NCBI RefSeq assembly: GCF_002934445.1
Contig: NZ_PTJE01000001.1
Location: forward strand, 744,001 to 808,000
Length of the DNA: 64,000 bases
DNA from: Nonlabens xylanidelens
GTDB taxonomy: Bacteria > Bacteroidota > Bacteroidia > Flavobacteriales > Flavobacteriaceae
Direction of reading: 5' to 3'
The notes beneath the pieces are model-generated. The model searched no databases and was not told the origin of the DNA. It saw only the letters and a list, made by a program, of their open reading frames with translations. Shown here in pieces: positions 1-64,000 of the stretch. A program made the translations under genes and the position numbers. The number at the start of each line of letters is the position of its first letter. Position 1 is the stretch's first letter.

Positions 1-955
1 TATCTTTTATTTTAATGAATACGTTGTACACGTCTGCTTTGAGGTAGACAGATATATTTCCTTTTCCCTTCATGGCATCGATACCATTTTTAATCAAGTT
101 TTCTATCACCCATTCAAAAAGGGGCTCATTTAACTTAACCTGTATAGGTTGATCTGGTAGGTCTATGTCAAATTTGATGAGCTTTGAAGACCTATTAGCT
201 ATATACTCGACGGCTTGTTTAGTTTGCTGTACGATGTCCACTTCGGTAAGTGTAGGGATAGAACCTATTTTAGAAAAACGATCGGTAATCATTTTTAAAC
301 GGTTTATATCTTTTTCCATCTCATCTATGTAAGAAGGATCTACATCTGTATCTCTTAAAATAGTAGTCCAACCTACGAGAGAAGAAAGCGGCGTGCCTAT
401 CTGGTGTGCACTTTCCTTAGCCATACCGGCCCAAAGTTTGTTTTGCTCGCTGGCTTTACTAGATCGATAGAAAAACCATATAACTGAGAAGAATAGAAGC
501 ATTATAATTACCAGCGCCATTGGGTAGTACTTAATCTTTGTAATTACGTCGCTATTTCCATAATAAATGGTACTAAATGGCTCTCCTTCAAACTCAGTGA
601 CTATAGGGTCATTTTCTTGTTTAAAAACCTCGATTAATCTTTTAAGTTCTTCTGTATCGCGCTCTGCTTTTTCTGGTAAATTACGGGCACTCATTTCACC
701 TTTATAGTTAACCACTATCATAGGTACTGATGTAGTATTTCCCATTACGGTAAAACCTAAATCACCTAAGTCTGCATTAAGAGATTGATTTTGAAGATCT
801 GTTGCTGCGATACCAAACTCGCGTATATTCTTACGTTCGTTCTCTTTCAATTGCTGGAAAAAATCAAAAGTATTCCATAGAATTAATGAAGTAATAATGA
901 CTGCAACTACAATCATGATCCATCGGTAGATGTCTTTATTAGAAGTGAAGTTCAT
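1..955 (-). CDS. Sensor histidine kinase, C-terminal part cut by window edge
   Basis: This gene starts with ATG at 955 and runs off the left edge after about 318 residues, so most of the ATP-binding domain is missing. A membrane helix lies at about residues 13-28. A poorly conserved extracytoplasmic region follows, then a second helix at about 144-163. The H-box reads AKESAHQIGTPLSSLVGW with the phosphorylated His near residue 184. The start of the ATPase domain shows an N-box (ENLIKNGIDAM, about 285-295). The layout is that of a periplasmic-sensing, membrane-bound kinase, as is common in Bacteroidetes. No partner regulator is visible because the gene is cut. The kinase call is firm; the signal sensed is unknown. 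Confidence 0.9.
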   Translation of the reverse strand, partial: MNFTSNKDIYRWIMIVVAVIITSLILWNTFDFFQQLKENERKNIREFGIAATDLQNQSLNADLGDLGFTVMGNTTSVPMIVVNYKGEMSARNLPEKAERDTEELKRLIEVFKQENDPIVTEFEGEPFSTIYYGNSDVITKIKYYPMALVIIMLLFFSVIWFFYRSSKASEQNKLWAGMAKESAHQIGTPLSSLVGWTTILRDTDVDPSYIDEMEKDINRLKMITDRFSKIGSIPTLTEVDIVQQTKQAVEYIANRSSKLIKFDIDLPDQPIQVKLNEPLFEWVIENLIKNGIDAMKGKGNISVYLKADVYNVFIKIKD

Positions 956-1010
956 GTAAGAATGAGGTGTTTGTATAGAGGTGTTAACGTGCGTTTACGT
1001 GTTTTATTGA

Positions 1011-1361
1011 TCAGTCGCGTTTAACAATTAAATAGTGATCATCGTCCATAGGTAGATAGCCCTGATCGTATACAAAGTAATAGACGGTACCTTTTTTAGT
1101 AGTGTAAATGCTAGTGAAAAAATTAAAGTCAAAACCTGCTGCAAGCATTTTATTTTTGGTCACCTTAATCTTATCTGAAGGGTTGAGTTCTTGTAATACT
1201 CTATGATTTTTACGTAATCTATTATTGATATTGCGCATTAAGGCGTTACTATCTCTATTAAGCTTATTGTTAGCCACATTACGGCAGTAGTCGCTACAGT
1301 AAATCTTATCAGCTCTACCGCGCACTTCTTCCTTACATTCAGGACATTTTTTTCTAGCCAT
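1011..1361 (-). CDS. Small zinc-ribbon protein
   Basis: A 116-residue protein starting MARKKCPECKEEV. Its N-terminus carries CPEC (residues 6-9) and CSDYC (22-26), a four-Cys treble-clef or zinc-ribbon arrangement. A basic stretch (NNRLRKNHRVLQ) follows, then a C-terminal part rich in aromatic residues (FNFFTSIYTTKKGTVYYFVYDQGY). Similar short proteins are common in Flavobacteriaceae, but I know of no assigned function. The stop lies 55 bases before the start of the neighbouring kinase on the same strand, so the two may be co-transcribed. A TAnnTTTA box lies just upstream. Confidence 0.75.
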   Translation of the reverse strand: MARKKCPECKEEVRGRADKIYCSDYCRNVANNKLNRDSNALMRNINNRLRKNHRVLQELNPSDKIKVTKNKMLAAGFDFNFFTSIYTTKKGTVYYFVYDQGYLPMDDDHYLIVKRD

Positions 1362-1383
1362 AATTAACTTACTATCTATTTTT

Positions 1384-1391
1384 TAAAGATA
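1384..1391 (-). promoter_or_regulatory. Promoter -7 box TATCTTTA for the zinc-ribbon gene
   Basis: On the minus strand the box reads TATCTTTA, 22 bases before the ATG at 1361. It differs from the Bacteroidetes consensus TAnnTTTG only at the last base. No clear -33 TTG is visible. Confidence 0.45.
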
Positions 1392-1590
1392 CTAAACATT
1401 TGTAAACGGTTAGGAATGAAATTAGAACAGAAGCAGCTCTTTATTATAAATTTACTGATATGAGTGAAATAAATAGGGAGTGATTGTTTTTTTTAAAATT
1501 TACTCACCAACTCACTTAACTATACATAAAAGCATTCTTATAATAAACTTAAATGATAGGATTACTATTTTATAAAGAGCTAGAAGTCTT

Positions 1591-1598
1591 TACCTTTG
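1591..1598 (+). promoter_or_regulatory. Promoter -7 box TACCTTTG for the bacilliredoxin gene
   Basis: A perfect TAnnTTTG match 15 bases before the ATG at 1614, implying a very short leader. A -33 TTG is not obvious. Confidence 0.6.
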
Positions 1599-1613
1599 TA
1601 AAAAATTAATATT

Positions 1614-2024
1614 ATGTACCCAGCAGAATTAGTTCAGCCGATGCGTGACGATTTAGGTAACGCAGGATTTGAACACTTATATACACAGAACGACGTAAAA
1701 GAAGCACTAAGTAAAGAAGGTACAACACTTGTTGTTGTAAACTCAGTATGTGGTTGTGCAGCAGCAAATGCACGTCCAGGAGCAAAAATGTCTTTAGACA
1801 ACTCAAAAAAACCTGATCATATCGTGACAGTTTTTGCAGGAGTAGATCGTGATGCAGTAGATGCAGCAAGAGCAGCTATGATTCCTTTTCCACCTAGTTC
1901 TCCATCTATGGCATTGTTCAAAAACGGAGAGTTAGTACACATGTTAGAGCGTCACCACATAGAAGGAAGACCAGCAGAGATGATTGCTGAGAACCTTAAA
2001 GAGGCTTATAATGAGAATTGTTAG
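1614..2024 (+). CDS. BrxA/BrxB family bacilliredoxin (YphP/YqiW family)
   Basis: 136 residues, the usual length for the YphP/YqiW family. The CGC active site lies at residues 46-48 in the context VNSVCGCAAANARPGA. A thioredoxin fold is expected, including the family-typical region PFPPSSPSMALFKNGELVHMLERHHIEGR. In Firmicutes these proteins remove bacillithiol from protein thiols. Flavobacteria also carry the family, and bacillithiol use here is inferred, not shown. A strong promoter box precedes it and a strong hairpin terminator follows, so it is a single-gene unit. Confidence 0.92.
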   Translation: MYPAELVQPMRDDLGNAGFEHLYTQNDVKEALSKEGTTLVVVNSVCGCAAANARPGAKMSLDNSKKPDHIVTVFAGVDRDAVDAARAAMIPFPPSSPSMALFKNGELVHMLERHHIEGRPAEMIAENLKEAYNENC

Positions 2025-2050
2025 AAGCTTATTAGATTAATAATTTAAAA

Positions 2051-2082
2051 AATGGTTGTGTAAAATACACAACCATTTTTTT
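2051..2082 (+). terminator. Intrinsic terminator after the bacilliredoxin gene
   Basis: A 12-bp perfect stem (2051-2062 with 2066-2077), three-base loop and a T run ending at 2082. Confidence 0.85.
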
Positions 2083-2110
2083 ATATTTCATCTCATATAA
2101 AGCTCTATTT

Positions 2111-3367
2111 ATGAAAACCAATTATCTATTTCTCTTTTTAATATCATTATTAATTTTCACGAGTTGTAAAGAAACTCCTAAAGAAGAAATTATAAAAAAT
2201 GAAATTATTATTGAAGGGATAACTGTTGGAACAGATGCGACTAAGTTATTTTTAATTGTTCCATACCAAGATTCAAGAACTGAAGATGTTGTTATTATTC
2301 CGGTTAAGGATAATAAATTCTCTTATCGTATAGAATCAGATCATCCATTGTTTTTTATAATGTTTGTAGATAAGAATTACGGTTTAGGAACGCCCTTGTT
2401 TTTAGAGCCAGGAAAAATGCATTTAACAATCCATGATGAAGATCATAGAAAACAAAATATAGTTGTAGGTAGTAAATTTCAAGATGAATATCTTGTTTAT
2501 GATAAACTTGTTAATGACCCATCTAATCTGGTTTATGATTCAATTAGCCCTTTAATCAAGAGATTAGAAGAGAAAGATAATTACTTTACTCAAGAAGCAA
2601 AAAACATTTATAAATTACTTGAAACTAGTTCTAGAGAAGAAAGTGTGGAATTGTACGAGAGTATAGAGAGACTAAAAGTACAAGATAAATTTTATACAAA
2701 TGAAGCTCAAAATTTATTAAGTATAAGTGAAGAGTCCTTTGTGATTCGTGAAGAAAAACTAAAAGATTATATGGCTAATAATGTCAATTTAGTAACTTAT
2801 TATCAGTTAACATGGGATTTATCTTTTAAAGGAGACTTACAAGATTATAATGGTAGAAAGAAACTTATGAAGAGCTTGGATAGTATGTTTCCTAATCATC
2901 CATATAGTGAAAGAACTAATAGCATGATTGAAAGTCAAGCTAACCCCATAGTAGAAAACACTTTTATTGATTTTACTGCTCCAGATTTGGATGATAATCT
3001 AGTAAAATTATCAGACGAAATAGAAGGGAAAGTAGCTGTGTTAGATTTATGGGCAACATGGTGTGGTCCATGTATTGTGCATACTAATAGGCTTAAACCA
3101 CTTTATAAAAAGTATAAAGATCAAAACTTTACAATGGTAGGTGTTGCAGGAGAATACAAAAATACTGATGCCTTAAAATCTTTTTTAGACAATAATAAAG
3201 ATTGGAAATGGAAGCAATTAACAGAAATAAATGCAGAGAATAGAATTTGGCAAACTTATCAAGTTAATGGCGGCGGAGGCGGTATTTTCTTAATTGATAA
3301 TAAAGGAAAGGTAATAGCAAAAGACCCATCTTATGAGCAAGTAGAAAATGCTATTTTAAGTCAATAA
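2111..3367 (+). CDS. TlpA-type thioredoxin-fold lipoprotein
   Basis: 418 residues with a lipoprotein signal: a hydrophobic N-terminus ending LIFTSCKE, lipid-attached Cys at residue 19. The N-terminal half (about 30-130) resembles the DUF4369-like beta domain often found in Bacteroidetes TlpA proteins. The middle is helical. The last ~130 residues are an AhpC/TSA-thioredoxin domain with WCGPC at about 317-321 in ATWCGPCIV. It is expected to be a periplasm-facing thiol-disulfide reductase or isomerase anchored to a membrane. The C-terminal GGGGGIFLIDNKGKV stretch sits where the family cis-Pro loop usually lies. No cis-Pro is seen there, which is slightly odd. Confidence 0.88.
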   Translation: MKTNYLFLFLISLLIFTSCKETPKEEIIKNEIIIEGITVGTDATKLFLIVPYQDSRTEDVVIIPVKDNKFSYRIESDHPLFFIMFVDKNYGLGTPLFLEPGKMHLTIHDEDHRKQNIVVGSKFQDEYLVYDKLVNDPSNLVYDSISPLIKRLEEKDNYFTQEAKNIYKLLETSSREESVELYESIERLKVQDKFYTNEAQNLLSISEESFVIREEKLKDYMANNVNLVTYYQLTWDLSFKGDLQDYNGRKKLMKSLDSMFPNHPYSERTNSMIESQANPIVENTFIDFTAPDLDDNLVKLSDEIEGKVAVLDLWATWCGPCIVHTNRLKPLYKKYKDQNFTMVGVAGEYKNTDALKSFLDNNKDWKWKQLTEINAENRIWQTYQVNGGGGGIFLIDNKGKVIAKDPSYEQVENAILSQ

Positions 3368-3432
3368 AATTATTTATTATGCACGCATATAGATTAAAGT
3401 CATTCTTTTATTATTGATATGTATTAACAAAT

Positions 3433-3440
3433 TACCTTTG
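3433..3440 (+). promoter_or_regulatory. Promoter -7 box TACCTTTG, nearly leaderless
   Basis: The box ends only four bases before the ATG at 3445. A TTG at 3414-3416 is a fitting -33 element, 16 bases upstream. The mRNA must be nearly leaderless if this ATG is used. Confidence 0.65.
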
Positions 3441-3444
3441 CGGC

Positions 3445-4188
3445 ATGCAAAAAATTATTTCCTATCCATTAACAGTTGTTCATTTATTGTTATTCTTCTT
3501 GTTTTTGGTTATTTTTCATCCTATTCAGTTATTATGCTATAAATTGGGTGGTTATAATTCTCATAGAAAGAGTGTTTATATACTGAACTGGTTTTTAATG
3601 CAGTCTCAATTACCGCTCTTCAATACCTTTAGCATCAATTATAAAAGCGAACTACCTGTTGGTCCATCTTACGTATTTGTATGTAACCACCAGAGTATGT
3701 TTGATATACCTCCATTAATTTATTATCTTAGAGATTATCATGCAAAATTTATTGCAAAAAAGGAATTGGCCAAAGGTATTCCTAGCATCTCACTTAATTT
3801 AAGAATAGGAGAGAACTGCGCTATTGATCGTAAAGATCGCAAACAGGCGATAACAGCACTTATTAAATTTGCTAAGAACGTACATGAAAAGAAACGTAGC
3901 GTAGTGATTTTTGCTGAAGGAACTCGCAGTAGAACAGGAGTTCCTAAACCATTTCAAACTAACGGTTTAAAGACTATTTTTAAATACGCTCCAGACGCCG
4001 TTATAGTACCAGTAACAGTTAATAATAGTTGGAAAGTAGATCGTTATGGAAAATTCCCTTACGGTATGGGAAATAAAATAGCATTAACCATTCATAACCC
4101 TATTCCTATTCAAGGAAGAGATATGGACGAGGTGATTCTAGAAACACAAGAAATTGTGCATAACGGCGTTACTTCTACAGCGGTATAG
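3445..4188 (+). CDS. 1-acyl-sn-glycerol-3-phosphate acyltransferase (PlsC family)
   Basis: 247 residues. An N-terminal hydrophobic helix (about 8-30) anchors it to the inner membrane. Motif I of the LPLAT superfamily is NHQSMFD (about 80-87), and motif III is FAEGTRSRTG (about 154-163). It should acylate lysophosphatidic acid to phosphatidic acid in phospholipid synthesis. The next gene, 75 bases on, is an acyl-ACP desaturase, so both act on acyl chains. A copy of the 16-base palindrome and a second promoter separate them. Confidence 0.92.
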   Translation: MQKIISYPLTVVHLLLFFLFLVIFHPIQLLCYKLGGYNSHRKSVYILNWFLMQSQLPLFNTFSINYKSELPVGPSYVFVCNHQSMFDIPPLIYYLRDYHAKFIAKKELAKGIPSISLNLRIGENCAIDRKDRKQAITALIKFAKNVHEKKRSVVIFAEGTRSRTGVPKPFQTNGLKTIFKYAPDAVIVPVTVNNSWKVDRYGKFPYGMGNKIALTIHNPIPIQGRDMDEVILETQEIVHNGVTSTAV

Positions 4189-4204
4189 AGCTAGATAATA
4201 TTTC

Positions 4205-4220
4205 CGCTTTCGCGAAAGCG
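4205..4220. repeat. Palindromic repeat copy 1 (intergenic)
   Basis: Perfect CGCTTTCGCGAAAGCG, extended by symmetric flanks to 4202-4223. It lies 16 bases past the plsC-type stop and before the desaturase promoter. Confidence 0.95.
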
Positions 4221-4238
4221 GAACAAATTCAAAACGAC

Positions 4239-4246
4239 TACCTTTA
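4239..4246 (+). promoter_or_regulatory. Probable promoter -7 box TACCTTTA for the desaturase
   Basis: One base off TAnnTTTG, 17 bases before the ATG at 4264 and just downstream of a palindromic repeat copy. Confidence 0.45.
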
Positions 4247-4263
4247 CATAATAAGCTATACTT

Positions 4264-5268
4264 ATGAGCAAGCCCCTTAAAAATATACGCATCGAGGTGA
4301 TGCAATCGCTAGAAAGTAAAGTACAATCCTTTATGGATGAGTACTTAATTCCAGTAGATAAGATCTGGCAGCCTACAGATTTCTTACCTAATTCTCAAGA
4401 AGACACCTTTTTTGAAGAAGTACGTGAGCTAAGGGAACTAGCTAAAGAATTACCCTATGATTTTTGGGTAGCTCTAGTAGGAGATACTATCACTGAAGAA
4501 GCATTACCTACCTATGAGTCTTGGTTAATGGACGTAGAAGGTATTAATCAAGTAGAAGGAAAAGGAAACATTTGGTCTAAATGGATCAGACAGTGGACTG
4601 GTGAAGAAAACCGTCACGGAGATGTGCTTAATAAATATCTTTACCTTTCTGGTCGTGTTAATATGCGTCAGATAGAAATTACAACACATCATTTAATTAC
4701 TGATGGTTTTGATATAGGTACAGACCGCGATCCTTATAAAAACTTTATTTACACAAGTTTTCAAGAGCTAGCGACATACATTTCACACAACCGTGTAGCA
4801 AAACTTGCACGTGGTTATGGAAATACTGCTTTATCAAAAATGTGTCGCATTATCTCTGGAGATGAAATGCGTCACCATAAAGCCTACAGTACCTTTGTAA
4901 CAGAGATCTTTAAAGTAGATGCTAGTAATATGATGATTGCATTTAAAGAAATGATGGTGCATAAAATTGTAATGCCAGCCATGTTTTTAAGAGAGCAAGG
5001 TGAGAGTATAGGTAGTGCGTTTGAAGATTTTTCAAACAGCGCACAACGTATAGGTGTTTATACAGCTCAAGATTACATAGATATCATGCAAAAGCTTATA
5101 GATCAATGGGATATAGCAAGTATGAGTCATCTTACTGAAGAAGCAGAGAAAGCACGAGATTATTTAATGAAACTACCTGCACGTATGGAGCGCGTTTCTC
5201 AACGTGTTAAAATACCGGCAGAGTCAGCAAAATTTAGTTGGGTAAATCCAGCAATCGTAGGAGGATAA
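4264..5268 (+). CDS. Acyl-ACP desaturase (ferritin-like di-iron, plant stearoyl-ACP type)
   Basis: 334 residues, the usual family length. The two di-iron motifs are visible: EENRHG at about 114-119 and DEMRHH at about 200-205 (E-x-x-R-H pattern). A third metal ligand region lies in the N-terminal helices around EEVRELRELAKEL. The enzyme introduces a cis double bond into acyl-ACP using oxygen and ferredoxin, which adjusts membrane fluidity. It is soluble, with no membrane segments. A hairpin terminator follows the stop. Confidence 0.93.
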   Translation: MSKPLKNIRIEVMQSLESKVQSFMDEYLIPVDKIWQPTDFLPNSQEDTFFEEVRELRELAKELPYDFWVALVGDTITEEALPTYESWLMDVEGINQVEGKGNIWSKWIRQWTGEENRHGDVLNKYLYLSGRVNMRQIEITTHHLITDGFDIGTDRDPYKNFIYTSFQELATYISHNRVAKLARGYGNTALSKMCRIISGDEMRHHKAYSTFVTEIFKVDASNMMIAFKEMMVHKIVMPAMFLREQGESIGSAFEDFSNSAQRIGVYTAQDYIDIMQKLIDQWDIASMSHLTEEAEKARDYLMKLPARMERVSQRVKIPAESAKFSWVNPAIVGG

Positions 5269-5303
5269 TTTAAACTCTTATTTTTGAGAGGTAACTTATA
5301 TAG

Positions 5304-5333
5304 AAAGCAGTTATTATTTAAATAGCTGCTTTT
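5304..5333. terminator. Hairpin terminator between convergent desaturase and recQ
   Basis: Stem AAAGCAG...CTGCTTT with a further A/T stem and a T run after it on the plus strand. It overlaps the last codons of recQ (stop at 5318-5320), so the recQ tail doubles as part of the terminator. Confidence 0.65.
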
Positions 5334-7480
5334 TCATTTAATAAAGTCAGACCTAATCTTAAAGATCCATAATCTATCTTACCGTCAAAATGCTCAAAGA
5401 TGCTTTTAAGGCTCTCAGCATCTTTTATTTGCTCAAAGTCTGCAGCTATTAAATCATAATCCTTAGGATCTATCAATTTTTCTAAATCTATATCGTTGTG
5501 GCTTTCATAACGTTTAGTAAGGTGATTTAAGATAGTACCAGGTTGGTAATTTCTAATTGCAGCTATTTCTTGAATCGTTTTACCTTCTCTAAATAAAAGG
5601 ACCGTTTCCATTACAGTATCCTTTTTAGGACCAGTACTTTTCTTTTTGGCTTTTTTAGGTTTTATTATTTCATCCCTATAGACAAAGTCTTTTTTACGGT
5701 CATCCTTAAATTCTGATATCATTTTTAAGAACTTTGCACCATAGGTATCGTGTTTATGAGTTCCAACACCGGTAATGTCAGCAAATTCATTATCATCCAG
5801 TGGTATTCTGGCTGCCATATCTTTTAAAGTCGCATCACTAAAAATCATGTAAGGTGCTAGATTTCCAGCATTAGCCAGTTGTAATCTAGTTTTGCGCAAT
5901 GCTTCATAAAGATCGCGATTCACCTCTGTCGGTAGTTCTTCTTTGGTACGTTGTGCTCTACGAGAGGGTAGTTCTTCTGGTTTAGGTATAACTGCTAGCG
6001 ATACCTTGCGACCGTTAAAAAGCACCTCCTTACCTTGAGGTGTGATTTTTAAATGATTGTTCTCATGAAAAGCTATTTCTACCAGACCTTGATTAATCAT
6101 TTGTACGATGTACTGTTGCCAGTTGTTCCATGTAATTTCTTTACCAGCGCCATAAGTTTTAATATGCTGGAAACCACTTTCCATTATGGCGGCATTTTGT
6201 GCACCACGTAGTACATCTATTAAAAGATTAAGAGATGCTCGTTCATTAGTGCGTATAATGGCGCTCAATGCTTTTTGTGCAGGTAGTGTGGCGTCAAAGA
6301 AGTCGGGCTTGTTAAGACATACATCACAGTTGCCACAGTCTTCATCTAGATATTCATTAAAATAGGATAAGAGCATTTTCCTGCGGCAGGTTAGTGCTTC
6401 GGCAAACTGCTTCATGCGCTCTAATTTTGCTATTTGCAATTCAGAGTTACCACTTCCCTCGGCAAATTTGCGCAGCTGGATCACGTCTGCATAACTGTGA
6501 AATAATAACGCATGCGAGTTAATACCATCACGACCAGCACGACCTATTTCTTGATAATAACCTTCTATGTTTTTAGGCATGTTATAGTGCAGTACAAAAC
6601 GCACATTAGACTTATCAATTCCCATCCCAAATGCGATAGTCGCACACACAATTTTAAGGTCGTCTTTAATAAATTTCTCTTGTACATTTTCTCTTTCTTC
6701 ATGACTTAGACCAGCATGATAAGCTGCCGCATCAAAACCATATGCCGAAATTTTGCTAGCAAGTGACTCACAGGTTTTACGGCTTAGACAGTAGATAATA
6801 CCAGACTCGTCTTTGTTCTTTTGTAAAAAACGACGCATTTGCTGCAGTCTATTATTTCCTGGACGTACTTCTAGAGTTAAATTGGGGCGGTCAAAGGAAG
6901 AGACATATTCTTCTGCATTTTGAATGCCTAATTGTTTTTTTATATCTGCTCTAGTAGCTCTGTCTGCGGTGGCGGTTAGTGCTATCAGGTTAGCGTCTGG
7001 AAAACTCGTTTTAAAATAAGATAACTGTGTATATGCAGGTCTAAAATCGTGACCCCATGTAGAAATACAGTGCGCCTCATCTACGGCAATTAAAGAAACA
7101 GGAATTCCTTGAAGATGATTATTCAGTAAACCGATGCTCTCTGGAGCTACATAAATTAATTTGAGACGTCCAGAGCGCAATTCTTCTAGCATTTCTTGTT
7201 GCTGTGTAGCGTCTTGTGAACTGTTAAAGTAAGATGCTGCAATACCGTTTGCTCGCAACGCATCTACTTGATCTTTCATTAAAGCAATAAGTGGCGATAC
7301 AACTAGTGTAATGCCGTCTAGAAGTAAAGAGGGTAATTGAAAACACATGGATTTACCTCCACCAGTAGGCATGACGACCATAAGGTCTTTTCCAGCAATA
7401 ACGCTGTCTATAATTTCTTCTTGTAATGGGCGGAAACTGTCGTAACCAAAATACTTTTTGAGTAGTTCTAGCTTTTTCAT
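5318..7480 (-). CDS. recQ: ATP-dependent DNA helicase RecQ
   Basis: 720 residues from the ATG at 7480. Walker A PTGGGKS is at about 38-44, DEAH at 134-137, and the RecQ-specific region is CISTWGHDFRP. A C-rich zinc site (CRRK...CGNCDVC, about 365-390) is followed by a winged helix, an HRDC-like domain (about 510-590), and a C-terminal helix-turn-helix (IQEIAAIRNYQPGTILNHL). It unwinds DNA 3'-5' in recombination and fork repair. Start choice: the reading frame extends 13 codons further to a TTG at 7519, but the promoter box at 7524-7531 would put the transcription start about there. The ATG at 7480 is therefore preferred. Confidence 0.95.
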   Translation of the reverse strand: MKKLELLKKYFGYDSFRPLQEEIIDSVIAGKDLMVVMPTGGGKSMCFQLPSLLLDGITLVVSPLIALMKDQVDALRANGIAASYFNSSQDATQQQEMLEELRSGRLKLIYVAPESIGLLNNHLQGIPVSLIAVDEAHCISTWGHDFRPAYTQLSYFKTSFPDANLIALTATADRATRADIKKQLGIQNAEEYVSSFDRPNLTLEVRPGNNRLQQMRRFLQKNKDESGIIYCLSRKTCESLASKISAYGFDAAAYHAGLSHEERENVQEKFIKDDLKIVCATIAFGMGIDKSNVRFVLHYNMPKNIEGYYQEIGRAGRDGINSHALLFHSYADVIQLRKFAEGSGNSELQIAKLERMKQFAEALTCRRKMLLSYFNEYLDEDCGNCDVCLNKPDFFDATLPAQKALSAIIRTNERASLNLLIDVLRGAQNAAIMESGFQHIKTYGAGKEITWNNWQQYIVQMINQGLVEIAFHENNHLKITPQGKEVLFNGRKVSLAVIPKPEELPSRRAQRTKEELPTEVNRDLYEALRKTRLQLANAGNLAPYMIFSDATLKDMAARIPLDDNEFADITGVGTHKHDTYGAKFLKMISEFKDDRKKDFVYRDEIIKPKKAKKKSTGPKKDTVMETVLLFREGKTIQEIAAIRNYQPGTILNHLTKRYESHNDIDLEKLIDPKDYDLIAADFEQIKDAESLKSIFEHFDGKIDYGSLRLGLTLLNEKAAI

Positions 7481-7523
7481 GATATTGATTTGAATGGCGT
7501 GTAACGTCTTAAAAGACAAGTTT

Positions 7524-7531
7524 CAAAGGTA
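7524..7531 (-). promoter_or_regulatory. Promoter -7 box TACCTTTG for recQ
   Basis: A perfect TAnnTTTG on the minus strand, 43 bases before the ATG at 7480. Its position rules against the upstream TTG start at 7519. Confidence 0.6.
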
Positions 7532-7637
7532 GGGTTTCAGTGTGTTTTTATAAAGCTTTGTTTATAACTTGATGAGGCCACTTCCTGATTTAGCTAGTGA
7601 GATAGACACTTTTCTATCTAGTTAATTTGTATTTTTC

Positions 7638-7653
7638 CGCTTTCGCGAAAGCG
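7638..7653. repeat. Palindromic repeat copy 2 (intergenic)
   Basis: Perfect CGCTTTCGCGAAAGCG in the divergent gap between recQ and the 7724 gene. Confidence 0.95.
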
Positions 7654-7723
7654 AGATTTCTAACAACATAAATGCCTTATTTATCGTTATAGAGAAGTTT
7701 TACAGTTCAATTTATATCAGTTT

Positions 7724-8590
7724 ATGAAATATCTATTTGCATTTTTATTTTTTACAATAACATTTTTTGCAGTTGCTCAAAATCAAGATTTGAATGATTA
7801 TAAATACATAGTCGTAGAAAATCAATACGATTTTCAGAGTGAGGCAAATGAATACCGATTAAACGAGTTGATTGTTTTTGAGTTTAAAAAACGCAATTTT
7901 AATGCTTTTAGAAATTCAGCAATTCTGCCAGAAGATATGAATAGAGGAGTGTGTAATGCGCTTCAATTGAAAATAGATAAAAGTGGTAGTCTCACAAGAA
8001 ATTTAATTTTAAGACTGGTTAACTGTGCTGGTGATACTGTTTTCACAACTAAAAAAGGTGTAGGGAGAACTAAGTCTAATGACAAAGCCTATTTTGAAGC
8101 ACTAAGAGATGCGATGACTTCTTTTGACGCTGTTGATTATAAATATGTAAAGCCTAATGATATAAAAACACTTCCAAATAGTGAAGCAGCAGCTATGGGA
8201 ATAGATAGTGTGCAAACTATGTCTAGTCAACCAGGTAATGTCGTAAAAGAAACAGAAGAGGTTAAAAAACCAACTCAAAACTCCTTAATTACAAAGGTAG
8301 CACTTGACGAATCGCCAAAGTTTGAAAAGGACGTGGTAGATGATGCTGCGCCGTCTAGCGAATATGAATTCACTTCAAAAGAAGGATATGCATTAATGAA
8401 AAGCGCCAAAGGCTTTTTAATCTTTGATAACAATCTACCTATAGGTGTAGCACTTAAGAAAAGTAATAATGCTTACCTAGTTCATACATCAGAGTTTGCA
8501 GGTGTAGGATACATGAATGGTGATAATTTTGTTATCGAGTACATCAACAACAAGAAAGAACAGATTATTGAATTTGTAAATGTTCCATAA
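7724..8590 (+). CDS. Secreted protein of unknown function
   Basis: 288 residues with a classical signal peptide (MKYLFAFLFFTITFFAVAQ, cleavage after about residue 19). I do not recognise the family. The mature N-terminal part (about 20-145) looks like a compact alpha/beta domain with two Cys (RGVCNAL and LVNCAGD) that could form a disulfide. A low-complexity linker (about 165-215) is followed by a C-terminal beta-rich segment (YEFTSKEGYALMKSAKGFLIF to the end). No lipobox is present, so it is periplasmic or exported. It forms a single-gene unit ending in a very strong bidirectional terminator. Confidence 0.7.
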   Translation: MKYLFAFLFFTITFFAVAQNQDLNDYKYIVVENQYDFQSEANEYRLNELIVFEFKKRNFNAFRNSAILPEDMNRGVCNALQLKIDKSGSLTRNLILRLVNCAGDTVFTTKKGVGRTKSNDKAYFEALRDAMTSFDAVDYKYVKPNDIKTLPNSEAAAMGIDSVQTMSSQPGNVVKETEEVKKPTQNSLITKVALDESPKFEKDVVDDAAPSSEYEFTSKEGYALMKSAKGFLIFDNNLPIGVALKKSNNAYLVHTSEFAGVGYMNGDNFVIEYINNKKEQIIEFVNVP

Positions 8591-8603
8591 TATATAGGTT
8601 CAT

Positions 8604-8645
8604 AAATAAAAAGGGTGCTGGTTTAAACCAGCACCCTTTTTATTT
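8604..8645. terminator. Bidirectional terminator, 21-bp perfect palindrome
   Basis: The palindrome is centred between 8624 and 8625, with a GC-rich middle (GGGTGCTGG) and A/T tracts at both ends. It lies between two convergent genes and should stop transcription both ways. Confidence 0.92.
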
Positions 8646-8664
8646 GAGGAATTTCTAGAGTAGC

Positions 8665-9255
8665 TTAAACATGCTTGCCTACTTCAAAGCCATGTTTTCC
8701 TAAGTATTGGTTACCGCTATCGATAGCATCACCTTCTAAGGTAGTTCCCATAGAATCGTTCCATCTGTTTAAGTAGCCGAATAGTGAGATTACACCTAGC
8801 ATTTCAACTATCTCTCCATCATCCCAATGTTGGTGTAGTCTGTCATTTATGTCTTGGTTAACGGCATTAGGCACCTGACTAGCGGCTAGAGAAAAATCTA
8901 GTGCAGCACGCTCTGCTTCACTGAAGGCGGAGTGTGTGCGGTACTCCCATATATTATCCAGTTGTTTTTGTTCTGCTCCATAACGTTCTGCAGCTCTTAT
9001 GGCGTGTGCCTGGCAGTACCTACATCCTGTTGCGTTACTAGATACCCAAGCAATCATTCTTTTTAAAGCGCTGGTTACACGACCTTCGTTTGCCATGACA
9101 GCTTTGTTGAGGTTGATAAAAGCCTTAGATATGGCTGGGCGTCGTTGCATGGTAAGGACAGAATTAGGGCAAAAACCTAATGTTTCATTAAAGAAATCTG
9201 CTAGTTGCGCTGTTTCTGGATCATGACTGGCGTCTAATGGGGTTACTAATGGCAT
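8665..9255 (-). CDS. AhpD-like / carboxymuconolactone decarboxylase family protein
   Basis: 196 residues. It carries the redox motif CRYCQAHA at about 78-85, the AhpD-type CxxC followed by His. The surrounding helices (ALKRMIAWVSSNATGCRYCQAHAIRAAERYGA) match peroxidase-related members of the CMD superfamily. It is probably a small cytoplasmic thiol peroxidase-type enzyme or alkylhydroperoxidase core protein. The substrate is not known. It is a single gene convergent with the preceding one. Confidence 0.85.
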   Translation of the reverse strand: MPLVTPLDASHDPETAQLADFFNETLGFCPNSVLTMQRRPAISKAFINLNKAVMANEGRVTSALKRMIAWVSSNATGCRYCQAHAIRAAERYGAEQKQLDNIWEYRTHSAFSEAERAALDFSLAASQVPNAVNQDINDRLHQHWDDGEIVEMLGVISLFGYLNRWNDSMGTTLEGDAIDSGNQYLGKHGFEVGKHV

Positions 9256-9369
9256 GTTTGTTTTATTTAAATTTTCTTGTCTTGTAATTTACGTTTTAAA
9301 AATAAAGGAAACATCACAAAAGTGAAAATTGCAAATTAAATTAAAGAGCTTAGACTCTTTTTTAGACCT

Positions 9370-9377
9370 TATCTTTA
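9370..9377 (+). promoter_or_regulatory. Probable promoter -7 box TATCTTTA for recJ
   Basis: One base off TAnnTTTG and only four bases before the ATG at 9382. Confidence 0.45.
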
Positions 9378-9381
9378 CCAA

Positions 9382-11079
9382 ATGCGTTGGACTTTAAAAC
9401 CGGTACCAGATTCTCAAAAACAACAGCAGCTAGCTCAAGAGTTAGGAGTAGATCCTTTTCTAGCTGGTTTGTTAGTACAACGTAGTGTGGACGCTTTCGC
9501 GAAAGCGAAATCCTTCTTCAGACCTGATCTTGAAGAATTACATGATCCTTTTTTAATGAAGGATATGGAGCTGGCTGTTAAACGTATTCAAAAAGCAGTA
9601 GGTAATAACGAGAATATTCTTGTTTATGGTGATTATGATGTAGATGGGACTACTAGTGTTGCATTGATGTCTACGTTTTTAGAAAGTTTTTATGATCGTG
9701 TTTCTACTTATATACCAGACCGTTATGATGAGGGTTATGGGGTGAGTTATAAGGGAATCGATTTTGCGGCCGATAATGATTTTTCATTAATTATTGCATT
9801 AGATTGTGGTGTTAAGGCTGTAGATAAAGTTGACTATGCAAAGGAAAAGGGAATAGATTTTATTATTTGCGATCACCACAGACCTGGTAAGGAACTGCCA
9901 GATGCGATAGCAGTTCTAGACCCTAAACGAGCAGACTGTAGCTATCCTTATAATGAGTTGTGCGGTTGTGGTGTTGGGTTTAAATTATGTCAGGCTCTTG
10001 CTATTGTAAATGATTGGGATTTTGATATTTTGATACCTTATCTAGATCTGGTAGCCACTGCGATAGGGGCAGATATTGTACCGATGACTGGAGAGAATAG
10101 AATACTAGCATATCATGGTCTTAATGTTATAAATACTAGTCCGAGAGCTGGTTTTGAAGCTATTATTGAGAATTTAAATAAAACGGTCCTTACTATTACT
10201 GACGTTGTTTTTACCATTGCGCCACGTATCAATGCTGCTGGTAGAATGAAACACGGGCTGCATGCGGTAGAATTGCTCAAAGAGACAGATCTAGATAGGG
10301 CTAAAGAATTTGCGGCTGCTATAGAAAATTATAATTCTGATAGAAGAGAGCTAGATCGATCCATAACAGAAGAAGCGTTAGATCAAATTATAACAAATAA
10401 AGAAGAAGAAAAATTTACAAGTGTTGTTTATAATGATGGATGGCACAAAGGAGTGATAGGTATTGTGGCTTCTCGTTTAACTGAAACCTACTATAGACCT
10501 ACTTTAGTGTTTTGTAAATCTGGTGATAGGCTGGCTGCAAGTGCTCGTAGTGTTAAAGGTTTTGATGTCTATAATGCATTAGAACAGTGCTCGGAATATA
10601 TAGAACAATTCGGTGGGCATATGTACGCTGCTGGACTCACCTTGTTACCGGATAATTATGAGAAGTTTAAAGCAAGATTTGAAGAGGTGGTTTGTGCTAC
10701 CATAGAGAATAAACATCTTACACCAGAAATACATATTGATTCTAAGCTGCCTTTAAGCGCAATTACACCTAAATTTTATCGCATACTACAGCAAATGGCA
10801 CCATTTGGCCCAGGTAATATGCCCCCTGTGTTTATGACAGAAAACGTGGTAGATACTGGGTACGGTAAACGTGTGGGGAAAGATGAAGACCACCTTAAAA
10901 TTAAGGTGGCCTCAAAAAAAGGGGAGAAGAATGGCTTTAATGCCATAGGTTTTAATATGGGTGAGAAATGCGATCAAATTACCGATGGTAAAAAATTCCA
11001 CATTGCTTATTCCATTGATGAAAATGAATGGCAAGGAAATGTTTCTTTGCAATTGAGGTTGAGAGATATCACTTCTTAA
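9382..11079 (+). CDS. recJ: Single-stranded-DNA-specific exonuclease RecJ
   Basis: 565 residues, the normal RecJ length. DHH phosphoesterase motifs are present: DYDVDGTTS (about 82-90), DCG (about 148), DHHRPG (about 164-169), and the DHHA1 motif GGHMYAAGL (about 411-419). An OB-like C-terminal domain is present. It degrades single-stranded DNA 5'-3' in recombination and mismatch repair. A palindromic repeat copy is coded near the N-terminus as AFAKA. Comparison with the RecJ I remember suggests a substitution rather than an insertion. The 3' end overlaps the convergent neighbour by four bases. Confidence 0.95.
   Translation: MRWTLKPVPDSQKQQQLAQELGVDPFLAGLLVQRSVDAFAKAKSFFRPDLEELHDPFLMKDMELAVKRIQKAVGNNENILVYGDYDVDGTTSVALMSTFLESFYDRVSTYIPDRYDEGYGVSYKGIDFAADNDFSLIIALDCGVKAVDKVDYAKEKGIDFIICDHHRPGKELPDAIAVLDPKRADCSYPYNELCGCGVGFKLCQALAIVNDWDFDILIPYLDLVATAIGADIVPMTGENRILAYHGLNVINTSPRAGFEAIIENLNKTVLTITDVVFTIAPRINAAGRMKHGLHAVELLKETDLDRAKEFAAAIENYNSDRRELDRSITEEALDQIITNKEEEKFTSVVYNDGWHKGVIGIVASRLTETYYRPTLVFCKSGDRLAASARSVKGFDVYNALEQCSEYIEQFGGHMYAAGLTLLPDNYEKFKARFEEVVCATIENKHLTPEIHIDSKLPLSAITPKFYRILQQMAPFGPGNMPPVFMTENVVDTGYGKRVGKDEDHLKIKVASKKGEKNGFNAIGFNMGEKCDQITDGKKFHIAYSIDENEWQGNVSLQLRLRDITS
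9492..9507. repeat. Palindromic repeat copy 3 (inside recJ)
   Basis: Perfect CGCTTTCGCGAAAGCG, read in recJ as Ala-Phe-Ala-Lys-Ala. Confidence 0.95.
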
Positions 11080-11435
11080 AGTACAGACGGTAAGGATTCT
11101 ACTTTACCGATGAGTGTAAGTAGTTTAGACTCGTCATAGAGTTCTTCCCAGTTGTTATCTATTACATCGCTGAATGATGGGATAGAAGTAGCTATTTCAT
11201 TTTTAAATTTGTTAATATCACCTTTACTTAGTTTTGCAGCCCTGCGCAATGCTTTTTTATTGTTTTTAAAAATAGCTTGGTCTTTGAGTGATGATTTTTT
11301 AACTGTTATGGTTATTTCTTCTAGAGAATTAGATAAGCTGTTTGATGTTTTTTGAGCTTCTTGTGCAAAGGAGAATAAAGTGAAAAATAAAAAAATAATA
11401 CTAAATGCTGCGGTTTTTAAATTTGAATTTTTCAT
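11076..11435 (-). CDS. Small secreted protein of unknown function
   Basis: 119 residues with a signal peptide (MKNSNLKTAAFSIIFLFFTLFSFAQ, cleavage near residue 25). The mature part is Lys-, Ser- and Leu-rich and mostly helical (KKALRRAAKLSKGDINKFKNEIATSIPSF). I do not recognise the family. The stop overlaps recJ by four bases in convergent orientation. The codon pattern and clear signal peptide make it a likely real gene. Confidence 0.65.
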   Translation of the reverse strand: MKNSNLKTAAFSIIFLFFTLFSFAQEAQKTSNSLSNSLEEITITVKKSSLKDQAIFKNNKKALRRAAKLSKGDINKFKNEIATSIPSFSDVIDNNWEELYDESKLLTLIGKVESLPSVL

Positions 11436-11555
11436 AACTATAATGTTTTAAGATTAAACTTTTAATTACCCTACAAAGATCGGTAGGTTATGGAGTTTAA
11501 CGCTTAAATATAGTTCTTCAAGAATGTTATATTATTCCTTTATTTTAAGGATTCC

Positions 11556-11942
11556 TTATTCATTTATTATGCTTTTTAGATCGTCTAGTCTTAGAGGCTT
11601 TTTATTTATAGAAAGTAAAGGTTCTGTTGCTTTAAATTCTTTAAAATCCTTATTAGAATACAGCTCGCTAGTCATGTGAAATTTGATATCTAAATCCTTC
11701 TTCTTTTCTGACATATCTGTAATAAGATCCCATCCATTTACTGCATTAGTCTTGTTTTCTGTGATGACTAGAATGGATTCTTTTGAGTCGGTAGTGTTTA
11801 ATTGATCTAAATTTTTTAGAGCTTCTTTGTTATCAGAGAATACTTCTATATTATTTGCTAGATCGTTTACTTCTAGCATGGTTTTAATCACGTATGAATC
11901 TATAGGATTATCGTCAATTATCCAAATTTTAGATGTGGTCAT
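11556..11942 (-). CDS. Receiver-domain protein with Glu in place of the phospho-acceptor Asp
   Basis: 128 residues, a single CheY-like domain without an output domain. The acidic pair IIDDNP is at 8-13, the Ser/Thr position lies in HMTSELYS (about 91-98), and the conserved Lys-Pro is in INKKPLRL (about 113-120). The strand that normally ends in the phosphorylated Asp reads LVITENKTNAVNGWD. Aligned on the NGW tail, Glu62 (codon 11757-11759, GAA) replaces Asp. It cannot be phosphorylated in the usual way, and Glu may mimic the active state. A PAS histidine kinase lies 144 bases upstream on the same strand. Confidence 0.85.
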   Translation of the reverse strand: MTTSKIWIIDDNPIDSYVIKTMLEVNDLANNIEVFSDNKEALKNLDQLNTTDSKESILVITENKTNAVNGWDLITDMSEKKKDLDIKFHMTSELYSNKDFKEFKATEPLLSINKKPLRLDDLKSIINE

Positions 11943-12086
11943 AAGACTTGTAGTTTTGAAATATAAATTTCATACTTTTAAACTACGTTTTGAGAATAGA
12001 CGGTTAACTTAATTTGTAATCGTTCAAATGTTTGTAATAACGGCTGAAAAGCACTTTTTAAAAGACGCGTTATACCATTAGTAGAT

Positions 12087-13928
12087 TTATAATTCTATGG
12101 TAAACTTTGTTCCAGTTCCCACTTTACTTTGCACAGATATATTTCCTCCCATAGCTTCCACTTGATTTTTAGTCATGAATAAGCCTAGTCCGTTTGAATC
12201 TTTATGTTCATGAAATGTCTTGTACATTCCAAATATTTTATCCTTATTTCTTTCTAGGTCTATTCCTATTCCATTATCAGATACCATAATGGTACAAGAC
12301 TCGTTACGGATCTTTGCAGAGATTATTATTTTTAATTGTTTATTAGGGTCTCTATATCGTATACTGTTAGTAATTAGATTAAGTAGAATACTTTCTAAAT
12401 AAGCAGGGAAAGCCACGATCTTTGTATCGTTTTTTATGTCTACTTCTATATCGTATTCATTCTTCATTACTTCTAAAGAGACACTTTCTAAAGTATGAAG
12501 GACAAAGTCTTTTAAAGCTATGTTTTTCAATTCTATTTTATTAGAATGTACAGAAACTACTTGATTTAGATCCTCTATGGTTTGATTTAAGTTATCGCTA
12601 GATATATCCAACATGGATATGATTTTAGAACGAATTTCTAGCTCTTCACTTTCTTTATAAAAATCAATAAGTCCTTTAAAATTACTAGAGTGCGATCTTA
12701 AATTATGAGAAACTATATAGGCAAAGTTGAGCAGCCTTTCATTTTTACTCATTATTTCTTTAAGAAACAATTTCTTTTCCTTTTCCACTTTTCGCTCATT
12801 GGTAATGTCTAGTATTTGTATAACTAGATTTTCTGGATCACCATGTTCATCATGTAATACGTTACATATAGTTTGAGTGTAGACTGTCGCCCCATTAGAT
12901 GCTCTTAGGGTAATAGCTTGTTTTATATGATCGGTTTTCTTATTTAAAACTTTTTCTAGATGATGGAACCATTCTCCAAAATCAGTTTCATCGATCAACT
13001 TATCAAATGAGGTAGCTAAAAGTTCTTTGTTTTTTAGTTTAGTTATTTGTTCTAATGTCGGATTTACATTCAGGAACTGCAGTGTTGCAGTATCTAATAT
13101 GGCAACACCTAAGTTTGAATTAAAGAATAACTTTTGAAATTTTTGTGATGTAACTTTAACCTCGTGTTCCTTCTTTTTGCGGTCACTTATGTTTTCAAAT
13201 GTCCCGTATTGTGTTATACATAACCCATCTTTAAACTCACTTTGACCTGTTGCTCTTACCCAAATGCAATTACCCTTTGCGGTTACTAATTCTAATTCTA
13301 GATCGTATGGTTCATTTCTAGAAATAGAGTTGAGAAAAGCTTCTGATATTTTATTGCGAGATTCACCGTTTCTATAAAAATTTATAGCTTGAGTAGGATT
13401 TGGTATAAAATCATCAGATACTTCATGAAGCTCTTTTGTTGCATCTGACCAGTACAGTTCTCTAGTCACATTATTGTATTGCCAGGTACCTATGTTTGCA
13501 TGTGAGCATAGGTCTAGCAAAATTTTAAAATCTAATTGATCACGTTTTTTAATAAGAACCTGTGAGCTAATGTCTTCTGTAACCATGACTATACCAGCTA
13601 TTTTTCCATCATGGTAATACCATGGTTTTACACTCCACTTTAGCCACTGTTCACTGCCATCTTCACGTATAAACAGTTCTTCATCTCGCGATTCTTCGGC
13701 ACCATTTAAAACTCTTTGATGTTTTGCCCTCCATTCATCACTTATTTCAGGAAATAGATCATAATGATTAAGGCCTCTTAAATCTGTCTTTGATAATTTA
13801 TAATCAGTACACCATTTTGCAGAGTGTGCAACATACCTCAATTGATTATCTAAAAAAGCTACTGCAATAGGAGCCTGAACAATAATATTGATCTGATCGT
13901 GTACTTTATGATTTTCTTGCTGCTCCAT
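12087..13928 (-). CDS. PAS-domain sensor histidine kinase (soluble)
   Basis: 613 residues without membrane helices. Three PAS-type domains can be seen: about 12-130 (ending VMVTEDISSQV), 135-255 (FRGT-like YGTFENISDRK) and 262-380 (VIQILDITNERK). A HisKA domain follows with SHNLRSHSSN (about 408-417, His410). The ATPase carries an N-box (ILLNLITNSIRYRD), G1 (DNGIGID) and G2 (GLGLFMTKNQVEAMGG). This cytoplasmic PAS kinase type is frequent in Flavobacteriaceae, often paired with stand-alone receiver proteins. The receiver next door is degenerate, so the true partner may lie elsewhere. Confidence 0.93.
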   Translation of the reverse strand: MEQQENHKVHDQINIIVQAPIAVAFLDNQLRYVAHSAKWCTDYKLSKTDLRGLNHYDLFPEISDEWRAKHQRVLNGAEESRDEELFIREDGSEQWLKWSVKPWYYHDGKIAGIVMVTEDISSQVLIKKRDQLDFKILLDLCSHANIGTWQYNNVTRELYWSDATKELHEVSDDFIPNPTQAINFYRNGESRNKISEAFLNSISRNEPYDLELELVTAKGNCIWVRATGQSEFKDGLCITQYGTFENISDRKKKEHEVKVTSQKFQKLFFNSNLGVAILDTATLQFLNVNPTLEQITKLKNKELLATSFDKLIDETDFGEWFHHLEKVLNKKTDHIKQAITLRASNGATVYTQTICNVLHDEHGDPENLVIQILDITNERKVEKEKKLFLKEIMSKNERLLNFAYIVSHNLRSHSSNFKGLIDFYKESEELEIRSKIISMLDISSDNLNQTIEDLNQVVSVHSNKIELKNIALKDFVLHTLESVSLEVMKNEYDIEVDIKNDTKIVAFPAYLESILLNLITNSIRYRDPNKQLKIIISAKIRNESCTIMVSDNGIGIDLERNKDKIFGMYKTFHEHKDSNGLGLFMTKNQVEAMGGNISVQSKVGTGTKFTIEL

Positions 13929-14021
13929 TCTTCGAATTTAGAATACTAATCGAGATAACTGGTGATTTCCTAAAAAACTGTTAAATTTTTAAGAGTTAAA
14001 TCCGATTAACGGTAGATTGAA

Positions 14022-14780
14022 TTAAGAAGTTATTTTTTCTAGCCTAAAGTTTTCTCCATCAAACACTCCATAGGTGTAATGATTTATCCAATCACCTAGG
14101 TTAATGTAAGTAGAAGATTCTCCCACTTTTATCTCCATAGGTAAATGTCTGTGGCCAAAAACGAAGTAATCAAAATGTTCTGTTTCTAATTTACGCTTTG
14201 CGTACAACGCTAGCCATTCTTGGTCTTCACCTAGAAACTTAGCATCTTCATCTCCAGATATAAGTTTGTTTTTAACAGATAAGTATCTAGCTATTCCTAC
14301 ACCTATATCTGGATGTACCCACTTAAAACACCATTGAAAGAATTTACTAGTAAATATCTTTTTCATGCGTTTATAACCTTTATCACCAGGTCCTAATCCA
14401 TCACCATGACCTATTAAAAATTTCTTATTGTTAAATTCAAAAGTCTGCGGCTTGTGATATACTGGAATGCCTAATTCTTCTTCAAAATAACCGAACATCC
14501 ATAAATCATGATTTCCGACAAAAAAGTAAATAGGGATACCGCTATCTGCAATCTCAGCAAGTTTACCCAATACTCTTACATGGTTTTTTGGTACGACATG
14601 TTTGTACTCAAACCAGAAATCAAATAAATCCCCTAATAAGAATATGGCAGCTGCATCTTCTTTAACCTGATCTAACCATGCTAGAAATTTCTGTTCACGT
14701 GGTTTACTTAGTTCTTGAGTAGGCGCTCCTAAATGGTTGTCGCTAGAGAAATATATTTTTTTTCCTTCGGGAATTTGCAT
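14022..14780 (-). CDS. lpxH: UDP-2,3-diacylglucosamine diphosphatase (LpxH)
   Basis: 252 residues. Calcineurin-like phosphoesterase motifs are in order: SSDNHLG (about 12-18), GDLFDFWFEYK (about 45-55), GNHDLWMF (about 81-88), HGDGLGPGD (about 114-122) and GHRH (about 207-210). The FDFWFEY and LGPGDKGYK contexts are those of LpxH-type enzymes. It should hydrolyse UDP-diacylglucosamine to lipid X, an early step of lipid A synthesis, at the inner face of the membrane. A perfect promoter box lies just upstream, so it is transcribed alone. Confidence 0.88.
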   Translation of the reverse strand: MQIPEGKKIYFSSDNHLGAPTQELSKPREQKFLAWLDQVKEDAAAIFLLGDLFDFWFEYKHVVPKNHVRVLGKLAEIADSGIPIYFFVGNHDLWMFGYFEEELGIPVYHKPQTFEFNNKKFLIGHGDGLGPGDKGYKRMKKIFTSKFFQWCFKWVHPDIGVGIARYLSVKNKLISGDEDAKFLGEDQEWLALYAKRKLETEHFDYFVFGHRHLPMEIKVGESSTYINLGDWINHYTYGVFDGENFRLEKITS

Positions 14781-14785
14781 AGATA

Positions 14786-14793
14786 CAAAGATA
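14786..14793 (-). promoter_or_regulatory. Promoter -7 box TATCTTTG for lpxH
   Basis: A perfect TAnnTTTG on the minus strand, five bases before the ATG at 14780. Confidence 0.6.
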
Positions 14794-14917
14794 ATACACT
14801 TACTGCTATCTGACTTATGGAAGAGGTTAATGTATAGCTATGATATTACAGTTTATTTAGCTTAATTTTTACATTCCTTTCATTTGTACATCGCATAAAG
14901 AGAGTATATTAGACCTG

Positions 14918-16054
14918 ATGATTAATAAACGACTTCTAGTTAAGAACTTGCTTGCTCATAACGACGAGAATAGTTTCTATGATAAAAAGTTAAAAATAGA
15001 TCTGAGCAGTAAGGAAGGAAAGGCGAAGTTTTTAAAACATATCTGTGCCTTATCAAATTCTAACCCTAAAAATAACAGTTATATAGTAATAGGTATTGAT
15101 GACAAGACTAATGCTATAGTAGGTGTAGATTTCTTTGATGATTCAAAACTTCAAAACCTGATAAATGCTTACTTTACAAATGCTCCCATAATTCAATATG
15201 AAAATATCCCTTTTCCTCACTTGCCGCTGGGTAAAGTTGTTGGGTTAGTTACTATAAGAGGGCAAATAGGACTCACATCATTGCGTAAGAATATATGGAA
15301 GTATTACGGTGGTAGTGTATTCTTCAGAGATGGAAGTATGTCAATGCCTAAAACTTTTGATCTTGAAATCAAAGATGTCAATTCAGAGATAGTAGAGAAA
15401 TTAGAAAAACAAGCTAGCAATAATATAGAACATACCTTAGATAGTGTTGTAGAGTTTTTAAATCGTAAAAACGAAGATCTAGAGTCCCATTATAAGGTGT
15501 TTAAAGAGCAATTTGTTATCTGCTGGTCTGGAAAGGTAAAGGTGAATAAAGGACAGCGATATTATCATCGAGTGGACATTGAGATGGTAAATGAACAGGT
15601 TAAAATTTTTTACAGTACGTTAGATGAGGTTCAAATTTCTTTTGACGAGGACAGCTTCAGTATCTTAGAGTTTGTTGAATTAGGTATAGGAGACCGACAG
15701 CGTTACCATCCACTAGAAAGACAGACGCTCCGGTTTTTTCCTAATGGAACCTATCTATTAGAGAATAAGATTTTATTTAATCCACCTTATTATGATCGTC
15801 GTACCTTGCATCATATTTATAACACGAACTTGTCCCTTTTACATAAGATCTCAAACGGCATTCTTTTAAAAGATCAAGAGTTAATTGATCTTAGACAGTT
15901 GCCTGAGACTATGTTAATTTGCCAGTTTAATAATGTAGGAGAACCCATAGAAAAGATGAAATCTCATAAGAGTTTTCTTAAAAACTATCCAGATACCTAT
16001 AAATCATATAAAGAAGCATTACGCGTTTTGCGCAAAGTAAAATATAATTCATGA
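14918..16054 (+). CDS. AlbA_2 (Schlafen-type) domain protein
   Basis: 378 residues. The N-terminal part (about 15-145) matches the AlbA_2 domain: an acidic start (NDENSFYDKKLKIDLSS), the core NNSYIVIGIDDKTNAIVGVD and the strand GKVVGLVTIRG. AlbA_2 domains bind nucleic acid or act as divergent RNases in Schlafen proteins and occur in many bacterial regulators. The C-terminal ~230 residues are unfamiliar, with a YHPLERQTLRFF core. No P-loop or HTH is seen. The stop overlaps the start of the metallophosphoesterase gene by four bases, so the two are probably translated together. Confidence 0.75.
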   Translation: MINKRLLVKNLLAHNDENSFYDKKLKIDLSSKEGKAKFLKHICALSNSNPKNNSYIVIGIDDKTNAIVGVDFFDDSKLQNLINAYFTNAPIIQYENIPFPHLPLGKVVGLVTIRGQIGLTSLRKNIWKYYGGSVFFRDGSMSMPKTFDLEIKDVNSEIVEKLEKQASNNIEHTLDSVVEFLNRKNEDLESHYKVFKEQFVICWSGKVKVNKGQRYYHRVDIEMVNEQVKIFYSTLDEVQISFDEDSFSILEFVELGIGDRQRYHPLERQTLRFFPNGTYLLENKILFNPPYYDRRTLHHIYNTNLSLLHKISNGILLKDQELIDLRQLPETMLICQFNNVGEPIEKMKSHKSFLKNYPDTYKSYKEALRVLRKVKYNS

Positions 16055-16794
16055 GAACTATTGCAATAGGAGATATTCACGGCGGTTATAAGGCCTTACT
16101 TCAACTTATAGAAAGGATAGATTTAAAAGATGACGATCAGTTAATCTTTCTAGGAGATTATGTAGACGGCTGGTCAGAAAGTTTTGAGGTAATAGATTTT
16201 TTAATCTCGCTTTCGCGAAAGCGGAAACAAAACAATCAAGTTGCACCTATTTATTTGAGAGGTAATCATGATGAATTAGTGGTAGATAATTTACAAGCAA
16301 CAATACCTAGTGAAATGTGGTTATTTCACGGTGGGCAAAGCACAGTAGATAGCTACAAGAATAGAAGTAAAAACGAATTAGAACTGCATTTTAATTTTTT
16401 GAGAAACGAACTTCATAATTTCTATGAGTTAGACGGCAATGGTTTTTTTCATGCAGGATTTCATAATTTAAAAGGACCGCATCACGAGTATTATGCAAAT
16501 ATCACTTATTGGGACCGTACTTTATGGGAGCTAGCTCTAGCATTAGATCCTAATCTAGAAAGAGATAACGATCGGTATCCAGGTAGATTAAAAATATATA
16601 ATGAGGTGTATATAGGTCATACTCCTACAGATCGTCTAGGCTCTCATCAACCTATTAACGCGGCCTGCGTGTGGAATATAGATACCGCAGCGGCTTATAA
16701 AGGCCCATTAACAGCCATATGCGTAGAAACTAAAGAGGTGTGGCAAAGCGAGCCTGTGCATACTTTTTATCCAGATGAGAATGGGAGAAATTAA
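16051..16794 (+). CDS. PPP-family metallophosphoesterase
   Basis: 247 residues. The motifs of Ser/Thr phosphatase or ApaH-like enzymes are present: GDIHGGYKALLQL (about 7-19), GDYVDGWS (about 35-42), RGNHDE (about 71-76) and GHTPTDR (about 189-195). Substrate could be phosphoprotein or dinucleoside polyphosphate; sequence alone does not say. It starts inside the AlbA_2 gene (ATGA overlap) and its 3' end overlaps a convergent imelysin gene by four bases. A palindromic repeat copy is coded as Leu-Ser-Arg-Lys-Arg near residue 55. Confidence 0.88.
   Translation: MRTIAIGDIHGGYKALLQLIERIDLKDDDQLIFLGDYVDGWSESFEVIDFLISLSRKRKQNNQVAPIYLRGNHDELVVDNLQATIPSEMWLFHGGQSTVDSYKNRSKNELELHFNFLRNELHNFYELDGNGFFHAGFHNLKGPHHEYYANITYWDRTLWELALALDPNLERDNDRYPGRLKIYNEVYIGHTPTDRLGSHQPINAACVWNIDTAAAYKGPLTAICVETKEVWQSEPVHTFYPDENGRN
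16208..16223. repeat. Palindromic repeat copy 4 (inside the metallophosphoesterase gene)
   Basis: Perfect CGCTTTCGCGAAAGCG, read in the third frame within SLSRKRK. Confidence 0.95.
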
Positions 16795-17888
16795 TCTCCA
16801 TCATTATCATTAAAAGTAATGACTATGCTCGCAGCACTAGAAAAATCTACTTTAAGTAATCTAATGATATTCTGAACATCATCTTTAAGAACCTCTAGCT
16901 GATTAATGTCTGTTATAGCTATGTTTTCTAGAGAATCATTCATGTTATTTAAAGTGCTGTATGCGGCAGTAAAAGCAGATTGTAATTCTACGTTTAAATC
17001 TTCACGGTTAAGAACTTCAGAAGTGTATTCCTCTACACCAAAGCCTTCTATATCATTAAAATCACCTGTGTAGGTAAAGTAAACAGCATCTAGATTTGCT
17101 TTTATAGCCTCTTTGCTTATTTGGCTTCTGTAGTTTTCAAAAAGGGTGATGTCCGTAGGAGAACTATTTAATACTTCTTCTATTTTACGTCCTTTTATAC
17201 TTTCTAAACCGGCAACCATTGCGTTGATTATTCGGTTAAAATTACCATTAACGCCAGACTCTAGATTTGTTTTAAAATCTGATTCAAAATCTATCCATAA
17301 GTCTTGTGATTCTCTAGCTCTAGATGCTAGATTTTCTGACAGTGCATTTAAGTAAGCTTTTCTATCTGTAGTTGTTGCTCCCGTAGTGAATTGATCTATT
17401 ACTACCTGATCATTTTGATTGAACAACATATACTCTATAGCCGCATAGCCTTTAATGGTAGCACCTATAATATCGACATCATCACTGTTTTGCACAGTGG
17501 CATCTATAATCCTACTTTCAATACCTGTACTGCTTACTGGCCATGTATGCACTCGTGGTATTAAGAAAGCGTTTTGGATAGGTCCTACATTAAAGATCTC
17601 TATGTTCTTCCAGGTTAGGAATGCTGCTTTCCAAGAATCACGAGCTTCTAGTAGAGTTACCGAAGTAGGATTTAGGGTAAACGCGTTGCTCGTATTAATT
17701 AAATCATTAGCTTGATTAACATGCTGCTGTTGCAATAAGATGATGTAGTTATCATATAAATGCGCCATTTGAGTCTCGCGCGCTGCTGCCGTATCAGTAT
17801 TGCTAGAGCTATCATCACTATCACAAGAAATAATAAGAGTTAAGGATATTGCAAAAAGTGCAAGTATTCGAAGAATTGAAAATTTCAT
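16791..17888 (-). CDS. Imelysin-family surface lipoprotein (second copy)
   Basis: 365 residues. Lipoprotein signal ends IISCDSDDSSS; the acidic run after Cys fits the Bacteroidetes surface-export signal. The imelysin fold is indicated by SWKAAFLTWKNIEIFNVGP (about 83-101), the helix around IKGYAAIEYMLFNQND (about 145-160), and the helical C-terminal half. The family motif is GxHxxE. Here the His position is Ala (GYAAIE), so metal binding as in canonical members is doubtful. It is last in a three-gene operon, two bases after the di-heme gene. Confidence 0.87.
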   Translation of the reverse strand: MKFSILRILALFAISLTLIISCDSDDSSSNTDTAAARETQMAHLYDNYIILLQQQHVNQANDLINTSNAFTLNPTSVTLLEARDSWKAAFLTWKNIEIFNVGPIQNAFLIPRVHTWPVSSTGIESRIIDATVQNSDDVDIIGATIKGYAAIEYMLFNQNDQVVIDQFTTGATTTDRKAYLNALSENLASRARESQDLWIDFESDFKTNLESGVNGNFNRIINAMVAGLESIKGRKIEEVLNSSPTDITLFENYRSQISKEAIKANLDAVYFTYTGDFNDIEGFGVEEYTSEVLNREDLNVELQSAFTAAYSTLNNMNDSLENIAITDINQLEVLKDDVQNIIRLLKVDFSSAASIVITFNDNDGD

Positions 17889-17890
17889 AA

Positions 17891-19285
17891 TTACAGTGAA
17901 TTTATAAATGCAATGATTTTACTACGCTCGCTCGAGCTTAATTCTTTAAATCTTTCTTGGGCTGGGCTCGCTTCTCCACCATGCCATAAAATAGCCTCTT
18001 CTACATTACGTGCTCTACCATCATGTAATAGATTTGTATGGTCGTTTACAGTTTCTATAAGTCCAGTTCCCCACAAAGGTGGTGTGCGCCATTCATTTCC
18101 TGTGGCCAAAAAGTCTGGAGTATTATCTGCAAGATCATCACCCATATCATGTAGCAATAAATCTGTATAAGGTCTAATGGTCTGGTTAGATAACGCTGCG
18201 ATTTCATGGTTGCCAGTTTGTAGCAATGCTACGTGGCAAGAGGTACAACTTATCTCATTAAAAAGCTGTTTGCCTTCTAATACAATTTGATCTTCAAAAT
18301 TTCTTCTGGCTGGGACAGCAAGTGTAGAAGAATAGAAGGTTACTTTATCTAGATTTGCGTTATCTATTTCTGGTGTACCTCCATTGGGTATTTGAGAACA
18401 ATCTACTCCAGTAGGACAATTTTCATCAGGAAATAGGGAAGAGGAAATACCTATATCACCGGAAAATGCACCTGCTACCTGTTGTCTTAAATTAGGTTGG
18501 TTTGCTTTCCATCCAAAACGTCCTAGAGTGTTAGTCCCACTCGCAATATCATATACATAGTTAGCTTTTCCAGAAATTCCATCGCCGTTAGTATCAAACG
18601 GATCTGCTAGTGCTAGAATGGTAGTCTCAGGAACTGCTTCTAAAAGTCCTAAACCTATCATTTGATTTGCTACACGTGGTGATATTTGTACATTATTTAC
18701 CATCGCACCGTAATTAAGCAAAGGGAATGTGTACGTAGGACTGCGTAGACTTACTGTTGTTCCATCACTATATGTAACTACTTTAGGTTCATACACTACT
18801 TCAAAAATTCCTTCGTCCATTTGTGATAGAATAGAGTTGTCTTGAAACTGTCCACCGTAAGTAGGTTCTGGTAAGTTACCACCATTAACGCCAGTACCTG
18901 GTGTACTTAATCTCAATAACAATCCATGAGATAGCTCTCCTGCAAATGCACTTGCTCTACCTCTACCATCCTTAAAATGGCAACCAGAACAATTACGAGC
19001 ATTAAAAAATGGACCTAGACCATCTCTTGCTGTGGTAGATGCTGGTGCAGTCACCCAACTCTGATTAAATAATGAGTTTCCTACACCAAAGGTCACACGC
19101 TCCTCAAAACTCAAATTAGGAGCTGCAAACCCAAAAGCCTCTGCCGAAAAATTGAACGACGTATTATCTCCACCAGATAATTCTTCTCCTATTTCTGGCG
19201 TTAGAGCTGTGTAAGAATCGTCTGTGTTGCATGAGGTAATGAACAACAGTAGTGGCAATATAAATAACTTGTAATAAACGCGCAT
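17891..19285 (-). CDS. Di-heme oxidoreductase family lipoprotein (DUF1111)
   Basis: 464 residues. A lipoprotein signal ends ITSCNTDD. Two c-type heme motifs are visible: CSGCH (about 98-102) and CTSCH (about 346-350). The order and spacing match the DUF1111 'thiol oxidoreductase' family related to di-heme peroxidases. Such genes sit between imelysin genes in many bacteria and are linked to iron uptake, possibly reducing ferric iron at the surface. That role is inferred from context. The next gene follows after two bases. Confidence 0.9.
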   Translation of the reverse strand: MRVYYKLFILPLLLFITSCNTDDSYTALTPEIGEELSGGDNTSFNFSAEAFGFAAPNLSFEERVTFGVGNSLFNQSWVTAPASTTARDGLGPFFNARNCSGCHFKDGRGRASAFAGELSHGLLLRLSTPGTGVNGGNLPEPTYGGQFQDNSILSQMDEGIFEVVYEPKVVTYSDGTTVSLRSPTYTFPLLNYGAMVNNVQISPRVANQMIGLGLLEAVPETTILALADPFDTNGDGISGKANYVYDIASGTNTLGRFGWKANQPNLRQQVAGAFSGDIGISSSLFPDENCPTGVDCSQIPNGGTPEIDNANLDKVTFYSSTLAVPARRNFEDQIVLEGKQLFNEISCTSCHVALLQTGNHEIAALSNQTIRPYTDLLLHDMGDDLADNTPDFLATGNEWRTPPLWGTGLIETVNDHTNLLHDGRARNVEEAILWHGGEASPAQERFKELSSSERSKIIAFINSL

Positions 19286-19308
19286 GAATGATAATTTGTA
19301 TGAATCAG

Positions 19309-19340
19309 AAAACTGGACGTATAGAAATACGTCCAGTTTT
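19309..19340 (-). terminator. Hairpin between the first two genes of the imelysin operon
   Basis: A 9-bp GC-containing stem extended by A/T pairs, with a six-base loop and A/T tracts at both ends. Inside an operon it may act as a partial terminator or mRNA-stabilising hairpin that sets the ratio between the first gene and the next two. Confidence 0.6.
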
Positions 19341-19378
19341 AAATAATTTATTAATCTAGTAATATGCGGTGTCGTCTT

Positions 19379-20536
19379 TTAATTAAGACCTAAAACTACC
19401 TTTGCATCTAGTAATCTATCTCCAAAAGCAACAAGCGCTCTCACTGCATTTTGTACTTTAATTCCTTCTGTACTTGTTGGCCCATTAACTATAGCTAGAT
19501 CAAATGGAGATAAAGTTGCATCTACCTCTGTAGTAGCTGTTGCTAGTAATATATCTAGTTCTGTACCTAAATCACTGTCTGCTTCTGTAATAATGTCTTT
19601 AAGAGAAGCGCCATTTACAGTAGCATAACTACCATTATATACATTTACGATACCTTCTAGGTTAAGACGTATATCTCGATCTGTATTATCGCTGAAACAA
19701 GAGTGCTCATCTTCTTGATCCTGATTTTGTAAGGCAACGGACATACGTTCTATAGCTAGTTCACTACGTGATAATTCAGATATACTGTTAATCATGTCTG
19801 TAAGTGATGTGTCTGTGTCTTGTGCAAGAAAAGTATTTTTATAATCTCCAGTCCATTGCTCTATCATTACTTCTAGGTGGTCGGTGATTAAGTCTGCACA
19901 TACATTGATATATGTTCTTCTTCTGTCTTGATTTGAGGCAGTTCCTGCATCTACAAAATCAGTGAAAGGACGCTGTCCTGGTAGGCCCGCGCTAGGTGCA
20001 GTATTGTCCTGTCCCCATAATAAAAACTCGATAGCGTGGTATCCTATGGAAACCTTTTCTTCACCACCATTACCATTTTGATTAATTAATGTGTTTTTAT
20101 CAATCGTAGGAAATAATGTTGGGTTGTTAATGATACCAGCAGTTAGATCACCATCTACATAATCTACATGTGCCTCGTCCATAGGCCATGAATTTAAATA
20201 ACCTTCTATATCTTCTGTGCTACCTGTGTCGATAGGTCCGTTTGCAAATCTAAAAGCCTCTGTAGTACCATAAGATTCTCTAGCTGTAAACCATGCATTT
20301 TTTGCAGCTGTAAAGTTAGCATCTGTAGGCGTAGTGGTAAATGTTTGTAAAGCGGTTTCGAGAGATTGTGCATCTGTAAGTGCATTTTGATAATTTGCAA
20401 GAACAAGATTTGCATAATTTGTTGTTACTGCGCTTTTTTGTGTTCCTGTAGATAGGTCATCGTCGTCAGAACAGGCTGTGAATACTAGTCCGGTGGCTAA
20501 TAAAGCTGCCGTTAGGTAGTTAAATTTAAAGTTCAT
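19379..20536 (-). CDS. Imelysin-family lipoprotein (IrpA-like iron-regulated protein)
   Basis: 385 residues with lipobox LVFTACSDDDD; four Asp directly after the Cys-Ser strongly suggest surface display. The imelysin signature GYHAIEFLLWGQD (GxHxxE intact, about 165-177) is present, as is the IrpA-type region FRFANGPID...EGYLNSWPMDEAHVDYVDG (about 95-130). These proteins are iron- or metal-responsive surface proteins whose exact biochemical role is unsettled. It heads the operon with the di-heme protein and the second imelysin, from a good promoter. Confidence 0.9.
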   Translation of the reverse strand: MNFKFNYLTAALLATGLVFTACSDDDDLSTGTQKSAVTTNYANLVLANYQNALTDAQSLETALQTFTTTPTDANFTAAKNAWFTARESYGTTEAFRFANGPIDTGSTEDIEGYLNSWPMDEAHVDYVDGDLTAGIINNPTLFPTIDKNTLINQNGNGGEEKVSIGYHAIEFLLWGQDNTAPSAGLPGQRPFTDFVDAGTASNQDRRRTYINVCADLITDHLEVMIEQWTGDYKNTFLAQDTDTSLTDMINSISELSRSELAIERMSVALQNQDQEDEHSCFSDNTDRDIRLNLEGIVNVYNGSYATVNGASLKDIITEADSDLGTELDILLATATTEVDATLSPFDLAIVNGPTSTEGIKVQNAVRALVAFGDRLLDAKVVLGLN

Positions 20537-20576
20537 TATATAGTTATATTAATTAAGACTAATTATAAATAAGGCG

Positions 20577-20606
20577 CAAATATAGTGGGTCATTTCATTT
20601 TAACAA
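20577..20606 (-). promoter_or_regulatory. Promoter of the imelysin operon (TATATTTG with TTG at -33)
   Basis: On the minus strand TATATTTG lies at 20577-20584. A TTG at 20604-20606 is 19 bases upstream, the spacing usual for Bacteroidetes promoters. The leader is about 35 bases. Confidence 0.65.
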
Positions 20607-20719
20607 GACTTTATTAAGATTAATTCTAGATAAGAAGGTTAAATAGTTGTTTGCTAGAGTTCTCAAACTGTAACAAAAAAGAGCTGTAATAGACGTATAG
20701 AGGTGAATGGTGTTAATTC

Positions 20720-20735
20720 CGCTTTCGCGAAAGCG
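20720..20735. repeat. Palindromic repeat copy 5 (intergenic)
   Basis: Perfect core, symmetric to 20717-20738, 51 bases before the SPFH gene. Confidence 0.95.
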
Positions 20736-20786
20736 GAATATTTAAAAAAACTGTACCTTAGAAATCCAAATTAAAAACAAACCAGC

Positions 20787-21941
20787 ATGAGCATATTTGA
20801 TAAGATTAAAGAGAAATTAAGTCACGAATTTATTGATATAGTCGAGTGGCTAGATTACACTGATGACACCATCGCGCATAGATTTGAACGTTATCAAAAT
20901 GAAATTAAAAACGGTGCTAAATTAATAGTACGTGAAGGGCAAATGGCTGTTTTTATTAATGAAGGACAACTGGCAGATGTATTTAAACCTGGTACTTATG
21001 ACCTGACCACTCAAAATCTTCCTATTCTAAGCACGCTTAAAGGATGGAAATATGGTTTTAACTCACCATTTAAAGCTGAGGTTTATTTTGTAAACACGAC
21101 TTTATTTACTGATGAAAAATGGGGTACTAAAAACCCAATCACTTTAAGTGATGATCGTTTTGGTCTTGTAGAAATTAGAGCATTTGGTACTTATGCATTT
21201 AAGATAGCCGACGCTGGTAAATTTATCATAGATATAGTAGGTACAGATAACAATTTTACCAATTTTGAGATCAATGAGCATCTTAAAAGTCTTATCGCAA
21301 CTAGATTTACAGATACAGTAGGAGAGGCAAATTTACCTATAGAATTATACGCAGCAAATACAACAGAGCTTTCTGAAACCTGTCAGGAAGTAATGAAAAC
21401 CGAATTTTTAAGTGTAGGTATATCATTAGAAAAATTCTACATCGAGAATGTTTCTATGCCAGAAGAACTCAAAAAGGAGATCTTTGAATACAGTAGATTA
21501 GATAAAATTGACCTAGATAAACTCACTAAATTTAAGACTGCCAAAGCTATAGAAGCTGCAGCAAATAATGATGGTGGTACTGCTGGTGCAGGTATGGGAA
21601 TGGGAATGGGCTTTGTCATGGCGCAACAAATGGGCGGTATGATGTCACCACAAATGGGCGGACAGCAACAAATGCCTCAACAACAGCAACAGTACCAGCA
21701 ACCTCAAGCTGCTGCTGTGCCACCACCTATGCCACAAGCAGTAAGTTATTTTTATGCTTTAAACGGTGCGCAGGCTGGACCTGTTTCTTTTGATCAATTA
21801 AGATCTCTTTTTGCTAGTCGTACGATTAATAAAGATACTCTAGTATGGAAAGCAGGTATGGATGGTTGGAAAGCAGTGAGTCAGGTAGAAGAACTAAAAG
21901 TTTTTCTAGGTGGTAATACACCGCCGCCATTACCTATGTAA
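20787..21941 (+). CDS. SPFH-domain protein with C-terminal GYF_2 (DUF4339) domain
   Basis: 384 residues. The N-terminal ~250 residues are an SPFH (band-7-like) domain of the type annotated as 'virion core protein'/YdjI: MSIFDKIKEKLSHEFIDIVEWLDYTDDTIAHRF, then REGQMAVFINEGQLADVFKPGTYDL. A Gly/Met/Gln-rich linker (about 258-315) leads to a GYF_2 domain (YFYALNGAQAGPVSFDQLRSLF...LVWKAGMDGWKAV). There is no membrane helix. SPFH proteins of this type are linked to membrane stress and lipid domains, and GYF_2 domains bind partner peptides. The next gene encodes a zinc-ribbon membrane protein, a likely partner. Confidence 0.9.
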   Translation: MSIFDKIKEKLSHEFIDIVEWLDYTDDTIAHRFERYQNEIKNGAKLIVREGQMAVFINEGQLADVFKPGTYDLTTQNLPILSTLKGWKYGFNSPFKAEVYFVNTTLFTDEKWGTKNPITLSDDRFGLVEIRAFGTYAFKIADAGKFIIDIVGTDNNFTNFEINEHLKSLIATRFTDTVGEANLPIELYAANTTELSETCQEVMKTEFLSVGISLEKFYIENVSMPEELKKEIFEYSRLDKIDLDKLTKFKTAKAIEAAANNDGGTAGAGMGMGMGFVMAQQMGGMMSPQMGGQQQMPQQQQQYQQPQAAAVPPPMPQAVSYFYALNGAQAGPVSFDQLRSLFASRTINKDTLVWKAGMDGWKAVSQVEELKVFLGGNTPPPLPM

Positions 21942-21969
21942 TTAGATTTTATTAACTTTATTAACCTAG

Positions 21970-22020
21970 ATAGAATGATTAAGTCCTAATGTTAAAATAC
22001 TAGGGTTTTAATCATTCTAT
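21970..22020 (+). terminator. Long hairpin between the SPFH and zinc-ribbon genes
   Basis: A perfect 13-bp inverted repeat (21970-21982 with 22008-22020) with an inner CCTA/TAGG pairing (21985-21988 with 22001-22004). It lacks a long T run. It could end SPFH transcripts or shape the leader of the next gene, whose TTG start follows 16 bases later. Confidence 0.55.
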
Positions 22021-22036
22021 TATTTCTATTTATCCA

Positions 22037-23134
22037 TTGAACGTAACATCTTCCATAAATTCTGAACGTAAAAAATCCTGTATCAATTGTGGTGCAGAGC
22101 TTACTTATGAGCCAGGAACAGATCTTATTACTTGTGATTATTGTGGTCATAAAGAAGTTATTGAGCAGTCTGACCAGCCATTTCAAGAACTGGAGCTTAA
22201 TAAATACATGGATCAAATGGGTGCCCAGTCGCACTCCATGGAAATTACCATGTTGCACTGTGATAATTGTGGGGCAAACCAGCATGTAGAAGAGAGTTAT
22301 AAATCGTTACATTGTGTGTACTGTACTATGCCGCTTATAATTGAAGAGGCCTATAAAGACGATTGGATTCTACCTGGAGCTGTTGTGCCTTTTGATTTTA
22401 AGTCTGATAAAGCGCATCAAATATTTAAAAAGTGGGTCTCTGGTTTATGGTGGGCGCCTAATAATTTACAAAAAGCAAGTCTAAGTCCTGAGAATACAAA
22501 AGGGCTCTATGTTCCTTACTGGACCTTTGATGCAGAGTTAGATGCTCAATATGAAGGAGAACGTGGTGAGTATTATTATGTTACAGTAACACGTGGTTCT
22601 GGCAAAAATAAACGAACCACGCAAGAACGTCGTACGAGATGGTATGACGCATCTGGTGAGATTTCTGGTTTTGTAGATGATACATTAGTAAAAGCATCTC
22701 AACAAAAAGGAGGTCAGATCCCATCTCAAATTGCTTCATGGAATCTAGATCACCTCAAAACATTTGATACTAGATTTCTAGCCGGTTATGTGACAGAAAA
22801 ATATACCATACCTCTTAAAGATGGACATCTAGATGCCAAAGAAAAAGCAAGAGATATTGCCGCAAATTGGGTGAGGCGTGATATAGGTGGTGATACCCAG
22901 CGCATTCATAGATTAGAAATGCAATTAAGTGACCAGACCTTTAAACATATTCTATTACCAGTTTACATAAGCTCTTATAAGTTTAATGGAAAACGTTATA
23001 ACTTTTATGTAAATGGACAGACTGGTGTTATTCATGGAACAAGACCTTATTCTTTTTGGAAGATATTTCTAGCTATTCTAGCTGCATTGATTGTTATCGG
23101 TGGGATAGTTTATTTTATAAATACTCAACAGTAA
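22037..23134 (+). CDS. Zinc-ribbon protein with C-terminal membrane helix, TTG start
   Basis: 365 residues. Two zinc ribbons are visible: CINCGAEL...CDYCG (about 15-37) and CDNCGAN...CVYC (about 75-96). A middle domain of unclear family follows (WWAPNNLQKASLSPENTKGLYVPYWTFDA). A membrane helix near the end (about 340-360) leaves a short tail. Start: an in-frame stop lies at 22001-22003, and there is no ATG before the first ribbon, so TTG at 22037 is the only standard start. Relatives are sometimes mislabelled as PriA-like helicases; no helicase motif is present. It probably works with the preceding SPFH protein. Confidence 0.8.
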   Translation: MNVTSSINSERKKSCINCGAELTYEPGTDLITCDYCGHKEVIEQSDQPFQELELNKYMDQMGAQSHSMEITMLHCDNCGANQHVEESYKSLHCVYCTMPLIIEEAYKDDWILPGAVVPFDFKSDKAHQIFKKWVSGLWWAPNNLQKASLSPENTKGLYVPYWTFDAELDAQYEGERGEYYYVTVTRGSGKNKRTTQERRTRWYDASGEISGFVDDTLVKASQQKGGQIPSQIASWNLDHLKTFDTRFLAGYVTEKYTIPLKDGHLDAKEKARDIAANWVRRDIGGDTQRIHRLEMQLSDQTFKHILLPVYISSYKFNGKRYNFYVNGQTGVIHGTRPYSFWKIFLAILAALIVIGGIVYFINTQQ

Positions 23135-23156
23135 TAAGTTAATGTAATAATCAAAA

Positions 23157-23182
23157 ATGCCCGATAAAATATCGGGCATCTT
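23157..23182. terminator. Convergent terminator, ATGCCCGAT stem
   Basis: A 10-bp stem (23157-23166 with 23170-23179), three-base loop, preceded by A5 for the minus strand. It lies between convergent genes. Confidence 0.85.
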
Positions 23183-23203
23183 CTAGTAACATAAATTATG
23201 GTT

Positions 23204-23914
23204 TTATTCCTTACCGCCTTTATGTTCATCTTGCCATTTTGATAATTGAGACCATTCACCTTTAAAAGCCATGCCTGCTTGTTTAGGCCAGCTACCAGGT
23301 TTGTGTACCTGAAATCTAGGACCGCCGTTATTTAAAATTTCTTTTAATTTAACAGGGTCAGTTTGTGATAGTTTATACCAGGTTCTAATTCCTGCTGCAT
23401 GAAATAGTTCAGAAATTTTAGGACCTATTCCCTCCACTATAGTAAGGTCGTCTGGTTTTATTCTTTTACCCATTGCGGCCTTTGCTGCATCGGCATCATA
23501 TTTTAAATTGCTGTCTTCACTTGCACTGTCGATAACAGTATTAGCAACTGCTCCTGCTACAAATCCGCTAGCTAGATTTGCTGTGTTTGTTGCATCTACT
23601 GCAGGTGCTTGATCTAATTTTAATTGAAGTGATTTTGCATCAGCCACTGCCTTTGATGCTTTTATTTTTAGATTGTTTGAATTTTCAGTTAATTGAGATA
23701 CTTTGTTTTTTAAGCTAGAAGAATTGATCTCACAACTTTTTAATTGATCCCTTAGTTGGTCTATTTCTGTTTGTAATGATTTATTCTTATCTATCCAGTC
23801 ATCACAATCATTAGTAACTATAGAATTAGATTTACCCCAGTAATAACCTATTATTGCTGAAATAATACCTGCTAATAATGGTAATAACCAGCACCATGTA
23901 TTTGATAAACTCAT
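23204..23914 (-). CDS. Membrane-anchored coiled-coil protein with helix-hairpin-helix domain
   Basis: 236 residues. The N-terminal helix (about 8-27, WLLPLLAGIISAIIGYYWG) anchors it. A coiled coil follows (about 42-105). Next comes an Ala/Asp-rich segment, then a helix-hairpin-helix domain (DDLTIVEGIGPKISELFHAAGI, about 152-175) of the DUF4332 kind. The remaining tail contains GPRFQVHKPGSWPKQA. Such HhH domains often sit at the C-terminus of Bacteroidetes envelope proteins; DNA or protein binding is possible. The gene follows an OmpA-type gene after 21 bases, so the two form an operon. Confidence 0.8.
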   Translation of the reverse strand: MSLSNTWCWLLPLLAGIISAIIGYYWGKSNSIVTNDCDDWIDKNKSLQTEIDQLRDQLKSCEINSSSLKNKVSQLTENSNNLKIKASKAVADAKSLQLKLDQAPAVDATNTANLASGFVAGAVANTVIDSASEDSNLKYDADAAKAAMGKRIKPDDLTIVEGIGPKISELFHAAGIRTWYKLSQTDPVKLKEILNNGGPRFQVHKPGSWPKQAGMAFKGEWSQLSKWQDEHKGGKE

Positions 23915-23935
23915 AATATTAATTTTTAGTTGGTT

Positions 23936-24898
23936 TTATTTAATTGTTACTTCTACACGTCTATTTTCTGCTCTTCCTTCTGCTGTATTATTGTTTGCAA
24001 TAGGAGCGTCTGGACCTTTACCCAAAGTCTCTATTTTAGACTCAGGTAAACCGTTTTCGATAAGGTATTTTTTTACCTCTACGGCACGTTTTTTACTTAA
24101 GGTGATGTTAGAGTTTCTATTTCCTACATTGTCAGAGTGTCCTATGACTAGAATTCTATCTTCAGGTCTTATATTAGTGTAATAGTTAATGTCAGATATT
24201 TTCTTACGTTGTACCGCTGTTAATTGTACCGTATTGCTTCCTGTCTGAAAATGTAAGATCAAGGGATTTGCTTTAATTTGAGCTTTTAACTCGTCTAGCT
24301 TTTGGTTTTCCATTTTTGCAGCATCTCCTTGCGGTATTAACGCTGTAGAATAGGTAATAGGTCCTTTAAAAATACTATCAGTAGCTGTCATGTCATCATT
24401 TAAGCTGCCATAAATATCTATTCTAGAATTGTCAAACCCTAAACTAGTTAAATGGTTTTTTACATCATTTGCCCTCGCCTCACCTAGGTTAGTAAAAGCA
24501 CTAGAGTTAGTTTCTCTACTCGTATAGAGACCAGTAATATTTAATTTTTTATCAGGGTTTTTTTCTAGATAACTTTTGATAGTGTTAAAGCTAGTAGTTA
24601 TGTTATCTGATACAGGAGTGATATGGTGATAATCATTGCTTTTAAAATCTAGATTATCATCTGATCTTTCAATTAATTCTTGATTACTATCATAGAGTTC
24701 AATTCCGTTAAAACGATCTTTTTTTGATGCTGTTTCAATTTGAGAAGAGCTGTCGCTATCTGTTGTGATAGATGTTTTTGTTTTCTCCTGACTATCACAA
24801 TTGCCACTATAACATGTGCCGCAACACAACCACATGGTGAGTAGTATGCCTATGATAATAGTTAGAAGAATTCCTATCGGATATTTTAGTTTTCCCAT
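23936..24898 (-). CDS. OmpA-family peptidoglycan-binding protein with N-terminal membrane helix
   Basis: 320 residues. A hydrophobic helix (about 5-25) leads into a Ser/Thr/Asp-rich linker. The C-terminal ~110 residues are an OmpA domain: LHFQTGSNTVQLTAVQRKKISDI, then the core VIGHSDNVGNRNSNITLSKKRAVEVKKYL and the end NNTAEGRAENRRVEVTIK. Residues 90-190 look like a second, degenerate OmpA-like half (LYTSRETNSSAFTNLGEARANDVKNHL). It probably links the envelope to peptidoglycan together with the coiled-coil protein encoded next. Confidence 0.88.
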   Translation of the reverse strand: MGKLKYPIGILLTIIIGILLTMWLCCGTCYSGNCDSQEKTKTSITTDSDSSSQIETASKKDRFNGIELYDSNQELIERSDDNLDFKSNDYHHITPVSDNITTSFNTIKSYLEKNPDKKLNITGLYTSRETNSSAFTNLGEARANDVKNHLTSLGFDNSRIDIYGSLNDDMTATDSIFKGPITYSTALIPQGDAAKMENQKLDELKAQIKANPLILHFQTGSNTVQLTAVQRKKISDINYYTNIRPEDRILVIGHSDNVGNRNSNITLSKKRAVEVKKYLIENGLPESKIETLGKGPDAPIANNNTAEGRAENRRVEVTIK

Positions 24899-24924
24899 TA
24901 TTTAGTTGATTATTAGTGAAGTAC

Positions 24925-24932
24925 TAAAATTA
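24925..24932 (-). promoter_or_regulatory. Possible promoter box TAATTTTA for the OmpA gene
   Basis: On the minus strand the box reads TAATTTTA, one base off TAnnTTTG, 26 bases before the start. Confidence 0.35.
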
Positions 24933-25023
24933 GGGTAAAATCAGGGTAAAAGTATAAATCGTGCTTAAGAGCGAGTTAAAAACCGTTAAAAAGTATTTTT
25001 AACCGATAAGGTGCGTTTTGTTC

Positions 25024-25039
25024 CGCTTTCGCGAAAGCG
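25024..25039. repeat. Palindromic repeat copy 6 (intergenic)
   Basis: Perfect core with symmetric TTC/GAA flanks, between the hemF 3' end and the OmpA gene 5' end. Confidence 0.95.
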
Positions 25040-25074
25040 GAATTTTACAAATAGCTTAAAATGATAATTAAGAT

Positions 25075-25977
25075 CTAAATCCAGTCAATAGGTTGTTGAA
25101 GTACCTTAAGTAATTTTTCTTCTTCACTACCAGACTCTGGATGGTGATCATAAACCCACTGGACATGTGGTGGTAGACTCATTAAAATACTCTCTATACG
25201 ACCGTTTGTTTTAAGACCGAAGAGTGTCCCTTTATCATGCACTAGATTGAATTCTACATAGCGTCCGCGACGTATTTCTTGCCACTTGCGTTGTTCTTCT
25301 GTATAAGGTAAACTTTTTCTTTTTTCTACTATAGGTACATAAGCTTCTAGAAAATGACTGGCCATATCCATTTGAAAAGCAAGCCATTCTTGCATGGAGA
25401 ATTTTTCTGATACTTTACAATAATCATAGAATAAACCACCTATTCCGCGAGCCTCATCACGATGTGAGTTGTGAAAATAGGCATCACACTTCTTCTTAAA
25501 AAGAGCGTAGTCTGCAATTTCATGACGGTCACATACATCTTTACATACCTGGTGAAAATGACGGGCATCTTCTTCAAATAGGTAATAAGGTGTCAGGTCT
25601 AGTCCACCACCGAACCACGAGTCTACTATAGTTCCTGACTGATCGTACATTTCAAAATACCTGAAATTTGCATGTACGGTAGGTACCATAGGGTTCTCTG
25701 GATGCAATACCAGACTTAAACCAGTGGCAAAGAAATTACAATCCTCTACTTTAAAATAGGCTTGCATTGCTGGTGGTAAATCACCATGAACGGCACTTAT
25801 ACTCACGCCACCTTTTTCAAATACATTACCATTTTGAATAATGCGAGAAAAACCGCCGCCGCCTTCTTTGCGGTGCCACTCATCTTGATGAAAGGTTGCA
25901 CCACCATCTATGGCTTCTAATTTTGAAGTAATGGTATTTTGAAGCTCTACTATAAAGGAGTAAAATTGATCTTTCAC
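25075..25977 (-). CDS. hemF: Coproporphyrinogen-III oxidase, oxygen-dependent (HemF)
   Basis: 300 residues, the expected length. Family signatures are present: GGGGFSRIIQNGNVFEKGGVSISAVHG (about 36-62), HANFRYFEM (about 101-109), WFGGGLDLTPYYLFEEDARHFH (about 120-141) and RGRYVEFNLVHDKGTLFGLKTNGR. It converts coproporphyrinogen III to protoporphyrinogen IX with oxygen, in the cytoplasm. It is last in the hemD-hemE-EI24-hemF run, with its start overlapping the EI24 stop by four bases. Confidence 0.96.
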   Translation of the reverse strand: MKDQFYSFIVELQNTITSKLEAIDGGATFHQDEWHRKEGGGGFSRIIQNGNVFEKGGVSISAVHGDLPPAMQAYFKVEDCNFFATGLSLVLHPENPMVPTVHANFRYFEMYDQSGTIVDSWFGGGLDLTPYYLFEEDARHFHQVCKDVCDRHEIADYALFKKKCDAYFHNSHRDEARGIGGLFYDYCKVSEKFSMQEWLAFQMDMASHFLEAYVPIVEKRKSLPYTEEQRKWQEIRRGRYVEFNLVHDKGTLFGLKTNGRIESILMSLPPHVQWVYDHHPESGSEEEKLLKVLQQPIDWI

Positions 25978-26780
25978 GATTCTAGTTTTGGAGTGTGTGA
26001 TTGTTCTAACTGTTGCTGTTCACGTTGTACCAGCATTTTACGTTCTCTTAATAATTCTAGTGTTGTTTTACTAGCAGCAGTAACTGCAACTGGTAAAACA
26101 AGTATAATACCTATAATAGGCAGAAATAACATCGCCATAAACACGATTCCATTTCCTATGGCATAACCACGACTTTTTTTAACAAAATTGACACTGTCTC
26201 TATATTTATAATGACGTTCTAGAGTATAATCCATATTACCAAAACCTGCATAATATGCCTGCACTAAAAAGAGTAAAGGTGTGGTAATAAAGTTAACTCC
26301 TGGAATGAACGATAAAAAAAGAAGAGGTATGCTTATAAAAATCTCGTAAAGTAAATTTCTTATGTTAATACGTAAACCTCGCATTAATTGTTCGGTATTA
26401 CTTGTTTTGCGATGTTTAATATCGTCATGTAAATCAGGATAGAGATGTTTTTCAATACGCTCTGAAACAGGTGACATGAAAGGAGCACTTAATGCCATTA
26501 CAACGTGTTTATATAATATAAACCCTAAAACGGCTATCGCTAGTCCACCTATCCATGTGGCTATATCGGTAAATGTTTCTTTACCCCATTCCCAAAACCA
26601 TATTCCAGCAATAAAACGGCCTAAATTATCTGATAGACCGTAAATCGCTAAAAATATACATGCTCCAAAAAGTAAACTTATACCCATAGGGACTAGAAAA
26701 AACGACCATAGTTTTAACTCTTTGATCAGTTTAAGACTGTCTTTATAAGATTTAAGTCCTTTAAGGATGTTTTTAAACAT
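25974..26780 (-). CDS. EI24/CysZ-like membrane protein in the heme operon
   Basis: 268 residues with four to five membrane helices (about 30-55, 72-95, 140-170 and 200-235). The FMSPVSERIEKHLYP segment is typical of the EI24 family. In Flavobacteriaceae this gene sits between hemE and hemF so regularly that a role linked to heme or porphyrin handling is plausible, but I know of no direct evidence. It starts nine bases after hemE and overlaps hemF by four bases. Confidence 0.85.
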   Translation of the reverse strand: MFKNILKGLKSYKDSLKLIKELKLWSFFLVPMGISLLFGACIFLAIYGLSDNLGRFIAGIWFWEWGKETFTDIATWIGGLAIAVLGFILYKHVVMALSAPFMSPVSERIEKHLYPDLHDDIKHRKTSNTEQLMRGLRINIRNLLYEIFISIPLLFLSFIPGVNFITTPLLFLVQAYYAGFGNMDYTLERHYKYRDSVNFVKKSRGYAIGNGIVFMAMLFLPIIGIILVLPVAVTAASKTTLELLRERKMLVQREQQQLEQSHTPKLES

Positions 26781-26789
26781 AGTAGTCTT

Positions 26790-27815
26790 TTATTGTCCGT
26801 ATTCCTTCACAGCATCTACAAATGCTTGTGCGTTCTCTACAGGAATGTTAGGTAAGATACCATGACCTAAGTTAGCAATAAAGCGATCTTTACCGAAGTC
26901 GTTAATCATTTGCGTTACCATTTTCTTAATCTCAGCAGGTGGCGAGAATAGTCTAGAAGGGTCAAAGTTACCTTGCAATGTAATTTCTCCACCAGATAAA
27001 TAACGTGCGTTTCTAGCGCTACATGTCCAGTCTACACCTAGTGCACTTGCGCCACTCTTTGCCATGTCATTAAGTGCAAACCAGCATCCTTTACCGAAAA
27101 CGATAACCTCTGTATGAGGTTTAAGTGCATCTACTATTTGCTGGATGTATTTCCATGAGAATTCTTGATAATCTGTAGGAGATAACATACCACCCCAAGA
27201 GTCAAAAACTTGAACAGCATTCACGCCGTGATTTACTTTTTCTTTTAAGTAAGCGATGGTAGTGTCTGTAATTCTTTGAAGTAATATATGAGCCGCCTCT
27301 GGTTGCGTAAAACAAAATTCTTTTGCTTTGTCAAAGTTTTTACTTCCTTGCCCTTGTACACAATAGCAAAGAATAGTCCACGGAGAACCTGCAAAACCTA
27401 TTAAAGGCACTCTGTTATCCAGTACTTTTTTAGTCATATCTATGGCTTCATAAACATAACTTAAGGAGTCTTTTACATCAGGTACTACCACACGGTCTAG
27501 ATCTTTTACAGATCTAATAGGGTTGGGTAACCATGGTCCTATACCGTTTTTCATCTCTACATCTATATTCATTGCTTGTGGTATCACAAGAATGTCAGAG
27601 AATAAAATTGCAGCATCTGGACCTATTTGATCAATAGGCATTACGGTAATTTCTGTAGCTAGTTCTGGAGTTTGACATCTAGTAAAGAAATCATATTTTT
27701 CTTTAAGCTTCATGAAGTCAGGTAAATATCTACCTGCTTGTCTCATCATCCATACTGGTGGACGTTCTACGGTTTCACCTTTTAATGCTCTTAAAAAAAG
27801 ATCGTTCTTAATCAT
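26790..27815 (-). CDS. hemE: Uroporphyrinogen decarboxylase (HemE)
   Basis: 341 residues. It has the N-terminal signature [16 protein letters not shown] (about 19-34), with the substrate-binding RQAGR. It also has [22 protein letters not shown] (about 139-160), the central [13 protein letters not shown] and the late [14 protein letters not shown] motif. It decarboxylates uroporphyrinogen III to coproporphyrinogen III. The start overlaps the hemD end by eight bases, so the two are translationally coupled. Confidence 0.97.
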
Positions 27816-28464
27816 TACGTAATGCTTTTATTGCTGTTATCAATGTGTTTTCTATAGTCTGTTTATTTGCGACTGCTATATTTTTATAATAGAGCCTTGC
27901 AGTACTGGCTGTTGTTTCTCCTATACAAACTGCGATTAGAGGTTTGTTGTTAGGATTCGCTTTCGCGAAAGCGTGCACACCACGAGGACTATAGAAAGCT
28001 ATAGCTGCAAAAATACGATCAAAGCTTTTCATGACCGCAATAGAACTATAAACAAAAACTTCTTTTAAAGGTATTTTTTTATCTAGAAAGAACGCAGGAA
28101 GTTCATCACGGCGTTGCTCGCTGCACAAATAATAAAAGTTTTCACCAGAATAAGTTGAAGTTAATTCTACCGCAAGGTCTGCTGCGTTTTGTGCGGTATA
28201 ATTGGGATGGAGTCCATTTTCTTGTAGTAAAGCGGCCGTTTGATTACCCACGCAGTAAATGTTTTTAATTTGATTTAAATAAGGTAATAACGCTGGGATT
28301 GCATTTTTACTAGTTATTATTATATGGTCCCAATTAATGTCGTCCTTAATGACTATGGGCTTTGTTCTCAATATATTATAATGTGTTAATCCTATTCCTG
28401 TATTAAGAACTAGTTCTTGCTGGGCTGGTGTGAGTGTTTTAGTAGAGAGTAAAGAGTTCTTCAT
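27808..28464 (-). CDS. hemD: Uroporphyrinogen-III synthase (HemD)
   Basis: 218 residues, slightly short for HemD. The family is poorly conserved. Support comes from the two-lobed Rossmann-like pattern ([58 protein letters not shown]) and from the position directly before hemE. It closes the linear hydroxymethylbilane. A palindromic repeat copy encodes AFAKA in the second lobe. Here hemD is separated from hemC by about 20 kb, while in other flavobacteria they are usually adjacent. Confidence 0.9.
27958..27973. repeat. Palindromic repeat copy 7 (inside hemD)
   Basis: Perfect core, read on the minus strand as Ala-Phe-Ala-Lys-Ala. Confidence 0.95.
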
Positions 28465-28575
28465 AAAGGGAACAATATATTCTTTTTGAACGATTTATTC
28501 GATTTTAGATTCATTAAACCTTTTTTAATGTCTAAAAAGTTCATTTTTCATCAAAGTTTTTTCTTAGAAATTCTG

Positions 28576-28698
28576 TTAATTTTTTGTGGAAAGTAATTTG
28601 GCTTCAGTTTTACCATTTACGGCTTTAATCTTACCGAATTCAGGACGGCTAGTGATTTTTATCCGACGAGTAACATAGTTTTGATTTTCTTGATTCAC
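28576..28698 (-). CDS. Possible 40-residue basic protein in the hemD-crp gap
   Basis: This is the only coding-like stretch in the 389-base gap at 28465-28853. A GTG start at 28698 gives 40 residues beginning NQENQNYVTRRIKITSRPEF, ending KAKLLSTKN-like and rich in Lys and Arg. An in-frame stop lies four codons upstream of the GTG. The composition is more protein-like than the neighbouring noncoding DNA, but I know no family and see no good promoter for it. It could be a remnant of a longer gene near a rearrangement junction. Confidence 0.3.
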   Translation of the reverse strand: MNQENQNYVTRRIKITSRPEFGKIKAVNGKTEAKLLSTKN

Positions 28699-28718
28699 TA
28701 ACTGTGTTTAATTAAGTA

Positions 28719-28750
28719 TTGATAATCAGTTAATTAAGATTTTAAATTTG
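28719..28750 (+). promoter_or_regulatory. Promoter of the Crp/Fnr-type gene (TTG, then TAAATTTG)
   Basis: TAAATTTG at 28743-28750 with TTG at 28719-28721, 21 bases apart. It implies a leader of about 95 bases before the ATG at 28854. The rest of the gap shows no other clear signal. Confidence 0.5.
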
Positions 28751-28853
28751 CTTCGTGATTTTTATTCTATGCGCGATAAGGTTTTGAACTTTGTTTAATT
28801 ATTAATTTTATCGATATTTACTAGTAAACGAGTAAATAAATCTAATCCATATT

Positions 28854-29444
28854 ATGGAATTACCATCATTTTTATACGATTTAACTGGAGAAGGTGATAA
28901 ACCTTCATTAGAGTATGCTAATGAAATTTTTAGCATGCTCGAAGTGTCTAAAGTGCACAAAAAACAGGTTTTACTTCACTTAGGTGAGGTTGCAGACTGT
29001 ATATTTATAGTTAAATCGGGAATACTGAAGGGAAGTATTATTGATGAGTTCGGTAATTTACATACGGTACGTTTTATTGCAGATGGTAATGTCATGGCAT
29101 CTATGTATAGTTTTATAGATCAAAAACCTTCTGAACTACAAATAACTTGTGTAGAGGCAGGTGAAGTGTTGTGTTTTAAATATCAAGATTTTGAATACAT
29201 GAGCAAGTTGTATTCTGGTCTGTCACCAGCTTTTCATAAGATTATGTTGAAAAGATATCATGATATGGTGGACGAGAAATCGAGAATGATAAGTCATGAT
29301 GCTACTACTAGATATCTTAAATTTATTGAACGTTACGATCGCATAGTAGACAGGTTACCGCTTAAGGAGATTGCATCTTTTCTAGGTATAAGGCAACAGT
29401 CTTTAAGTAGATTGCGTGGTAAGATCGATGAAACTAAAGCATAA
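28854..29444 (+). CDS. Crp/Fnr-family transcriptional regulator
   Basis: 196 residues. The N-terminal cyclic-nucleotide-binding fold is about residues 20-125 (KKQVLLHLGEVADCIFIVKSGILKGSIIDEFGNLHTVRF). The C-terminal winged helix has recognition helix IASFLGIRQQSLSRLRGKI (about 172-190). No Fnr-type Cys cluster is visible, and the phosphate-binding RxE of cAMP binders is not clear, so the effector is unknown. It is transcribed alone, just upstream of yicC. Confidence 0.9.
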   Translation: MELPSFLYDLTGEGDKPSLEYANEIFSMLEVSKVHKKQVLLHLGEVADCIFIVKSGILKGSIIDEFGNLHTVRFIADGNVMASMYSFIDQKPSELQITCVEAGEVLCFKYQDFEYMSKLYSGLSPAFHKIMLKRYHDMVDEKSRMISHDATTRYLKFIERYDRIVDRLPLKEIASFLGIRQQSLSRLRGKIDETKA

Positions 29445-29467
29445 ACAAAAATCCTTTTCTTAATTGT

Positions 29468-29475
29468 TATCTTTG
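29468..29475 (+). promoter_or_regulatory. Promoter -7 box TATCTTTG for yicC-gmk-nadD
   Basis: A perfect TAnnTTTG 15 bases before the ATG at 29491. Confidence 0.6.
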
Positions 29476-29490
29476 CCAAAAAACTAGGGA

Positions 29491-30366
29491 ATGGTTACTT
29501 CTATGACTGGCTATGGTAAAGCAGTCAATCAATTATCAGACAAAAAAATAACTATTGAGATAAGAACTCTTAATAGTAAAAATCTAGATCTTAATATAAG
29601 ATTAAGTTCTTTATATAGACAGCAAGAATTGCCTTTAAGGCAGTTAGTTGCAAAGTCTTTATTGAGAGGTAAAGTAGATTTTTCTGTTCACATCGAGCAA
29701 ACTGGTGTCGCAGCTACTGCAAAACTTAATTTAGAGGTAGTAGAAGGCTATATGAAGCAAATGGCACAGTTAGATGGTGTTTCATTTGATAGTTCGGAGC
29801 ACAAGCTGCAATTGCTAGAAATGGCAACTAGATTTCCAGACGTTTTTTCTCAAGAAAGTAAGGAAGTAGCAAAGGAAGATGTAGCTGCTATTCAACAAGT
29901 TGCTGTAGAGGCTATTGCTGCGGTGCAAGAGTTTAGAAAAGAAGAAGGTAATGTGCTAGAACTAGAATTCAATAAGCGTATTACTAACATTAAAGTCCTT
30001 CTAGACCAAGTGGTAGAAGAAGATAAAGAACGACTAGCTGGCGTAAGAACTCGACTAGAGAAAGCTGTGTCTGATCTAAAAGAAAAGATAGATCAAAATA
30101 GATTTGAACAAGAGCTTATCTATTATCTTGAAAAATATGACATTACTGAAGAAAAGGTACGTCTAGAAAATCACCTCAACTACTTTATGGATACTATGAG
30201 TATCACAGAATCTCAAGGTAAGAAACTAGCTTTTATATGTCAGGAGATAGGTAGAGAGGTAAATACGATAGGTAGCAAAGCAAATGATGCTACTATGCAA
30301 CAACTAGTCGTACAGATGAAGGACGAGTTAGAGAAAATAAAAGAACAACTGCTTAACGTATTATAA
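29491..30366 (+). CDS. YicC/YloC-family endoribonuclease
   Basis: 291 residues, the family length. N-terminal signature MVTSMTGYGKA and the segment IEIRTLNSKNLDLNIRLSSLYR are typical of YicC. The C-terminal DUF1732 half contains ENHLNYFMDTMSITESQGKKLAFICQEIGREVNTIGSKAND (about 224-264). Enterobacterial YicC is reported to be an endoribonuclease. The stop overlaps the gmk start (TAATG), and the pairing with gmk is widely conserved. Confidence 0.95.
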   Translation: MVTSMTGYGKAVNQLSDKKITIEIRTLNSKNLDLNIRLSSLYRQQELPLRQLVAKSLLRGKVDFSVHIEQTGVAATAKLNLEVVEGYMKQMAQLDGVSFDSSEHKLQLLEMATRFPDVFSQESKEVAKEDVAAIQQVAVEAIAAVQEFRKEEGNVLELEFNKRITNIKVLLDQVVEEDKERLAGVRTRLEKAVSDLKEKIDQNRFEQELIYYLEKYDITEEKVRLENHLNYFMDTMSITESQGKKLAFICQEIGREVNTIGSKANDATMQQLVVQMKDELEKIKEQLLNVL

Positions 30367-30965
30367 TGAAAGTATTACCTAAACTAATAGTTTTTAGTGC
30401 TCCTTCTGGTGCTGGTAAAACCACTCTAGTAAGACATTTATTGACTCAAGAAGATCTTAATCTTGCTTTTTCTATAAGCGCAGCTTCTAGAGAGGCACGT
30501 GATGGAGAGGTTCACGGAAAGGATTATTATTTCTTAGGAACCCATGAATTTAAGAATAGAATTAGGGCAAATGATTTTCTAGAATTTGAAGAGGTTTATA
30601 AAGACCAGTTTTACGGTACTCTTATAGAAGAAGTAGAAAGACTTTGGGCTCAAGGTAAACATGTAATATTTGATATAGATGTGGTGGGTGGTTTACGTTT
30701 AAAGAAAAAATTTCCTAATCGTACACTAGCTATTTTTGTTAAGCCACCATCTATTAATGAGTTGCAAATACGTCTTAAAAAACGTAAAACAGAAACGGCA
30801 GAGAAAATCGCTATGCGAGTGGCAAAGGCGAGTACTGAAATGGCGACAGCACCGCAATTTGACGTGATTATTGAGAATGATAATCTTGATGCTGCAAAGT
30901 TAAAAGCGTTCCAGACGGTTCATGAGTTTATAAATAAAGAAGTCAGTGATGACGAAGAAGAGTAA
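30366..30965 (+). CDS. gmk: Guanylate kinase
   Basis: 199 residues. Walker A is APSGAGKTTL (about 12-21), and the GMP-binding region is ISAASREARDGEVHGKDYYF (about 38-57). The lid region KKRKTETAEKIAMRVAKA is at about 136-153. It phosphorylates GMP to GDP, essential for GTP supply. It is coupled at both ends: one base overlap with yicC and 17 bases with nadD. Confidence 0.97.
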   Translation: MKVLPKLIVFSAPSGAGKTTLVRHLLTQEDLNLAFSISAASREARDGEVHGKDYYFLGTHEFKNRIRANDFLEFEEVYKDQFYGTLIEEVERLWAQGKHVIFDIDVVGGLRLKKKFPNRTLAIFVKPPSINELQIRLKKRKTETAEKIAMRVAKASTEMATAPQFDVIIENDNLDAAKLKAFQTVHEFINKEVSDDEEE

Positions 30966-31539
30966 GATAGGTCTGTACTTTGGTACATTTAACCCTGTAC
31001 ACATAGGGCATCTAGCTATTGCAAATTACCTAGTAGAAAATAGCGATCTAGATGAAATCTGGATGGTGGTTACACCTCATAATCCTCATAAGAAAAAGAA
31101 AACATTGTTAGATGACTACCAGCGCTTACATATGGTACATCTTGCTACTGATGATTATGATAAGATAAATGCAAGTAATATTGAGTTTAACTTACCACAA
31201 CCTAACTACACGGTAAATACTCTCGCATATCTTTCTGAAAAGTATACTACAAAGGATTTTACTCTTATAATGGGAGAAGATAATTTGAAAAGTTTACATA
31301 AATGGAAGAATTATCATGTGATATTAGAAGATTATAGTATCATAGTTTACCCTAGAGTTTCATCTGGTGATGTTCCTGAGCAGTTTGTAAACCACCCTAA
31401 AATCACTCTTATTCCTGCACCTATTATGGAGATTTCTTCTACCATGATACGCAACGGTATTGCGTCAGGTAAAGATTTGAGATATTTTATGCATCATGAT
31501 GTGCAAAAATATGTGGAAGAAATGCATTTCTACGAATAG
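30949..31539 (+). CDS. nadD: Nicotinate-nucleotide adenylyltransferase
   Basis: 196 residues from ATG at 30949. A GTG one codon earlier at 30946 is the alternative, with ATG preferred as the stronger start. The nucleotidyltransferase motif GTFNPVHIGHLAIA is at about 12-25, HNPHKKKKTLL follows, and the ISSTMIRNG motif (ISSTxIR) is near 163-171. It makes deamido-NAD from nicotinate mononucleotide. The start lies inside the gmk 3' end. Confidence 0.95.
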   Translation: MTKKSKIGLYFGTFNPVHIGHLAIANYLVENSDLDEIWMVVTPHNPHKKKKTLLDDYQRLHMVHLATDDYDKINASNIEFNLPQPNYTVNTLAYLSEKYTTKDFTLIMGEDNLKSLHKWKNYHVILEDYSIIVYPRVSSGDVPEQFVNHPKITLIPAPIMEISSTMIRNGIASGKDLRYFMHHDVQKYVEEMHFYE

Positions 31540-31571
31540 ATTAAATTATCGCGTTCGGTTCTTCTTTTGAC

Positions 31572-31599
31572 TTAATTTTTAGTCTAGCCTAAAAATTAA
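31572..31599. promoter_or_regulatory. Likely DtxR-family operator palindrome
   Basis: An almost perfect 28-bp palindrome: 11-bp arms TTAATTTTTAG and CTAAAAATTAA around a TCTAGC centre, one mismatched pair. The core TTAGnCTAGnCTAA resembles the DtxR/IdeR-type site. It lies 25 bases before the -7 box of a DtxR-family regulator, where it would overlap the -33 region, which suggests autoregulation. Confidence 0.65.
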
Positions 31600-31623
31600 T
31601 TTACCTAAATCAAATAAAAACTT

Positions 31624-31631
31624 TACCTTTG
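31624..31631 (+). promoter_or_regulatory. Promoter -7 box TACCTTTG for the metal-regulator operon
   Basis: A perfect TAnnTTTG four bases before the ATG at 31636, giving a nearly leaderless transcript. Confidence 0.65.
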
Positions 31632-31635
31632 CCGC

Positions 31636-32289
31636 ATGCATTCAATATCCGAAGAAAATTATATCAAAGCTATTTACCACCTACAAGATGGTAAAGCACT
31701 AGTGTCTACTAATGAAATTGCAGGGCGCATGAATACAAAAGCATCGTCTGTGACAGACATGCTTAAAAAGCTAGCAGATAAAAACCTAGCAGAATATGTC
31801 CCTTATAAAGGTGCGAAACTGACGGATAAAGGAGTACAATGTGCCAATCAAATTATTAGAAAACACAGACTGTGGGAAGTGTTTCTAGTAGAGAAACTAG
31901 ATTTTTCATGGGATGAGGTGCATGATGTGGCAGAGCAACTGGAGCATATTCAGTCACAAAAACTTATTGATCAACTCGATAAACATCTCGGCTTTCCTAA
32001 GAAGGATCCTCATGGTGACCCTATTCCAGATAGTCATGGTAATTATGAAAAAACTAACAAAACCATACTCTCTAAATTGAAAAAAGGAGATAAAGGTACC
32101 TTGATAGGTTTAATAGATTCATCAAAGAACTTTCTCAAGTACCTAGATAAACAACATATGAAGTTGGGAACTAACATAGAGATCATAGAATTTGAAGAAT
32201 TTGACCTATCCTATTCTATAAAAGTGAATGAGTCGCCTCTTCAAATTTCAAAACAAATTGCCGATAACCTTTATATAAAATTGAAATAA
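31636..32289 (+). CDS. DtxR/MntR-family metal-dependent repressor
   Basis: 217 residues. The N-terminal winged helix (about 1-65) has SEENYIKAIYHLQ, VSTNEIAGRMNTKASSVTDMLKKL and the wing YVPYKGAKLTDKG. The dimerisation/metal domain contains IIRKHRLWEVFLVEKLDFSWDEVHDVAEQLEHIQ (about 73-106), with His and Glu ligands. A FeoA/SH3-like domain ends the protein (about 145-217). It heads an apparent operon with a metal ABC importer, so Mn, Fe or Zn is the likely signal. The metal cannot be decided from sequence. Confidence 0.93.
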   Translation: MHSISEENYIKAIYHLQDGKALVSTNEIAGRMNTKASSVTDMLKKLADKNLAEYVPYKGAKLTDKGVQCANQIIRKHRLWEVFLVEKLDFSWDEVHDVAEQLEHIQSQKLIDQLDKHLGFPKKDPHGDPIPDSHGNYEKTNKTILSKLKKGDKGTLIGLIDSSKNFLKYLDKQHMKLGTNIEIIEFEEFDLSYSIKVNESPLQISKQIADNLYIKLK

Positions 32290-33077
32290 TGAAAAAAATA
32301 ATACTCGCACTAACTATACTTTTATCCTCGACGGTTGCCATCGCTCAGACTGATGATATAGGCGCACTGGTAACAGACAGGCCCGATGCAACAGAATCTC
32401 CTAACATAATAAGAAAAGGATTTTTACAAATAGAAACAGGTGGCTTTTACACAGAAAGTGGAGAAGATAGTTTTAAAACTAAAGAAACCGTTTATAATAC
32501 TACTTTATTGCGTTACGGACTTCTAGATAATTTAGAATTGAGATTGGGAATAGATTATCTAACTACAGAGTTTGAAGCTAATGGTGAACGAGTAGGAGAG
32601 CGACTCAATGGTACATCTCCATTATTGTTAGGAGCAAAAATAGCTATAGCCGAGGAAAATGGGTGGATGCCTAAAATAGCAATTCTAGGTCATTTGAGTC
32701 TTCCATTTAGCGCTGCATCAGATTATAAGCCAGAGAATACAGGTTTAGATTTTAGATTCTCATTTGACCACACACTTACAGATAAGTCTGGAATAGCTTA
32801 TAATCTAGGAGCAAAATTAGATGCTGGAAATCCAGAACTAGCTTATATCTATACACTGGCTTATGGTTATGATTTAAGTTCTAGGATAGGGGTTTATGCA
32901 GAGCTTTACGGTGATTTTCCTGAAGATACAAAGGCAAATCATAATTGGGACGCAGGATTTACCTACTTAGCAAATGATGACTTACAATTTGATTTAACCT
33001 TCGGTTCTGGAATTACAGATGGTCAAAACCTTTTATTAAGCGCTGGTTTAAGTTATAGAATTAGAAATAATAAATAG
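32289..33077 (+). CDS. Outer-membrane beta-barrel 'transporter' family protein
   Basis: 262 residues with a signal peptide (ALTILLSSTVAIAQ, cleavage about residue 20). The mature start TDRPDATESPNIIRKGFLQIETGGFY is the hallmark of a Bacteroidetes/Proteobacteria barrel family usually annotated as transporter (phenol MetA-like). Alternating beta strands run to the end, LLLSAGLSYRIRNNK. Its start overlaps the regulator stop (TAATG), so it is probably metal-controlled and could be the outer-membrane passage for the metal. Confidence 0.8.
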   Translation: MKKIILALTILLSSTVAIAQTDDIGALVTDRPDATESPNIIRKGFLQIETGGFYTESGEDSFKTKETVYNTTLLRYGLLDNLELRLGIDYLTTEFEANGERVGERLNGTSPLLLGAKIAIAEENGWMPKIAILGHLSLPFSAASDYKPENTGLDFRFSFDHTLTDKSGIAYNLGAKLDAGNPELAYIYTLAYGYDLSSRIGVYAELYGDFPEDTKANHNWDAGFTYLANDDLQFDLTFGSGITDGQNLLLSAGLSYRIRNNK

Positions 33078-33092
33078 AGCTTTTTTTAATTC

Positions 33093-33108
33093 CGCTTTCG
33101 CGAAAGCG
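33093..33108. repeat. Palindromic repeat copy 8 (inside the metal operon gap)
   Basis: Perfect core with symmetric TTC/GAA flanks, between the barrel gene stop and the lipoprotein start. Confidence 0.95.
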
Positions 33109-33128
33109 GAACATTTAAAATTTACAAA

Positions 33129-34037
33129 ATGAAAAAAATACTATTCCTCTTAACAGTCTTATCGATAGTGAGCTGTGGAGAAAAAAAAGAAGATAACGGT
33201 AAGCTACAAGTTGTGACAACTACTACCATGATTACAGACCTAGTAGAAAACATAGGTGGTGATCTAGTTGATGTAAATGGTTTAATGGGTAGCGGGATAG
33301 ACCCTCATTTATACAAAGCAAGTCAAGGAGATGTGATGAAACTGGATGGTGCAGACGTTATTTTTTACAACGGTTTACATCTAGAAGGGAAACTGGTAGA
33401 GGTTTTTGAAAAAATGAATGAGCAAGGTAAAACTACTATCGCGATAAGTGATGGGGTGTCCGAGAAATCACTTATAGGTAGTGAGTATTTTGCAAGTAAT
33501 TACGATCCGCACATATGGTTTGATCTGACTTACTGGAATGAAATCACATACTACGTCACTGAAAAGCTTATTGAATTAGATCCTGAAAACAAACTAGCTT
33601 ATGAAGCAAATAGAGATGCTTACCGACTCCAATTAATTGATCTAAGAGCGGCTTTAAACGTGAAGATACAAGAACTTCCTAAGGAGCGCCGTATTCTAGT
33701 AACTGCTCATGATGCTTTTAATTATTTTGGTAGAACATTTGATTTTGAAGTGGTAGGTTTACAAGGTATTTCTACTGCTACAGAGGCTGGAGTTAAAGAT
33801 GTTCAACGCATAACAAATTTTATAATAGAAAATAAAATTAATGCGGTATTTATAGAAAGTAGTGTCCCTAGACGTACGGTAGAGGCATTACAAGCTGCGG
33901 TTAAAGCACAAAATCATGATGTAAAGATAGGTGGAGAGCTTTTTAGCGACGCATTAGGTAGTGCTGGAACGATAGAAGGTACATACATAGGTATGTATAA
34001 ACATAATGTGAGTACTATTGTAAACGCACTTAAATAA
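33129..34037 (+). CDS. Metal ABC transporter substrate-binding lipoprotein (TroA/ZnuA type)
   Basis: 302 residues. Lipobox LSIVSCGEK, Cys at 16. Metal ligands of cluster A-1 binding proteins are visible: DPHLYKAS (about 59-66), YDPHIWFD (about 124-131), [13 protein letters not shown] (about 193-205) and the late Asp/Glu region [15 protein letters not shown]. There is no long His-rich loop as in ZnuA, which slightly favours Mn/Fe over Zn. It binds the ion in the periplasm for the two permeases encoded downstream. The stop overlaps the ATPase start (TAATG). Confidence 0.93.
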
Positions 34038-34774
34038 TGGAACAGAAAATAGCAGTAGCGGTAGATGACCTTACGGTGGCTTATAACTATAAACCAGTTC
34101 TTTGGGATATAGATTTATCTATTCCAGAAGGTGTATTAATGGCGATAGTAGGTCCTAATGGTGCAGGAAAATCTACGTTGATAAAATCTATTTTAGGTAT
34201 TATAGACCCCATTGCAGGTTCTGTTGCTATTTATGGTAAACCTTATAAGAAACAACGTGATAAAGTGGCTTATGTGCCACAAAAGGGTAGTGTTGATTGG
34301 GATTTCCCTACGACAGCACTAGATGTGGTCATGATGGGTACTTATGGCGCTCTAGGCTGGATCAAAAGACCAGGTGCAAAGCAAAAAAAACAAGCGCTTG
34401 AAGCACTGGAAAAAGTAGGAATGCTTGCTTTTAAAGGAAGGCAAATATCTCAATTATCTGGTGGGCAGCAGCAACGTATATTTTTAGCACGTGCATTAGT
34501 TCAAAATGCAGCGATCTATTTTATGGACGAGCCTTTTCAAGGTGTTGATGCTACTACTGAAATAGCAATCATTAATATTTTAAAAGAACTGAGAAAAGCT
34601 GGTAAAACGGTAATAGTAGTGCACCATGATTTGCAGACAGTTCCTGAATACTTTGATTGGGTTACTTTTTTAAATGTAAAACATATCGCTACAGGTCCTG
34701 TAAAAGATATTTTTAATGATGATAACCTTACAAAGACTTATGGTATCAACTATAAAGTAGCTGTTCAAAAATAA
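34037..34774 (+). CDS. Metal ABC transporter ATP-binding protein
   Basis: 245 residues. Walker [10 protein letters not shown] (about 38-46), Q-loop VAYVPQKG, signature [15 protein letters not shown] (about 140-154), Walker B FMDEP and switch His VVHHD. The Q-loop context [11 protein letters not shown] is typical of Mn/Zn importers. It energises the two membrane subunits encoded next. Overlaps its neighbour by one base upstream; four bases separate it from the first permease gene. Confidence 0.95.
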
Positions 34775-34778
34775 CCAG

Positions 34779-35891
34779 ATGGAATTAACAGATTTCTTTA
34801 CAGATTATACGTTGCGTACCATAACACTAGGGACAGCTGTTCTAGGGGCTATTTGTGGTATGTTAGGTAGCTTTGCTGTGTTGAGAAAACAAAGCCTACT
34901 AGGTGATGCGATTTCTCATGCCGCGTTACCAGGTATTGCGCTAGCGTTTTTATTCACTGGATTAAAGGATTCTAATGTCCTTCTTTTAGGGGCTTTAATT
35001 AGTGGTTTTATAGGTACGGTGTGGATACGTGGAATAGTGACTAAAACACATCTTAAAACAGATACGGCTTTAGGTCTTATTTTGAGTTTGTTCTTTGGCT
35101 TTGGAGAATTGGTTTTAAGTTATTTAAAGAAACAACCAGATGCAAATCAGGCAGGATTAGATAAGTATTTATTTGGGCAGGCGGCTACACTTGTGCAAAG
35201 TGATGTAATAGTCATGATTATTGTAACAGGTATAAGTCTTGTGGTAATGTTGCTGTTCTGGAAAGAGTTTAAACTCTTGTTATTTGATAAGAATTATGCC
35301 ATGACTCTAGGTTTTAATACACGATTCATAGATGGATTGATCAGCTTTTTTATAGTGCTAGCTATAGTTATAGGTTTACAAACGGTAGGTGTTGTTTTAA
35401 TGAGTGCCATGTTGCTAGCTCCAGCAGCAGCGGCAAGACAGTGGACTAATAGTCTTGGGACGATGGTGATTCTAGCAGCTGTATTTGGTGCTTTTTCTGG
35501 TGTTTTTGGTACAGGAATAAGTGCTAGTTATAACAACCTATCTACTGGTCCAGTGATTGTTTTAGTTGCCGCAGTTTTTGTAGGAGTGTCATTTATTTTT
35601 TCTCCTAGTCGTGGTGTTTTATTTAAACAAATACGTTTGATAAGAAACCGTAGAGATCTAGAGTTGAAAAAGACTTTGTATTTCATGTATGGTATTGTAG
35701 AAAAACATGAAGATATTTCTAGACCTCACTCTATTAAAATTTTAAATGGTTTTCAAGGTTTTACAAGAGGTACCTTAAAAGCGCTGTCAGATAAGAGCTG
35801 GATAACCATAAAAGGACAAGACTGGTCACTAACAGAAGAAGGTTTTCAAACAGCAGAGAATTTGTATAACACTAATATGCCTGAATCATGA
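34779..35891 (+). CDS. Metal ABC transporter permease with C-terminal winged-helix-like tail
   Basis: 370 residues, about 90 longer than a typical ABC-3 permease. Eight or so membrane helices fill residues 12-280; family signatures are LLGDAISHAALPGIALAF (about 40-57) and MSAMLLAPAAAARQW (about 208-222). After the last helix, residues ~290-368 form a soluble region: LKKTLYFMYGIVEKHE, TRGTLKALSDKSWI, then WSLTEEGFQTAENLY. This resembles the DtxR winged helix (LTxxG...A). It overlaps the next permease gene by four bases. Confidence 0.92.
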   Translation: MELTDFFTDYTLRTITLGTAVLGAICGMLGSFAVLRKQSLLGDAISHAALPGIALAFLFTGLKDSNVLLLGALISGFIGTVWIRGIVTKTHLKTDTALGLILSLFFGFGELVLSYLKKQPDANQAGLDKYLFGQAATLVQSDVIVMIIVTGISLVVMLLFWKEFKLLLFDKNYAMTLGFNTRFIDGLISFFIVLAIVIGLQTVGVVLMSAMLLAPAAAARQWTNSLGTMVILAAVFGAFSGVFGTGISASYNNLSTGPVIVLVAAVFVGVSFIFSPSRGVLFKQIRLIRNRRDLELKKTLYFMYGIVEKHEDISRPHSIKILNGFQGFTRGTLKALSDKSWITIKGQDWSLTEEGFQTAENLYNTNMPES

Positions 35892-37045
35892 ATGCAGAAT
35901 TAGCTATTATCTTAATTGCTTGCCTTACTGCTGTAGCTTGTGCTATACCAGGTGTGTTTTTAGTTTTACGTAAAATGGCGTTAATTAGTGACGCGATAAG
36001 TCACTCTATTCTTCCAGGTATAGTAATCGGTTTTTTTATTACAGAAGACCTTGCTTCACCATGGTTGATATTGCTTGCCGCATTCAGTGGTATTATAACT
36101 GTTGTGCTGGTAGAAGCTATTCAAAAAACCGGTTTAGTAAAAGAAGATACAGCGATAGGATTAGTATTCCCAGCCTTATTTAGTATAGGGGTTTTATTAA
36201 TTGCTATTTATGCAAACGATATTCATCTAGATACCGATGCTGTATTAGTAGGTAGACTGGAGTATGCTGCCTTTGATAAGTTAATGATAGATCATGTAAG
36301 CTATGGTCCCAAGAGTATGTGGACCATTTCTATAACTCTAGTAATAACGTTAGCTCTATTATTTGCTTTTTATAAAGAATTGAAATTAAGCACGTTTGAT
36401 ATAGGGTTGTCATCTGCTTTAGGTTTTTCTCCTGTTATATTACATTATGGTTTAATGAGTGTTGCATCAGTAACTACAGTGGTTTCTTTTGATGCAGTAG
36501 GAGCTATTCTTGTGGTCGCATTAATGATCGCACCAGCCGCTGCCGCTTATTTACTTACTACAGATTTAAAAAAGATGATCGTCTTGTCCATTCTTTTTGG
36601 AATCATGAGTGCTATAGGCGGTTATTATTTTGCAGTATGGTTAGATGCTTCTATTAGTGGTTCTATTACAACAGTCTTGGGATTAATCTTTTTACTGGTC
36701 TATCTTTTTGCACCGACTAAAGGCTTGATAGCAGTTCTGTTTCGACAGAAAAGGCAGCGTACAGAAGTTTCTTTATTGACATTCTTACTTCATCTGAATA
36801 ATCATGATAGTATAGAAGAAAGAAGAGTTGCCCACTTACAAGAACATATCAATTGGGGTAAAGTACGTGCCAAAACTGTTCTTGAATTAGCACAAAAAAA
36901 CAACATGATTACCATGCAAGATGAGGTGGTTTCTCTCACTAATAAAGGTCTTAAGTTTACCGAGAAAGCACTGGACTATATCATCACTAATAAAGATGAA
37001 CAAATCGAAGACATGAAGGATGATTTCTTCTTGTTTAGAGGATAG
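35888..37045 (+). CDS. Second metal ABC transporter permease with winged-helix-like tail
   Basis: 385 residues. It has the ABC-3 membrane domain with ALISDAISHSILPGIVIGFF (about 31-50) and ILVVALMIAPAAAAYLL (about 207-223). A soluble C-terminus (about 295-385) again looks like a winged helix: LLTFLLHLNNHDSIEE, RAKTVLELAQKNNMI, VVSLTNKGLKFTEKAL. The two permeases probably form a heterodimer. The gene is followed by a strong bidirectional terminator, which closes the regulator-barrel-ABC operon. Confidence 0.92.
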   Translation: MNAELAIILIACLTAVACAIPGVFLVLRKMALISDAISHSILPGIVIGFFITEDLASPWLILLAAFSGIITVVLVEAIQKTGLVKEDTAIGLVFPALFSIGVLLIAIYANDIHLDTDAVLVGRLEYAAFDKLMIDHVSYGPKSMWTISITLVITLALLFAFYKELKLSTFDIGLSSALGFSPVILHYGLMSVASVTTVVSFDAVGAILVVALMIAPAAAAYLLTTDLKKMIVLSILFGIMSAIGGYYFAVWLDASISGSITTVLGLIFLLVYLFAPTKGLIAVLFRQKRQRTEVSLLTFLLHLNNHDSIEERRVAHLQEHINWGKVRAKTVLELAQKNNMITMQDEVVSLTNKGLKFTEKALDYIITNKDEQIEDMKDDFFLFRG

Positions 37046-37067
37046 AAGTCTCAATACTTACATTACA

Positions 37068-37099
37068 AAAAAAGGGCAGAATTAATTCTGCCCTTTTTT
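37068..37099. terminator. Bidirectional terminator after the metal ABC operon
   Basis: A perfect 16-bp-arm palindrome with core GGGCAGAATTAATTCTGCCC at 37074-37093 and A/T tracts at both ends. The same 20-base core recurs at 37432-37451. Confidence 0.9.
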
Positions 37100-37110
37100 A
37101 ATGAATAACT

Positions 37111-37377
37111 TTATTGATTTCTTGTACTACTATTTTTTACTGCTATTGCTAATGGAATCACAATACCAAAACCTAGCACAGATTCTAAAAGACCAAAACT
37201 TAAAATTTTAGTAAGCCAGAAATAAATTACCATAAAGATGACAAACCAGAGTATAAACTTAAAACCGCTTAGTAAATACTTCTGGTCTTTTTTATAATCA
37301 TAGTAATAAGCTATTGCTATTAAAATAAAAACAGGCGATAGTAATAAAGGTAGTAAGTTGAGAAGAATAGAATTCAT
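37111..37377 (-). CDS. Small membrane protein of unknown function
   Basis: 88 residues with three hydrophobic segments (about 5-23, 37-56 and 62-80). A charged loop (YYDYKKDQKYLLSG) separates the first two. I do not recognise a family. It is flanked on both sides by hairpins sharing the same 20-base core, so it forms an isolated unit, perhaps a duplicated terminator with a gene between the copies. Confidence 0.65.
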   Translation of the reverse strand: MNSILLNLLPLLLSPVFILIAIAYYYDYKKDQKYLLSGFKFILWFVIFMVIYFWLTKILSFGLLESVLGFGIVIPLAIAVKNSSTRNQ

Positions 37378-37421
37378 GATGCTAATAAACCATAAATATC
37401 AGGTAATTAATTAACAATCAT

Positions 37422-37461
37422 ATACCACAAAGGGCAGAATTAATTCTGCCCTTTGTGGTAT
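37422..37461 (-). terminator. Terminator after the crotonase gene, same core as 37068-37099
   Basis: A 20-bp-arm perfect palindrome including GGGCAGAATTAATTCTGCCC at 37432-37451, 19 bases past the crotonase stop. Confidence 0.85.
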
Positions 37462-37479
37462 TAAATAAAATTTTTATTT

Positions 37480-38247
37480 CTAAAACTGTGCTTTACGTTT
37501 CTCAAGAAAAGCTGTTGTTCCTTCAGTAAACTGTTCTGTACCAAAACAAGATCCAAAGTTATCGATCTCAACCTGGTAGCCATCAGTACCATCTATATAG
37601 CCAGCGTTTACTGCGTCTATGGCAGCACTTATTGCCATCGGGCTATTTTTGATAATCTTAGAAGCTAGTTTTTCACAAGTAGGGATCAATTCTTCTAGAG
37701 TCACTACATGATTTACAAGTCCATAAGAAAGAGCTGTGTCTGCATCTATCATTCCTGCAGTCATGATCATTTCCATAGCACGTCCTTTACCTACTAATTG
37801 TGGTAAACGCTGGGTACCACCATAACCAGGTATCACACCTAGAGATACTTCTGGAAGTCCTAGTCTAGCGTTATCGCTAGCTACTCTAAAATGTGCCGCC
37901 ATAGAAAGCTCCAGACCACCGCCTAGAGCAAAACCATTAATGGCAGCAATGACTGGTGTAGAACAATTTTCAATAGCATCAAATAATGATTCCTGACCCT
38001 TACCAGCTAGTCTCTTACCTTCTTCTGGAGAGAAGTCCGCAAATTCTGAAATATCAGCTCCAGCCACAAATGCCTTTTCACCACTTCCAGTAAGGATGAT
38101 AACACGCGTGTTAACGTCCTCTTCTGCAGTAGATATAGCCTGACTCAATTCTTCAATGGTCTCTTTATTGAGAGCATTTAATTTTGTAGGTCTGTTTATG
38201 GTTATGGTTGTAATTTTATTTTCGGTAGCAACTAGAATATTGTTCAT
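37480..38247 (-). CDS. Enoyl-CoA hydratase/isomerase family protein (crotonase)
   Basis: 255 residues. Oxyanion-hole segments AFVAGADISEF (about 61-71) and INGFALGGGLELSMAAHFRVAS (about 104-125) are present. The catalytic Glu pair fits GLPEVSLGVIPGYGGTQRLPQLVG (about 131-154). The two Glu positions of true hydratases (GGGLELSMA and LPEVSLG) are both present, so hydration of 2-enoyl-CoA in fatty-acid oxidation is likely. It is monocistronic, between its own promoter and terminator. Confidence 0.93.
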   Translation of the reverse strand: MNNILVATENKITTITINRPTKLNALNKETIEELSQAISTAEEDVNTRVIILTGSGEKAFVAGADISEFADFSPEEGKRLAGKGQESLFDAIENCSTPVIAAINGFALGGGLELSMAAHFRVASDNARLGLPEVSLGVIPGYGGTQRLPQLVGKGRAMEMIMTAGMIDADTALSYGLVNHVVTLEELIPTCEKLASKIIKNSPMAISAAIDAVNAGYIDGTDGYQVEIDNFGSCFGTEQFTEGTTAFLEKRKAQF

Positions 38248-38263
38248 AGTAAATGTTTGAAAA

Positions 38264-38271
38264 CAAAAGTA
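38264..38271 (-). promoter_or_regulatory. Promoter -7 box TACTTTTG for the crotonase gene
   Basis: A perfect TAnnTTTG on the minus strand, 16 bases before the ATG at 38247. Confidence 0.55.
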
Positions 38272-38381
38272 AAAAGAATATTAAAGCCATGATTAAAGAA
38301 AATCATAAGTTTCAAGTGACAACAATCTACGGCTCTGCCTTCAGAATCTTGAATTAAGAATCGTCAGGTTAATAGTTTGCT

Positions 38382-39038
38382 CTACACAGATATGGCCATG
38401 GTCGCAATAGAGATTTTAATATTAGGATTTTTGTGCAGCTCCTTGGCACAAAGGGTTAGTGTCGTTCCAGTAGTAATTACATCGTCTACCAGTAAAACAT
38501 GAGTGCCTGGTGCAATTTTCTCAACTAGTTCATATGGAGATTGCGTCTCGTCACTACGCTTTACTTGACCCAATTGAGCTTGGTTTATGGTATTACGTTT
38601 TTTTATGAGTACGCTTTCGCGAAAGCGAGCACCCAAAACAGCAGCTAGTTCTTTTCCAAAACCATCCACCTGATTATAGCCTCTTTTTGCGCGTCGTTTG
38701 GGATGCACAGGAACAGGAATTACTAGATCTATGTTTTTAAAAGCAGGATCTTCCTTAAGATTGGTAGCAAGCCATTTTCCTAAAAAGGGGCTTACTTCTT
38801 CATGTCCATTGTATTTTAACTGATAGATCAACTGTTGTACAATGCCTATTTTTTCATAATAGAATAAACTGGTGGCAGTCTCGATATTTACTCTAGCAAA
38901 GAAAAGTTCTTTCACTTTATCGTCTTTTTGTAAATGATTGAGAGATGTAGGGATTTCGGCACGGCAGGTGGTGCAAACAATCTGTTCTCCAGTCGTTAAA
39001 CTGCAGTCACAACCCATACAGACGACAGGAAAAAACAA
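38382..39038 (-). CDS. comF: ComF-family phosphoribosyltransferase-like protein, TTG start
   Basis: 218 residues from the TTG at 39038. The N-terminal four-Cys zinc site CMGC...CTTC (about 7-24) is followed by the PRTase part: GYNQVDGFGKELA and the PRPP motif VLLVDDVITTGTTL (about 178-191). ComF is linked to DNA uptake and recombination. The frame is open upstream to a stop at 39081-39083 without any ATG. Family members usually have about ten more residues before the FFP segment, so the true start could be a rarer codon upstream. A palindromic repeat copy encodes ARFRESV. Confidence 0.88.
   Translation of the reverse strand: MFFPVVCMGCDCSLTTGEQIVCTTCRAEIPTSLNHLQKDDKVKELFFARVNIETATSLFYYEKIGIVQQLIYQLKYNGHEEVSPFLGKWLATNLKEDPAFKNIDLVIPVPVHPKRRAKRGYNQVDGFGKELAAVLGARFRESVLIKKRNTINQAQLGQVKRSDETQSPYELVEKIAPGTHVLLVDDVITTGTTLTLCAKELHKNPNIKISIATMAISV
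38612..38627. repeat. Palindromic repeat copy 9 (inside comF)
   Basis: Perfect core, read on the minus strand as Arg-Phe-Arg-Glu-Ser. Confidence 0.95.
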
Positions 39039-39272
39039 GTTAATAAAATCAGAAATCCACCTCAGAATAAAATATTTTAGTCATATTTATTTTAATTATA
39101 AATGTGGTGTTCATAAATCAAACGGACGAGAAGTGAAAAAAGCAACAATATCTGGCAAGGTCATTACCGTAGGATGTTTTTTTAATGCATTTACACTTTA
39201 AGACAACCGATTTATAGGCGATATTTATAATTGAAATAGGTATAATTACGTTCTAAATATAAACAACCCAAC

Positions 39273-40154
39273 ATGGCACAGCAAAAAGATAACCGAATAT
39301 TTAAAGTTTTACTAGCAGTTTTACTGTTGGCACTCATAGGATTAGGAGTGTGGTCCTATAGTACGTATCAAGAAAATGAAGGTATCAAGGTAGCTTTAAA
39401 AGATGAAAAAGCACAAATTCAAAAAGAACTAGAGAACATCTCTACGGAATATAGTATAGAAATAGATAAGGGTAACGCCCTTAATGCAGACCTAGTAGAT
39501 GCAAGAGATCGCATTACAAGATTAGTAGATAGTGTCGGTAAGTTAGAAACAGATGTAAGAGTGCTGTCTAGAATGCGTGCCGAATTATCTAATATTAGAA
39601 AAGAGCGTGATTTATTACAGGATAGAATAAATACCCTTGAAATAGTGAATCAAAACCTATCTAAGGTTAATGATAGTACATTATCGGCTTTAAATAGTGA
39701 AATCTTAAAAAATCAGGATAAAAATTCGACCATAGAGAACATGAATGCTAATATGGCTCGTGCAGCTGCGTTAGTACCTACTAATTTTGAACCGGTAGGA
39801 ATTATAGTAAGAAGTTCAGGTAAGCAAATAGAAAACGATAGAGCGCGTAGAGTAGATGATATAAAAGTATGTTTTACACTGCCAGAAAATCCACTTGCTA
39901 GTACTGGAGTCACTTCTTTTTACCTGCAAGTAATTAATCCAGATAATAATGTGCTAGGTCTTAATAAGAAACAAGTTTTTGATGGTCAAGAATTGACTTA
40001 TTCTAAGATAGTACAATTTAATTATAAAGGTAAAGAGCTAGATCTTTGTGAGGTAGTAGATGCAAACGAAGATAATATTATAAAAGGACGTTATAGAGTA
40101 AATCTTTATAATGGGCCTATACGTGTGAGTAGTAATGAGATTACACTGAGGTAA
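39273..40154 (+). CDS. Membrane-anchored coiled-coil protein of unknown function
   Basis: 293 residues. One N-terminal membrane helix (about 11-29, VLLAVLLLALIGLGVWSYS). A long coiled coil follows (about 33-155), then a beta-rich C-terminal domain (about 165-293) with FEPVGIIVRSSGKQIENDRARRVDDIKVCFTLPENP. The last domain is the conserved part in Bacteroidetes relatives, often mislabelled as chromosome partitioning proteins. It probably spans the periplasm from an inner-membrane anchor. A hairpin terminator follows; no operon partner. Confidence 0.75.
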   Translation: MAQQKDNRIFKVLLAVLLLALIGLGVWSYSTYQENEGIKVALKDEKAQIQKELENISTEYSIEIDKGNALNADLVDARDRITRLVDSVGKLETDVRVLSRMRAELSNIRKERDLLQDRINTLEIVNQNLSKVNDSTLSALNSEILKNQDKNSTIENMNANMARAAALVPTNFEPVGIIVRSSGKQIENDRARRVDDIKVCFTLPENPLASTGVTSFYLQVINPDNNVLGLNKKQVFDGQELTYSKIVQFNYKGKELDLCEVVDANEDNIIKGRYRVNLYNGPIRVSSNEITLR

Positions 40155-40178
40155 TTTTAAAACACAATGCTATATTTT

Positions 40179-40210
40179 AAAGGTGTAATGTTTTATTACA
40201 CCTTTTTTTG
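40179..40210 (+). terminator. Intrinsic terminator, AGGTGTAAT stem
   Basis: A 9-11 bp stem (40179-40189 with 40195-40205), five-base loop, T7 tail. Confidence 0.88.
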
Positions 40211-40294
40211 TGTTCCTTTTCTATTGCTAGGTTTAAATAAAGAGTTTGATAAATCAACAGTTTTAGATACTAGTAAATAATTGATTTTTTTTCT

Positions 40295-40310
40295 CGCTTT
40301 CGCGAAAGCG
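40295..40310. repeat. Palindromic repeat copy 10 (upstream of glyS)
   Basis: Perfect core, 40 bases before the glyS promoter box. Confidence 0.95.
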
Positions 40311-40349
40311 AAATACACAAAATCACAACGTTAACTAATCACATTTTTT

Positions 40350-40357
40350 TACATTTG
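40350..40357 (+). promoter_or_regulatory. Promoter -7 box TACATTTG for glyS
   Basis: A perfect TAnnTTTG, five bases before the ATG at 40363. Confidence 0.6.
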
Positions 40358-40362
40358 CAGCT

Positions 40363-41910
40363 ATGGCAAAGAACAACGACCAAGATCAGTTTAAGAAAGT
40401 ACTCTCTCATGCAAAGGAGTACGGATATGTATTTCAATCTAGTGAAATCTACGACGGTTTAAGTGCCGTTTATGATTATGGACAGAATGGAGTTGAGTTA
40501 AAGAAAAACATCAGAGAATACTGGTGGCAAGCGATGACTCAATTAAATCAAGATATAGTAGGTATAGATACGGCGATATTTATGCACCCTACGGTATGGA
40601 AAGCCTCTGGTCACGTAGATGCTTTTAACGATCCATTGATCGATAATAAGGATTCTAAAAAACGTTACCGTGCAGACGTGCTCGTGGAGGACTACTGTGA
40701 GAAACATTTACAGAAGGCAAATAAAGAAATTGCTAAGGCGGCAAAACGCTTTGGTGAAGACTTTGATGCAAAAATGTATGCTGAGACTAATCCGCGTGTG
40801 ATGGGTTATATGAAAAAAGCTACTGAGCCTACAGCAAGACTAGCCCAATTGCTAGAGGCTGAAGATCTAGAAGGTGTAAAAGCTTTAATAGAAGAACTAG
40901 AAATAGCAGACCCTGATACAGGTTCTAAAAACTGGACAGATGTACGTCAGTTCAACCTTATGTTCGGTACTAAAATAGGTGCTAGTGCAGACACTGCTAC
41001 AGATTTATTTCTTAGACCAGAAACGGCTCAAGGGATTTTTGTAAACTTCTTAAATGTACAGAAGTCCGGTCGTATGAAGATTCCTTTTGGGATTGCACAG
41101 ACTGGTAAAGCTTTTAGAAACGAGATCGTTGCACGTCAGTTCATTTTCCGTCAGCGAGAATTTGAACAAATGGAGATGCAATATTTTGTAAAGCCAGGTA
41201 CAGAGTTGAAGTGGTTTGAGATATGGAAAGAAAAGCGCATGGCGTGGCACAGATCTCTTGGGATGGGTGATGAGAATTACCGTTTTCACGATCATGAAAA
41301 AATGGCTCACTATGCAAATGCTGCGACCGATATCGAATTTGACTTCCCATTTGGTTTTAAAGAATTAGAAGGAATCCACTCTCGTACAGACTTTGATTTA
41401 AAAGCACATGAAGAACACAGTGGTAAAAAACTACAATTCTTTGATCATGAAGATAATAAGAGTTATGTTCCTTATGTTCTAGAAACCTCTATAGGTCTAG
41501 ATAGAATGTTTCTGGCTGTATTTTCTAATTCTCTAGTAGATGAGAAACTAGATGGTGGTGGCGAGCGTACGGTACTTAAATTACCTGCGGTTCTTGCACC
41601 GGTTAAAGCTGCTATTTTACCATTGTTAAAAAAGGATGGACTGCCGGAAATAGCAAACGAGATCGTGGACGAATTAAAATGGTCTATGAACGTAGCTTAT
41701 GAAGAAAAAGATTCTATAGGAAAACGTTATGCGCGTCATGATTTAAATGGTACACCGTATTGTGTAACGATAGATCATGATACTAAAGAAGATCACGCTG
41801 TAACAGTAAGAGATCGTGATACCATGACGCAAGAACGTGTGGCAATTAAAGATCTTAAAAGTTATCTAGAGTCGCGTGTGAGTATGAGTGAGTGGTTGAG
41901 AAAGATCTAA
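40363..41910 (+). CDS. glyS: Glycyl-tRNA synthetase, single-chain homodimer type
   Basis: 515 residues, as expected for the eukaryote/Bacteroidetes-type class II enzyme rather than the alpha2beta2 form. Motif 2 FRNEIVARQFIFRQREFEQMEMQYFV (about 247-272) and motif 3 YVLETSIGLDRMFLAVFSNS (about 369-388) are present. The anticodon-binding domain starts near VLKLPAVLAPVKAAILPLLKK. It charges tRNA-Gly in the cytoplasm. It is a single gene between its own promoter and a convergent terminator. Confidence 0.97.
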   Translation: MAKNNDQDQFKKVLSHAKEYGYVFQSSEIYDGLSAVYDYGQNGVELKKNIREYWWQAMTQLNQDIVGIDTAIFMHPTVWKASGHVDAFNDPLIDNKDSKKRYRADVLVEDYCEKHLQKANKEIAKAAKRFGEDFDAKMYAETNPRVMGYMKKATEPTARLAQLLEAEDLEGVKALIEELEIADPDTGSKNWTDVRQFNLMFGTKIGASADTATDLFLRPETAQGIFVNFLNVQKSGRMKIPFGIAQTGKAFRNEIVARQFIFRQREFEQMEMQYFVKPGTELKWFEIWKEKRMAWHRSLGMGDENYRFHDHEKMAHYANAATDIEFDFPFGFKELEGIHSRTDFDLKAHEEHSGKKLQFFDHEDNKSYVPYVLETSIGLDRMFLAVFSNSLVDEKLDGGGERTVLKLPAVLAPVKAAILPLLKKDGLPEIANEIVDELKWSMNVAYEEKDSIGKRYARHDLNGTPYCVTIDHDTKEDHAVTVRDRDTMTQERVAIKDLKSYLESRVSMSEWLRKI

Positions 41911-41973
41911 TCTTCTTAAAGCAAAAGAATAGGTTCTATGTTTATTTAATATAGAATGATTTCTTTATAAAAT

Positions 41974-42011
41974 AAAAAACGGCACAGATTTTTAAATCTG
42001 TGCCGTTTTTT
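41974..42011. terminator. Convergent terminator after glyS
   Basis: A long stem (CGGCACAGATT with A6/T6 ends; 41974-41990 with 41995-42011), four-base loop. It serves both glyS and the convergent lipoprotein gene. Confidence 0.9.
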
Positions 42012-42042
42012 CGTTCCATATAGAGTCGTGGATTGTCAGTAT

Positions 42043-42480
42043 TTATGGAATAATAGCATCTAGAACGACACATAATTCACCTTCTAGGCCGTTTGCCGTT
42101 ACTACGTCAAATCTGAATTCGTCTCCTACTGCAGTACCAGATCGCTGGCAGGTTACCGCTACCGTATAATTAGTATTACCTAACCCTAGCGTACCACCGT
42201 CACTAGAATTGGCTGTTACTGCTTTAGTAAGCAACCATATGTTGCCAGGGTTAGTTGTTTCATAAATCTCTATTTCTGGTATGCCGTTACCGCTACCGTT
42301 AAGAAAAAGTTCGGTAGTTAATTGTGATTCAGGGATAAGTGTTTGTGTAGTGCCGTCAAAAAAGGTAAGACCTTCATAAGTGCACACGTTTTGATTATCG
42401 GCCATTCCATCATCATTGTCACAACTAAAAAGTAGGATGGATATGAAAATTAAAAGGGATGTTTTAAATAAATTTTTCAT
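42043..42480 (-). CDS. Small lipoprotein of unknown function
   Basis: 145 residues. Lipobox LLFSCDNDDG, Cys at about 20, with acidic residues after it that fit a surface-export signal. The mature protein is Thr/Gly/Asn-rich and probably all-beta, with two further Cys (VCTYEGLTF, VTCQRSG, ELCVVLDA). I do not recognise the family. It is a single gene that ends at the glyS terminator. Confidence 0.7.
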   Translation of the reverse strand: MKNLFKTSLLIFISILLFSCDNDDGMADNQNVCTYEGLTFFDGTTQTLIPESQLTTELFLNGSGNGIPEIEIYETTNPGNIWLLTKAVTANSSDGGTLGLGNTNYTVAVTCQRSGTAVGDEFRFDVVTANGLEGELCVVLDAIIP

Positions 42481-42635
42481 GGATGAGTTTGTTAAATGAA
42501 TATGTAATTGAGATGTGAAAATTAATTATAACCTCTTGTTATATCTATACTCAATAGATATGCATTCACTCTCGTACTATGAAAGGCGCACTTGATTAGT
42601 TAAACCGTCTTGATAGGATCTCATGCGACTATGAG

Positions 42636-42665
42636 TTTGCTTAACGGCAATTTTAACTAACTTAG
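42636..42665 (+). promoter_or_regulatory. Probable promoter for cvpA (TTTG, then TAACTTAG)
   Basis: TTTG at 42636-42639 and TAACTTAG at 42658-42665, one base off consensus, 18 bases apart, just before the ATG at 42670. Confidence 0.45.
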
Positions 42666-42669
42666 CCCG

Positions 42670-43266
42670 ATGAATTGGTTAGATATAATTATTTGCATTG
42701 TTTTATTAATAGGTCTTTATAAAGGTTATTTAAATGGCTTTTTTGTAGAACTAACATCTTTAATAGCGCTAGTTGCTGCTATTTATGGGTCCATTTACTT
42801 TTCTAACTATGCTGGTGACTGGTTGCGAGAACAGGTGCAATGGGATGACGTTTATATTACTATCGCTAGTTTTATAGTCACCTTCCTGGTTATCATATTT
42901 GTAATTACCTATGTAGGTAAATTAATTACTAAGGTGCTTAAAACCGTTAATCTTAGTTTTATTAATAAACTTGCTGGTGCCGCCTTTGGCATTGTGAAAA
43001 TGGGATTTCTAGCTAGTGTGATTTTAATGTTTATTAATTCGGCTAGTGGTGAGTTTCATATTATCGATAAGGATATTAAAGAGAAAAGTATCGTTTATGA
43101 GCATGTAGAACCACTTGCTCCATTCTTATTGCCTAAAATTCTAGAAGAGGCAGATCGTGTAGACAGACAGTTACGTGGTGAAGATGCTGTAGAAATTGAT
43201 GAGAATGAAAATCAAGAACAGGACCTAGAGCAATCTCAAGACTCTACAGGTTTTAATATATTCTAG
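42670..43266 (+). CDS. CvpA-family membrane protein
   Basis: 198 residues. Four membrane helices (about 2-20, 25-48, 64-88, 101-122) and the CvpA signature MNWLDIIICIVLLIGLYKGYLNGFFVELTSL fit the family. The C-terminal ~60 residues are soluble and very acidic (EIDENENQEQDLEQSQD). CvpA in enterobacteria is tied to colicin V production and envelope integrity; the core function is unclear. Followed by a palindromic repeat copy. Confidence 0.9.
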   Translation: MNWLDIIICIVLLIGLYKGYLNGFFVELTSLIALVAAIYGSIYFSNYAGDWLREQVQWDDVYITIASFIVTFLVIIFVITYVGKLITKVLKTVNLSFINKLAGAAFGIVKMGFLASVILMFINSASGEFHIIDKDIKEKSIVYEHVEPLAPFLLPKILEEADRVDRQLRGEDAVEIDENENQEQDLEQSQDSTGFNIF

Positions 43267-43300
43267 TGTTTTATGGTTAAATAGTAGGTTGATGTTATTC

Positions 43301-43316
43301 CGCTTTCGCGAAAGCG
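43301..43316. repeat. Palindromic repeat copy 11 (intergenic)
   Basis: Perfect core, 35 bases past the cvpA stop. Confidence 0.95.
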
Positions 43317-43401
43317 TAACTATCAAAACGCTTTAAATCAGTAGTTTGAAATTTCGGCATGGTTTTAGAAAACCACTTAGTAACTTTTAAATATTACTAT
43401 T

Positions 43402-44307
43402 ATGAAAGCAATAACTACTTTTTTAGCATCTGCATTACTAGCTTTTTCATTAACGAGCTGTGATACAGAAATAGTGATAGGTGACGGATATAACGCTCCT
43501 ACACTAAATGAAGTGCTTGCTTCTAGCGAGGTATGGTACGTAGATTTAAACAGCACACAAGGAACACCTAATGTGCCATTTATGACTCGAGCGTTTACGT
43601 TAAGTTTTGATTTTGGTACCGTGTATGCAAATAATAACCTAGTAGGTGTAGGAAGTGCAGGCGCAGGGTTAGGAATAGATGTAGGTTCTTATAATGCGGT
43701 TAATAATCAACTTGCTATTCTTCATGATATAGATGGGTTGCATGATTTTGAAGTCATAGTCAGGGCATACGACAGATTAGAACTAAGAGATCTACATAAC
43801 AATACGAGATATTTTCTAGACGGTTATGATAGGGCAAACTTTGATTACGATCAGTTGTTTTATGACAACGTTCAGTATTTTTTACAGGAATATCAAGCTT
43901 GGGAAAAAGTTTATACCAGTAATGTTGGGGCTATCAATGATTTTGACAGAGAAAACTACCTGAGATTCTTTCCGGGAAATAATGAAGATATTTTTGAAAG
44001 TTCTCAAGATAGAAACGGACTAAACTCAAGTAGTTTGTTTTGGGACTACAGTGGTGATTATACCGTCCGCGATCAGTCTCCAGGAAGTATTAACAAGCAA
44101 TTAACGTTAGGTTATGATTTTATATGGAATGATTATTTCGATCTTTACATCGTAGATGATAGGACTATAGAAATGTATCATATCGATAGCGGTACTACTT
44201 ACAGATTTAAAGGTCGTGGTTATATACAATTAAAAAACGCTTCTAGCGTTAATAGTACAAAGAATAGAATGCTCGATTATAATAGAGCAATGGAAAATAA
44301 AAAATAA
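43402..44307 (+). CDS. Flavobacterial lipoprotein of unknown function
   Basis: 301 residues. Lipobox FSLTSCDTEI, Cys at 20. The segment LNEVLASSEVWYVDLN...PFMTRAFTLSFDFGTVYANNNLVGVG is widespread in Flavobacteriaceae. Relatives are often labelled nicotinic acid mononucleotide adenylyltransferase, but no nucleotidyltransferase motif (GxFxPxHxGH) is present, so that name should not be copied. The mature protein is mostly beta. A strong terminator follows. Confidence 0.75.
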   Translation: MKAITTFLASALLAFSLTSCDTEIVIGDGYNAPTLNEVLASSEVWYVDLNSTQGTPNVPFMTRAFTLSFDFGTVYANNNLVGVGSAGAGLGIDVGSYNAVNNQLAILHDIDGLHDFEVIVRAYDRLELRDLHNNTRYFLDGYDRANFDYDQLFYDNVQYFLQEYQAWEKVYTSNVGAINDFDRENYLRFFPGNNEDIFESSQDRNGLNSSSLFWDYSGDYTVRDQSPGSINKQLTLGYDFIWNDYFDLYIVDDRTIEMYHIDSGTTYRFKGRGYIQLKNASSVNSTKNRMLDYNRAMENKK

Positions 44308-44344
44308 TCAGGTAAAACTGATTTAAGATTTGGTTGGTTGGAAG

Positions 44345-44384
44345 CCGCCTGTTGAGCAGTCTTTGCTCGCAGGCGGTTTTTTTT
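44345..44384 (+). terminator. Strong intrinsic terminator (CCGCCTG stem, T8)
   Basis: Outer stem 44345-44351 with 44370-44376, inner stem GAGCA/TGCTC, then T8. Confidence 0.9.
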
Positions 44385-44472
44385 ATGTCTTGTATTTTCA
44401 ACCTGAACTTTATTCAGGATCTGCTTTTGACTTTCTTGATGTATAGATTTTACTATTATCCACCTGAGTTAA

Positions 44473-44541
44473 CAAATCAAAACTTGTTACTCTTTTAAAT
44501 TTTGGCAAAGGTTTTAAATTTCATTTTCAAGTTTTGATTTG
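44473..44541. repeat. 14-bp inverted repeat around an AT-rich loop
   Basis: Perfect 14-bp arms at 44473-44486 and 44528-44541 (CAAATCAAAACTTG and its complement), about 41 bases apart. The arms enclose two copies of TTTTAAATTT. Apart from a short CCTGAA/TTCAGG hairpin at 44403-44419, nothing else stands out between the terminator and 44556. Confidence 0.5.
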
Positions 44542-44555
44542 GGTTTTGAATTCAA

Positions 44556-44762
44556 TCAATTCTCGATGTATAAAATTTTGACGATGAAATACAGCAGTGC
44601 TAATAATGAAAATACAAGCATAAGAATCAATAGAATTGGTAAAATCTTCAAACTGTGCTTTCCATTGTTGTTTCTTACTTTCTGTATTTTTTTATAAATA
44701 ATGAATAGTAATATAAACAGAATGCATAATGATAAAGTATCATAAATATAATTGGTTAACAT
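44556..44762 (-). CDS. Possible small two-helix membrane protein
   Basis: 68 residues: helix about 7-24, a basic loop (KKIQKVRNNNGKHSLK), helix about 40-62. Topology is reasonable for a real small membrane protein, but the region is AT-rich and no promoter box or family is evident. It could equally be a chance frame. Confidence 0.4.
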   Translation of the reverse strand: MLTNYIYDTLSLCILFILLFIIYKKIQKVRNNNGKHSLKILPILLILMLVFSLLALLYFIVKILYIEN

Positions 44763-44880
44763 TATTGTAATTTCTAGATCATTCTAATCAAAAATATGAC
44801 TGAAACCTCACTCTTTAAGGCTGAGGAATGGTTGCATTATATGTTAGATTTTAAAAACTTTTACCTTCTCAAATTCATTC

Positions 44881-45762
44881 TTATTTCCCAGATATATATC
44901 TCTTAGGCGTTGTTCCGTATTTCTTTTTAAATGCACTTATAAAATGACTACCAGTAGAGTATCCTACTTTTAGGCCTACCTCATTTACATTATGCTGGCC
45001 GCTATCGAGCAACTGTCTAGCATAATCCATTTTATGACTTAGTGCAAAACCAAAAACCGTATCGCCATACACTTCCTTAAAACCTTCTTTTAATTTCTTA
45101 AGAGATAACCCTATCTCTATAGATAGCTCTTGTAGAGAAGGTAAATCGATCATGCGTTCTATTACTATTTCTTTGGCGCGTTTTATTTTGCGCATATTTT
45201 CTTCGTCAGCTAGAAATGGACATGCCTCTAGATTTGCTTCTTCTTCGGTATTAAAATATAAGGATAGCAACTCATAGGACTTTCCTTTAAAGTAAAGCTG
45301 TTTTATTGTATCGTTGAGGTTATAGTTCATTAACTGGTGCAAGGCAACAGCCATAGATGGAGATATTTTTCCATCTACATAGTATTTTTTATCCTTATTA
45401 TCGGCACTTAAAAAACTAACATGTTGTGCGTCTGGAGAAAAAAGAGAGTGAAATTTCTTAATAGAAACCAGTACAGATATAAACCATGTGTTAGGCGCTA
45501 TACTTAAGTCCATAGGTAAGTCGCGTGACGGATTATATAGCAAGTAGGAATTCTGTTCTTTTAAATCTAGTTTGTAACTACCTTCATTAAAAGCTAGTTG
45601 CACGCTTCCTTTTAGACAGTAGTGAAACTGTAAAAAACTGCTATCGACATGATGTGAAAAAGTTGTTTTTTCTGCACTATCATTTTTTAAACGTATGACG
45701 TGAAATCCGTCTTCTATGATAGTTACCTCTCCAGCACCTTTAGCGATGTTTTCCATTTTCAT
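44881..45762 (-). CDS. AraC-family transcriptional regulator divergent from hemA
   Basis: 293 residues. An N-terminal cupin-like sensor domain (about 20-160) contains HYCLKGSVQLAFNEGSYKLDL. The C-terminal double helix-turn-helix includes LPSLQELSIEIGLSLKKLKEGFKEVYG (about 212-238) and NEVGLKVGYSTGSHFISAFKKKYGTTPKRY (about 259-288). Divergent placement next to hemA recurs in Flavobacteriaceae, so control of heme synthesis is a fair inference. The effector is unknown. Confidence 0.9.
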   Translation of the reverse strand: MKMENIAKGAGEVTIIEDGFHVIRLKNDSAEKTTFSHHVDSSFLQFHYCLKGSVQLAFNEGSYKLDLKEQNSYLLYNPSRDLPMDLSIAPNTWFISVLVSIKKFHSLFSPDAQHVSFLSADNKDKKYYVDGKISPSMAVALHQLMNYNLNDTIKQLYFKGKSYELLSLYFNTEEEANLEACPFLADEENMRKIKRAKEIVIERMIDLPSLQELSIEIGLSLKKLKEGFKEVYGDTVFGFALSHKMDYARQLLDSGQHNVNEVGLKVGYSTGSHFISAFKKKYGTTPKRYISGK

Positions 45763-45796
45763 TGTTATTTAAAACGACTCTAAATAAGTGTTATTC

Positions 45797-45812
45797 CGCT
45801 TTCGCGAAAGCG
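45797..45812. repeat. Palindromic repeat copy 12 (araC-hemA divergent gap)
   Basis: Perfect core, 35 bases upstream of the araC-type start and about 105 bases before the hemA promoter box. Confidence 0.95.
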
Positions 45813-45916
45813 AGATAAGCACCATCAATAGTCTATTATACAGTTTGATAAAGCAAAGATAACTCATAGCGACGAAAAAGGATCGTTAAGCGTTATTTTT
45901 AAAGCCAATCCTCTGT

Positions 45917-45924
45917 TAATTTTG
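45917..45924 (+). promoter_or_regulatory. Promoter -7 box TAATTTTG for hemA
   Basis: A perfect TAnnTTTG, 23 bases before the ATG at 45948. Confidence 0.5.
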
Positions 45925-45947
45925 TCGACTACTACAGAAAGTAATTT

Positions 45948-47201
45948 ATGGCCGCGGCAGCAGCATCACATTTCACATTTTACGCAATAGGAATTAGTTA
46001 CCGCAAGGCAGACGCTGTCACGCGTGGCTCGTTTTCATTGAGTGCAGACGCTATTGATAACCTGCTGATACAGGCTAAGGCTGAAGGTATTCCTTCTCTA
46101 GCTGTAATCTCTACTTGTAACCGTACAGAGTTGTATGGATTTGCTCAACATCCTTTTCAATTAATTAAATTGTTATGTGAGCATTCTCATGGAACGGTAG
46201 AAGAGTTTGAGAAAATAGCTTACATCTATAAAAATGAAGCTGCAAATGACCATCTTTTTACAGTAGGAACTGGTCTGGATAGTCAGATTTTGGGAGATTT
46301 TGAGATTATAGGTCAGCTTAAAATGTCTTTTAAGAAATCAAAATCGTATCAATTAGTCAACCCTTATATGGAGCGATTAATTAATGCCGTAATACAAGCT
46401 AGTAAGCGCATTAAGACAGAAACCGATTTAAGTAGTGGTGTAACATCTGTAAGTTTTGCTAGTGTGCAGTACATCTTAGAGAATTTTGAAAAAGGATCTA
46501 ATCAAAATATAACTTTATTCGGTACCGGTAAAATAGGACGCAATACTTGTGAAAACCTTATTAAACACACTGATAATAAGGAGATTACTCTTATTAATAG
46601 GACAAAGGATAAAGCTGAGCGTATTGCAGGTAAATTTGACCTAGTTGTAAAAGATTATGCGCAATTAGAAGAGCAAATTGCTCAAACAGATATTCTTATT
46701 GTGGCCACTGGAGCGCAAAATCCTACGGTTTCTAAAGATCTTATATTTACCAATAAACCTTTATTGATTTTAGATCTTTCTATTCCTAAGAATGTAAACG
46801 AGAATGTAAAAGAATTAAGTAATGTAAATCTAGTGCATCTAGATGAACTTTCTAGAATTACTAATCGCACCCTTCAAAATCGCGAGAACTTTATACCACA
46901 AGCGCACCAAATTATTAAAGAGATACATAGTGAGTTTAAATTATGGCAAGAGTCACGTCGTTTTGCACCTACTATGAATGCCTTAAAAACAAAGCTTTCT
47001 ACTCTTAAAGAAGCAGAAATTAAAAGCAACAGGACTAAAATTACTGATTTTAATCAAGAACAAGCAGACCTTATTGCTGATAAAATTATACAGAAAATAG
47101 CCGGTCATTTTGCAAATCATTTGCGCAATGAAGAAGAAAGTACTGAAGAGGCTATCGAGTTACTAAATAAGGTTTTTAAGCTAGAGCAAATAAATTCCTA
47201 A
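45948..47201 (+). CDS. hemA: Glutamyl-tRNA reductase (HemA)
   Basis: 417 residues. The catalytic Cys lies in VISTCNRTELYG (about 52-63). NADPH domain signature FGTGKIGRNTCENL (about 190-203), linker SRRFAPTMNALKTKL (about 338-352) and the dimerisation tail are present. It reduces glutamyl-tRNA to glutamate-1-semialdehyde, the first committed step of heme synthesis by the C5 route. It begins the hemA - small membrane protein - hemC run. Confidence 0.97.
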   Translation: MAAAAASHFTFYAIGISYRKADAVTRGSFSLSADAIDNLLIQAKAEGIPSLAVISTCNRTELYGFAQHPFQLIKLLCEHSHGTVEEFEKIAYIYKNEAANDHLFTVGTGLDSQILGDFEIIGQLKMSFKKSKSYQLVNPYMERLINAVIQASKRIKTETDLSSGVTSVSFASVQYILENFEKGSNQNITLFGTGKIGRNTCENLIKHTDNKEITLINRTKDKAERIAGKFDLVVKDYAQLEEQIAQTDILIVATGAQNPTVSKDLIFTNKPLLILDLSIPKNVNENVKELSNVNLVHLDELSRITNRTLQNRENFIPQAHQIIKEIHSEFKLWQESRRFAPTMNALKTKLSTLKEAEIKSNRTKITDFNQEQADLIADKIIQKIAGHFANHLRNEEESTEEAIELLNKVFKLEQINS

Positions 47202-47219
47202 TAACCGTAGATTCTGGTT

Positions 47220-47786
47220 ATGGAAATACTCTCAAATATTCAAGAGTTTATTAATGCAAACTTCGTTCGTCTGGGCTTTGTTATTATTCTATTTATCTAC
47301 TTCCTATCGTTACTACCAAAAATATCGAGTAAGATTGCCTTACAAATAATGAGATTTTTGATTCTAATTAACTGTTTATTCCATTGGTTATTGGTAATCA
47401 CTTCATTTTTTACGGACCAGGCAATTTTTAGCTTAAATAGATTAAATGGTCCTTATTCTTCTTTCTATATAATAATGTTGTTAGGAAGTTTGATTCTTCC
47501 TTTAGTATTATTTATTCCTAAGGCGGGCAGTAAAGTATGGATTCTTTTCCTTGTAAGTCTTTTATCTAATATAGGTTTTTGGATGGAGCGTTGGGTTATT
47601 ATAGTGACTTCTATACATCGCGATTATTTACCACCTACGCACACTGCTGAGATAGACCTTATGTTAGGTACACAAGCATTAGTTTTAGCTCATTCCTTAT
47701 TTATTGCAGTTATATTTGTGCTTTTAGGAACATGGTTAGAAAACCGCGCTGAAAAACTTAAATTAAAAACCACATTTTTTAAATAG
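47220..47786 (+). CDS. Short polytopic membrane protein with NrfD/ActC-like motif
   Basis: 188 residues with five predicted helices (about 17-32, 40-63, 79-99, 107-133, 150-172). The segment FWMERWVIIVTSIHRDYLPP (about 121-140) strongly resembles the conserved stretch near the end of NrfD/PsrC/ActC quinol-oxidising subunits. Those proteins are more than twice as long, so this is either a truncated derivative or a half-size relative. It starts 18 bases after hemA and ends ten bases before hemC, so it is part of the heme operon. Confidence 0.7.
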   Translation: MEILSNIQEFINANFVRLGFVIILFIYFLSLLPKISSKIALQIMRFLILINCLFHWLLVITSFFTDQAIFSLNRLNGPYSSFYIIMLLGSLILPLVLFIPKAGSKVWILFLVSLLSNIGFWMERWVIIVTSIHRDYLPPTHTAEIDLMLGTQALVLAHSLFIAVIFVLLGTWLENRAEKLKLKTTFFK

Positions 47787-47796
47787 ATTTAAAAGT

Positions 47797-48750
47797 ATGT
47801 CTAGTATAATAAGAATAGGAACCAGAGATAGTGAGCTTGCTATGTGGCAAGCAAAAACAGTGCAAGCACAGCTAGAAGCTTTGGGACATAAAACGATCTT
47901 GCATCCTGTTAAATCTCAAGGAGATCTTAACTTAACAGAGCCTTTGTATGAAATGGGTATCACTGGTATTTTTACTAAAACACTAGATGTGGCGCTGGTA
48001 AAAGGAGAAATAGATATTGCCGTGCACAGTTTAAAAGATGTTCCTACACAATTGCCTAAAGGAATGGTCCAAGCAGCGGTTATGGAACGCGCGTCTTCTA
48101 AGGATATTCTCGTTTATAAAAGTAATTTTAATCCAGATGAAGAAACTACCATCGCGACTGGTAGTTTGCGTCGTAAATCACAATGGTTAGATTTATACAG
48201 TCATCATAATGTGGTAGATCTACGTGGTAATGTAAACACACGATTATCTAAGCTACATACTAATAAAGAATGGAGTGCTGCCATATTTGCCAAAGCAGGT
48301 CTGGATCGCATAGGTCTCTTAGCAAAATTAAAAGCAAATTACGGTTTTGAATATACTGACCTAGATAGTTTTATCCCAGCACCAGCACAAGGCGCGATGA
48401 TGATCACTGCTATGGGAAACAATAAAGAAGTTCTTACTGCTGTAGCAGCGCTTAACCATCAACAGACTGCTGTATGTGTAGATATGGAACGCGCATTCTT
48501 ACGAGATCTAGAAGGTGGATGTACCGCGCCTATAGGTGCCTTTGCTGTTGTGAAAGATGATCAATTATCGTTTAAAGGTACATTGATGAGTCTCGATGGC
48601 AAGCAACGTATAGATGTTAGTGATTCTATGCCATGGTTTGATAATGTAGATAAAGATGCATGTATCGATTTCGCGAAAGCGCAATCACAAAAAGTTCTTT
48701 CTCAAGGAGGAAAAGAATTAATGGCAGAGATTAAAGAGTCTCTTGGCTAA
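47797..48750 (+). CDS. hemC: Hydroxymethylbilane synthase (HemC)
   Basis: 317 residues. Signatures: IRIGTRDSELAMWQAKTV (about 5-22), HSLKDVPTQLPKG (about 87-99), ATGSLRRKSQWL and the cofactor-binding Cys in LEGGCTAPIGAFA (about 232-244). It joins four porphobilinogen units on its dipyrromethane cofactor. The usual next gene, hemD, is not here but at 28464 in the opposite orientation. A degenerate palindromic repeat copy encodes DFAKAQ near the end. Confidence 0.97.
   Translation: MSSIIRIGTRDSELAMWQAKTVQAQLEALGHKTILHPVKSQGDLNLTEPLYEMGITGIFTKTLDVALVKGEIDIAVHSLKDVPTQLPKGMVQAAVMERASSKDILVYKSNFNPDEETTIATGSLRRKSQWLDLYSHHNVVDLRGNVNTRLSKLHTNKEWSAAIFAKAGLDRIGLLAKLKANYGFEYTDLDSFIPAPAQGAMMITAMGNNKEVLTAVAALNHQQTAVCVDMERAFLRDLEGGCTAPIGAFAVVKDDQLSFKGTLMSLDGKQRIDVSDSMPWFDNVDKDACIDFAKAQSQKVLSQGGKELMAEIKESLG
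48666..48681. repeat. Palindromic repeat copy 13, one mismatch (inside hemC)
   Basis: CGATTTCGCGAAAGCG: one base off the palindrome, read as Phe-Ala-Lys-Ala after Asp. Confidence 0.85.
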
Positions 48751-48797
48751 CCAAATCTTACTACAATTTGTGCGTTGTGAATGATTAGGTAATCTCG

Positions 48798-48805
48798 TAC
48801 CTTTA
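48798..48805 (+). promoter_or_regulatory. Probable promoter -7 box TACCTTTA for the HAO gene
   Basis: One base off TAnnTTTG, 21 bases before the ATG at 48827; separates this gene from hemC. Confidence 0.45.
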
Positions 48806-48826
48806 ATTTCTAAAAAACGATAAAAA

Positions 48827-49360
48827 ATGGCTATTCAAGCACCTTTTAATCTTAATAAGTGGATAGAAGATAATAGAGATCTTTTAAAGCCACCAGTAGG
48901 TAATAAGAATCTGTACAAAGATGCAGGAGATTATATAGTAATGGTAGTGGCAGGTCCTAATGCTCGTAAAGATTACCATTATAACGAAACTGAAGAGCTT
49001 TTCTACCAATTAGAAGGTAATATAGAGGTTCATATTCAAGAAGATGGTAAGAAGCGTACTATGAAATTAGGGCCTGGTGATATGTATTTACATCCTGCTA
49101 AAGTGCCACATTCTCCTGTACGTCATGAAAACTCTATAGGTCTGGTAATAGAACGCAAGCGTCTAGAAGCTGGTGCAATAGATGGTTTATTATGGTATTG
49201 TGATAATTGTAATCATAAATTGCACGAGACATTTTTTATTCTAGAAGATATAGAAAAAGATTTTCAGCCACGTTTTAGAGAGTTTTATGCAAGTGAAGAA
49301 TTGCGCACCTGTGATAATTGCAATACAACCATGCCTACTGATCCTAGATTTGTCGAGTAA
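48827..49360 (+). CDS. nbaC: 3-hydroxyanthranilate 3,4-dioxygenase
   Basis: 177 residues, matching bacterial HAO. The catalytic cupin has HYNETEELFYQLEG (His and Glu ligands, about 50-63) and YLHPAKVPHSPVRH (His ligand near 95). A C-terminal rubredoxin-like iron site is formed by CDNC (about 126-129) and CDNC (about 164-167). It opens the ring of 3-hydroxyanthranilate with oxygen, leading to quinolinate or tryptophan breakdown. Other kynurenine-pathway genes are not in the window. Confidence 0.95.
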   Translation: MAIQAPFNLNKWIEDNRDLLKPPVGNKNLYKDAGDYIVMVVAGPNARKDYHYNETEELFYQLEGNIEVHIQEDGKKRTMKLGPGDMYLHPAKVPHSPVRHENSIGLVIERKRLEAGAIDGLLWYCDNCNHKLHETFFILEDIEKDFQPRFREFYASEELRTCDNCNTTMPTDPRFVE

Positions 49361-49385
49361 GAAGGTTTAGTTTTAATAACAAAAA

Positions 49386-49414
49386 AAATCCCAAACCTAT
49401 AAAGTTTGGGATTT
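49386..49414. terminator. Convergent terminator, ATCCCAAAC stem
   Basis: An 11-bp stem (49386-49396 with 49404-49414) preceded by an A run; between convergent genes. Confidence 0.85.
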
Positions 49415-49436
49415 CTTGTAAAATATAAATAGGGAT

Positions 49437-50018
49437 TTACATTTTAGGAAGTAATACTGCGTCTACTACATGTATAACACCGTTAGATTGATTTACGTCT
49501 GCAATAGTAACAGTTGCGCTACCACCGTTTGCGTCTGTTACAATTACTTTGTCACCACTAAGAGATAAAGTTAATTCAGATCCTGCTACTGTTTTTACAA
49601 CTGCTTTTCCATTGTTCTTTTTGATTAACGCAACTACATCTGCTGCATTAAATTTTCCTGCGATTACATGGTAAGTAAGGATGCCTTGTAATTTTTCTTT
49701 GTTTTCTGGTTTTACAAGCGTTTCTACAGTTCCTGCTGGTAATGCTTCAAAAGCAGCATTAGTTGGAGCAAATACAGTAAATGGTCCTGTACTAGATAGT
49801 ACATCTACTAGGTCTGCAGCTTTTACAGCAGCTACTAGAGTTGTGTGGTCTTTTGAGTTTACAGCGTTCTCTACAATTGTTTTAGAAGGATACATTTCAG
49901 CACCACCTACCATTACTGTTTTTTCTTTCATCATTTTACCCTCTTGAGCAAATGTTGACTGTCCTGCAAATAATGCAATTGCTACGAGCGCTACGCTCAA
50001 AAAATTTGACTTTTTCAT
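49437..50018 (-). CDS. Secreted fasciclin-domain protein
   Basis: 193 residues with a signal peptide (ALVAIALFAGQSTFAQ, cleavage about 24). One fasciclin (FAS1) domain fills residues 50-192: TLVAAVKAADLVDVLSSTGPFTVFAPTNAAFEALP, then ILTYHVIAGK and the end NGVIHVVDAVLLP. FAS1 domains mediate adhesion and matrix contact, so an exported structural or adhesive role is likely. Upstream, 50019-50160, no standard promoter box is seen. Confidence 0.93.
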   Translation of the reverse strand: MKKSNFLSVALVAIALFAGQSTFAQEGKMMKEKTVMVGGAEMYPSKTIVENAVNSKDHTTLVAAVKAADLVDVLSSTGPFTVFAPTNAAFEALPAGTVETLVKPENKEKLQGILTYHVIAGKFNAADVVALIKKNNGKAVVKTVAGSELTLSLSGDKVIVTDANGGSATVTIADVNQSNGVIHVVDAVLLPKM

Positions 50019-50164
50019 AATTGTTTGTTTTAGTTATATCGTTAATACGTTTGATATACTAGGTTAGTATGCATATGGTTTTGCAACTAACCTGTTTTAA
50101 CGCTCTATTAACCTAAAACAATCTTTTTTAAGACACTTTGTGAAAACGGGCTATTTTTAATGAA

Positions 50165-50197
50165 AAACACCTTAATTAAATATTAATTAAGGTGTTT
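50165..50197 (-). terminator. Terminator after the 50284 gene
   Basis: A 15-bp perfect stem (50165-50179 with 50183-50197), three-base loop, T5 on the minus strand. Confidence 0.8.
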
Positions 50198-50283
50198 AAG
50201 GTTTTGTAAATAAGTCAATTAGAACTGTTTTTGACAGTGTAAATTGATCCTTATAATGGGGTTATGATGAAAAATATAGCAAT

Positions 50284-50682
50284 TTAAGAAAGTAATATAC
50301 CTTCTTGTTTCATTATTGGTAAAGCAGTGAAATGGTCCTCACTTAAAGAGTGTGGTGCTGCAGTAAATACACGGTCATATAGAGTAGGTCCAATAAAATA
50401 AGTGAGAATAAATTCATTCTTAAATGGAAATACGTCTTCCATGATCAGTTCTACTTTTAAAGCAGATTTTGCTGCAACTAATTTGAAGGCGTGTCTAAAT
50501 GTAGATGTCTTGCGACCGTCTTCATGTTTACCACGACTCATGATCATGATAGATTCAATAGGTTCTAGACCGTCATTAATTAAGTACACGATCCAGTCTT
50601 GTGCTGTTTTTTCTTTATTATCTTCTTTTACGATAGCGATGTAAACGTCCTTTACCACTGGTATAACGATGTCTTTTTTCAT
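50284..50682 (-). CDS. Conserved hypothetical protein
   Basis: 132 residues, no signal peptide or membrane helix. The layout is a probable beta-sandwich (DIVIPVVKDVYIAIVKED...DWIVYLINDGLEPIESIMIMSRGKHEDGRKTSTFRH) with a hydrophobic LTYFIGPTLYDRVF near the end. It looks like a family confined to Bacteroidetes. Function unknown. It follows the 50731 gene after 48 bases on the same strand, so the two may be co-transcribed. Confidence 0.7.
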   Translation of the reverse strand: MKKDIVIPVVKDVYIAIVKEDNKEKTAQDWIVYLINDGLEPIESIMIMSRGKHEDGRKTSTFRHAFKLVAAKSALKVELIMEDVFPFKNEFILTYFIGPTLYDRVFTAAPHSLSEDHFTALPIMKQEGILLS

Positions 50683-50730
50683 AAATTGATGTATTGATTA
50701 GTATCTACAAAAGATAGCGCGACTATAGTA

Positions 50731-51126
50731 TTAAATAGCTTTCATTTTAGATTCTAACGCATTAATAAGGTCTGGTGTAGTAGTGATTTCATTCATTTCA
50801 CCAGCGCTCATAAAAATTTCAAAACCAGAATCTGTCTCAGGAGTTTTTAAAAGAATACAAGGGTATTCATATTTAGGCAGCCACTTTGAGGCATATTCTT
50901 TCTCAAATTCATCTATGTGTAAGAACTTTAATTCTATCGATGGATAGGTGTTAGTTACGCTTTCGCGAAAGCGTGCCCATTCTGCATTTTCTTTAAAAAT
51001 ACCATAAGTAAGATCGCAAAGTCTGCACTCATAAGTTTTGGGACTTATTATTTTATGCGCGCTATCTAGCCATGCATTAAGCTTACCAGAGTTTGCATTG
51101 TAAACAAAAATGAGTTGTGATTTCAC
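50731..51126 (-). CDS. Conserved hypothetical protein with CxxC motif
   Basis: 131 residues. It starts SQLIFVYNANSGKLNAWLD and has CRLCDLTYG at about 34-42, followed by LKFLHIDEFEKEY and YPCILLKT. The strand-helix order is reminiscent of small thioredoxin-like proteins, but the CxxC is not in the usual N-terminal helix position. I therefore leave the function open. A palindromic repeat copy encodes ARFRESV at about 51-57. It begins 11 bases after pheS on the same strand. Confidence 0.7.
   Translation of the reverse strand: MKSQLIFVYNANSGKLNAWLDSAHKIISPKTYECRLCDLTYGIFKENAEWARFRESVTNTYPSIELKFLHIDEFEKEYASKWLPKYEYPCILLKTPETDSGFEIFMSAGEMNEITTTPDLINALESKMKAI
50958..50973. repeat. Palindromic repeat copy 14 (inside the 50731 gene)
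   Basis: Perfect core, read on the minus strand as Arg-Phe-Arg-Glu-Ser, the same peptide as in comF. Confidence 0.95.
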
Positions 51127-51137
51127 GATACTAATTT

Positions 51138-52157
51138 TTATAAAGCGTTAGAAAACTGCTTGAGAAAACGCACATCGTTTTCAAAGAACATACGTATATC
51201 ACCTATCTGATATAACAACATTGCGATACGTTCTACACCCATACCAAATGCAAAACCACTGTACTCCTCTGGGTCGATACCGCAATTAGTAAGTACAGCG
51301 GGATCTACCATACCACAACCACCTATTTCTAGCCAGCCAGTACCTTTAGTTATTTTATAATCTGTTTCTGTTTCTAGACCCCAATAAATATCAATCTCAG
51401 CACTAGGCTCTGTAAAAGGGAAATAAGATGGACGCAAGCGTATTTTAGACTTACCGAACATTTCTTGAGTGAAATACAGTAAAGTCTGCTTCATGTCTGC
51501 AAAGCTTACATCCTTATCTATATAAAGTCCTTCTACCTGATGGAATATACAGTGTGCACGAGCACTTATCGCTTCATTACGGAAAACACGACCTGGAGAA
51601 ATAGTTCTTATAGGTGGTTTATTATCTTCCATATAACGCACCTGTACACTAGAGGTGTGCGTTCTTAATAATACATCTGGATCTGTCTGTATAAAAAACG
51701 TGTCTTGCATATCACGAGCTGGGTGATGTGCAGGTAAATTAAGTGCTGTAAAGTTGTGCCAGTCGTCTTCTATTTCTGGACCTTCACTTACATTAAAACC
51801 TATGCGAGAGAATACATCAATAATCTGGTTTTTTACTATAGATATAGGGTGTCTTGCACCTATTTCCATAGGATATGCAGTACGCGTAAGGTCGCCGTAA
51901 ATTCCAGCTTCTTCTTCCTTAGACTCTATAGTTTCTTTTAGAGATTCAACCTTTTCTTTGGCCTTTTCTTTAAGTTCATTGATTGCCTGACCGAATGCTT
52001 TCTTCTGCTCGTTAGGGACTTCTTTAAACTTTGCAAATAAATCCTTGAGTAATCCTTTACTACCTAGGTATTCAATTCTAAAAGCCTCGATAGACTCTTT
52101 GGAATCTGCTTTAAAGGCTTGTACTTTCTCAATATGTTCTTTTACTTTATCCAGCAT
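51138..52157 (-). CDS. pheS: Phenylalanyl-tRNA synthetase alpha subunit
   Basis: 339 residues. An N-terminal coiled coil (about 1-95) binds tRNA. Motif 1 is near HPISIVKNQIIDVFSRIGF. Motif 2 reads RTISPGRVFRNEAISARAHCIFHQVEGL (about 182-209), and motif 3 reads GFAFGMGVERIAMLLYQIGDIRMF (about 303-326). It pairs with PheT, which is not in the window, to charge tRNA-Phe. Confidence 0.97.
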   Translation of the reverse strand: MLDKVKEHIEKVQAFKADSKESIEAFRIEYLGSKGLLKDLFAKFKEVPNEQKKAFGQAINELKEKAKEKVESLKETIESKEEEAGIYGDLTRTAYPMEIGARHPISIVKNQIIDVFSRIGFNVSEGPEIEDDWHNFTALNLPAHHPARDMQDTFFIQTDPDVLLRTHTSSVQVRYMEDNKPPIRTISPGRVFRNEAISARAHCIFHQVEGLYIDKDVSFADMKQTLLYFTQEMFGKSKIRLRPSYFPFTEPSAEIDIYWGLETETDYKITKGTGWLEIGGCGMVDPAVLTNCGIDPEEYSGFAFGMGVERIAMLLYQIGDIRMFFENDVRFLKQFSNAL

Positions 52158-52177
52158 GATCTCACGTTATAAGCTGG

Positions 52178-52185
52178 CAAATTTA
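52178..52185 (-). promoter_or_regulatory. Promoter -7 box TAAATTTG for pheS
   Basis: A perfect TAnnTTTG on the minus strand, 20 bases before the ATG; it overlaps the stop of the upstream gene. Confidence 0.5.
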
Positions 52186-52893
52186 ATCATTTTTAAGGTG
52201 CTTTCTAGTCATATATCGCTCAGAATTCTCGTTGTCCATATAAATGTATCTCATTAAGAAAAACACAGCTATACCACCGAAGGTATGCCACAACCAGTGA
52301 GTGCCCATATATAGAAACTCTATGTCGTATTTTTTATCTAGAGTTCTAAAAGAAACTGCGGTAATAAAGGAAAGTAGAGCAAATGCTATAAATTTAAAAT
52401 GCTTCCATTTATGACGGTAGGCATATAGAAAAATAGGAAGTAATACGGCAATAGCGGTACCTATATAGCCTATAGAGTTGCGATAACCTTTGGGTATAGG
52501 TAATGTTCTAGGGATGATGTTTAGTCCTAATATAGCAAGACCTAATGCGATCTTTTCCCAAGAACTTACTGGAGACCTAAATATGAAATATAGAGAACAG
52601 GCAAAACACAGCACGACTATGGGAACCCAATCTAATAAGAGCCAAAACTCATCACTACGAGTGGCGTGATAGATAGTGTCGCCTATAAATCCTGCTAGGA
52701 AAACAGGCATGCAACAGGATAAAAACCAGTGTTTCTTTTTTGACTTATAAATTAAAATACTGAAATAAATAATGGAGGCTAGAAAAATAAGGTTGCTAGC
52801 CGTGTTGAATGGTTCCACAGGGAATCGTCCCATTATGGTTTCTTTGTAAATAGGACCGCTATCATTTACTTGTTGCAGCAAGAAGTTGATCAT
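52183..52893 (-). CDS. CREST-superfamily membrane hydrolase (ceramidase-like)
   Basis: 236 residues, seven predicted membrane helices. The CREST-type metal motifs are visible: an early PFNTASNLIF (Ser near 33), GDTIYHATRSDEFWLLLDWVPI (His and Asp, about 72-93) and HWLWHTFGGIAVFF (HxxxH, about 207-220). The superfamily includes alkaline ceramidases and PAQR receptors and is thought to cleave amide or ester bonds with zinc. The lipid substrate is unknown. Bacteroidetes make sphingolipid-like lipids, so ceramide-like targets are possible. Confidence 0.8.
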   Translation of the reverse strand: MINFLLQQVNDSGPIYKETIMGRFPVEPFNTASNLIFLASIIYFSILIYKSKKKHWFLSCCMPVFLAGFIGDTIYHATRSDEFWLLLDWVPIVVLCFACSLYFIFRSPVSSWEKIALGLAILGLNIIPRTLPIPKGYRNSIGYIGTAIAVLLPIFLYAYRHKWKHFKFIAFALLSFITAVSFRTLDKKYDIEFLYMGTHWLWHTFGGIAVFFLMRYIYMDNENSERYMTRKHLKND

Positions 52894-52964
52894 ATGTAGC
52901 TGTTTTTAGCGACAAATAAAGGGTTTTTGATAGGTGTTTATGGTTAAATGAATGTAAAAAGTTA

Positions 52965-52980
52965 CGCTTTCGCGAAAGCG
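52965..52980. repeat. Palindromic repeat copy 15 (intergenic)
   Basis: Perfect core in the divergent gap between the CREST and SPOR genes. Confidence 0.95.
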
Positions 52981-53048
52981 GATACGTTAAAAATTAATGA
53001 GTTAGATACGTTGACCTCAATTTCTTAATAACTAGTTACCCCAAGTGC

Positions 53049-53078
53049 TTGATCGTTTTGTTTTAATTTTTATGTTTG
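53049..53078 (+). promoter_or_regulatory. Promoter of the HU/SPOR gene (TTG, then TATGTTTG)
   Basis: TTG at 53049-53051 and TATGTTTG at 53071-53078, 19 bases apart; the ATG follows after four bases. Confidence 0.7.
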
Positions 53079-53082
53079 TGAC

Positions 53083-54033
53083 ATGCAAATCGCTACTTAC
53101 ATATCAGATTTATTGTACCGCCACGAGTGTGTAGTTGTTCCAGGTTTTGGAGCTTTTATCTCACGTCGCGTTCCTGCACAACATTTTGCTAGCAGTCATA
53201 CTATATATCCACCTAAAAAAGGATTGAGTTTTAATGCTCAAATCCAACAAAATGATGGGTTACTGGCTAACTATATAGCAAGTGTTGCAAATCTGACTTA
53301 TGATGAGTCTATTCAAGAGATACGTAATTATGTACGTTTTCTAGATCAAGAAATGGATAGGAATGGTTCAATAACTATACATAAGGTGGGTCGTTTTTCT
53401 CGTAATGAAGAAAAGGCGTTACAGTTTACACCTATGTATCTGGTTAATTATTTGCCAGAAGCTTTTGGCCTTACTTCTCACGAGACATTTGCTATCGATA
53501 GAGTTCCAGTTGCACCGGTTACTGTTGCTGAAGAAGAAATGGTTGTAGAAGAAGTTGCTGTTGTAGAGTTAGAAACTGCTAAAACTAATTCTGGTTCCTG
53601 GATACGTTATGCTGCGGCAGGTGTTATTCTTTTAGGATTAGGTCTTGGTTTTAAAGGTTATCAAACTCAAGTGAAAACCGATACCCTTGCAGTAGAACAG
53701 TTGTCTACTGATAAAGTGAATTCTACTATAGAAAGTGCAAGTTTTTTAATTAATGAACCTTTACCTACTATATCTATAGATGTTGCACCGTTAACAAAAA
53801 ACTTTCATGTAGTTGCTGGCGCTTTCCGTGATCCTGCAAATGCAGACAAGCGTGTTGCTCAATTAAAACGTAAAGGTTTTGATGCAAAACGTATAGGTGT
53901 TAATTCTTATGGTCTCCATAATGTTGCATTTTCTAGTTTTGTAGATCGTGATGACGCAACTAATGAGCTTAATAAATTAAGAGCCCTTGGTTTTGATAAG
54001 GCTTGGTTATTTACTGGTAGTTTACCTAAATAA
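53083..54033 (+). CDS. HU-CCDC81 and SPOR domain protein
   Basis: 316 residues. Residues 1-60 and 62-130 are the paired CCDC81-like HU domains (ATYISDLLYRHECVVVPGFGAFISRR; YDESIQEIRNYVRFLDQEMDRNGSITIHKVGRF). A membrane helix lies at about 175-190 (YAAAGVILLGLGLGFKG). The C-terminal SPOR domain (about 242-316) contains FHVVAGAFRDPANADKRVAQLKRKGFDAKRIG and should bind denuded peptidoglycan at division sites. The N-terminal part is cytoplasmic and could contact DNA or the divisome. This architecture is a Bacteroidetes speciality. Confidence 0.92.
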   Translation: MQIATYISDLLYRHECVVVPGFGAFISRRVPAQHFASSHTIYPPKKGLSFNAQIQQNDGLLANYIASVANLTYDESIQEIRNYVRFLDQEMDRNGSITIHKVGRFSRNEEKALQFTPMYLVNYLPEAFGLTSHETFAIDRVPVAPVTVAEEEMVVEEVAVVELETAKTNSGSWIRYAAAGVILLGLGLGFKGYQTQVKTDTLAVEQLSTDKVNSTIESASFLINEPLPTISIDVAPLTKNFHVVAGAFRDPANADKRVAQLKRKGFDAKRIGVNSYGLHNVAFSSFVDRDDATNELNKLRALGFDKAWLFTGSLPK

Positions 54034-54062
54034 GATTTCAATTACTTTTATCGATTTATAAT

Positions 54063-54630
54063 ATGAACTACCTACTTACAGGAGAATCTACGGTGCGTTC
54101 TACTTTCAGACTCTTAAAGAGAGAAGATTATCAAACATGGTTATCTATATTTAAAGAAGAAGATACCGGTCGGTTTCTAGGGATGAAGCAAGGTCTAACC
54201 GCTCAAGAACAATGTGATGTGTGGTTTGAAAAAGCTTTCTGGCGATATGATAAAGGTACTAGTGGTATGAATGTGATGATCCATAAAGAGACCAATGAAT
54301 TTATAGGTCAGTCAGGTTTACTAGTCCAGACTGTAAATGGATTAAAAAAGACTAGAAGTAGGTTATTCTATTTTACCTCATTTCTGGAAACAGGGATTTG
54401 CAAAAGAGGCTGCAGTAAGGTTGAGAGACCTAGCATTTGAAAGAGGATACGATAAGAATTTTGGTAACAGTCTAGTTTCTGTAATTCATGAAGATAATAT
54501 AGGTTCCATAAAAGTTGCTTTGCACAACGGCATGTCTCTAGAGTCTGACTATATAGATAGTACAATTACCGATCGTTTTTTAGTTTACTCTATCAACAGA
54601 AAAACATGGGAACAGATTAAAAAGGACTAA
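54063..54630 (+). pseudogene. GNAT acetyltransferase split by a frameshift
   Basis: The N-terminal part (54063-54349 in frame 1) gives a GNAT start (FRLLKREDYQTWLSIFKEEDTGRFLG) up to SGLLVQTVNGLKK. The rest of the domain continues in the +1 frame: EVGYSILPHFWKQGFAKEAA, then LRDLAFERGYD and HEDNIGSIKVALHNGM, ending at 54630. The shift maps to a run of six A at 54344-54349; removing one A restores a full ~188-residue protein. It is either a real lesion, a sequencing error or transcriptional slippage. Without repair the first frame ends at 54440. Confidence 0.8.
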
Positions 54631-54706
54631 TAAATCAGGTCTTAATAACAAATTAATAATCACAGCAGTAGAATTGTTTATTTTTACGTGATCAAATCAA
54701 CTTATC

Positions 54707-55765
54707 ATGACATTACTTATTATCTATGCCGTTGTTTCTATTTTCTTTTCATTTCTGTGTTCTATACTAGAAGCAGTTTTGTTAAGTGTCACAGGAACAT
54801 TTGTAAAGGTAAAGGAGCAGGAAGGTGCTTCTTATATTTCTTCTTTGAAAATCTTAAAAGAAGATGTGGATAAACCATTAATCGCTATTCTTACTTTAAA
54901 TACACTAGCGCATACGGTAGGTGCTATTCTAGTCGGTGTACAAGCTGAAGCATTAGTAGGAGAAGGTTATCGTGCTGACGTTTTTGGAATTCCATTAGTA
55001 GGTGTGGTGTCAGCAATTATGACGGTATTAATTCTAGTAGTTTCTGAAATTATACCTAAAACCATAGGGGCGACTTACTGGAAAGGTCTTGCTGGTTTTA
55101 CGACTCGCGCTCTTAATATCATGATTTTTCCATTGAAATGGACTGGAATTTTATGGGTACTCCAATTAACAACTAAGGCTATCGGTAAAAGTGCGCACAT
55201 GAATTCAATGACTCGTGAGGATTTTGTTGCCATAACTGAAACAGCAGAACAAGAAGGTGTTTTTGAACCTACAGAAGGTCAGTACATTAAAAGTTTAATG
55301 AATTTTAATAGCATTATGGTGCAGGATATTATGACTCCTAGGTCGGTTATGTTTATGGCGCCACAAACTACTCTTATTAGAGATTTCTTTGATCAAAATC
55401 AAGACTTGAGATTTTCTCGTATTCCTATATTCGGTGCAAATAGAGATGATATTAAAGGGTATGTTCTTAAGGATCATATACTGTCTGATATTATTAATGA
55501 CAAACCTGCAAATACACTTGAAGACCTAAAAAGGGAAATCACGATGGTGCCTGCTAGTTTGCCTATCCCACAGTTATTTGAAACCATGATCGCTACTAAA
55601 GAACACATCGCACTTGCGGTAGATGATTTTGGTAGTATTCAAGGTGTAGCTACTATGGAAGATGTTATAGAGAGTATGTTAGGTCTTGAGATTATGGACG
55701 AGAGTGATAAAGTAGAAGACATGCAACAACTTGCTCGTAAGAATTGGGAAAAGCGTAACAAGTAG
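54707..55765 (+). CDS. CNNM/CorC-like membrane protein (DUF21 plus CBS)
   Basis: 352 residues. DUF21 membrane domain with three to four helices (about 1-150: FFSFLCSILEAVLLSVTGTFV; LVVSEIIPKTIGATYW). A CBS pair follows (about 195-330: IMTPRSVMFMAPQTTLIRDFF; VDDFGSIQGVATMEDVIESMLG). The C-terminal CorC_HlyC domain of longer relatives is absent. The family is linked to Mg or Co efflux; older names call it hemolysin. It starts 77 bases after the GNAT remnant. Confidence 0.9.
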   Translation: MTLLIIYAVVSIFFSFLCSILEAVLLSVTGTFVKVKEQEGASYISSLKILKEDVDKPLIAILTLNTLAHTVGAILVGVQAEALVGEGYRADVFGIPLVGVVSAIMTVLILVVSEIIPKTIGATYWKGLAGFTTRALNIMIFPLKWTGILWVLQLTTKAIGKSAHMNSMTREDFVAITETAEQEGVFEPTEGQYIKSLMNFNSIMVQDIMTPRSVMFMAPQTTLIRDFFDQNQDLRFSRIPIFGANRDDIKGYVLKDHILSDIINDKPANTLEDLKREITMVPASLPIPQLFETMIATKEHIALAVDDFGSIQGVATMEDVIESMLGLEIMDESDKVEDMQQLARKNWEKRNK

Positions 55766-55798
55766 TCTTAGTAATCAGTTGTATTTAATTCTTGAGAA

Positions 55799-56527
55799 AT
55801 GATTTTTTATTATCTAACTGTTGCGGTACAGATATTTTGCTGTTATCATGCCTATAAGAATAGAAGTGAAGTATATTGGTATGCGATCATATTTCTTCTT
55901 CCGGTTATAGGGAGTCTTATTTATCTAGTGCTTAATGTACTTAAGAAGAATGACGCTCAAGTAATTACCGACGAGATTACTACAGTCATTAATCCGACTA
56001 AAAAGATTAACGACCTTATTAATAAAGTGAAATTTTCTGACACCTTTGCAAATCGTGTTGCACTAGCTGATGCTTATTTTAATAAACAAGAATATCAAAA
56101 AGCATTAGATAATTATGAGACTGTTTTGGGCGGTGCTCATAAGGATGATGCCTATGTACAAGAGCAACTAGTGATAACTCATTATCATCTTAAAAACTAT
56201 AATAAGGTTATCGAGGTCGCTAGATCTTTAAAACCCAATTCAGAGTTAAGAGCGTCCAAGGTTCATTTCTTTCTTGGGTTATCTTATAAGGAATTAGGTA
56301 AGTTAAATAATGCCGAAAAGCAATTGAGATCTCTCGATGTTAGATATTCTCATTATCCAGAACGACTAGTTTTAGCTCAATTTTTAATAGATCGCAAGAA
56401 GCCAGAGGCAGCAAAGGAACTTATAGAAGAGCTTCTTACAGAGTACAGTCATATGAGTAAGCCTAATGTAAAATTGCATAGAAATACTTTTGCCGAGGTG
56501 AAAAGACTTCATAGCACTTTGGTTTAA
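55799..56527 (+). CDS. PLDc_N membrane segment plus TPR protein
   Basis: 242 residues. The first ~45 residues form two membrane helices with the PLDc_N-type pattern (QIFCCYHAYKNRSEVYWYAIIFLLPVIGSLIYLV). From about 70 on there are TPR-like helical repeats (FANRVALADAYFNKQEYQKALDNYETVL; FFLGLSYKELGKLNNAEKQL). It is probably an inner-membrane scaffold with a cytoplasmic TPR domain. It follows the CorC-like gene after 33 bases and converges on an ABC ATPase gene two bases away. Confidence 0.82.
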   Translation: MIFYYLTVAVQIFCCYHAYKNRSEVYWYAIIFLLPVIGSLIYLVLNVLKKNDAQVITDEITTVINPTKKINDLINKVKFSDTFANRVALADAYFNKQEYQKALDNYETVLGGAHKDDAYVQEQLVITHYHLKNYNKVIEVARSLKPNSELRASKVHFFLGLSYKELGKLNNAEKQLRSLDVRYSHYPERLVLAQFLIDRKKPEAAKELIEELLTEYSHMSKPNVKLHRNTFAEVKRLHSTLV

Positions 56528-56529
56528 GC

Positions 56530-57192
56530 TTATATATAAAGATTGTTTTTTAAATCCTCTTCATTTTCCACAGCTACTAGAGTAGATTCTTTAAAGACAT
56601 AACAAGAGTCTGACATCTCGAGTACGTTATCATAGTAATGATCACTCATCAGAATACCTCTTCTAGGTTTTACTGTTTTGATAATTTCTTTCACACGTTC
56701 TATTTGAAGTGGAGCGAGCATAGAAAATGGCTCGTCCAGTAAAATAATTGGTCGCTCTGAGTTGATGACCAATAAGAATTCTAAAAATCGTCGTTCTCCT
56801 ATAGAAAGAGCTTTTACTTTTACGTGATGTACTTTATGAATAAGTGGCTCGTATAAGATCTTGTCCTGGTCTTTGGGATCTGGATACCACATTTGTACTG
56901 CATCTACTACAGTTCTTGCACCTATCATAAATGGATCTTGAGGTAAATAAGCAACGAGTTGGTGTTTTAGATGATCACGTAATTGAATAGGTTTTCCATC
57001 AAAATGAGCCACGGTATCTGCTTTTGATTTTCCAAAAATAACATTCATCAAAGAAGATTTTCCACAACCGTTTCTACCTAAAAGTCCTGTAATCTTTCCT
57101 TTTTCAAGAGTTAAATCCAAGTTATTAATCAAAGTCATTTTTTTAAATCGGCCTACTTTGTATCTATCGATATGAATATGAAGTCTAGACAT
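56530..57192 (-). CDS. ABC transporter ATP-binding protein
   Basis: 220 residues. Walker A GRNGCGKSS (about 39-47), Q-loop YLPQDP, a variant signature LSIGERRFLEF (about 129-139), Walker B ILLDEP and switch His MSDHYY. The signature differs from LSGGQ. The overall form resembles LptB- or CcmA-like small ATPases. Its start overlaps the preceding small membrane gene by eight bases, so the pair may form a minimal exporter or a regulatory ATPase. Confidence 0.87.
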   Translation of the reverse strand: MSRLHIHIDRYKVGRFKKMTLINNLDLTLEKGKITGLLGRNGCGKSSLMNVIFGKSKADTVAHFDGKPIQLRDHLKHQLVAYLPQDPFMIGARTVVDAVQMWYPDPKDQDKILYEPLIHKVHHVKVKALSIGERRFLEFLLVINSERPIILLDEPFSMLAPLQIERVKEIIKTVKPRRGILMSDHYYDNVLEMSDSCYVFKESTLVAVENEEDLKNNLYI

Positions 57193-57478
57193 AGTCCTTA
57201 ATCAACCAAATGAGTGAAAATGCTACTAGAGAAAACAAAATATGCCCAACATAAGCAAATGTGTACCGTTGTACATTAGAAATTGCTAAATTTTGAAAAA
57301 CATATTCTTCTGGTTTATGAATATTTTTTTGAGCTAGTAACCCAACTATAAAGCCACCAGTTAGAAATACAAAAAGAGTAGAATAAGGATCGCCTTTTGC
57401 GAGGCTTAAAAAGGAGAAGCAACTGTTGTAAAGCATTACTCGCCAGGTAAACCAGAGATTAATTTTATGGTACCACAT
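57185..57478 (-). CDS. Small membrane protein paired with the ABC ATPase
   Basis: 97 residues with three possible helices (about 10-25, 30-48, 72-93). Too small for a normal permease. It shares eight bases with the ATPase gene, so translational coupling is likely. I do not recognise the family. It may be a degenerate or minimal membrane partner. Confidence 0.65.
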   Translation of the reverse strand: MWYHKINLWFTWRVMLYNSCFSFLSLAKGDPYSTLFVFLTGGFIVGLLAQKNIHKPEEYVFQNLAISNVQRYTFAYVGHILFSLVAFSLIWLIKDYV

Positions 57479-57558
57479 GCGTTAATTAAATTCTTTTAGT
57501 TAGTTCTATACTCTCATTTTTAACGCTTTAATTAACAATCTATTATTGTGAAACAGGA

Positions 57559-58110
57559 TTACTTTTTAAAAGATTCTAAAATCTCTTGATACGTTTTAGT
57601 ATTATCAGGGTGAGATTCTAAATATTCATAAACCTGTCCTATCACATTTTTTGAAGCGCCTAATTCTTGAAAAAGGTTGATGTCTTTATTCCAGTTTTTG
57701 AGACTTCCTTTGCGTGTGGCAAGAGTTTTAGAAAGTAAAGTAATTTTCTTTACTTGTGTGAATCCGCTTGTTGCTTTAATTTTTTCTATTTGAGTAAATA
57801 AATCTTCAAAAGTCAGTTGTTCTATTTGCTTCTCTTTGGTCATCTTGCGCAACATGGCAGACATAGACTCCATGCGGCCAAAGAATTTTACATCAAACTC
57901 ATCTAAACCACACTCCTTTAGACGGCTTATTTCTTTTCTTAGACTAGATTCATCTTGAAAACTTCCATTGATTAAAAAGTCTAATTTGCTACTTAATAAT
58001 ATCTTACAATTATCAGTTAATGGTAGTTCTACTGTAGTCTCTTTTTCTTGAGCATTGCTCAAAAAGGTGATGAAAATAAATAGAAAAATAAAAGGCAGTC
58101 TGGTCTTCAT
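57559..58110 (-). CDS. Secreted protein of unknown function
   Basis: 183 residues with a signal peptide (FIFLFIFITFLSNAQ, cleavage about 20). The mature part is helical, charged and contains two Cys (LTDNCKILL, LKECGLDEF). No family recognised. It stands alone; the 234-base divergent gap up to 58345 is AT-rich without a perfect promoter box. Confidence 0.65.
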   Translation of the reverse strand: MKTRLPFIFLFIFITFLSNAQEKETTVELPLTDNCKILLSSKLDFLINGSFQDESSLRKEISRLKECGLDEFDVKFFGRMESMSAMLRKMTKEKQIEQLTFEDLFTQIEKIKATSGFTQVKKITLLSKTLATRKGSLKNWNKDINLFQELGASKNVIGQVYEYLESHPDNTKTYQEILESFKK

Positions 58111-58344
58111 AATGTAGTTAACGATGCTTTTGCAAAGTTCGCATATCTTAAGTCAAAGAAAGTGCCAAAACTTTTATTTTCTACAAAATTTAATTTTTAA
58201 CATAGAAGAAACTGATAGATTTATTTTGTTCTTTAAATACAGTATATGTAATCACTAGTTCTTTAATGTTAATAATAGTTAGTATTTTAGTTGTTTAAGT
58301 AAGAATATATTAAATTTATAACTTAACCTTTAAATATTTAACTT

Positions 58345-58776
58345 ATGGCTTACTCTACTAAACCTAAAATGTGGTTTTGGATCGTGACGATCCTCTTTCT
58401 AGTTTGGAATCTTATGGGTGTCGGCGCATGGACTGCCGAGGCTATGGGAAGTACAGAAACTCTTATGGAGAATTATACTGCCGAGCAAGTCGCTTTTTAT
58501 GCCAGCTTCCCGATTTGGTATACTTGGGCATATGGAATAGCGGTATTTGCAGGTGTGTTTTGTTGTGTAGGGTTATTGTTTAAAAGAAAACAAGCCGTTA
58601 TGCTAGCTTTAATCTCTTTACTAGCCGTGATAATTTGTAGAATTTATGACCTTTCTGTAGATGCATGGAACATGATGGAAACTGCAGACCGTACTTTCTT
58701 TATAGTTGTCCCTGTATTATCAGTGGCACTTTGGTTATTTGCTCGTAGTATTAAAAGTAAAGGTTGGCTCAAATAA
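58345..58776 (+). CDS. Small four-helix membrane protein
   Basis: 143 residues with four helices (about 10-30, 48-75, 84-103, 115-134). Its pattern MWFWIVTILFLVWNLMGVGAW and FYASFPIWYTWAYGIAVFAGVFCCVGLL is common in Bacteroidetes and sometimes carries the misleading label sugar transporter. No transporter signature is visible. Function unknown. Confidence 0.75.
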   Translation: MAYSTKPKMWFWIVTILFLVWNLMGVGAWTAEAMGSTETLMENYTAEQVAFYASFPIWYTWAYGIAVFAGVFCCVGLLFKRKQAVMLALISLLAVIICRIYDLSVDAWNMMETADRTFFIVVPVLSVALWLFARSIKSKGWLK

Positions 58777-58805
58777 ATGATTAACCAACTAGATTAAGAG
58801 AGGTT

Positions 58806-59729
58806 TTACATAAAAATCTCTCGTGCTGCTCTAAAAGTATTGGCATGTGCCTCGATAATGGTTTTAATTTCTGGAGAATAACCGCCGCCCATACTGCATT
58901 GTATAGGTGGGAAAGAATTATTTTGTGATCTCGCTTTCGCGAAAGCGGACAACGCAAATTCATCTCTTCTTTTACAACCTTCTAGACTCATACTTAATCT
59001 ACCTAATTTGTCACTCTCTAGGACATCTACACCACATAGGTAAAATATGAAATCTGGTTTTTCTTGATGGATGAGATCTGGTAATGTGTTTTTAAGTTCG
59101 TTGAGATAATAGTCGTCACCTGATCCATCTGGTACAGCAATGTCTAAATCTGATTGTTCTTTTTTAAATGGATAATTTCCCGCACCATGCATGGAAAATG
59201 TAAAAACACTGTCATCGTTTTGAAATATTTGAGCAGTGCCGTTTCCTTGATGCACGTCTAGATCTACAATTAAAATTTTATCAGCAAGATGGTGGTGTTG
59301 CAAATACCTTGCAGCGATAGCCTGGTCATTTAATAGACAGAATGCTTCTCCATGATCGGTATAAGCGTGGTGTGTGCCTCCTGCTATATTCATAGCGATG
59401 CGGTGATCATATGCCTTGATGCAGCCATCTATGGTACCTTGGGCAATGCGCAATTCACGTTCTACTAATAATGCACTGAATGGAAATCCGGTCTTTCTTA
59501 TAGCTTTCTTATCTAAAGTAAGCTCTTTTAAATCTTTAAGATACTGATCGGTATGTGCTCTTAAGACATCTATATCAGGACATAGTTTGCTAGGCTCAAA
59601 AAAGTCTGAAGCAGTAGCTGTTCCTTCATGTAGTAATTGTTGAGTCAACAATTCATACTTAATCATGGGAAAGCGATGTCTGTCTGGGAGCACATGCTGG
59701 TAGATAGAATGATAAGCTATAGGAAACAA
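58806..59729 (-). CDS. Histone deacetylase family protein, TTG start
   Basis: 307 residues. Class-II-like HDAC motifs: AGGTHHAYTDHGEAFCLLND (about 135-154), VDLDVHQGNGTA (about 172-183), FSMHGAGNYP (about 193-202) and YLCGVDVLESDKLGRLSM. These supply the zinc ligands and the catalytic His pair. It should deacetylate acetyl-lysine, acetylpolyamines or similar small molecules. Start: the frame is closed by a stop at 59742-59744, and no ATG precedes the conserved PIAYHSIY, so TTG at 59729 is required. A palindromic repeat copy encodes AFAKA. Confidence 0.9.
   Translation of the reverse strand: MFPIAYHSIYQHVLPDRHRFPMIKYELLTQQLLHEGTATASDFFEPSKLCPDIDVLRAHTDQYLKDLKELTLDKKAIRKTGFPFSALLVERELRIAQGTIDGCIKAYDHRIAMNIAGGTHHAYTDHGEAFCLLNDQAIAARYLQHHHLADKILIVDLDVHQGNGTAQIFQNDDSVFTFSMHGAGNYPFKKEQSDLDIAVPDGSGDDYYLNELKNTLPDLIHQEKPDFIFYLCGVDVLESDKLGRLSMSLEGCKRRDEFALSAFAKARSQNNSFPPIQCSMGGGYSPEIKTIIEAHANTFRAAREIFM
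58932..58947. repeat. Palindromic repeat copy 16 (inside the HDAC-like gene)
   Basis: Perfect core, read on the minus strand as Ala-Phe-Ala-Lys-Ala. Confidence 0.95.
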
Positions 59730-59848
59730 TGAAGTGTTGTTTTAGATTATTTAATGGTATTTTCAAAAATAAGTCTTAGTAAGGTGAATAGAATTACATC
59801 TATTTGAAATTTAAAACACATTTATTTTAACGACCACTTACTGTCAAT

Positions 59849-59856
59849 TATCTTTG
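59849..59856 (+). promoter_or_regulatory. Promoter -7 box TATCTTTG for the Cys/His protein
   Basis: A perfect TAnnTTTG, 40 bases before the ATG at 59897. Confidence 0.55.
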
Positions 59857-59896
59857 CAATAAATAGTATTTTATCAAATCACTTTTTGCAATTTTA

Positions 59897-60256
59897 ATGT
59901 TAATGACTTTTGGCATGCGACCAGCATATCAGGCGAGTTATTATCTCTATTTTCAAATGAATATAGATGTGATAGTGGCAAAGTATTGCGTGAATAAAGA
60001 AAGACCGCAATTAAAATGCAATGGTAAGTGCCATCTTAACAAGCAAATTACACTAGCTGCTCAAGAAGACGCTGGTACAAATTCTAAGACTGTACAGCTG
60101 GCAAATGCTTTTTACCCTATTTTTTTTCAGGTAATAGATAATGATTATTTGACACCTGTTTTCAGTACTCATATTCATAATAACTTCAGGTATCATAATT
60201 CTTACAGGTACTCTAGGTCTTGGAGTTACAATCCGCCTCCTAGGTTACTTTCTTAA
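59897..60256 (+). CDS. Small Cys/His protein, possibly metal-related
   Basis: 119 residues. N-terminal hydrophobic segment (about 1-21). The conserved core AKYCVNKERPQLKCNGKCHLNKQI (about 28-51) has three Cys and a His, suggesting a metal site. The tail is Tyr/His/Asn-rich (HIHNNFRYHNSYRYSRSW). Relatives in flavobacteria tend to lie near copper-handling genes, as I recall. The next two genes encode a Met-rich barrel and a Met/His lipoprotein, which supports a metal theme. ATG at 59903 is an alternative start. Confidence 0.7.
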   Translation: MLMTFGMRPAYQASYYLYFQMNIDVIVAKYCVNKERPQLKCNGKCHLNKQITLAAQEDAGTNSKTVQLANAFYPIFFQVIDNDYLTPVFSTHIHNNFRYHNSYRYSRSWSYNPPPRLLS

Positions 60257-60357
60257 TTACTTCAGTTTTACTTATTCTATGCCATCGCTTTGATGGGATA
60301 TTCTCTTAATTATTTATGCCTCTAAAAAGAAATAGGCGTGAGTAGAAATATATTACT

Positions 60358-61398
60358 ATGAAAAAATTTCAATTTATAGCTGTACTGCTTGCTGGTATGT
60401 CAGCTTTCGCTCAAAGCGATAACAACACAACATCTACAGAGCATACTTACAATGGTAACCGACCAGATGGTCATGCGCCGATTAATGTAATGGGAGACCA
60501 TACACATGCAAAGGGAGAATTTATGTTCTCTTATAGATTTGCCACAACTACCATGAAGGATCTAAAAAGAGGTAGTGAAGATGTTTCTTTTGAGAGTGTT
60601 TTACTACCTAACGGTGGCGATTATATGGTTACTCCTACAGAGATGACCATGAATATGCACATGCTAGGAGCTATGTATGCGCCTACAGATAAGTTGACAC
60701 TTATGGCAATGACTATGTATATGGATATGAGCATGGAGCATTTAACTGCTATGGGTGGTACTTTTACTACAGAGTCTAGTGGATTAGGAGATACATCACT
60801 GTCTGCATTATATCAGTTCTTTAAGAAACCTACTTATAGACTTCATGCACAATTAGGAGTGTCTATTCCTACAGGTTCTATTGATAATGAAGATGTGATT
60901 CCTGCAAGTATGGGTAACGACGTCGTTTTACCTTATCCTATGCAGGTAGGTAGTGGTACTTATAGCGGTATTCTTGCTGTTACTTATTTAGGACAAAGCA
61001 AGAATTTTTCTTGGGGTTCTCAAATGAGAGGTGAAAAAAGATTCAGCGATAACGATAATGGTTATACGCTAGGAGATCGTTTAAACTGGAATAACTGGGC
61101 TGCTTACAAGGCAACAGACTGGTTAAGCGTGTCAACTCGTATAGAGGCAGTTAAGGTAGAGGATATTGATGGCGCAAACCCTGACTTGAATCCGCTTATG
61201 GTTATTACGGCAGATACTCGCAATTCTGGTGGTAGCTGGTTAAATGGTGGGCTAGGTGTTAATCTTTATGCGCCTTCTGGATCATTAAAAGGTTTTAGAT
61301 TAGGCTTAGAATATAGCTTACCTATTGTACAAGAATTTAACGGTGTACAACTTAAGAATCAAGACGTGTTTACTGCAGGATTGCAATACGCATTTTAA
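60358..61398 (+). CDS. Met-rich outer-membrane beta-barrel protein
   Basis: 346 residues, signal peptide (VLLAGMSAFAQ, cleavage about 19). The region at about 97-140 is extremely Met-rich: TEMTMNMHMLGAMYAP, LMAMTMYMDMSMEHLTAMGG. Early His residues (GDHTHAKGEFMFSY) add to this. The rest alternates beta strands to a C-terminal aromatic, FTAGLQYAF, typical of outer-membrane barrels. Met/His clusters are a known Cu(I)-binding style. Relatives have been named alpha-amylase without visible basis. Confidence 0.78.
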   Translation: MKKFQFIAVLLAGMSAFAQSDNNTTSTEHTYNGNRPDGHAPINVMGDHTHAKGEFMFSYRFATTTMKDLKRGSEDVSFESVLLPNGGDYMVTPTEMTMNMHMLGAMYAPTDKLTLMAMTMYMDMSMEHLTAMGGTFTTESSGLGDTSLSALYQFFKKPTYRLHAQLGVSIPTGSIDNEDVIPASMGNDVVLPYPMQVGSGTYSGILAVTYLGQSKNFSWGSQMRGEKRFSDNDNGYTLGDRLNWNNWAAYKATDWLSVSTRIEAVKVEDIDGANPDLNPLMVITADTRNSGGSWLNGGLGVNLYAPSGSLKGFRLGLEYSLPIVQEFNGVQLKNQDVFTAGLQYAF

Positions 61399-61408
61399 TT
61401 TATATCTA

Positions 61409-61445
61409 GAATAACTACAATCTATTGATTAGATTGTAGTTATTC
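61409..61445 (+). terminator. Hairpin between the barrel and lipoprotein genes
   Basis: A 16-bp perfect stem (61409-61424 with 61430-61445), five-base loop, no T run. It directly precedes a promoter box. Confidence 0.6.
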
Positions 61446-61448
61446 CAT

Positions 61449-61456
61449 TAACTTTG
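61449..61456 (+). promoter_or_regulatory. Promoter -7 box TAACTTTG for the Met/His lipoprotein
   Basis: A perfect TAnnTTTG, 11 bases before the ATG at 61468. Confidence 0.55.
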
Positions 61457-61467
61457 AAAGAAAAACT

Positions 61468-61929
61468 ATGAAAAATTCAATTTATATTTTATTACTAGCT
61501 GTTCTAACTCTTGCCTCATGTAAGAACGAGCCTAGTAAAGAAGAGATAGCATTACAAAAGCAAATAGAAGCCTACGACCTTCTTATGACTGAGGCCATGG
61601 ATGTACATGACGAGATCATGCCTAAAATGGGAGAGCTTATAGAGCTTAAAGGAGAACTAGTTGCTAGTAAAGAAGGAGCTGAGTTAAGTGAAGGTCAATT
61701 AATGAAGTTAGATGCAACTGCAGGTAACTTAAAAGCATCTCACGACGGTATGATGGACTGGATGGCAGACTATTCTGAGAAATTTCCTTATGGTGAACCA
61801 TCTCCAGAGACTAAAGCTGATCTTGATAAAAAAATGCCAGTTTTAGAACAAGAAGTAGTAGAGATTAAAGAATTAAGAGATCACACGATGACGGCGATTA
61901 CTAATGCTAAAGAAATTTTAGCTAACTAA
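61468..61929 (+). CDS. Met/His-containing helical lipoprotein
   Basis: 153 residues. Lipobox VLTLASCKNE, Cys at 18. The mature protein is helical and acidic with two Met/His groups: LMTEAMDVHDEIMPKMGEL (about 39-57) and SHDGMMDWMADYSEKFPYG (about 91-109). Relatives are often labelled viral A-type inclusion protein, which has no functional value here. The gene arrangement with the Met-rich barrel suggests a periplasmic metal-handling helper, an inference only. Confidence 0.75.
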   Translation: MKNSIYILLLAVLTLASCKNEPSKEEIALQKQIEAYDLLMTEAMDVHDEIMPKMGELIELKGELVASKEGAELSEGQLMKLDATAGNLKASHDGMMDWMADYSEKFPYGEPSPETKADLDKKMPVLEQEVVEIKELRDHTMTAITNAKEILAN

Positions 61930-61948
61930 TTAAAGTTTTATCTATTTT

Positions 61949-61985
61949 AAAAGTCGCATTATCAGCTGGTAATGTGACTTTTTTC
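61949..61985 (+). terminator. Intrinsic terminator, AAGTCGCATTA stem
   Basis: A 12-14 bp stem with one G-T pair (61949-61961 with 61970-61982), eight-base loop and T6. Confidence 0.85.
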
Positions 61986-62033
61986 ATTTCATAAGCTCTT
62001 ATTAAATAGTATGCTCGCTTTAAGGGAAAAAAG

Positions 62034-62041
62034 TATCTTTG
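62034..62041 (+). promoter_or_regulatory. Promoter -7 box TATCTTTG for hflX
   Basis: A perfect TAnnTTTG, 19 bases before the ATG at 62061. Confidence 0.6.
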
Positions 62042-62060
62042 TTATAGTCTAAAAATCTTT

Positions 62061-63275
62061 ATGTTAGAATTAGAAAATCACGAATACGAAAAAGCAATCC
62101 TCGTAGGTGTTGTTACTCAACAACAAAATGAAGATAAGCTTAATGAATACATGGATGAGTTAGAGTTTCTAGCTTATACCGCTGGTGCAACCGTTAGTAA
62201 ACGTTTTCATCAAAAAATGCAAAAACCCAATCCTAAGACTTTTGTAGGAAAGGGTAAAATGGAAGAAATCGCAGCCTATGTGCAATCACATAATATAGGT
62301 ACCATTATTTTTGATGATGAGCTTTCTCCATCTCAGCAAAAGAATATTGAAAAAATTCTCGAGGCAAAAATTATTGATAGAACCTATTTGATTCTAGACA
62401 TATTTGCACAACGAGCACAAACCAGTTATGCACGTACTCAAGTAGAACTGGCACAATATGAATACCTCTTACCTCGATTAGTTGGACTATGGACGCACCT
62501 TGAAAGACAAAAAGGTGGTATAGGAATGCGTGGTCCTGGAGAAACTGAAATAGAAACCGATAGACGTATTGTACGCGATCGCATCACATTACTTAAGAAA
62601 AAACTCCTGACCATCGATAAGCAAATGTCCACACAACGTGGTAATCGTGGTGCATTAGTTCGTGTAGCGTTAGTCGGTTACACAAATGTTGGAAAAAGTA
62701 CGTTGATGAATACCGTTGCAAAAAGTGAGGTATTTGCAGAAAATAAACTCTTTGCAACATTAGATACTACGGTACGCAAAGTAGTGCTGCGCAACATGCC
62801 TTTTTTATTGACAGATACGGTAGGGTTTATAAGAAAACTGCCTACACAACTGGTAGAGTCTTTTAAATCGACGTTAGATGAAGTCCGAGAATCTGATTTA
62901 CTGCTTCATGTTGTAGATATATCCCATGAATCTTTTGAAGATCATATTGCTTCTGTAAATAGAATTTTGGGAGAAATAGACGCGACCGATAAGCCTATGA
63001 TTATGGTTTTTAATAAAATTGATGCTTACAAGGCTCAAGATTATGACGAAACTGATTTAATGGAAGAGCGTACTTCTGCTCATTACTCACTAGAAGAATG
63101 GCGTGAAACATGGATGGCAAAAATGGGTGAAAACGTGATCTTTATTTCAGCTACCGAAAAGGAAAATATGGATGATTTCCGTAAGAAAGTATATGATCGT
63201 GTACGTGAGATTCACGTGAAGCGTTTTCCTTATAACGCATTTTTATATCCTGAATATGTAGAAGAAGAAGAGTAA
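62061..63275 (+). CDS. hflX: Ribosome-associated GTPase HflX
   Basis: 404 residues. N-terminal HflX domain (about 20-185) with KPNPKTFVGKGKMEEIAAYV and the linker ERQKGGIGMRGPGETEIETDRR (about 150-171). The GTPase has G1 GYTNVGKST (about 210-218), G3 DTVGF (about 253-257) and G4 FNKID (about 315-319). It splits stalled or hibernating ribosomes after stress. It is a single gene between its promoter and terminator. Confidence 0.97.
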   Translation: MLELENHEYEKAILVGVVTQQQNEDKLNEYMDELEFLAYTAGATVSKRFHQKMQKPNPKTFVGKGKMEEIAAYVQSHNIGTIIFDDELSPSQQKNIEKILEAKIIDRTYLILDIFAQRAQTSYARTQVELAQYEYLLPRLVGLWTHLERQKGGIGMRGPGETEIETDRRIVRDRITLLKKKLLTIDKQMSTQRGNRGALVRVALVGYTNVGKSTLMNTVAKSEVFAENKLFATLDTTVRKVVLRNMPFLLTDTVGFIRKLPTQLVESFKSTLDEVRESDLLLHVVDISHESFEDHIASVNRILGEIDATDKPMIMVFNKIDAYKAQDYDETDLMEERTSAHYSLEEWRETWMAKMGENVIFISATEKENMDDFRKKVYDRVREIHVKRFPYNAFLYPEYVEEEE

Positions 63276-63296
63276 AAGAAAATATTGTTTATAATT

Positions 63297-63328
63297 AAAA
63301 AAGGGTGGAGTTAATTCCACCCTTTTTT
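63297..63328 (+). terminator. Intrinsic terminator after hflX
   Basis: A GGGTGGAG/TTCCACCC stem within A6/T6 tracts, T run to 63328. The form resembles the two 37-kb hairpins. Confidence 0.9.
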
Positions 63329-63353
63329 ATATTTAGGTATTAAAAGTTGCCTT

Positions 63354-63884
63354 ATGAAAAAAGTCATTTTTGCACTAGTTTTACTAGTAACTTTAAGCTC
63401 TTGCCAGCAAAAAGAAACTGCACAAACGTTTATTGGAGAAGAATTGAAAACTATGGAAGATAGAAAAGCATTTCTTCAAGAGGTGTTTGAATCTGACCAA
63501 CAAGTAAGAGAAGGTTTATCTGAAACTGAATTAAGTGAAAAAGCCTACTACGATAGAATGGATGAAGCAGATGACGTTAATTTGTCTAAAATCAAATGGT
63601 ATCTAGATAACTATGATTATCCTAGTAAAAAGGTGTTCAATGAATCTCAATCTATGATTCCTGCCTTAGTGGTTCATCATTCTTTTGAGCCTAATATTAG
63701 AAGAAAAATGTACCCTAAATTCAAGACGGCTTATGATGAAAAAAATCTGGATCCAGATTTTTTTGCTCTTTACCTAGGAAGACTTTTCGAAATTGAAAAC
63801 GATACATATTTTAGAATGCAAAGTCCTTATAGTATTGAAGATCAAATATCGACTCTTATCGATACTTTACAATTAAAAAAATAA
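63354..63884 (+). CDS. Lipoprotein of unknown function
   Basis: 176 residues. Lipobox VTLSSCQQK, Cys at about 17. The mature part is helical and rich in Glu, Asp, Lys and Tyr, with a core SQSMIPALVVHHSFEPNIRRKMYPKFKTAYDEKNL (about 98-132). The HH pair could bind metal. No family recognised. It stands alone after the hflX terminator. Confidence 0.7.
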   Translation: MKKVIFALVLLVTLSSCQQKETAQTFIGEELKTMEDRKAFLQEVFESDQQVREGLSETELSEKAYYDRMDEADDVNLSKIKWYLDNYDYPSKKVFNESQSMIPALVVHHSFEPNIRRKMYPKFKTAYDEKNLDPDFFALYLGRLFEIENDTYFRMQSPYSIEDQISTLIDTLQLKK

Positions 63885-63895
63885 ACTATAAGCTC

Positions 63896-64000
63896 CTATA
63901 ACAAAGAGGGGTATTCGTTACACCATTTTTGATAAGAGCAATTAATAAAATCATCGTCGTTTTCCTTAACTTTAAAGCCTAGGGGAAATACATAATATAA
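63896..64000 (-). CDS. C-terminal end of an unidentified protein, cut by window edge
   Basis: On the minus strand a frame enters from the right edge and stops with TAG at 63896-63898, giving 34 residues: LYYVFPLGFKVKENDDDFIN, then CSYQKWCNEYPSLL. Two Cys and three Trp/Tyr give a protein-like composition. The family is not recognisable from this tail. Confidence 0.6.
   Translation of the reverse strand, partial: LYYVFPLGFKVKENDDDFINCSYQKWCNEYPSLL

Follow-up and report, generated by a model that had tools for sequence, protein, structure and literature searches.

In the window, i.e. the whole 64-kb stretch of Nonlabens xylanidelens DNA that was analysed (G+C content 35%; genome size 3.28 Mb), a 28-bp palindrome precedes an operon for a metalloregulator, an outer-membrane β-barrel and an ABC importer. 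The features of the locus are as follows:

31572..31599, no strand assigned: predicted operator palindrome, 28 bp, with the conserved core TTAG-N6-CTAA at 31579-31592
31600..31606, + strand: presumed −33 region; position deduced from the spacing, including that in relatives; a perfect TTTG is absent
31624..31631, + strand: −7 box TACCTTTG, TAnnTTTG type, 4 nt before the ATG
31636..32289, + strand: DtxR/MntR-type metalloregulator, 217 aa, with helix-turn-helix (HTH), metal/dimerisation and FeoA/SH3-like domains; recognition helix at about residues 34-44, including Ser38
32289..33077, + strand: outer-membrane β-barrel (PF13557), predicted to have 12 strands and similar to FapF and COG4313 channels; candidate metal pore
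33129..34037, + strand: ZnuA/MntC-type substrate-binding protein (profile matches)
34037..34774, + strand: ABC ATPase of the Mn/Zn importer type (profile matches)
34779..35891, + strand: ABC-3 permease 1, with a conserved C-terminal winged-helix-like tail (residues ~272-370)
35888..37045, + strand: ABC-3 permease 2, with a C-terminal tail related to that of permease 1
37070..37097, no strand assigned: likely operon terminator, a GGGCAGAATTAATTCTGCCC stem followed by a T run

The operon genes overlap or are separated by gaps of at most 51 bp. The layout is that of an autoregulated importer: the predicted operator precedes the regulator, the importer genes are contiguous and on the same strand, and the terminator comes last. 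The regulator scores above the curated cut-offs for PF01325 (Fe_dep_repress HTH; 65.6 bits, cut-off 26), and PF02742 (Fe_dep_repr_C; 108.6 bits, cut-off 27), and it also has a FeoA domain. The preliminary description had placed a full metal ABC importer behind the regulator, and the ORF list and Pfam confirm these genes. The genome encodes one PF01325 protein, one ZnuA-type protein and, elsewhere, one ZIP protein; a genome-wide search for NRAMP found none.

The structural model of the barrel has 12 strands (pLDDT 75), and its best matches are FapF and a COG4313 channel. Its natural reading is that the protein probably forms the pore for the imported metal. Among 24 relatives that carry the importer, the outer-membrane slot of the operon holds a PF13557-type barrel in 16. 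A TonB-dependent receptor lies between the regulator and the binding protein in two (L096, L103) and directly before the binding protein in another two (L071, L077), while four have neither barrel nor receptor there. The slot is thus filled by the barrel or by what appear to be two kinds of TonB-dependent receptor, which suggests that the route of metal entry through the outer membrane is interchangeable in this operon.

Both permeases end in tails of about 100 aa (encoded at 35592-35888 and ~36710-37042) that are conserved and similar to each other; the first is predicted to be winged-helix-like. These tails may be a cytoplasmic sensing or DNA-binding addition. A YtgCR-like fusion, with DtxR-like tails on the permeases, was considered and rejected: profile comparison gave no match to regulators, and the AlphaFold model resembles winged helices weakly (best E 0.012).

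The arms of the palindrome, TTAATTTTTAGTCT at 31572-31585 and AGCCTAAAAATTAA at 31586-31599, adjoin without a spacer and are complementary in 13 of 14 pairs (93%), so that the near-perfect palindrome noted in the preliminary description is real. The core reads TTAGTCTAGCCTAA. The palindrome is separated by 24 bp from the −7 box and by 36 bp from the ATG of the DtxR-family gene, both of which lie downstream. It had been described both as upstream of these two elements, which is the case, and as overlapping the promoter, which needs amending: it stops short of the −7 box and abuts the expected −33 region. TAnnTTTG is the consensus of the Bacteroidota-type promoter box, and the −33 consensus is likewise of this type; boxes of the TAnnTTTG type are present in the window. 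With just 4 nt between the −7 box and the ATG, transcripts of the regulator gene may have little or no leader and would start near 31636.

Even dyads of 28 bp with at least 13 of 14 complementary pairs are rare by chance; 60 first-order Markov simulations put the expectation at 0.017 per 64 kb. The window contains seven, including the predicted operator. Judged by eye, stems that contain G+C are present in five of the remaining six, and four of these five are followed by T-rich DNA, as in terminators. The last one, at 63738-63765, is a near-perfect palindrome, GAAAAAAATCTGGATCCAGATTTTTTTG, and is perhaps a weak terminator. The stem GGGCAGAATTAATTCTGCCC is common to the palindromes at 37070-37097 and 37428-37455.

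These comparisons bear on the idea that the palindrome upstream of the regulator terminates the preceding nadD-like gene, the stop codon of which is 32 bp away. Its palindromic nature and this short distance would fit a terminator. Its stem, however, consists mostly of A/T and has no T run behind it, unlike the terminator-like palindromes of the window with their G+C-containing stems and T-rich downstream DNA, and the motif is kept in relatives in which the upstream gene is different or divergent. A terminator is therefore a most improbable reading.

Conservation and position of the core and of a sister motif

The family sample comprises 60 genomes, including that of the window, and 55 of them have a homologue. 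Of 67 listed loci, 58 (from 53 genomes) were fetched; those left out are the window itself, seven tandem second matches (ORFs of 339-348 aa) and a single truncated match. The regulators were divided into A-type and B-type, first by identity (at least 40% versus 33-39%) and later by motif.

Of the 45 A-type regulators (40-93% identity), 41 have TTAG-N6-CTAA in the 200 bp upstream, against a background of 0.0025 per 200 bp in the rest of the same loci. It was not found in this interval upstream of L057, L074, L076 and L089. The outer arms of the 28-bp palindrome are poorly conserved as a dyad among relatives; the conserved part is approximately ATTTTTAG-N6-CTAAAAAT, or in full ATTTTTAG-RYWWRN-CTAAAAAT as the A-type consensus. 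Three A-type proteins with 40-47% identity (L087, L088, L090) are preceded by a GTTAG...CTAAC variant.

The genes next to the 45 A-type regulators vary: 18 regulators have a ZIP-type neighbour, 11 the ABC operon, seven a membrane DtxR-like/FeoA protein, and one NRAMP. Six of the seven DtxR-like/FeoA loci also have two FeoB pieces according to BLAST clustering; Pfam was used to check the NRAMP protein and a single member of each of the ZIP, FeoA and FeoB clusters. TTAG-N6-CTAA occurs in all four of these settings, next to the ABC operon, ZIP carriers, a FeoB pair and NRAMP alike.

At the seven loci L047, L052, L063, L067, L072, L078 and L079, the regulator is followed by an apparently membrane-anchored protein of 338-341 aa that combines a DtxR metal/dimerisation domain with FeoA. 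At L047, the one checked with Pfam, this protein is in turn followed by FeoB split over two ORFs.

All 13 B-type regulators (33-39% identity) are encoded beside the same importer, and none has TTAG-N6-CTAA. Instead, a sister motif with the same 14-bp frame, TTAAG-N4-CTTAA, precedes 13/13 B-type and 0/45 A-type genes. In a de novo dyad search, in which the pattern was not yet fixed, the TTAAG palindrome ranked within the top three in 11 of the 13. The expectation that relatives with the same operon retain the palindrome thus holds for all 11 importers beside an A-type regulator, and fails for the 13 beside a B-type regulator, where the sister motif stands in its place.

In the window, the centre of the dyad lies 50 bp before the ATG. 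In 32 of 42 A-type promoters (window included), the distance between a strict TAnnTTTG box and the dyad centre is 29-39 bp, compared with 2% in shuffles; it is 16 bp in four, and in six the box is elsewhere or absent. Because most A-type sites are therefore upstream of the −33 region, the regulator might bind and activate, or both repress and activate; the distances in the window and in the 32 promoters would suit such a role. We consider it unlikely. The four A-type sites only 16 bp before the −7 box and the 13 B-type sites, all of which begin 16 or 17 bp downstream of the first base of the −7 box, occupy positions typical of repression, and many A-type right arms extend into the expected −33 slot. 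Moreover, metal-loaded DtxR-family proteins normally repress importer genes. Repression remains the preferred reading.

A genome-wide regulon was also considered, and rejected. The core with up to two mismatches occurs at 99 sites in the genome, compared with 134 for the reversed control. Among the matches listed, two sites have one mismatch; one lies about 25 bp behind an ORF stop, the other within an ABC-F gene. A stricter, flanked pattern gave 6 sites genome-wide versus 3 in the control, and inspection by eye of 3 kb around each revealed no recognisable metal gene except at the window's own site. One of the six, L109, is a perfect palindrome, TATTTAGTTTAAACTAAATA, that precedes genes which by eye encode a BlaI-like regulator and a membrane peptidase-like protein. 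In the motif scan advocated in the preliminary description, the core thus shows no excess over the reversed control; a single site in the genome is claimed here, not a regulon.

Half-site spelling and residue 38 across Bacteroidota

A search of the phylum gave a match in 99 of 148 genomes. Of 110 listed loci, 100 were fetched; two already included, one tandem second match and seven of the weakest were left out. The families of the exceptions L177 and L194 were searched as well, and the best 30 loci from each search were included. The resulting 219 regulators were reduced to 207 by dropping identical proteins. With 200 bp upstream, these have 114 A-type, 38 B-type and 7 hybrid sites, and 48 have neither; a hybrid site combines one TTAGG half with one TTAAG half. 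The totals depend slightly on the upstream length (with 250 bp, 159 regulators gave 89 A, 26 B and 44 neither). Matches in mononucleotide-shuffled upstream regions amount to 1.0% for TTAG and 0.17% for TTAAG.

The spelling covaries with one residue of the recognition helix. Among the 156 regulators with Ser or Thr at position 38, 113 have TTAG, none TTAAG, none a hybrid, and 43 no site within 200 bp upstream. Among the 51 with Ala38, 38 have TTAAG, 7 a hybrid, 1 TTAG, and 5 no site in the same interval. Ranked by mutual information with the spelling, position 38 comes first among the 217. With TTA..TAA as the only requirement, 214 of 238 Ser/Thr38 half-sites have G at position 4 (119 of the 156 regulators have such a site), and the two variable bases of 96 Ala38 half-sites (48 of 51 regulators) are AG in 85, GG in 9 and AA in 2.

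Leaving aside the seven hybrids, 151 of 152 pure sites have the spelling that goes with residue 38 of the regulator next to them. This speaks against the idea that the palindrome serves another transcription factor and is next to the regulator by accident, as does the presence of the motif before the regulator gene in four different neighbourhoods. We regard such a factor as very unlikely. The regulator encoded right behind the palindrome is the far better candidate.

Regulators without either motif count against the proposed reading. TTAG and TTAAG are both absent from 39 of the 100 loci of the phylum sample, and in one family (f21), 17 of 18 regulators have no site, though they carry Ser38 like the readers of TTAG.

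On the tree, three changes of spelling suffice; two are concordant with residue 38, and one, at L194, occurs without a residue change (Ala38, yet a site reading TTAGGTATACCTAA). With so few independent switches, a sign test on independent pairs is not significant. The clearest co-switch of residue and spelling, an independent one, is in one genus, represented by two species (L240, L241). Both have Ala38; the TTAAG site is exact in one and off by one base in the other. The other 28 of the best 30 loci of their family all have Ser38, with TTAG within 250 bp in 27 and a site cut by a contig edge in one.

Positions 36 and 43 also separate the spelling classes well. When positions were checked as alternative causes, the data spoke against 35, 37, 39 and 43, as regulators with Ser35, Ala37, Ala39 or Ala43 together with Ser/Thr38 are found only beside TTAG sites or without a site. 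Asn36 accompanies Ser/Thr38 in only three regulators, all site-less, so that position 36 stays an alternative cause. The covariation suggests that residue 38 tracks which spelling a regulator reads; it may be the cause rather than only a marker.

A branch with 100/100 support separates the A from the B regulators, in a tree with long branches. In the importer tree, A and B are intermixed, with at least three changes forced by supported branches and five by parsimony. The importer ATPases are 81-91% identical outside the genus; with this conservation and the intermixing, the importer has swapped its regulator repeatedly, together with the operator. The trees hence suggest one conserved importer operon passed more than once between two regulator/operator pairs. 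Taken together, we lean, if only slightly, towards a one-residue recognition switch in this family (Ser/Thr reading TTAG, Ala reading TTAAG, in the same 14-bp frame) combined with an importer handed between both pairs. Bacillus subtilis MntR has Ser at the 38-equivalent but different sites, so the rule may fail outside the TTAG/TTAAG frame.

Mode of action, metal and relation to known systems

The palindrome is very probably the operator of the regulator encoded right behind it, for metal-dependent repression of the whole operon; the autoregulatory DtxR-family operator predicted in the preliminary description is supported by the motif, by the order of the genes and by the covariation with the recognition helix. 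With enough metal in the cytoplasm (most likely Mn2+), a regulator dimer would sit on TTAG-N6-CTAA, with one recognition helix per half-site. Placed against the −33 region, it would block RNA polymerase and turn off regulator, barrel and ABC importer together. When metal drops, the dimer would leave, and the importer would be produced.

Mn2+ is, with moderate confidence, the most likely signal. Glu100, Glu103, His104 and His77 are found in 42/42 A-type rows (window included); the MntR-type ligands E99/E102/H103/H77 thus replace Cys102, which the literature as quoted gives as the ligand of iron-type DtxR. The second metal site has Glu81, Asp124 and His126 in every one of the 42 rows, and its fourth residue, Asp161, in 34. 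Sensing of Fe2+ or Zn2+ is a possible, more doubtful reading. It would fit the replacement of the Asp8-type Mn ligand by Asn in 36 of 42 A-type rows (including the window, with Asn8 where MntR has Asp8; six have Asp) and in 13/13 B-type regulators. ZIP and FeoB neighbours in relatives point the same way, as does the solute-binding protein, which scores best with the zinc model AztC, under its cut-off. The NCBIfam MntR equivalog NF047407 gives the regulator 146.7 bits, below the cut-off of 350. Against iron or zinc stand the conserved ligands in place of Cys102, the single NRAMP neighbour, the resemblance of the FeoB neighbours to the Mn transporter FB2 (PMC4805248), and the closest solved structures by sequence, namely 5zr4 (top match), SloR and ScaR.

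The entry 5zr4, which we take to be DR2539 of Deinococcus radiodurans, shares a DPHGDPIP stretch with the window regulator. DR2539 is a dual Mn/Fe repressor that requires an inverted repeat, and controls mntH, unlike the window's ABC importer (PMC3327659). Porphyromonas gingivalis belongs to the same phylum as the window organism. Its DtxR-family regulator PgMntR is encoded with a transporter (FB2), as in the window, responds to Mn and binds the promoter region of its own operon, but has two FeoA domains and Cys108 (PMC4805248). TroR of Treponema denticola is likewise a DtxR-type repressor with an ABC importer operon (tro) and an 18-bp dyad; the five genes listed in the cited text (troABCDR) include no outer-membrane gene (PMC2628430).

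The site itself has two TTAG/CTAA half-sites in a 14-bp frame, as in operators of the DtxR/IdeR type. The preliminary judgement that the core is close to these sites is well founded: it fits 9 of the 10 specified bases of the one-dimer 14-bp IdeR/DtxR consensus TTAGGNNNNCCTAA given in the cited text, the left fifth base being T, not G (PMC8464063). IdeR and DtxR use two overlapping registers (19 bp, two dimers), whereas the window has a single 14-bp register. By comparison with the consensus in that text, position 5 of the window-type half-site is free (mostly A or G), and the A/T flanks are strong.

The two phmmer ranges (6-132 versus 8-134) differ by the same offset at start and end, which places window residue 38 on IdeR Thr40. 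In IdeR-DNA structures, Thr40 contacts the second C of CCTAA (PMC8464063), i.e. the base pair that differs between TTAG and TTAA. According to the same text, IdeR tolerates C1 or C2 alone changed to T, not both together, and, with Thr40 kept, binds the C2-to-T probe with only mild loss. This tolerance counts against a simple residue-38 switch, and PMC8464063 argues for indirect readout. Of the 96 Ala38 half-sites, scored with no requirement for this base, 94 retain the C1 equivalent. The SloR element of Streptococcus mutans mntH resembles the B-type: SloR has Ala at the 38-equivalent by alignment, and it gel-shifts TTTTAAGCATACTTAACA, a TTAAG-N4-CTTAA site, and not a probe with an altered spacer that lost the G and C next to TTAA (PMC12096823). 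Binding is described there as metal-dependent, at a site that overlaps with the −35 region, and as cooperative at more than one site; in the window there is a single site, spelled the other way.

The operator is most likely of an ordinary, known kind, that of the DtxR family; the rule linking residue and spelling, and the exchange of regulators, are less expected. Among the open-access literature matches listed, none defines an operator for DtxR/MntR-type regulators of Bacteroidota. The present analysis supplies candidate operator sequences for them, and indicates an outer-membrane barrel as the probable metal pore. It also offers a natural test of DNA choice by DtxR-family proteins, because direct versus indirect readout, as discussed in PMC8464063, could be addressed by one substitution. 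If the proposed relations are true, the control of metal uptake in a major marine and gut phylum would be partly predictable from sequence.
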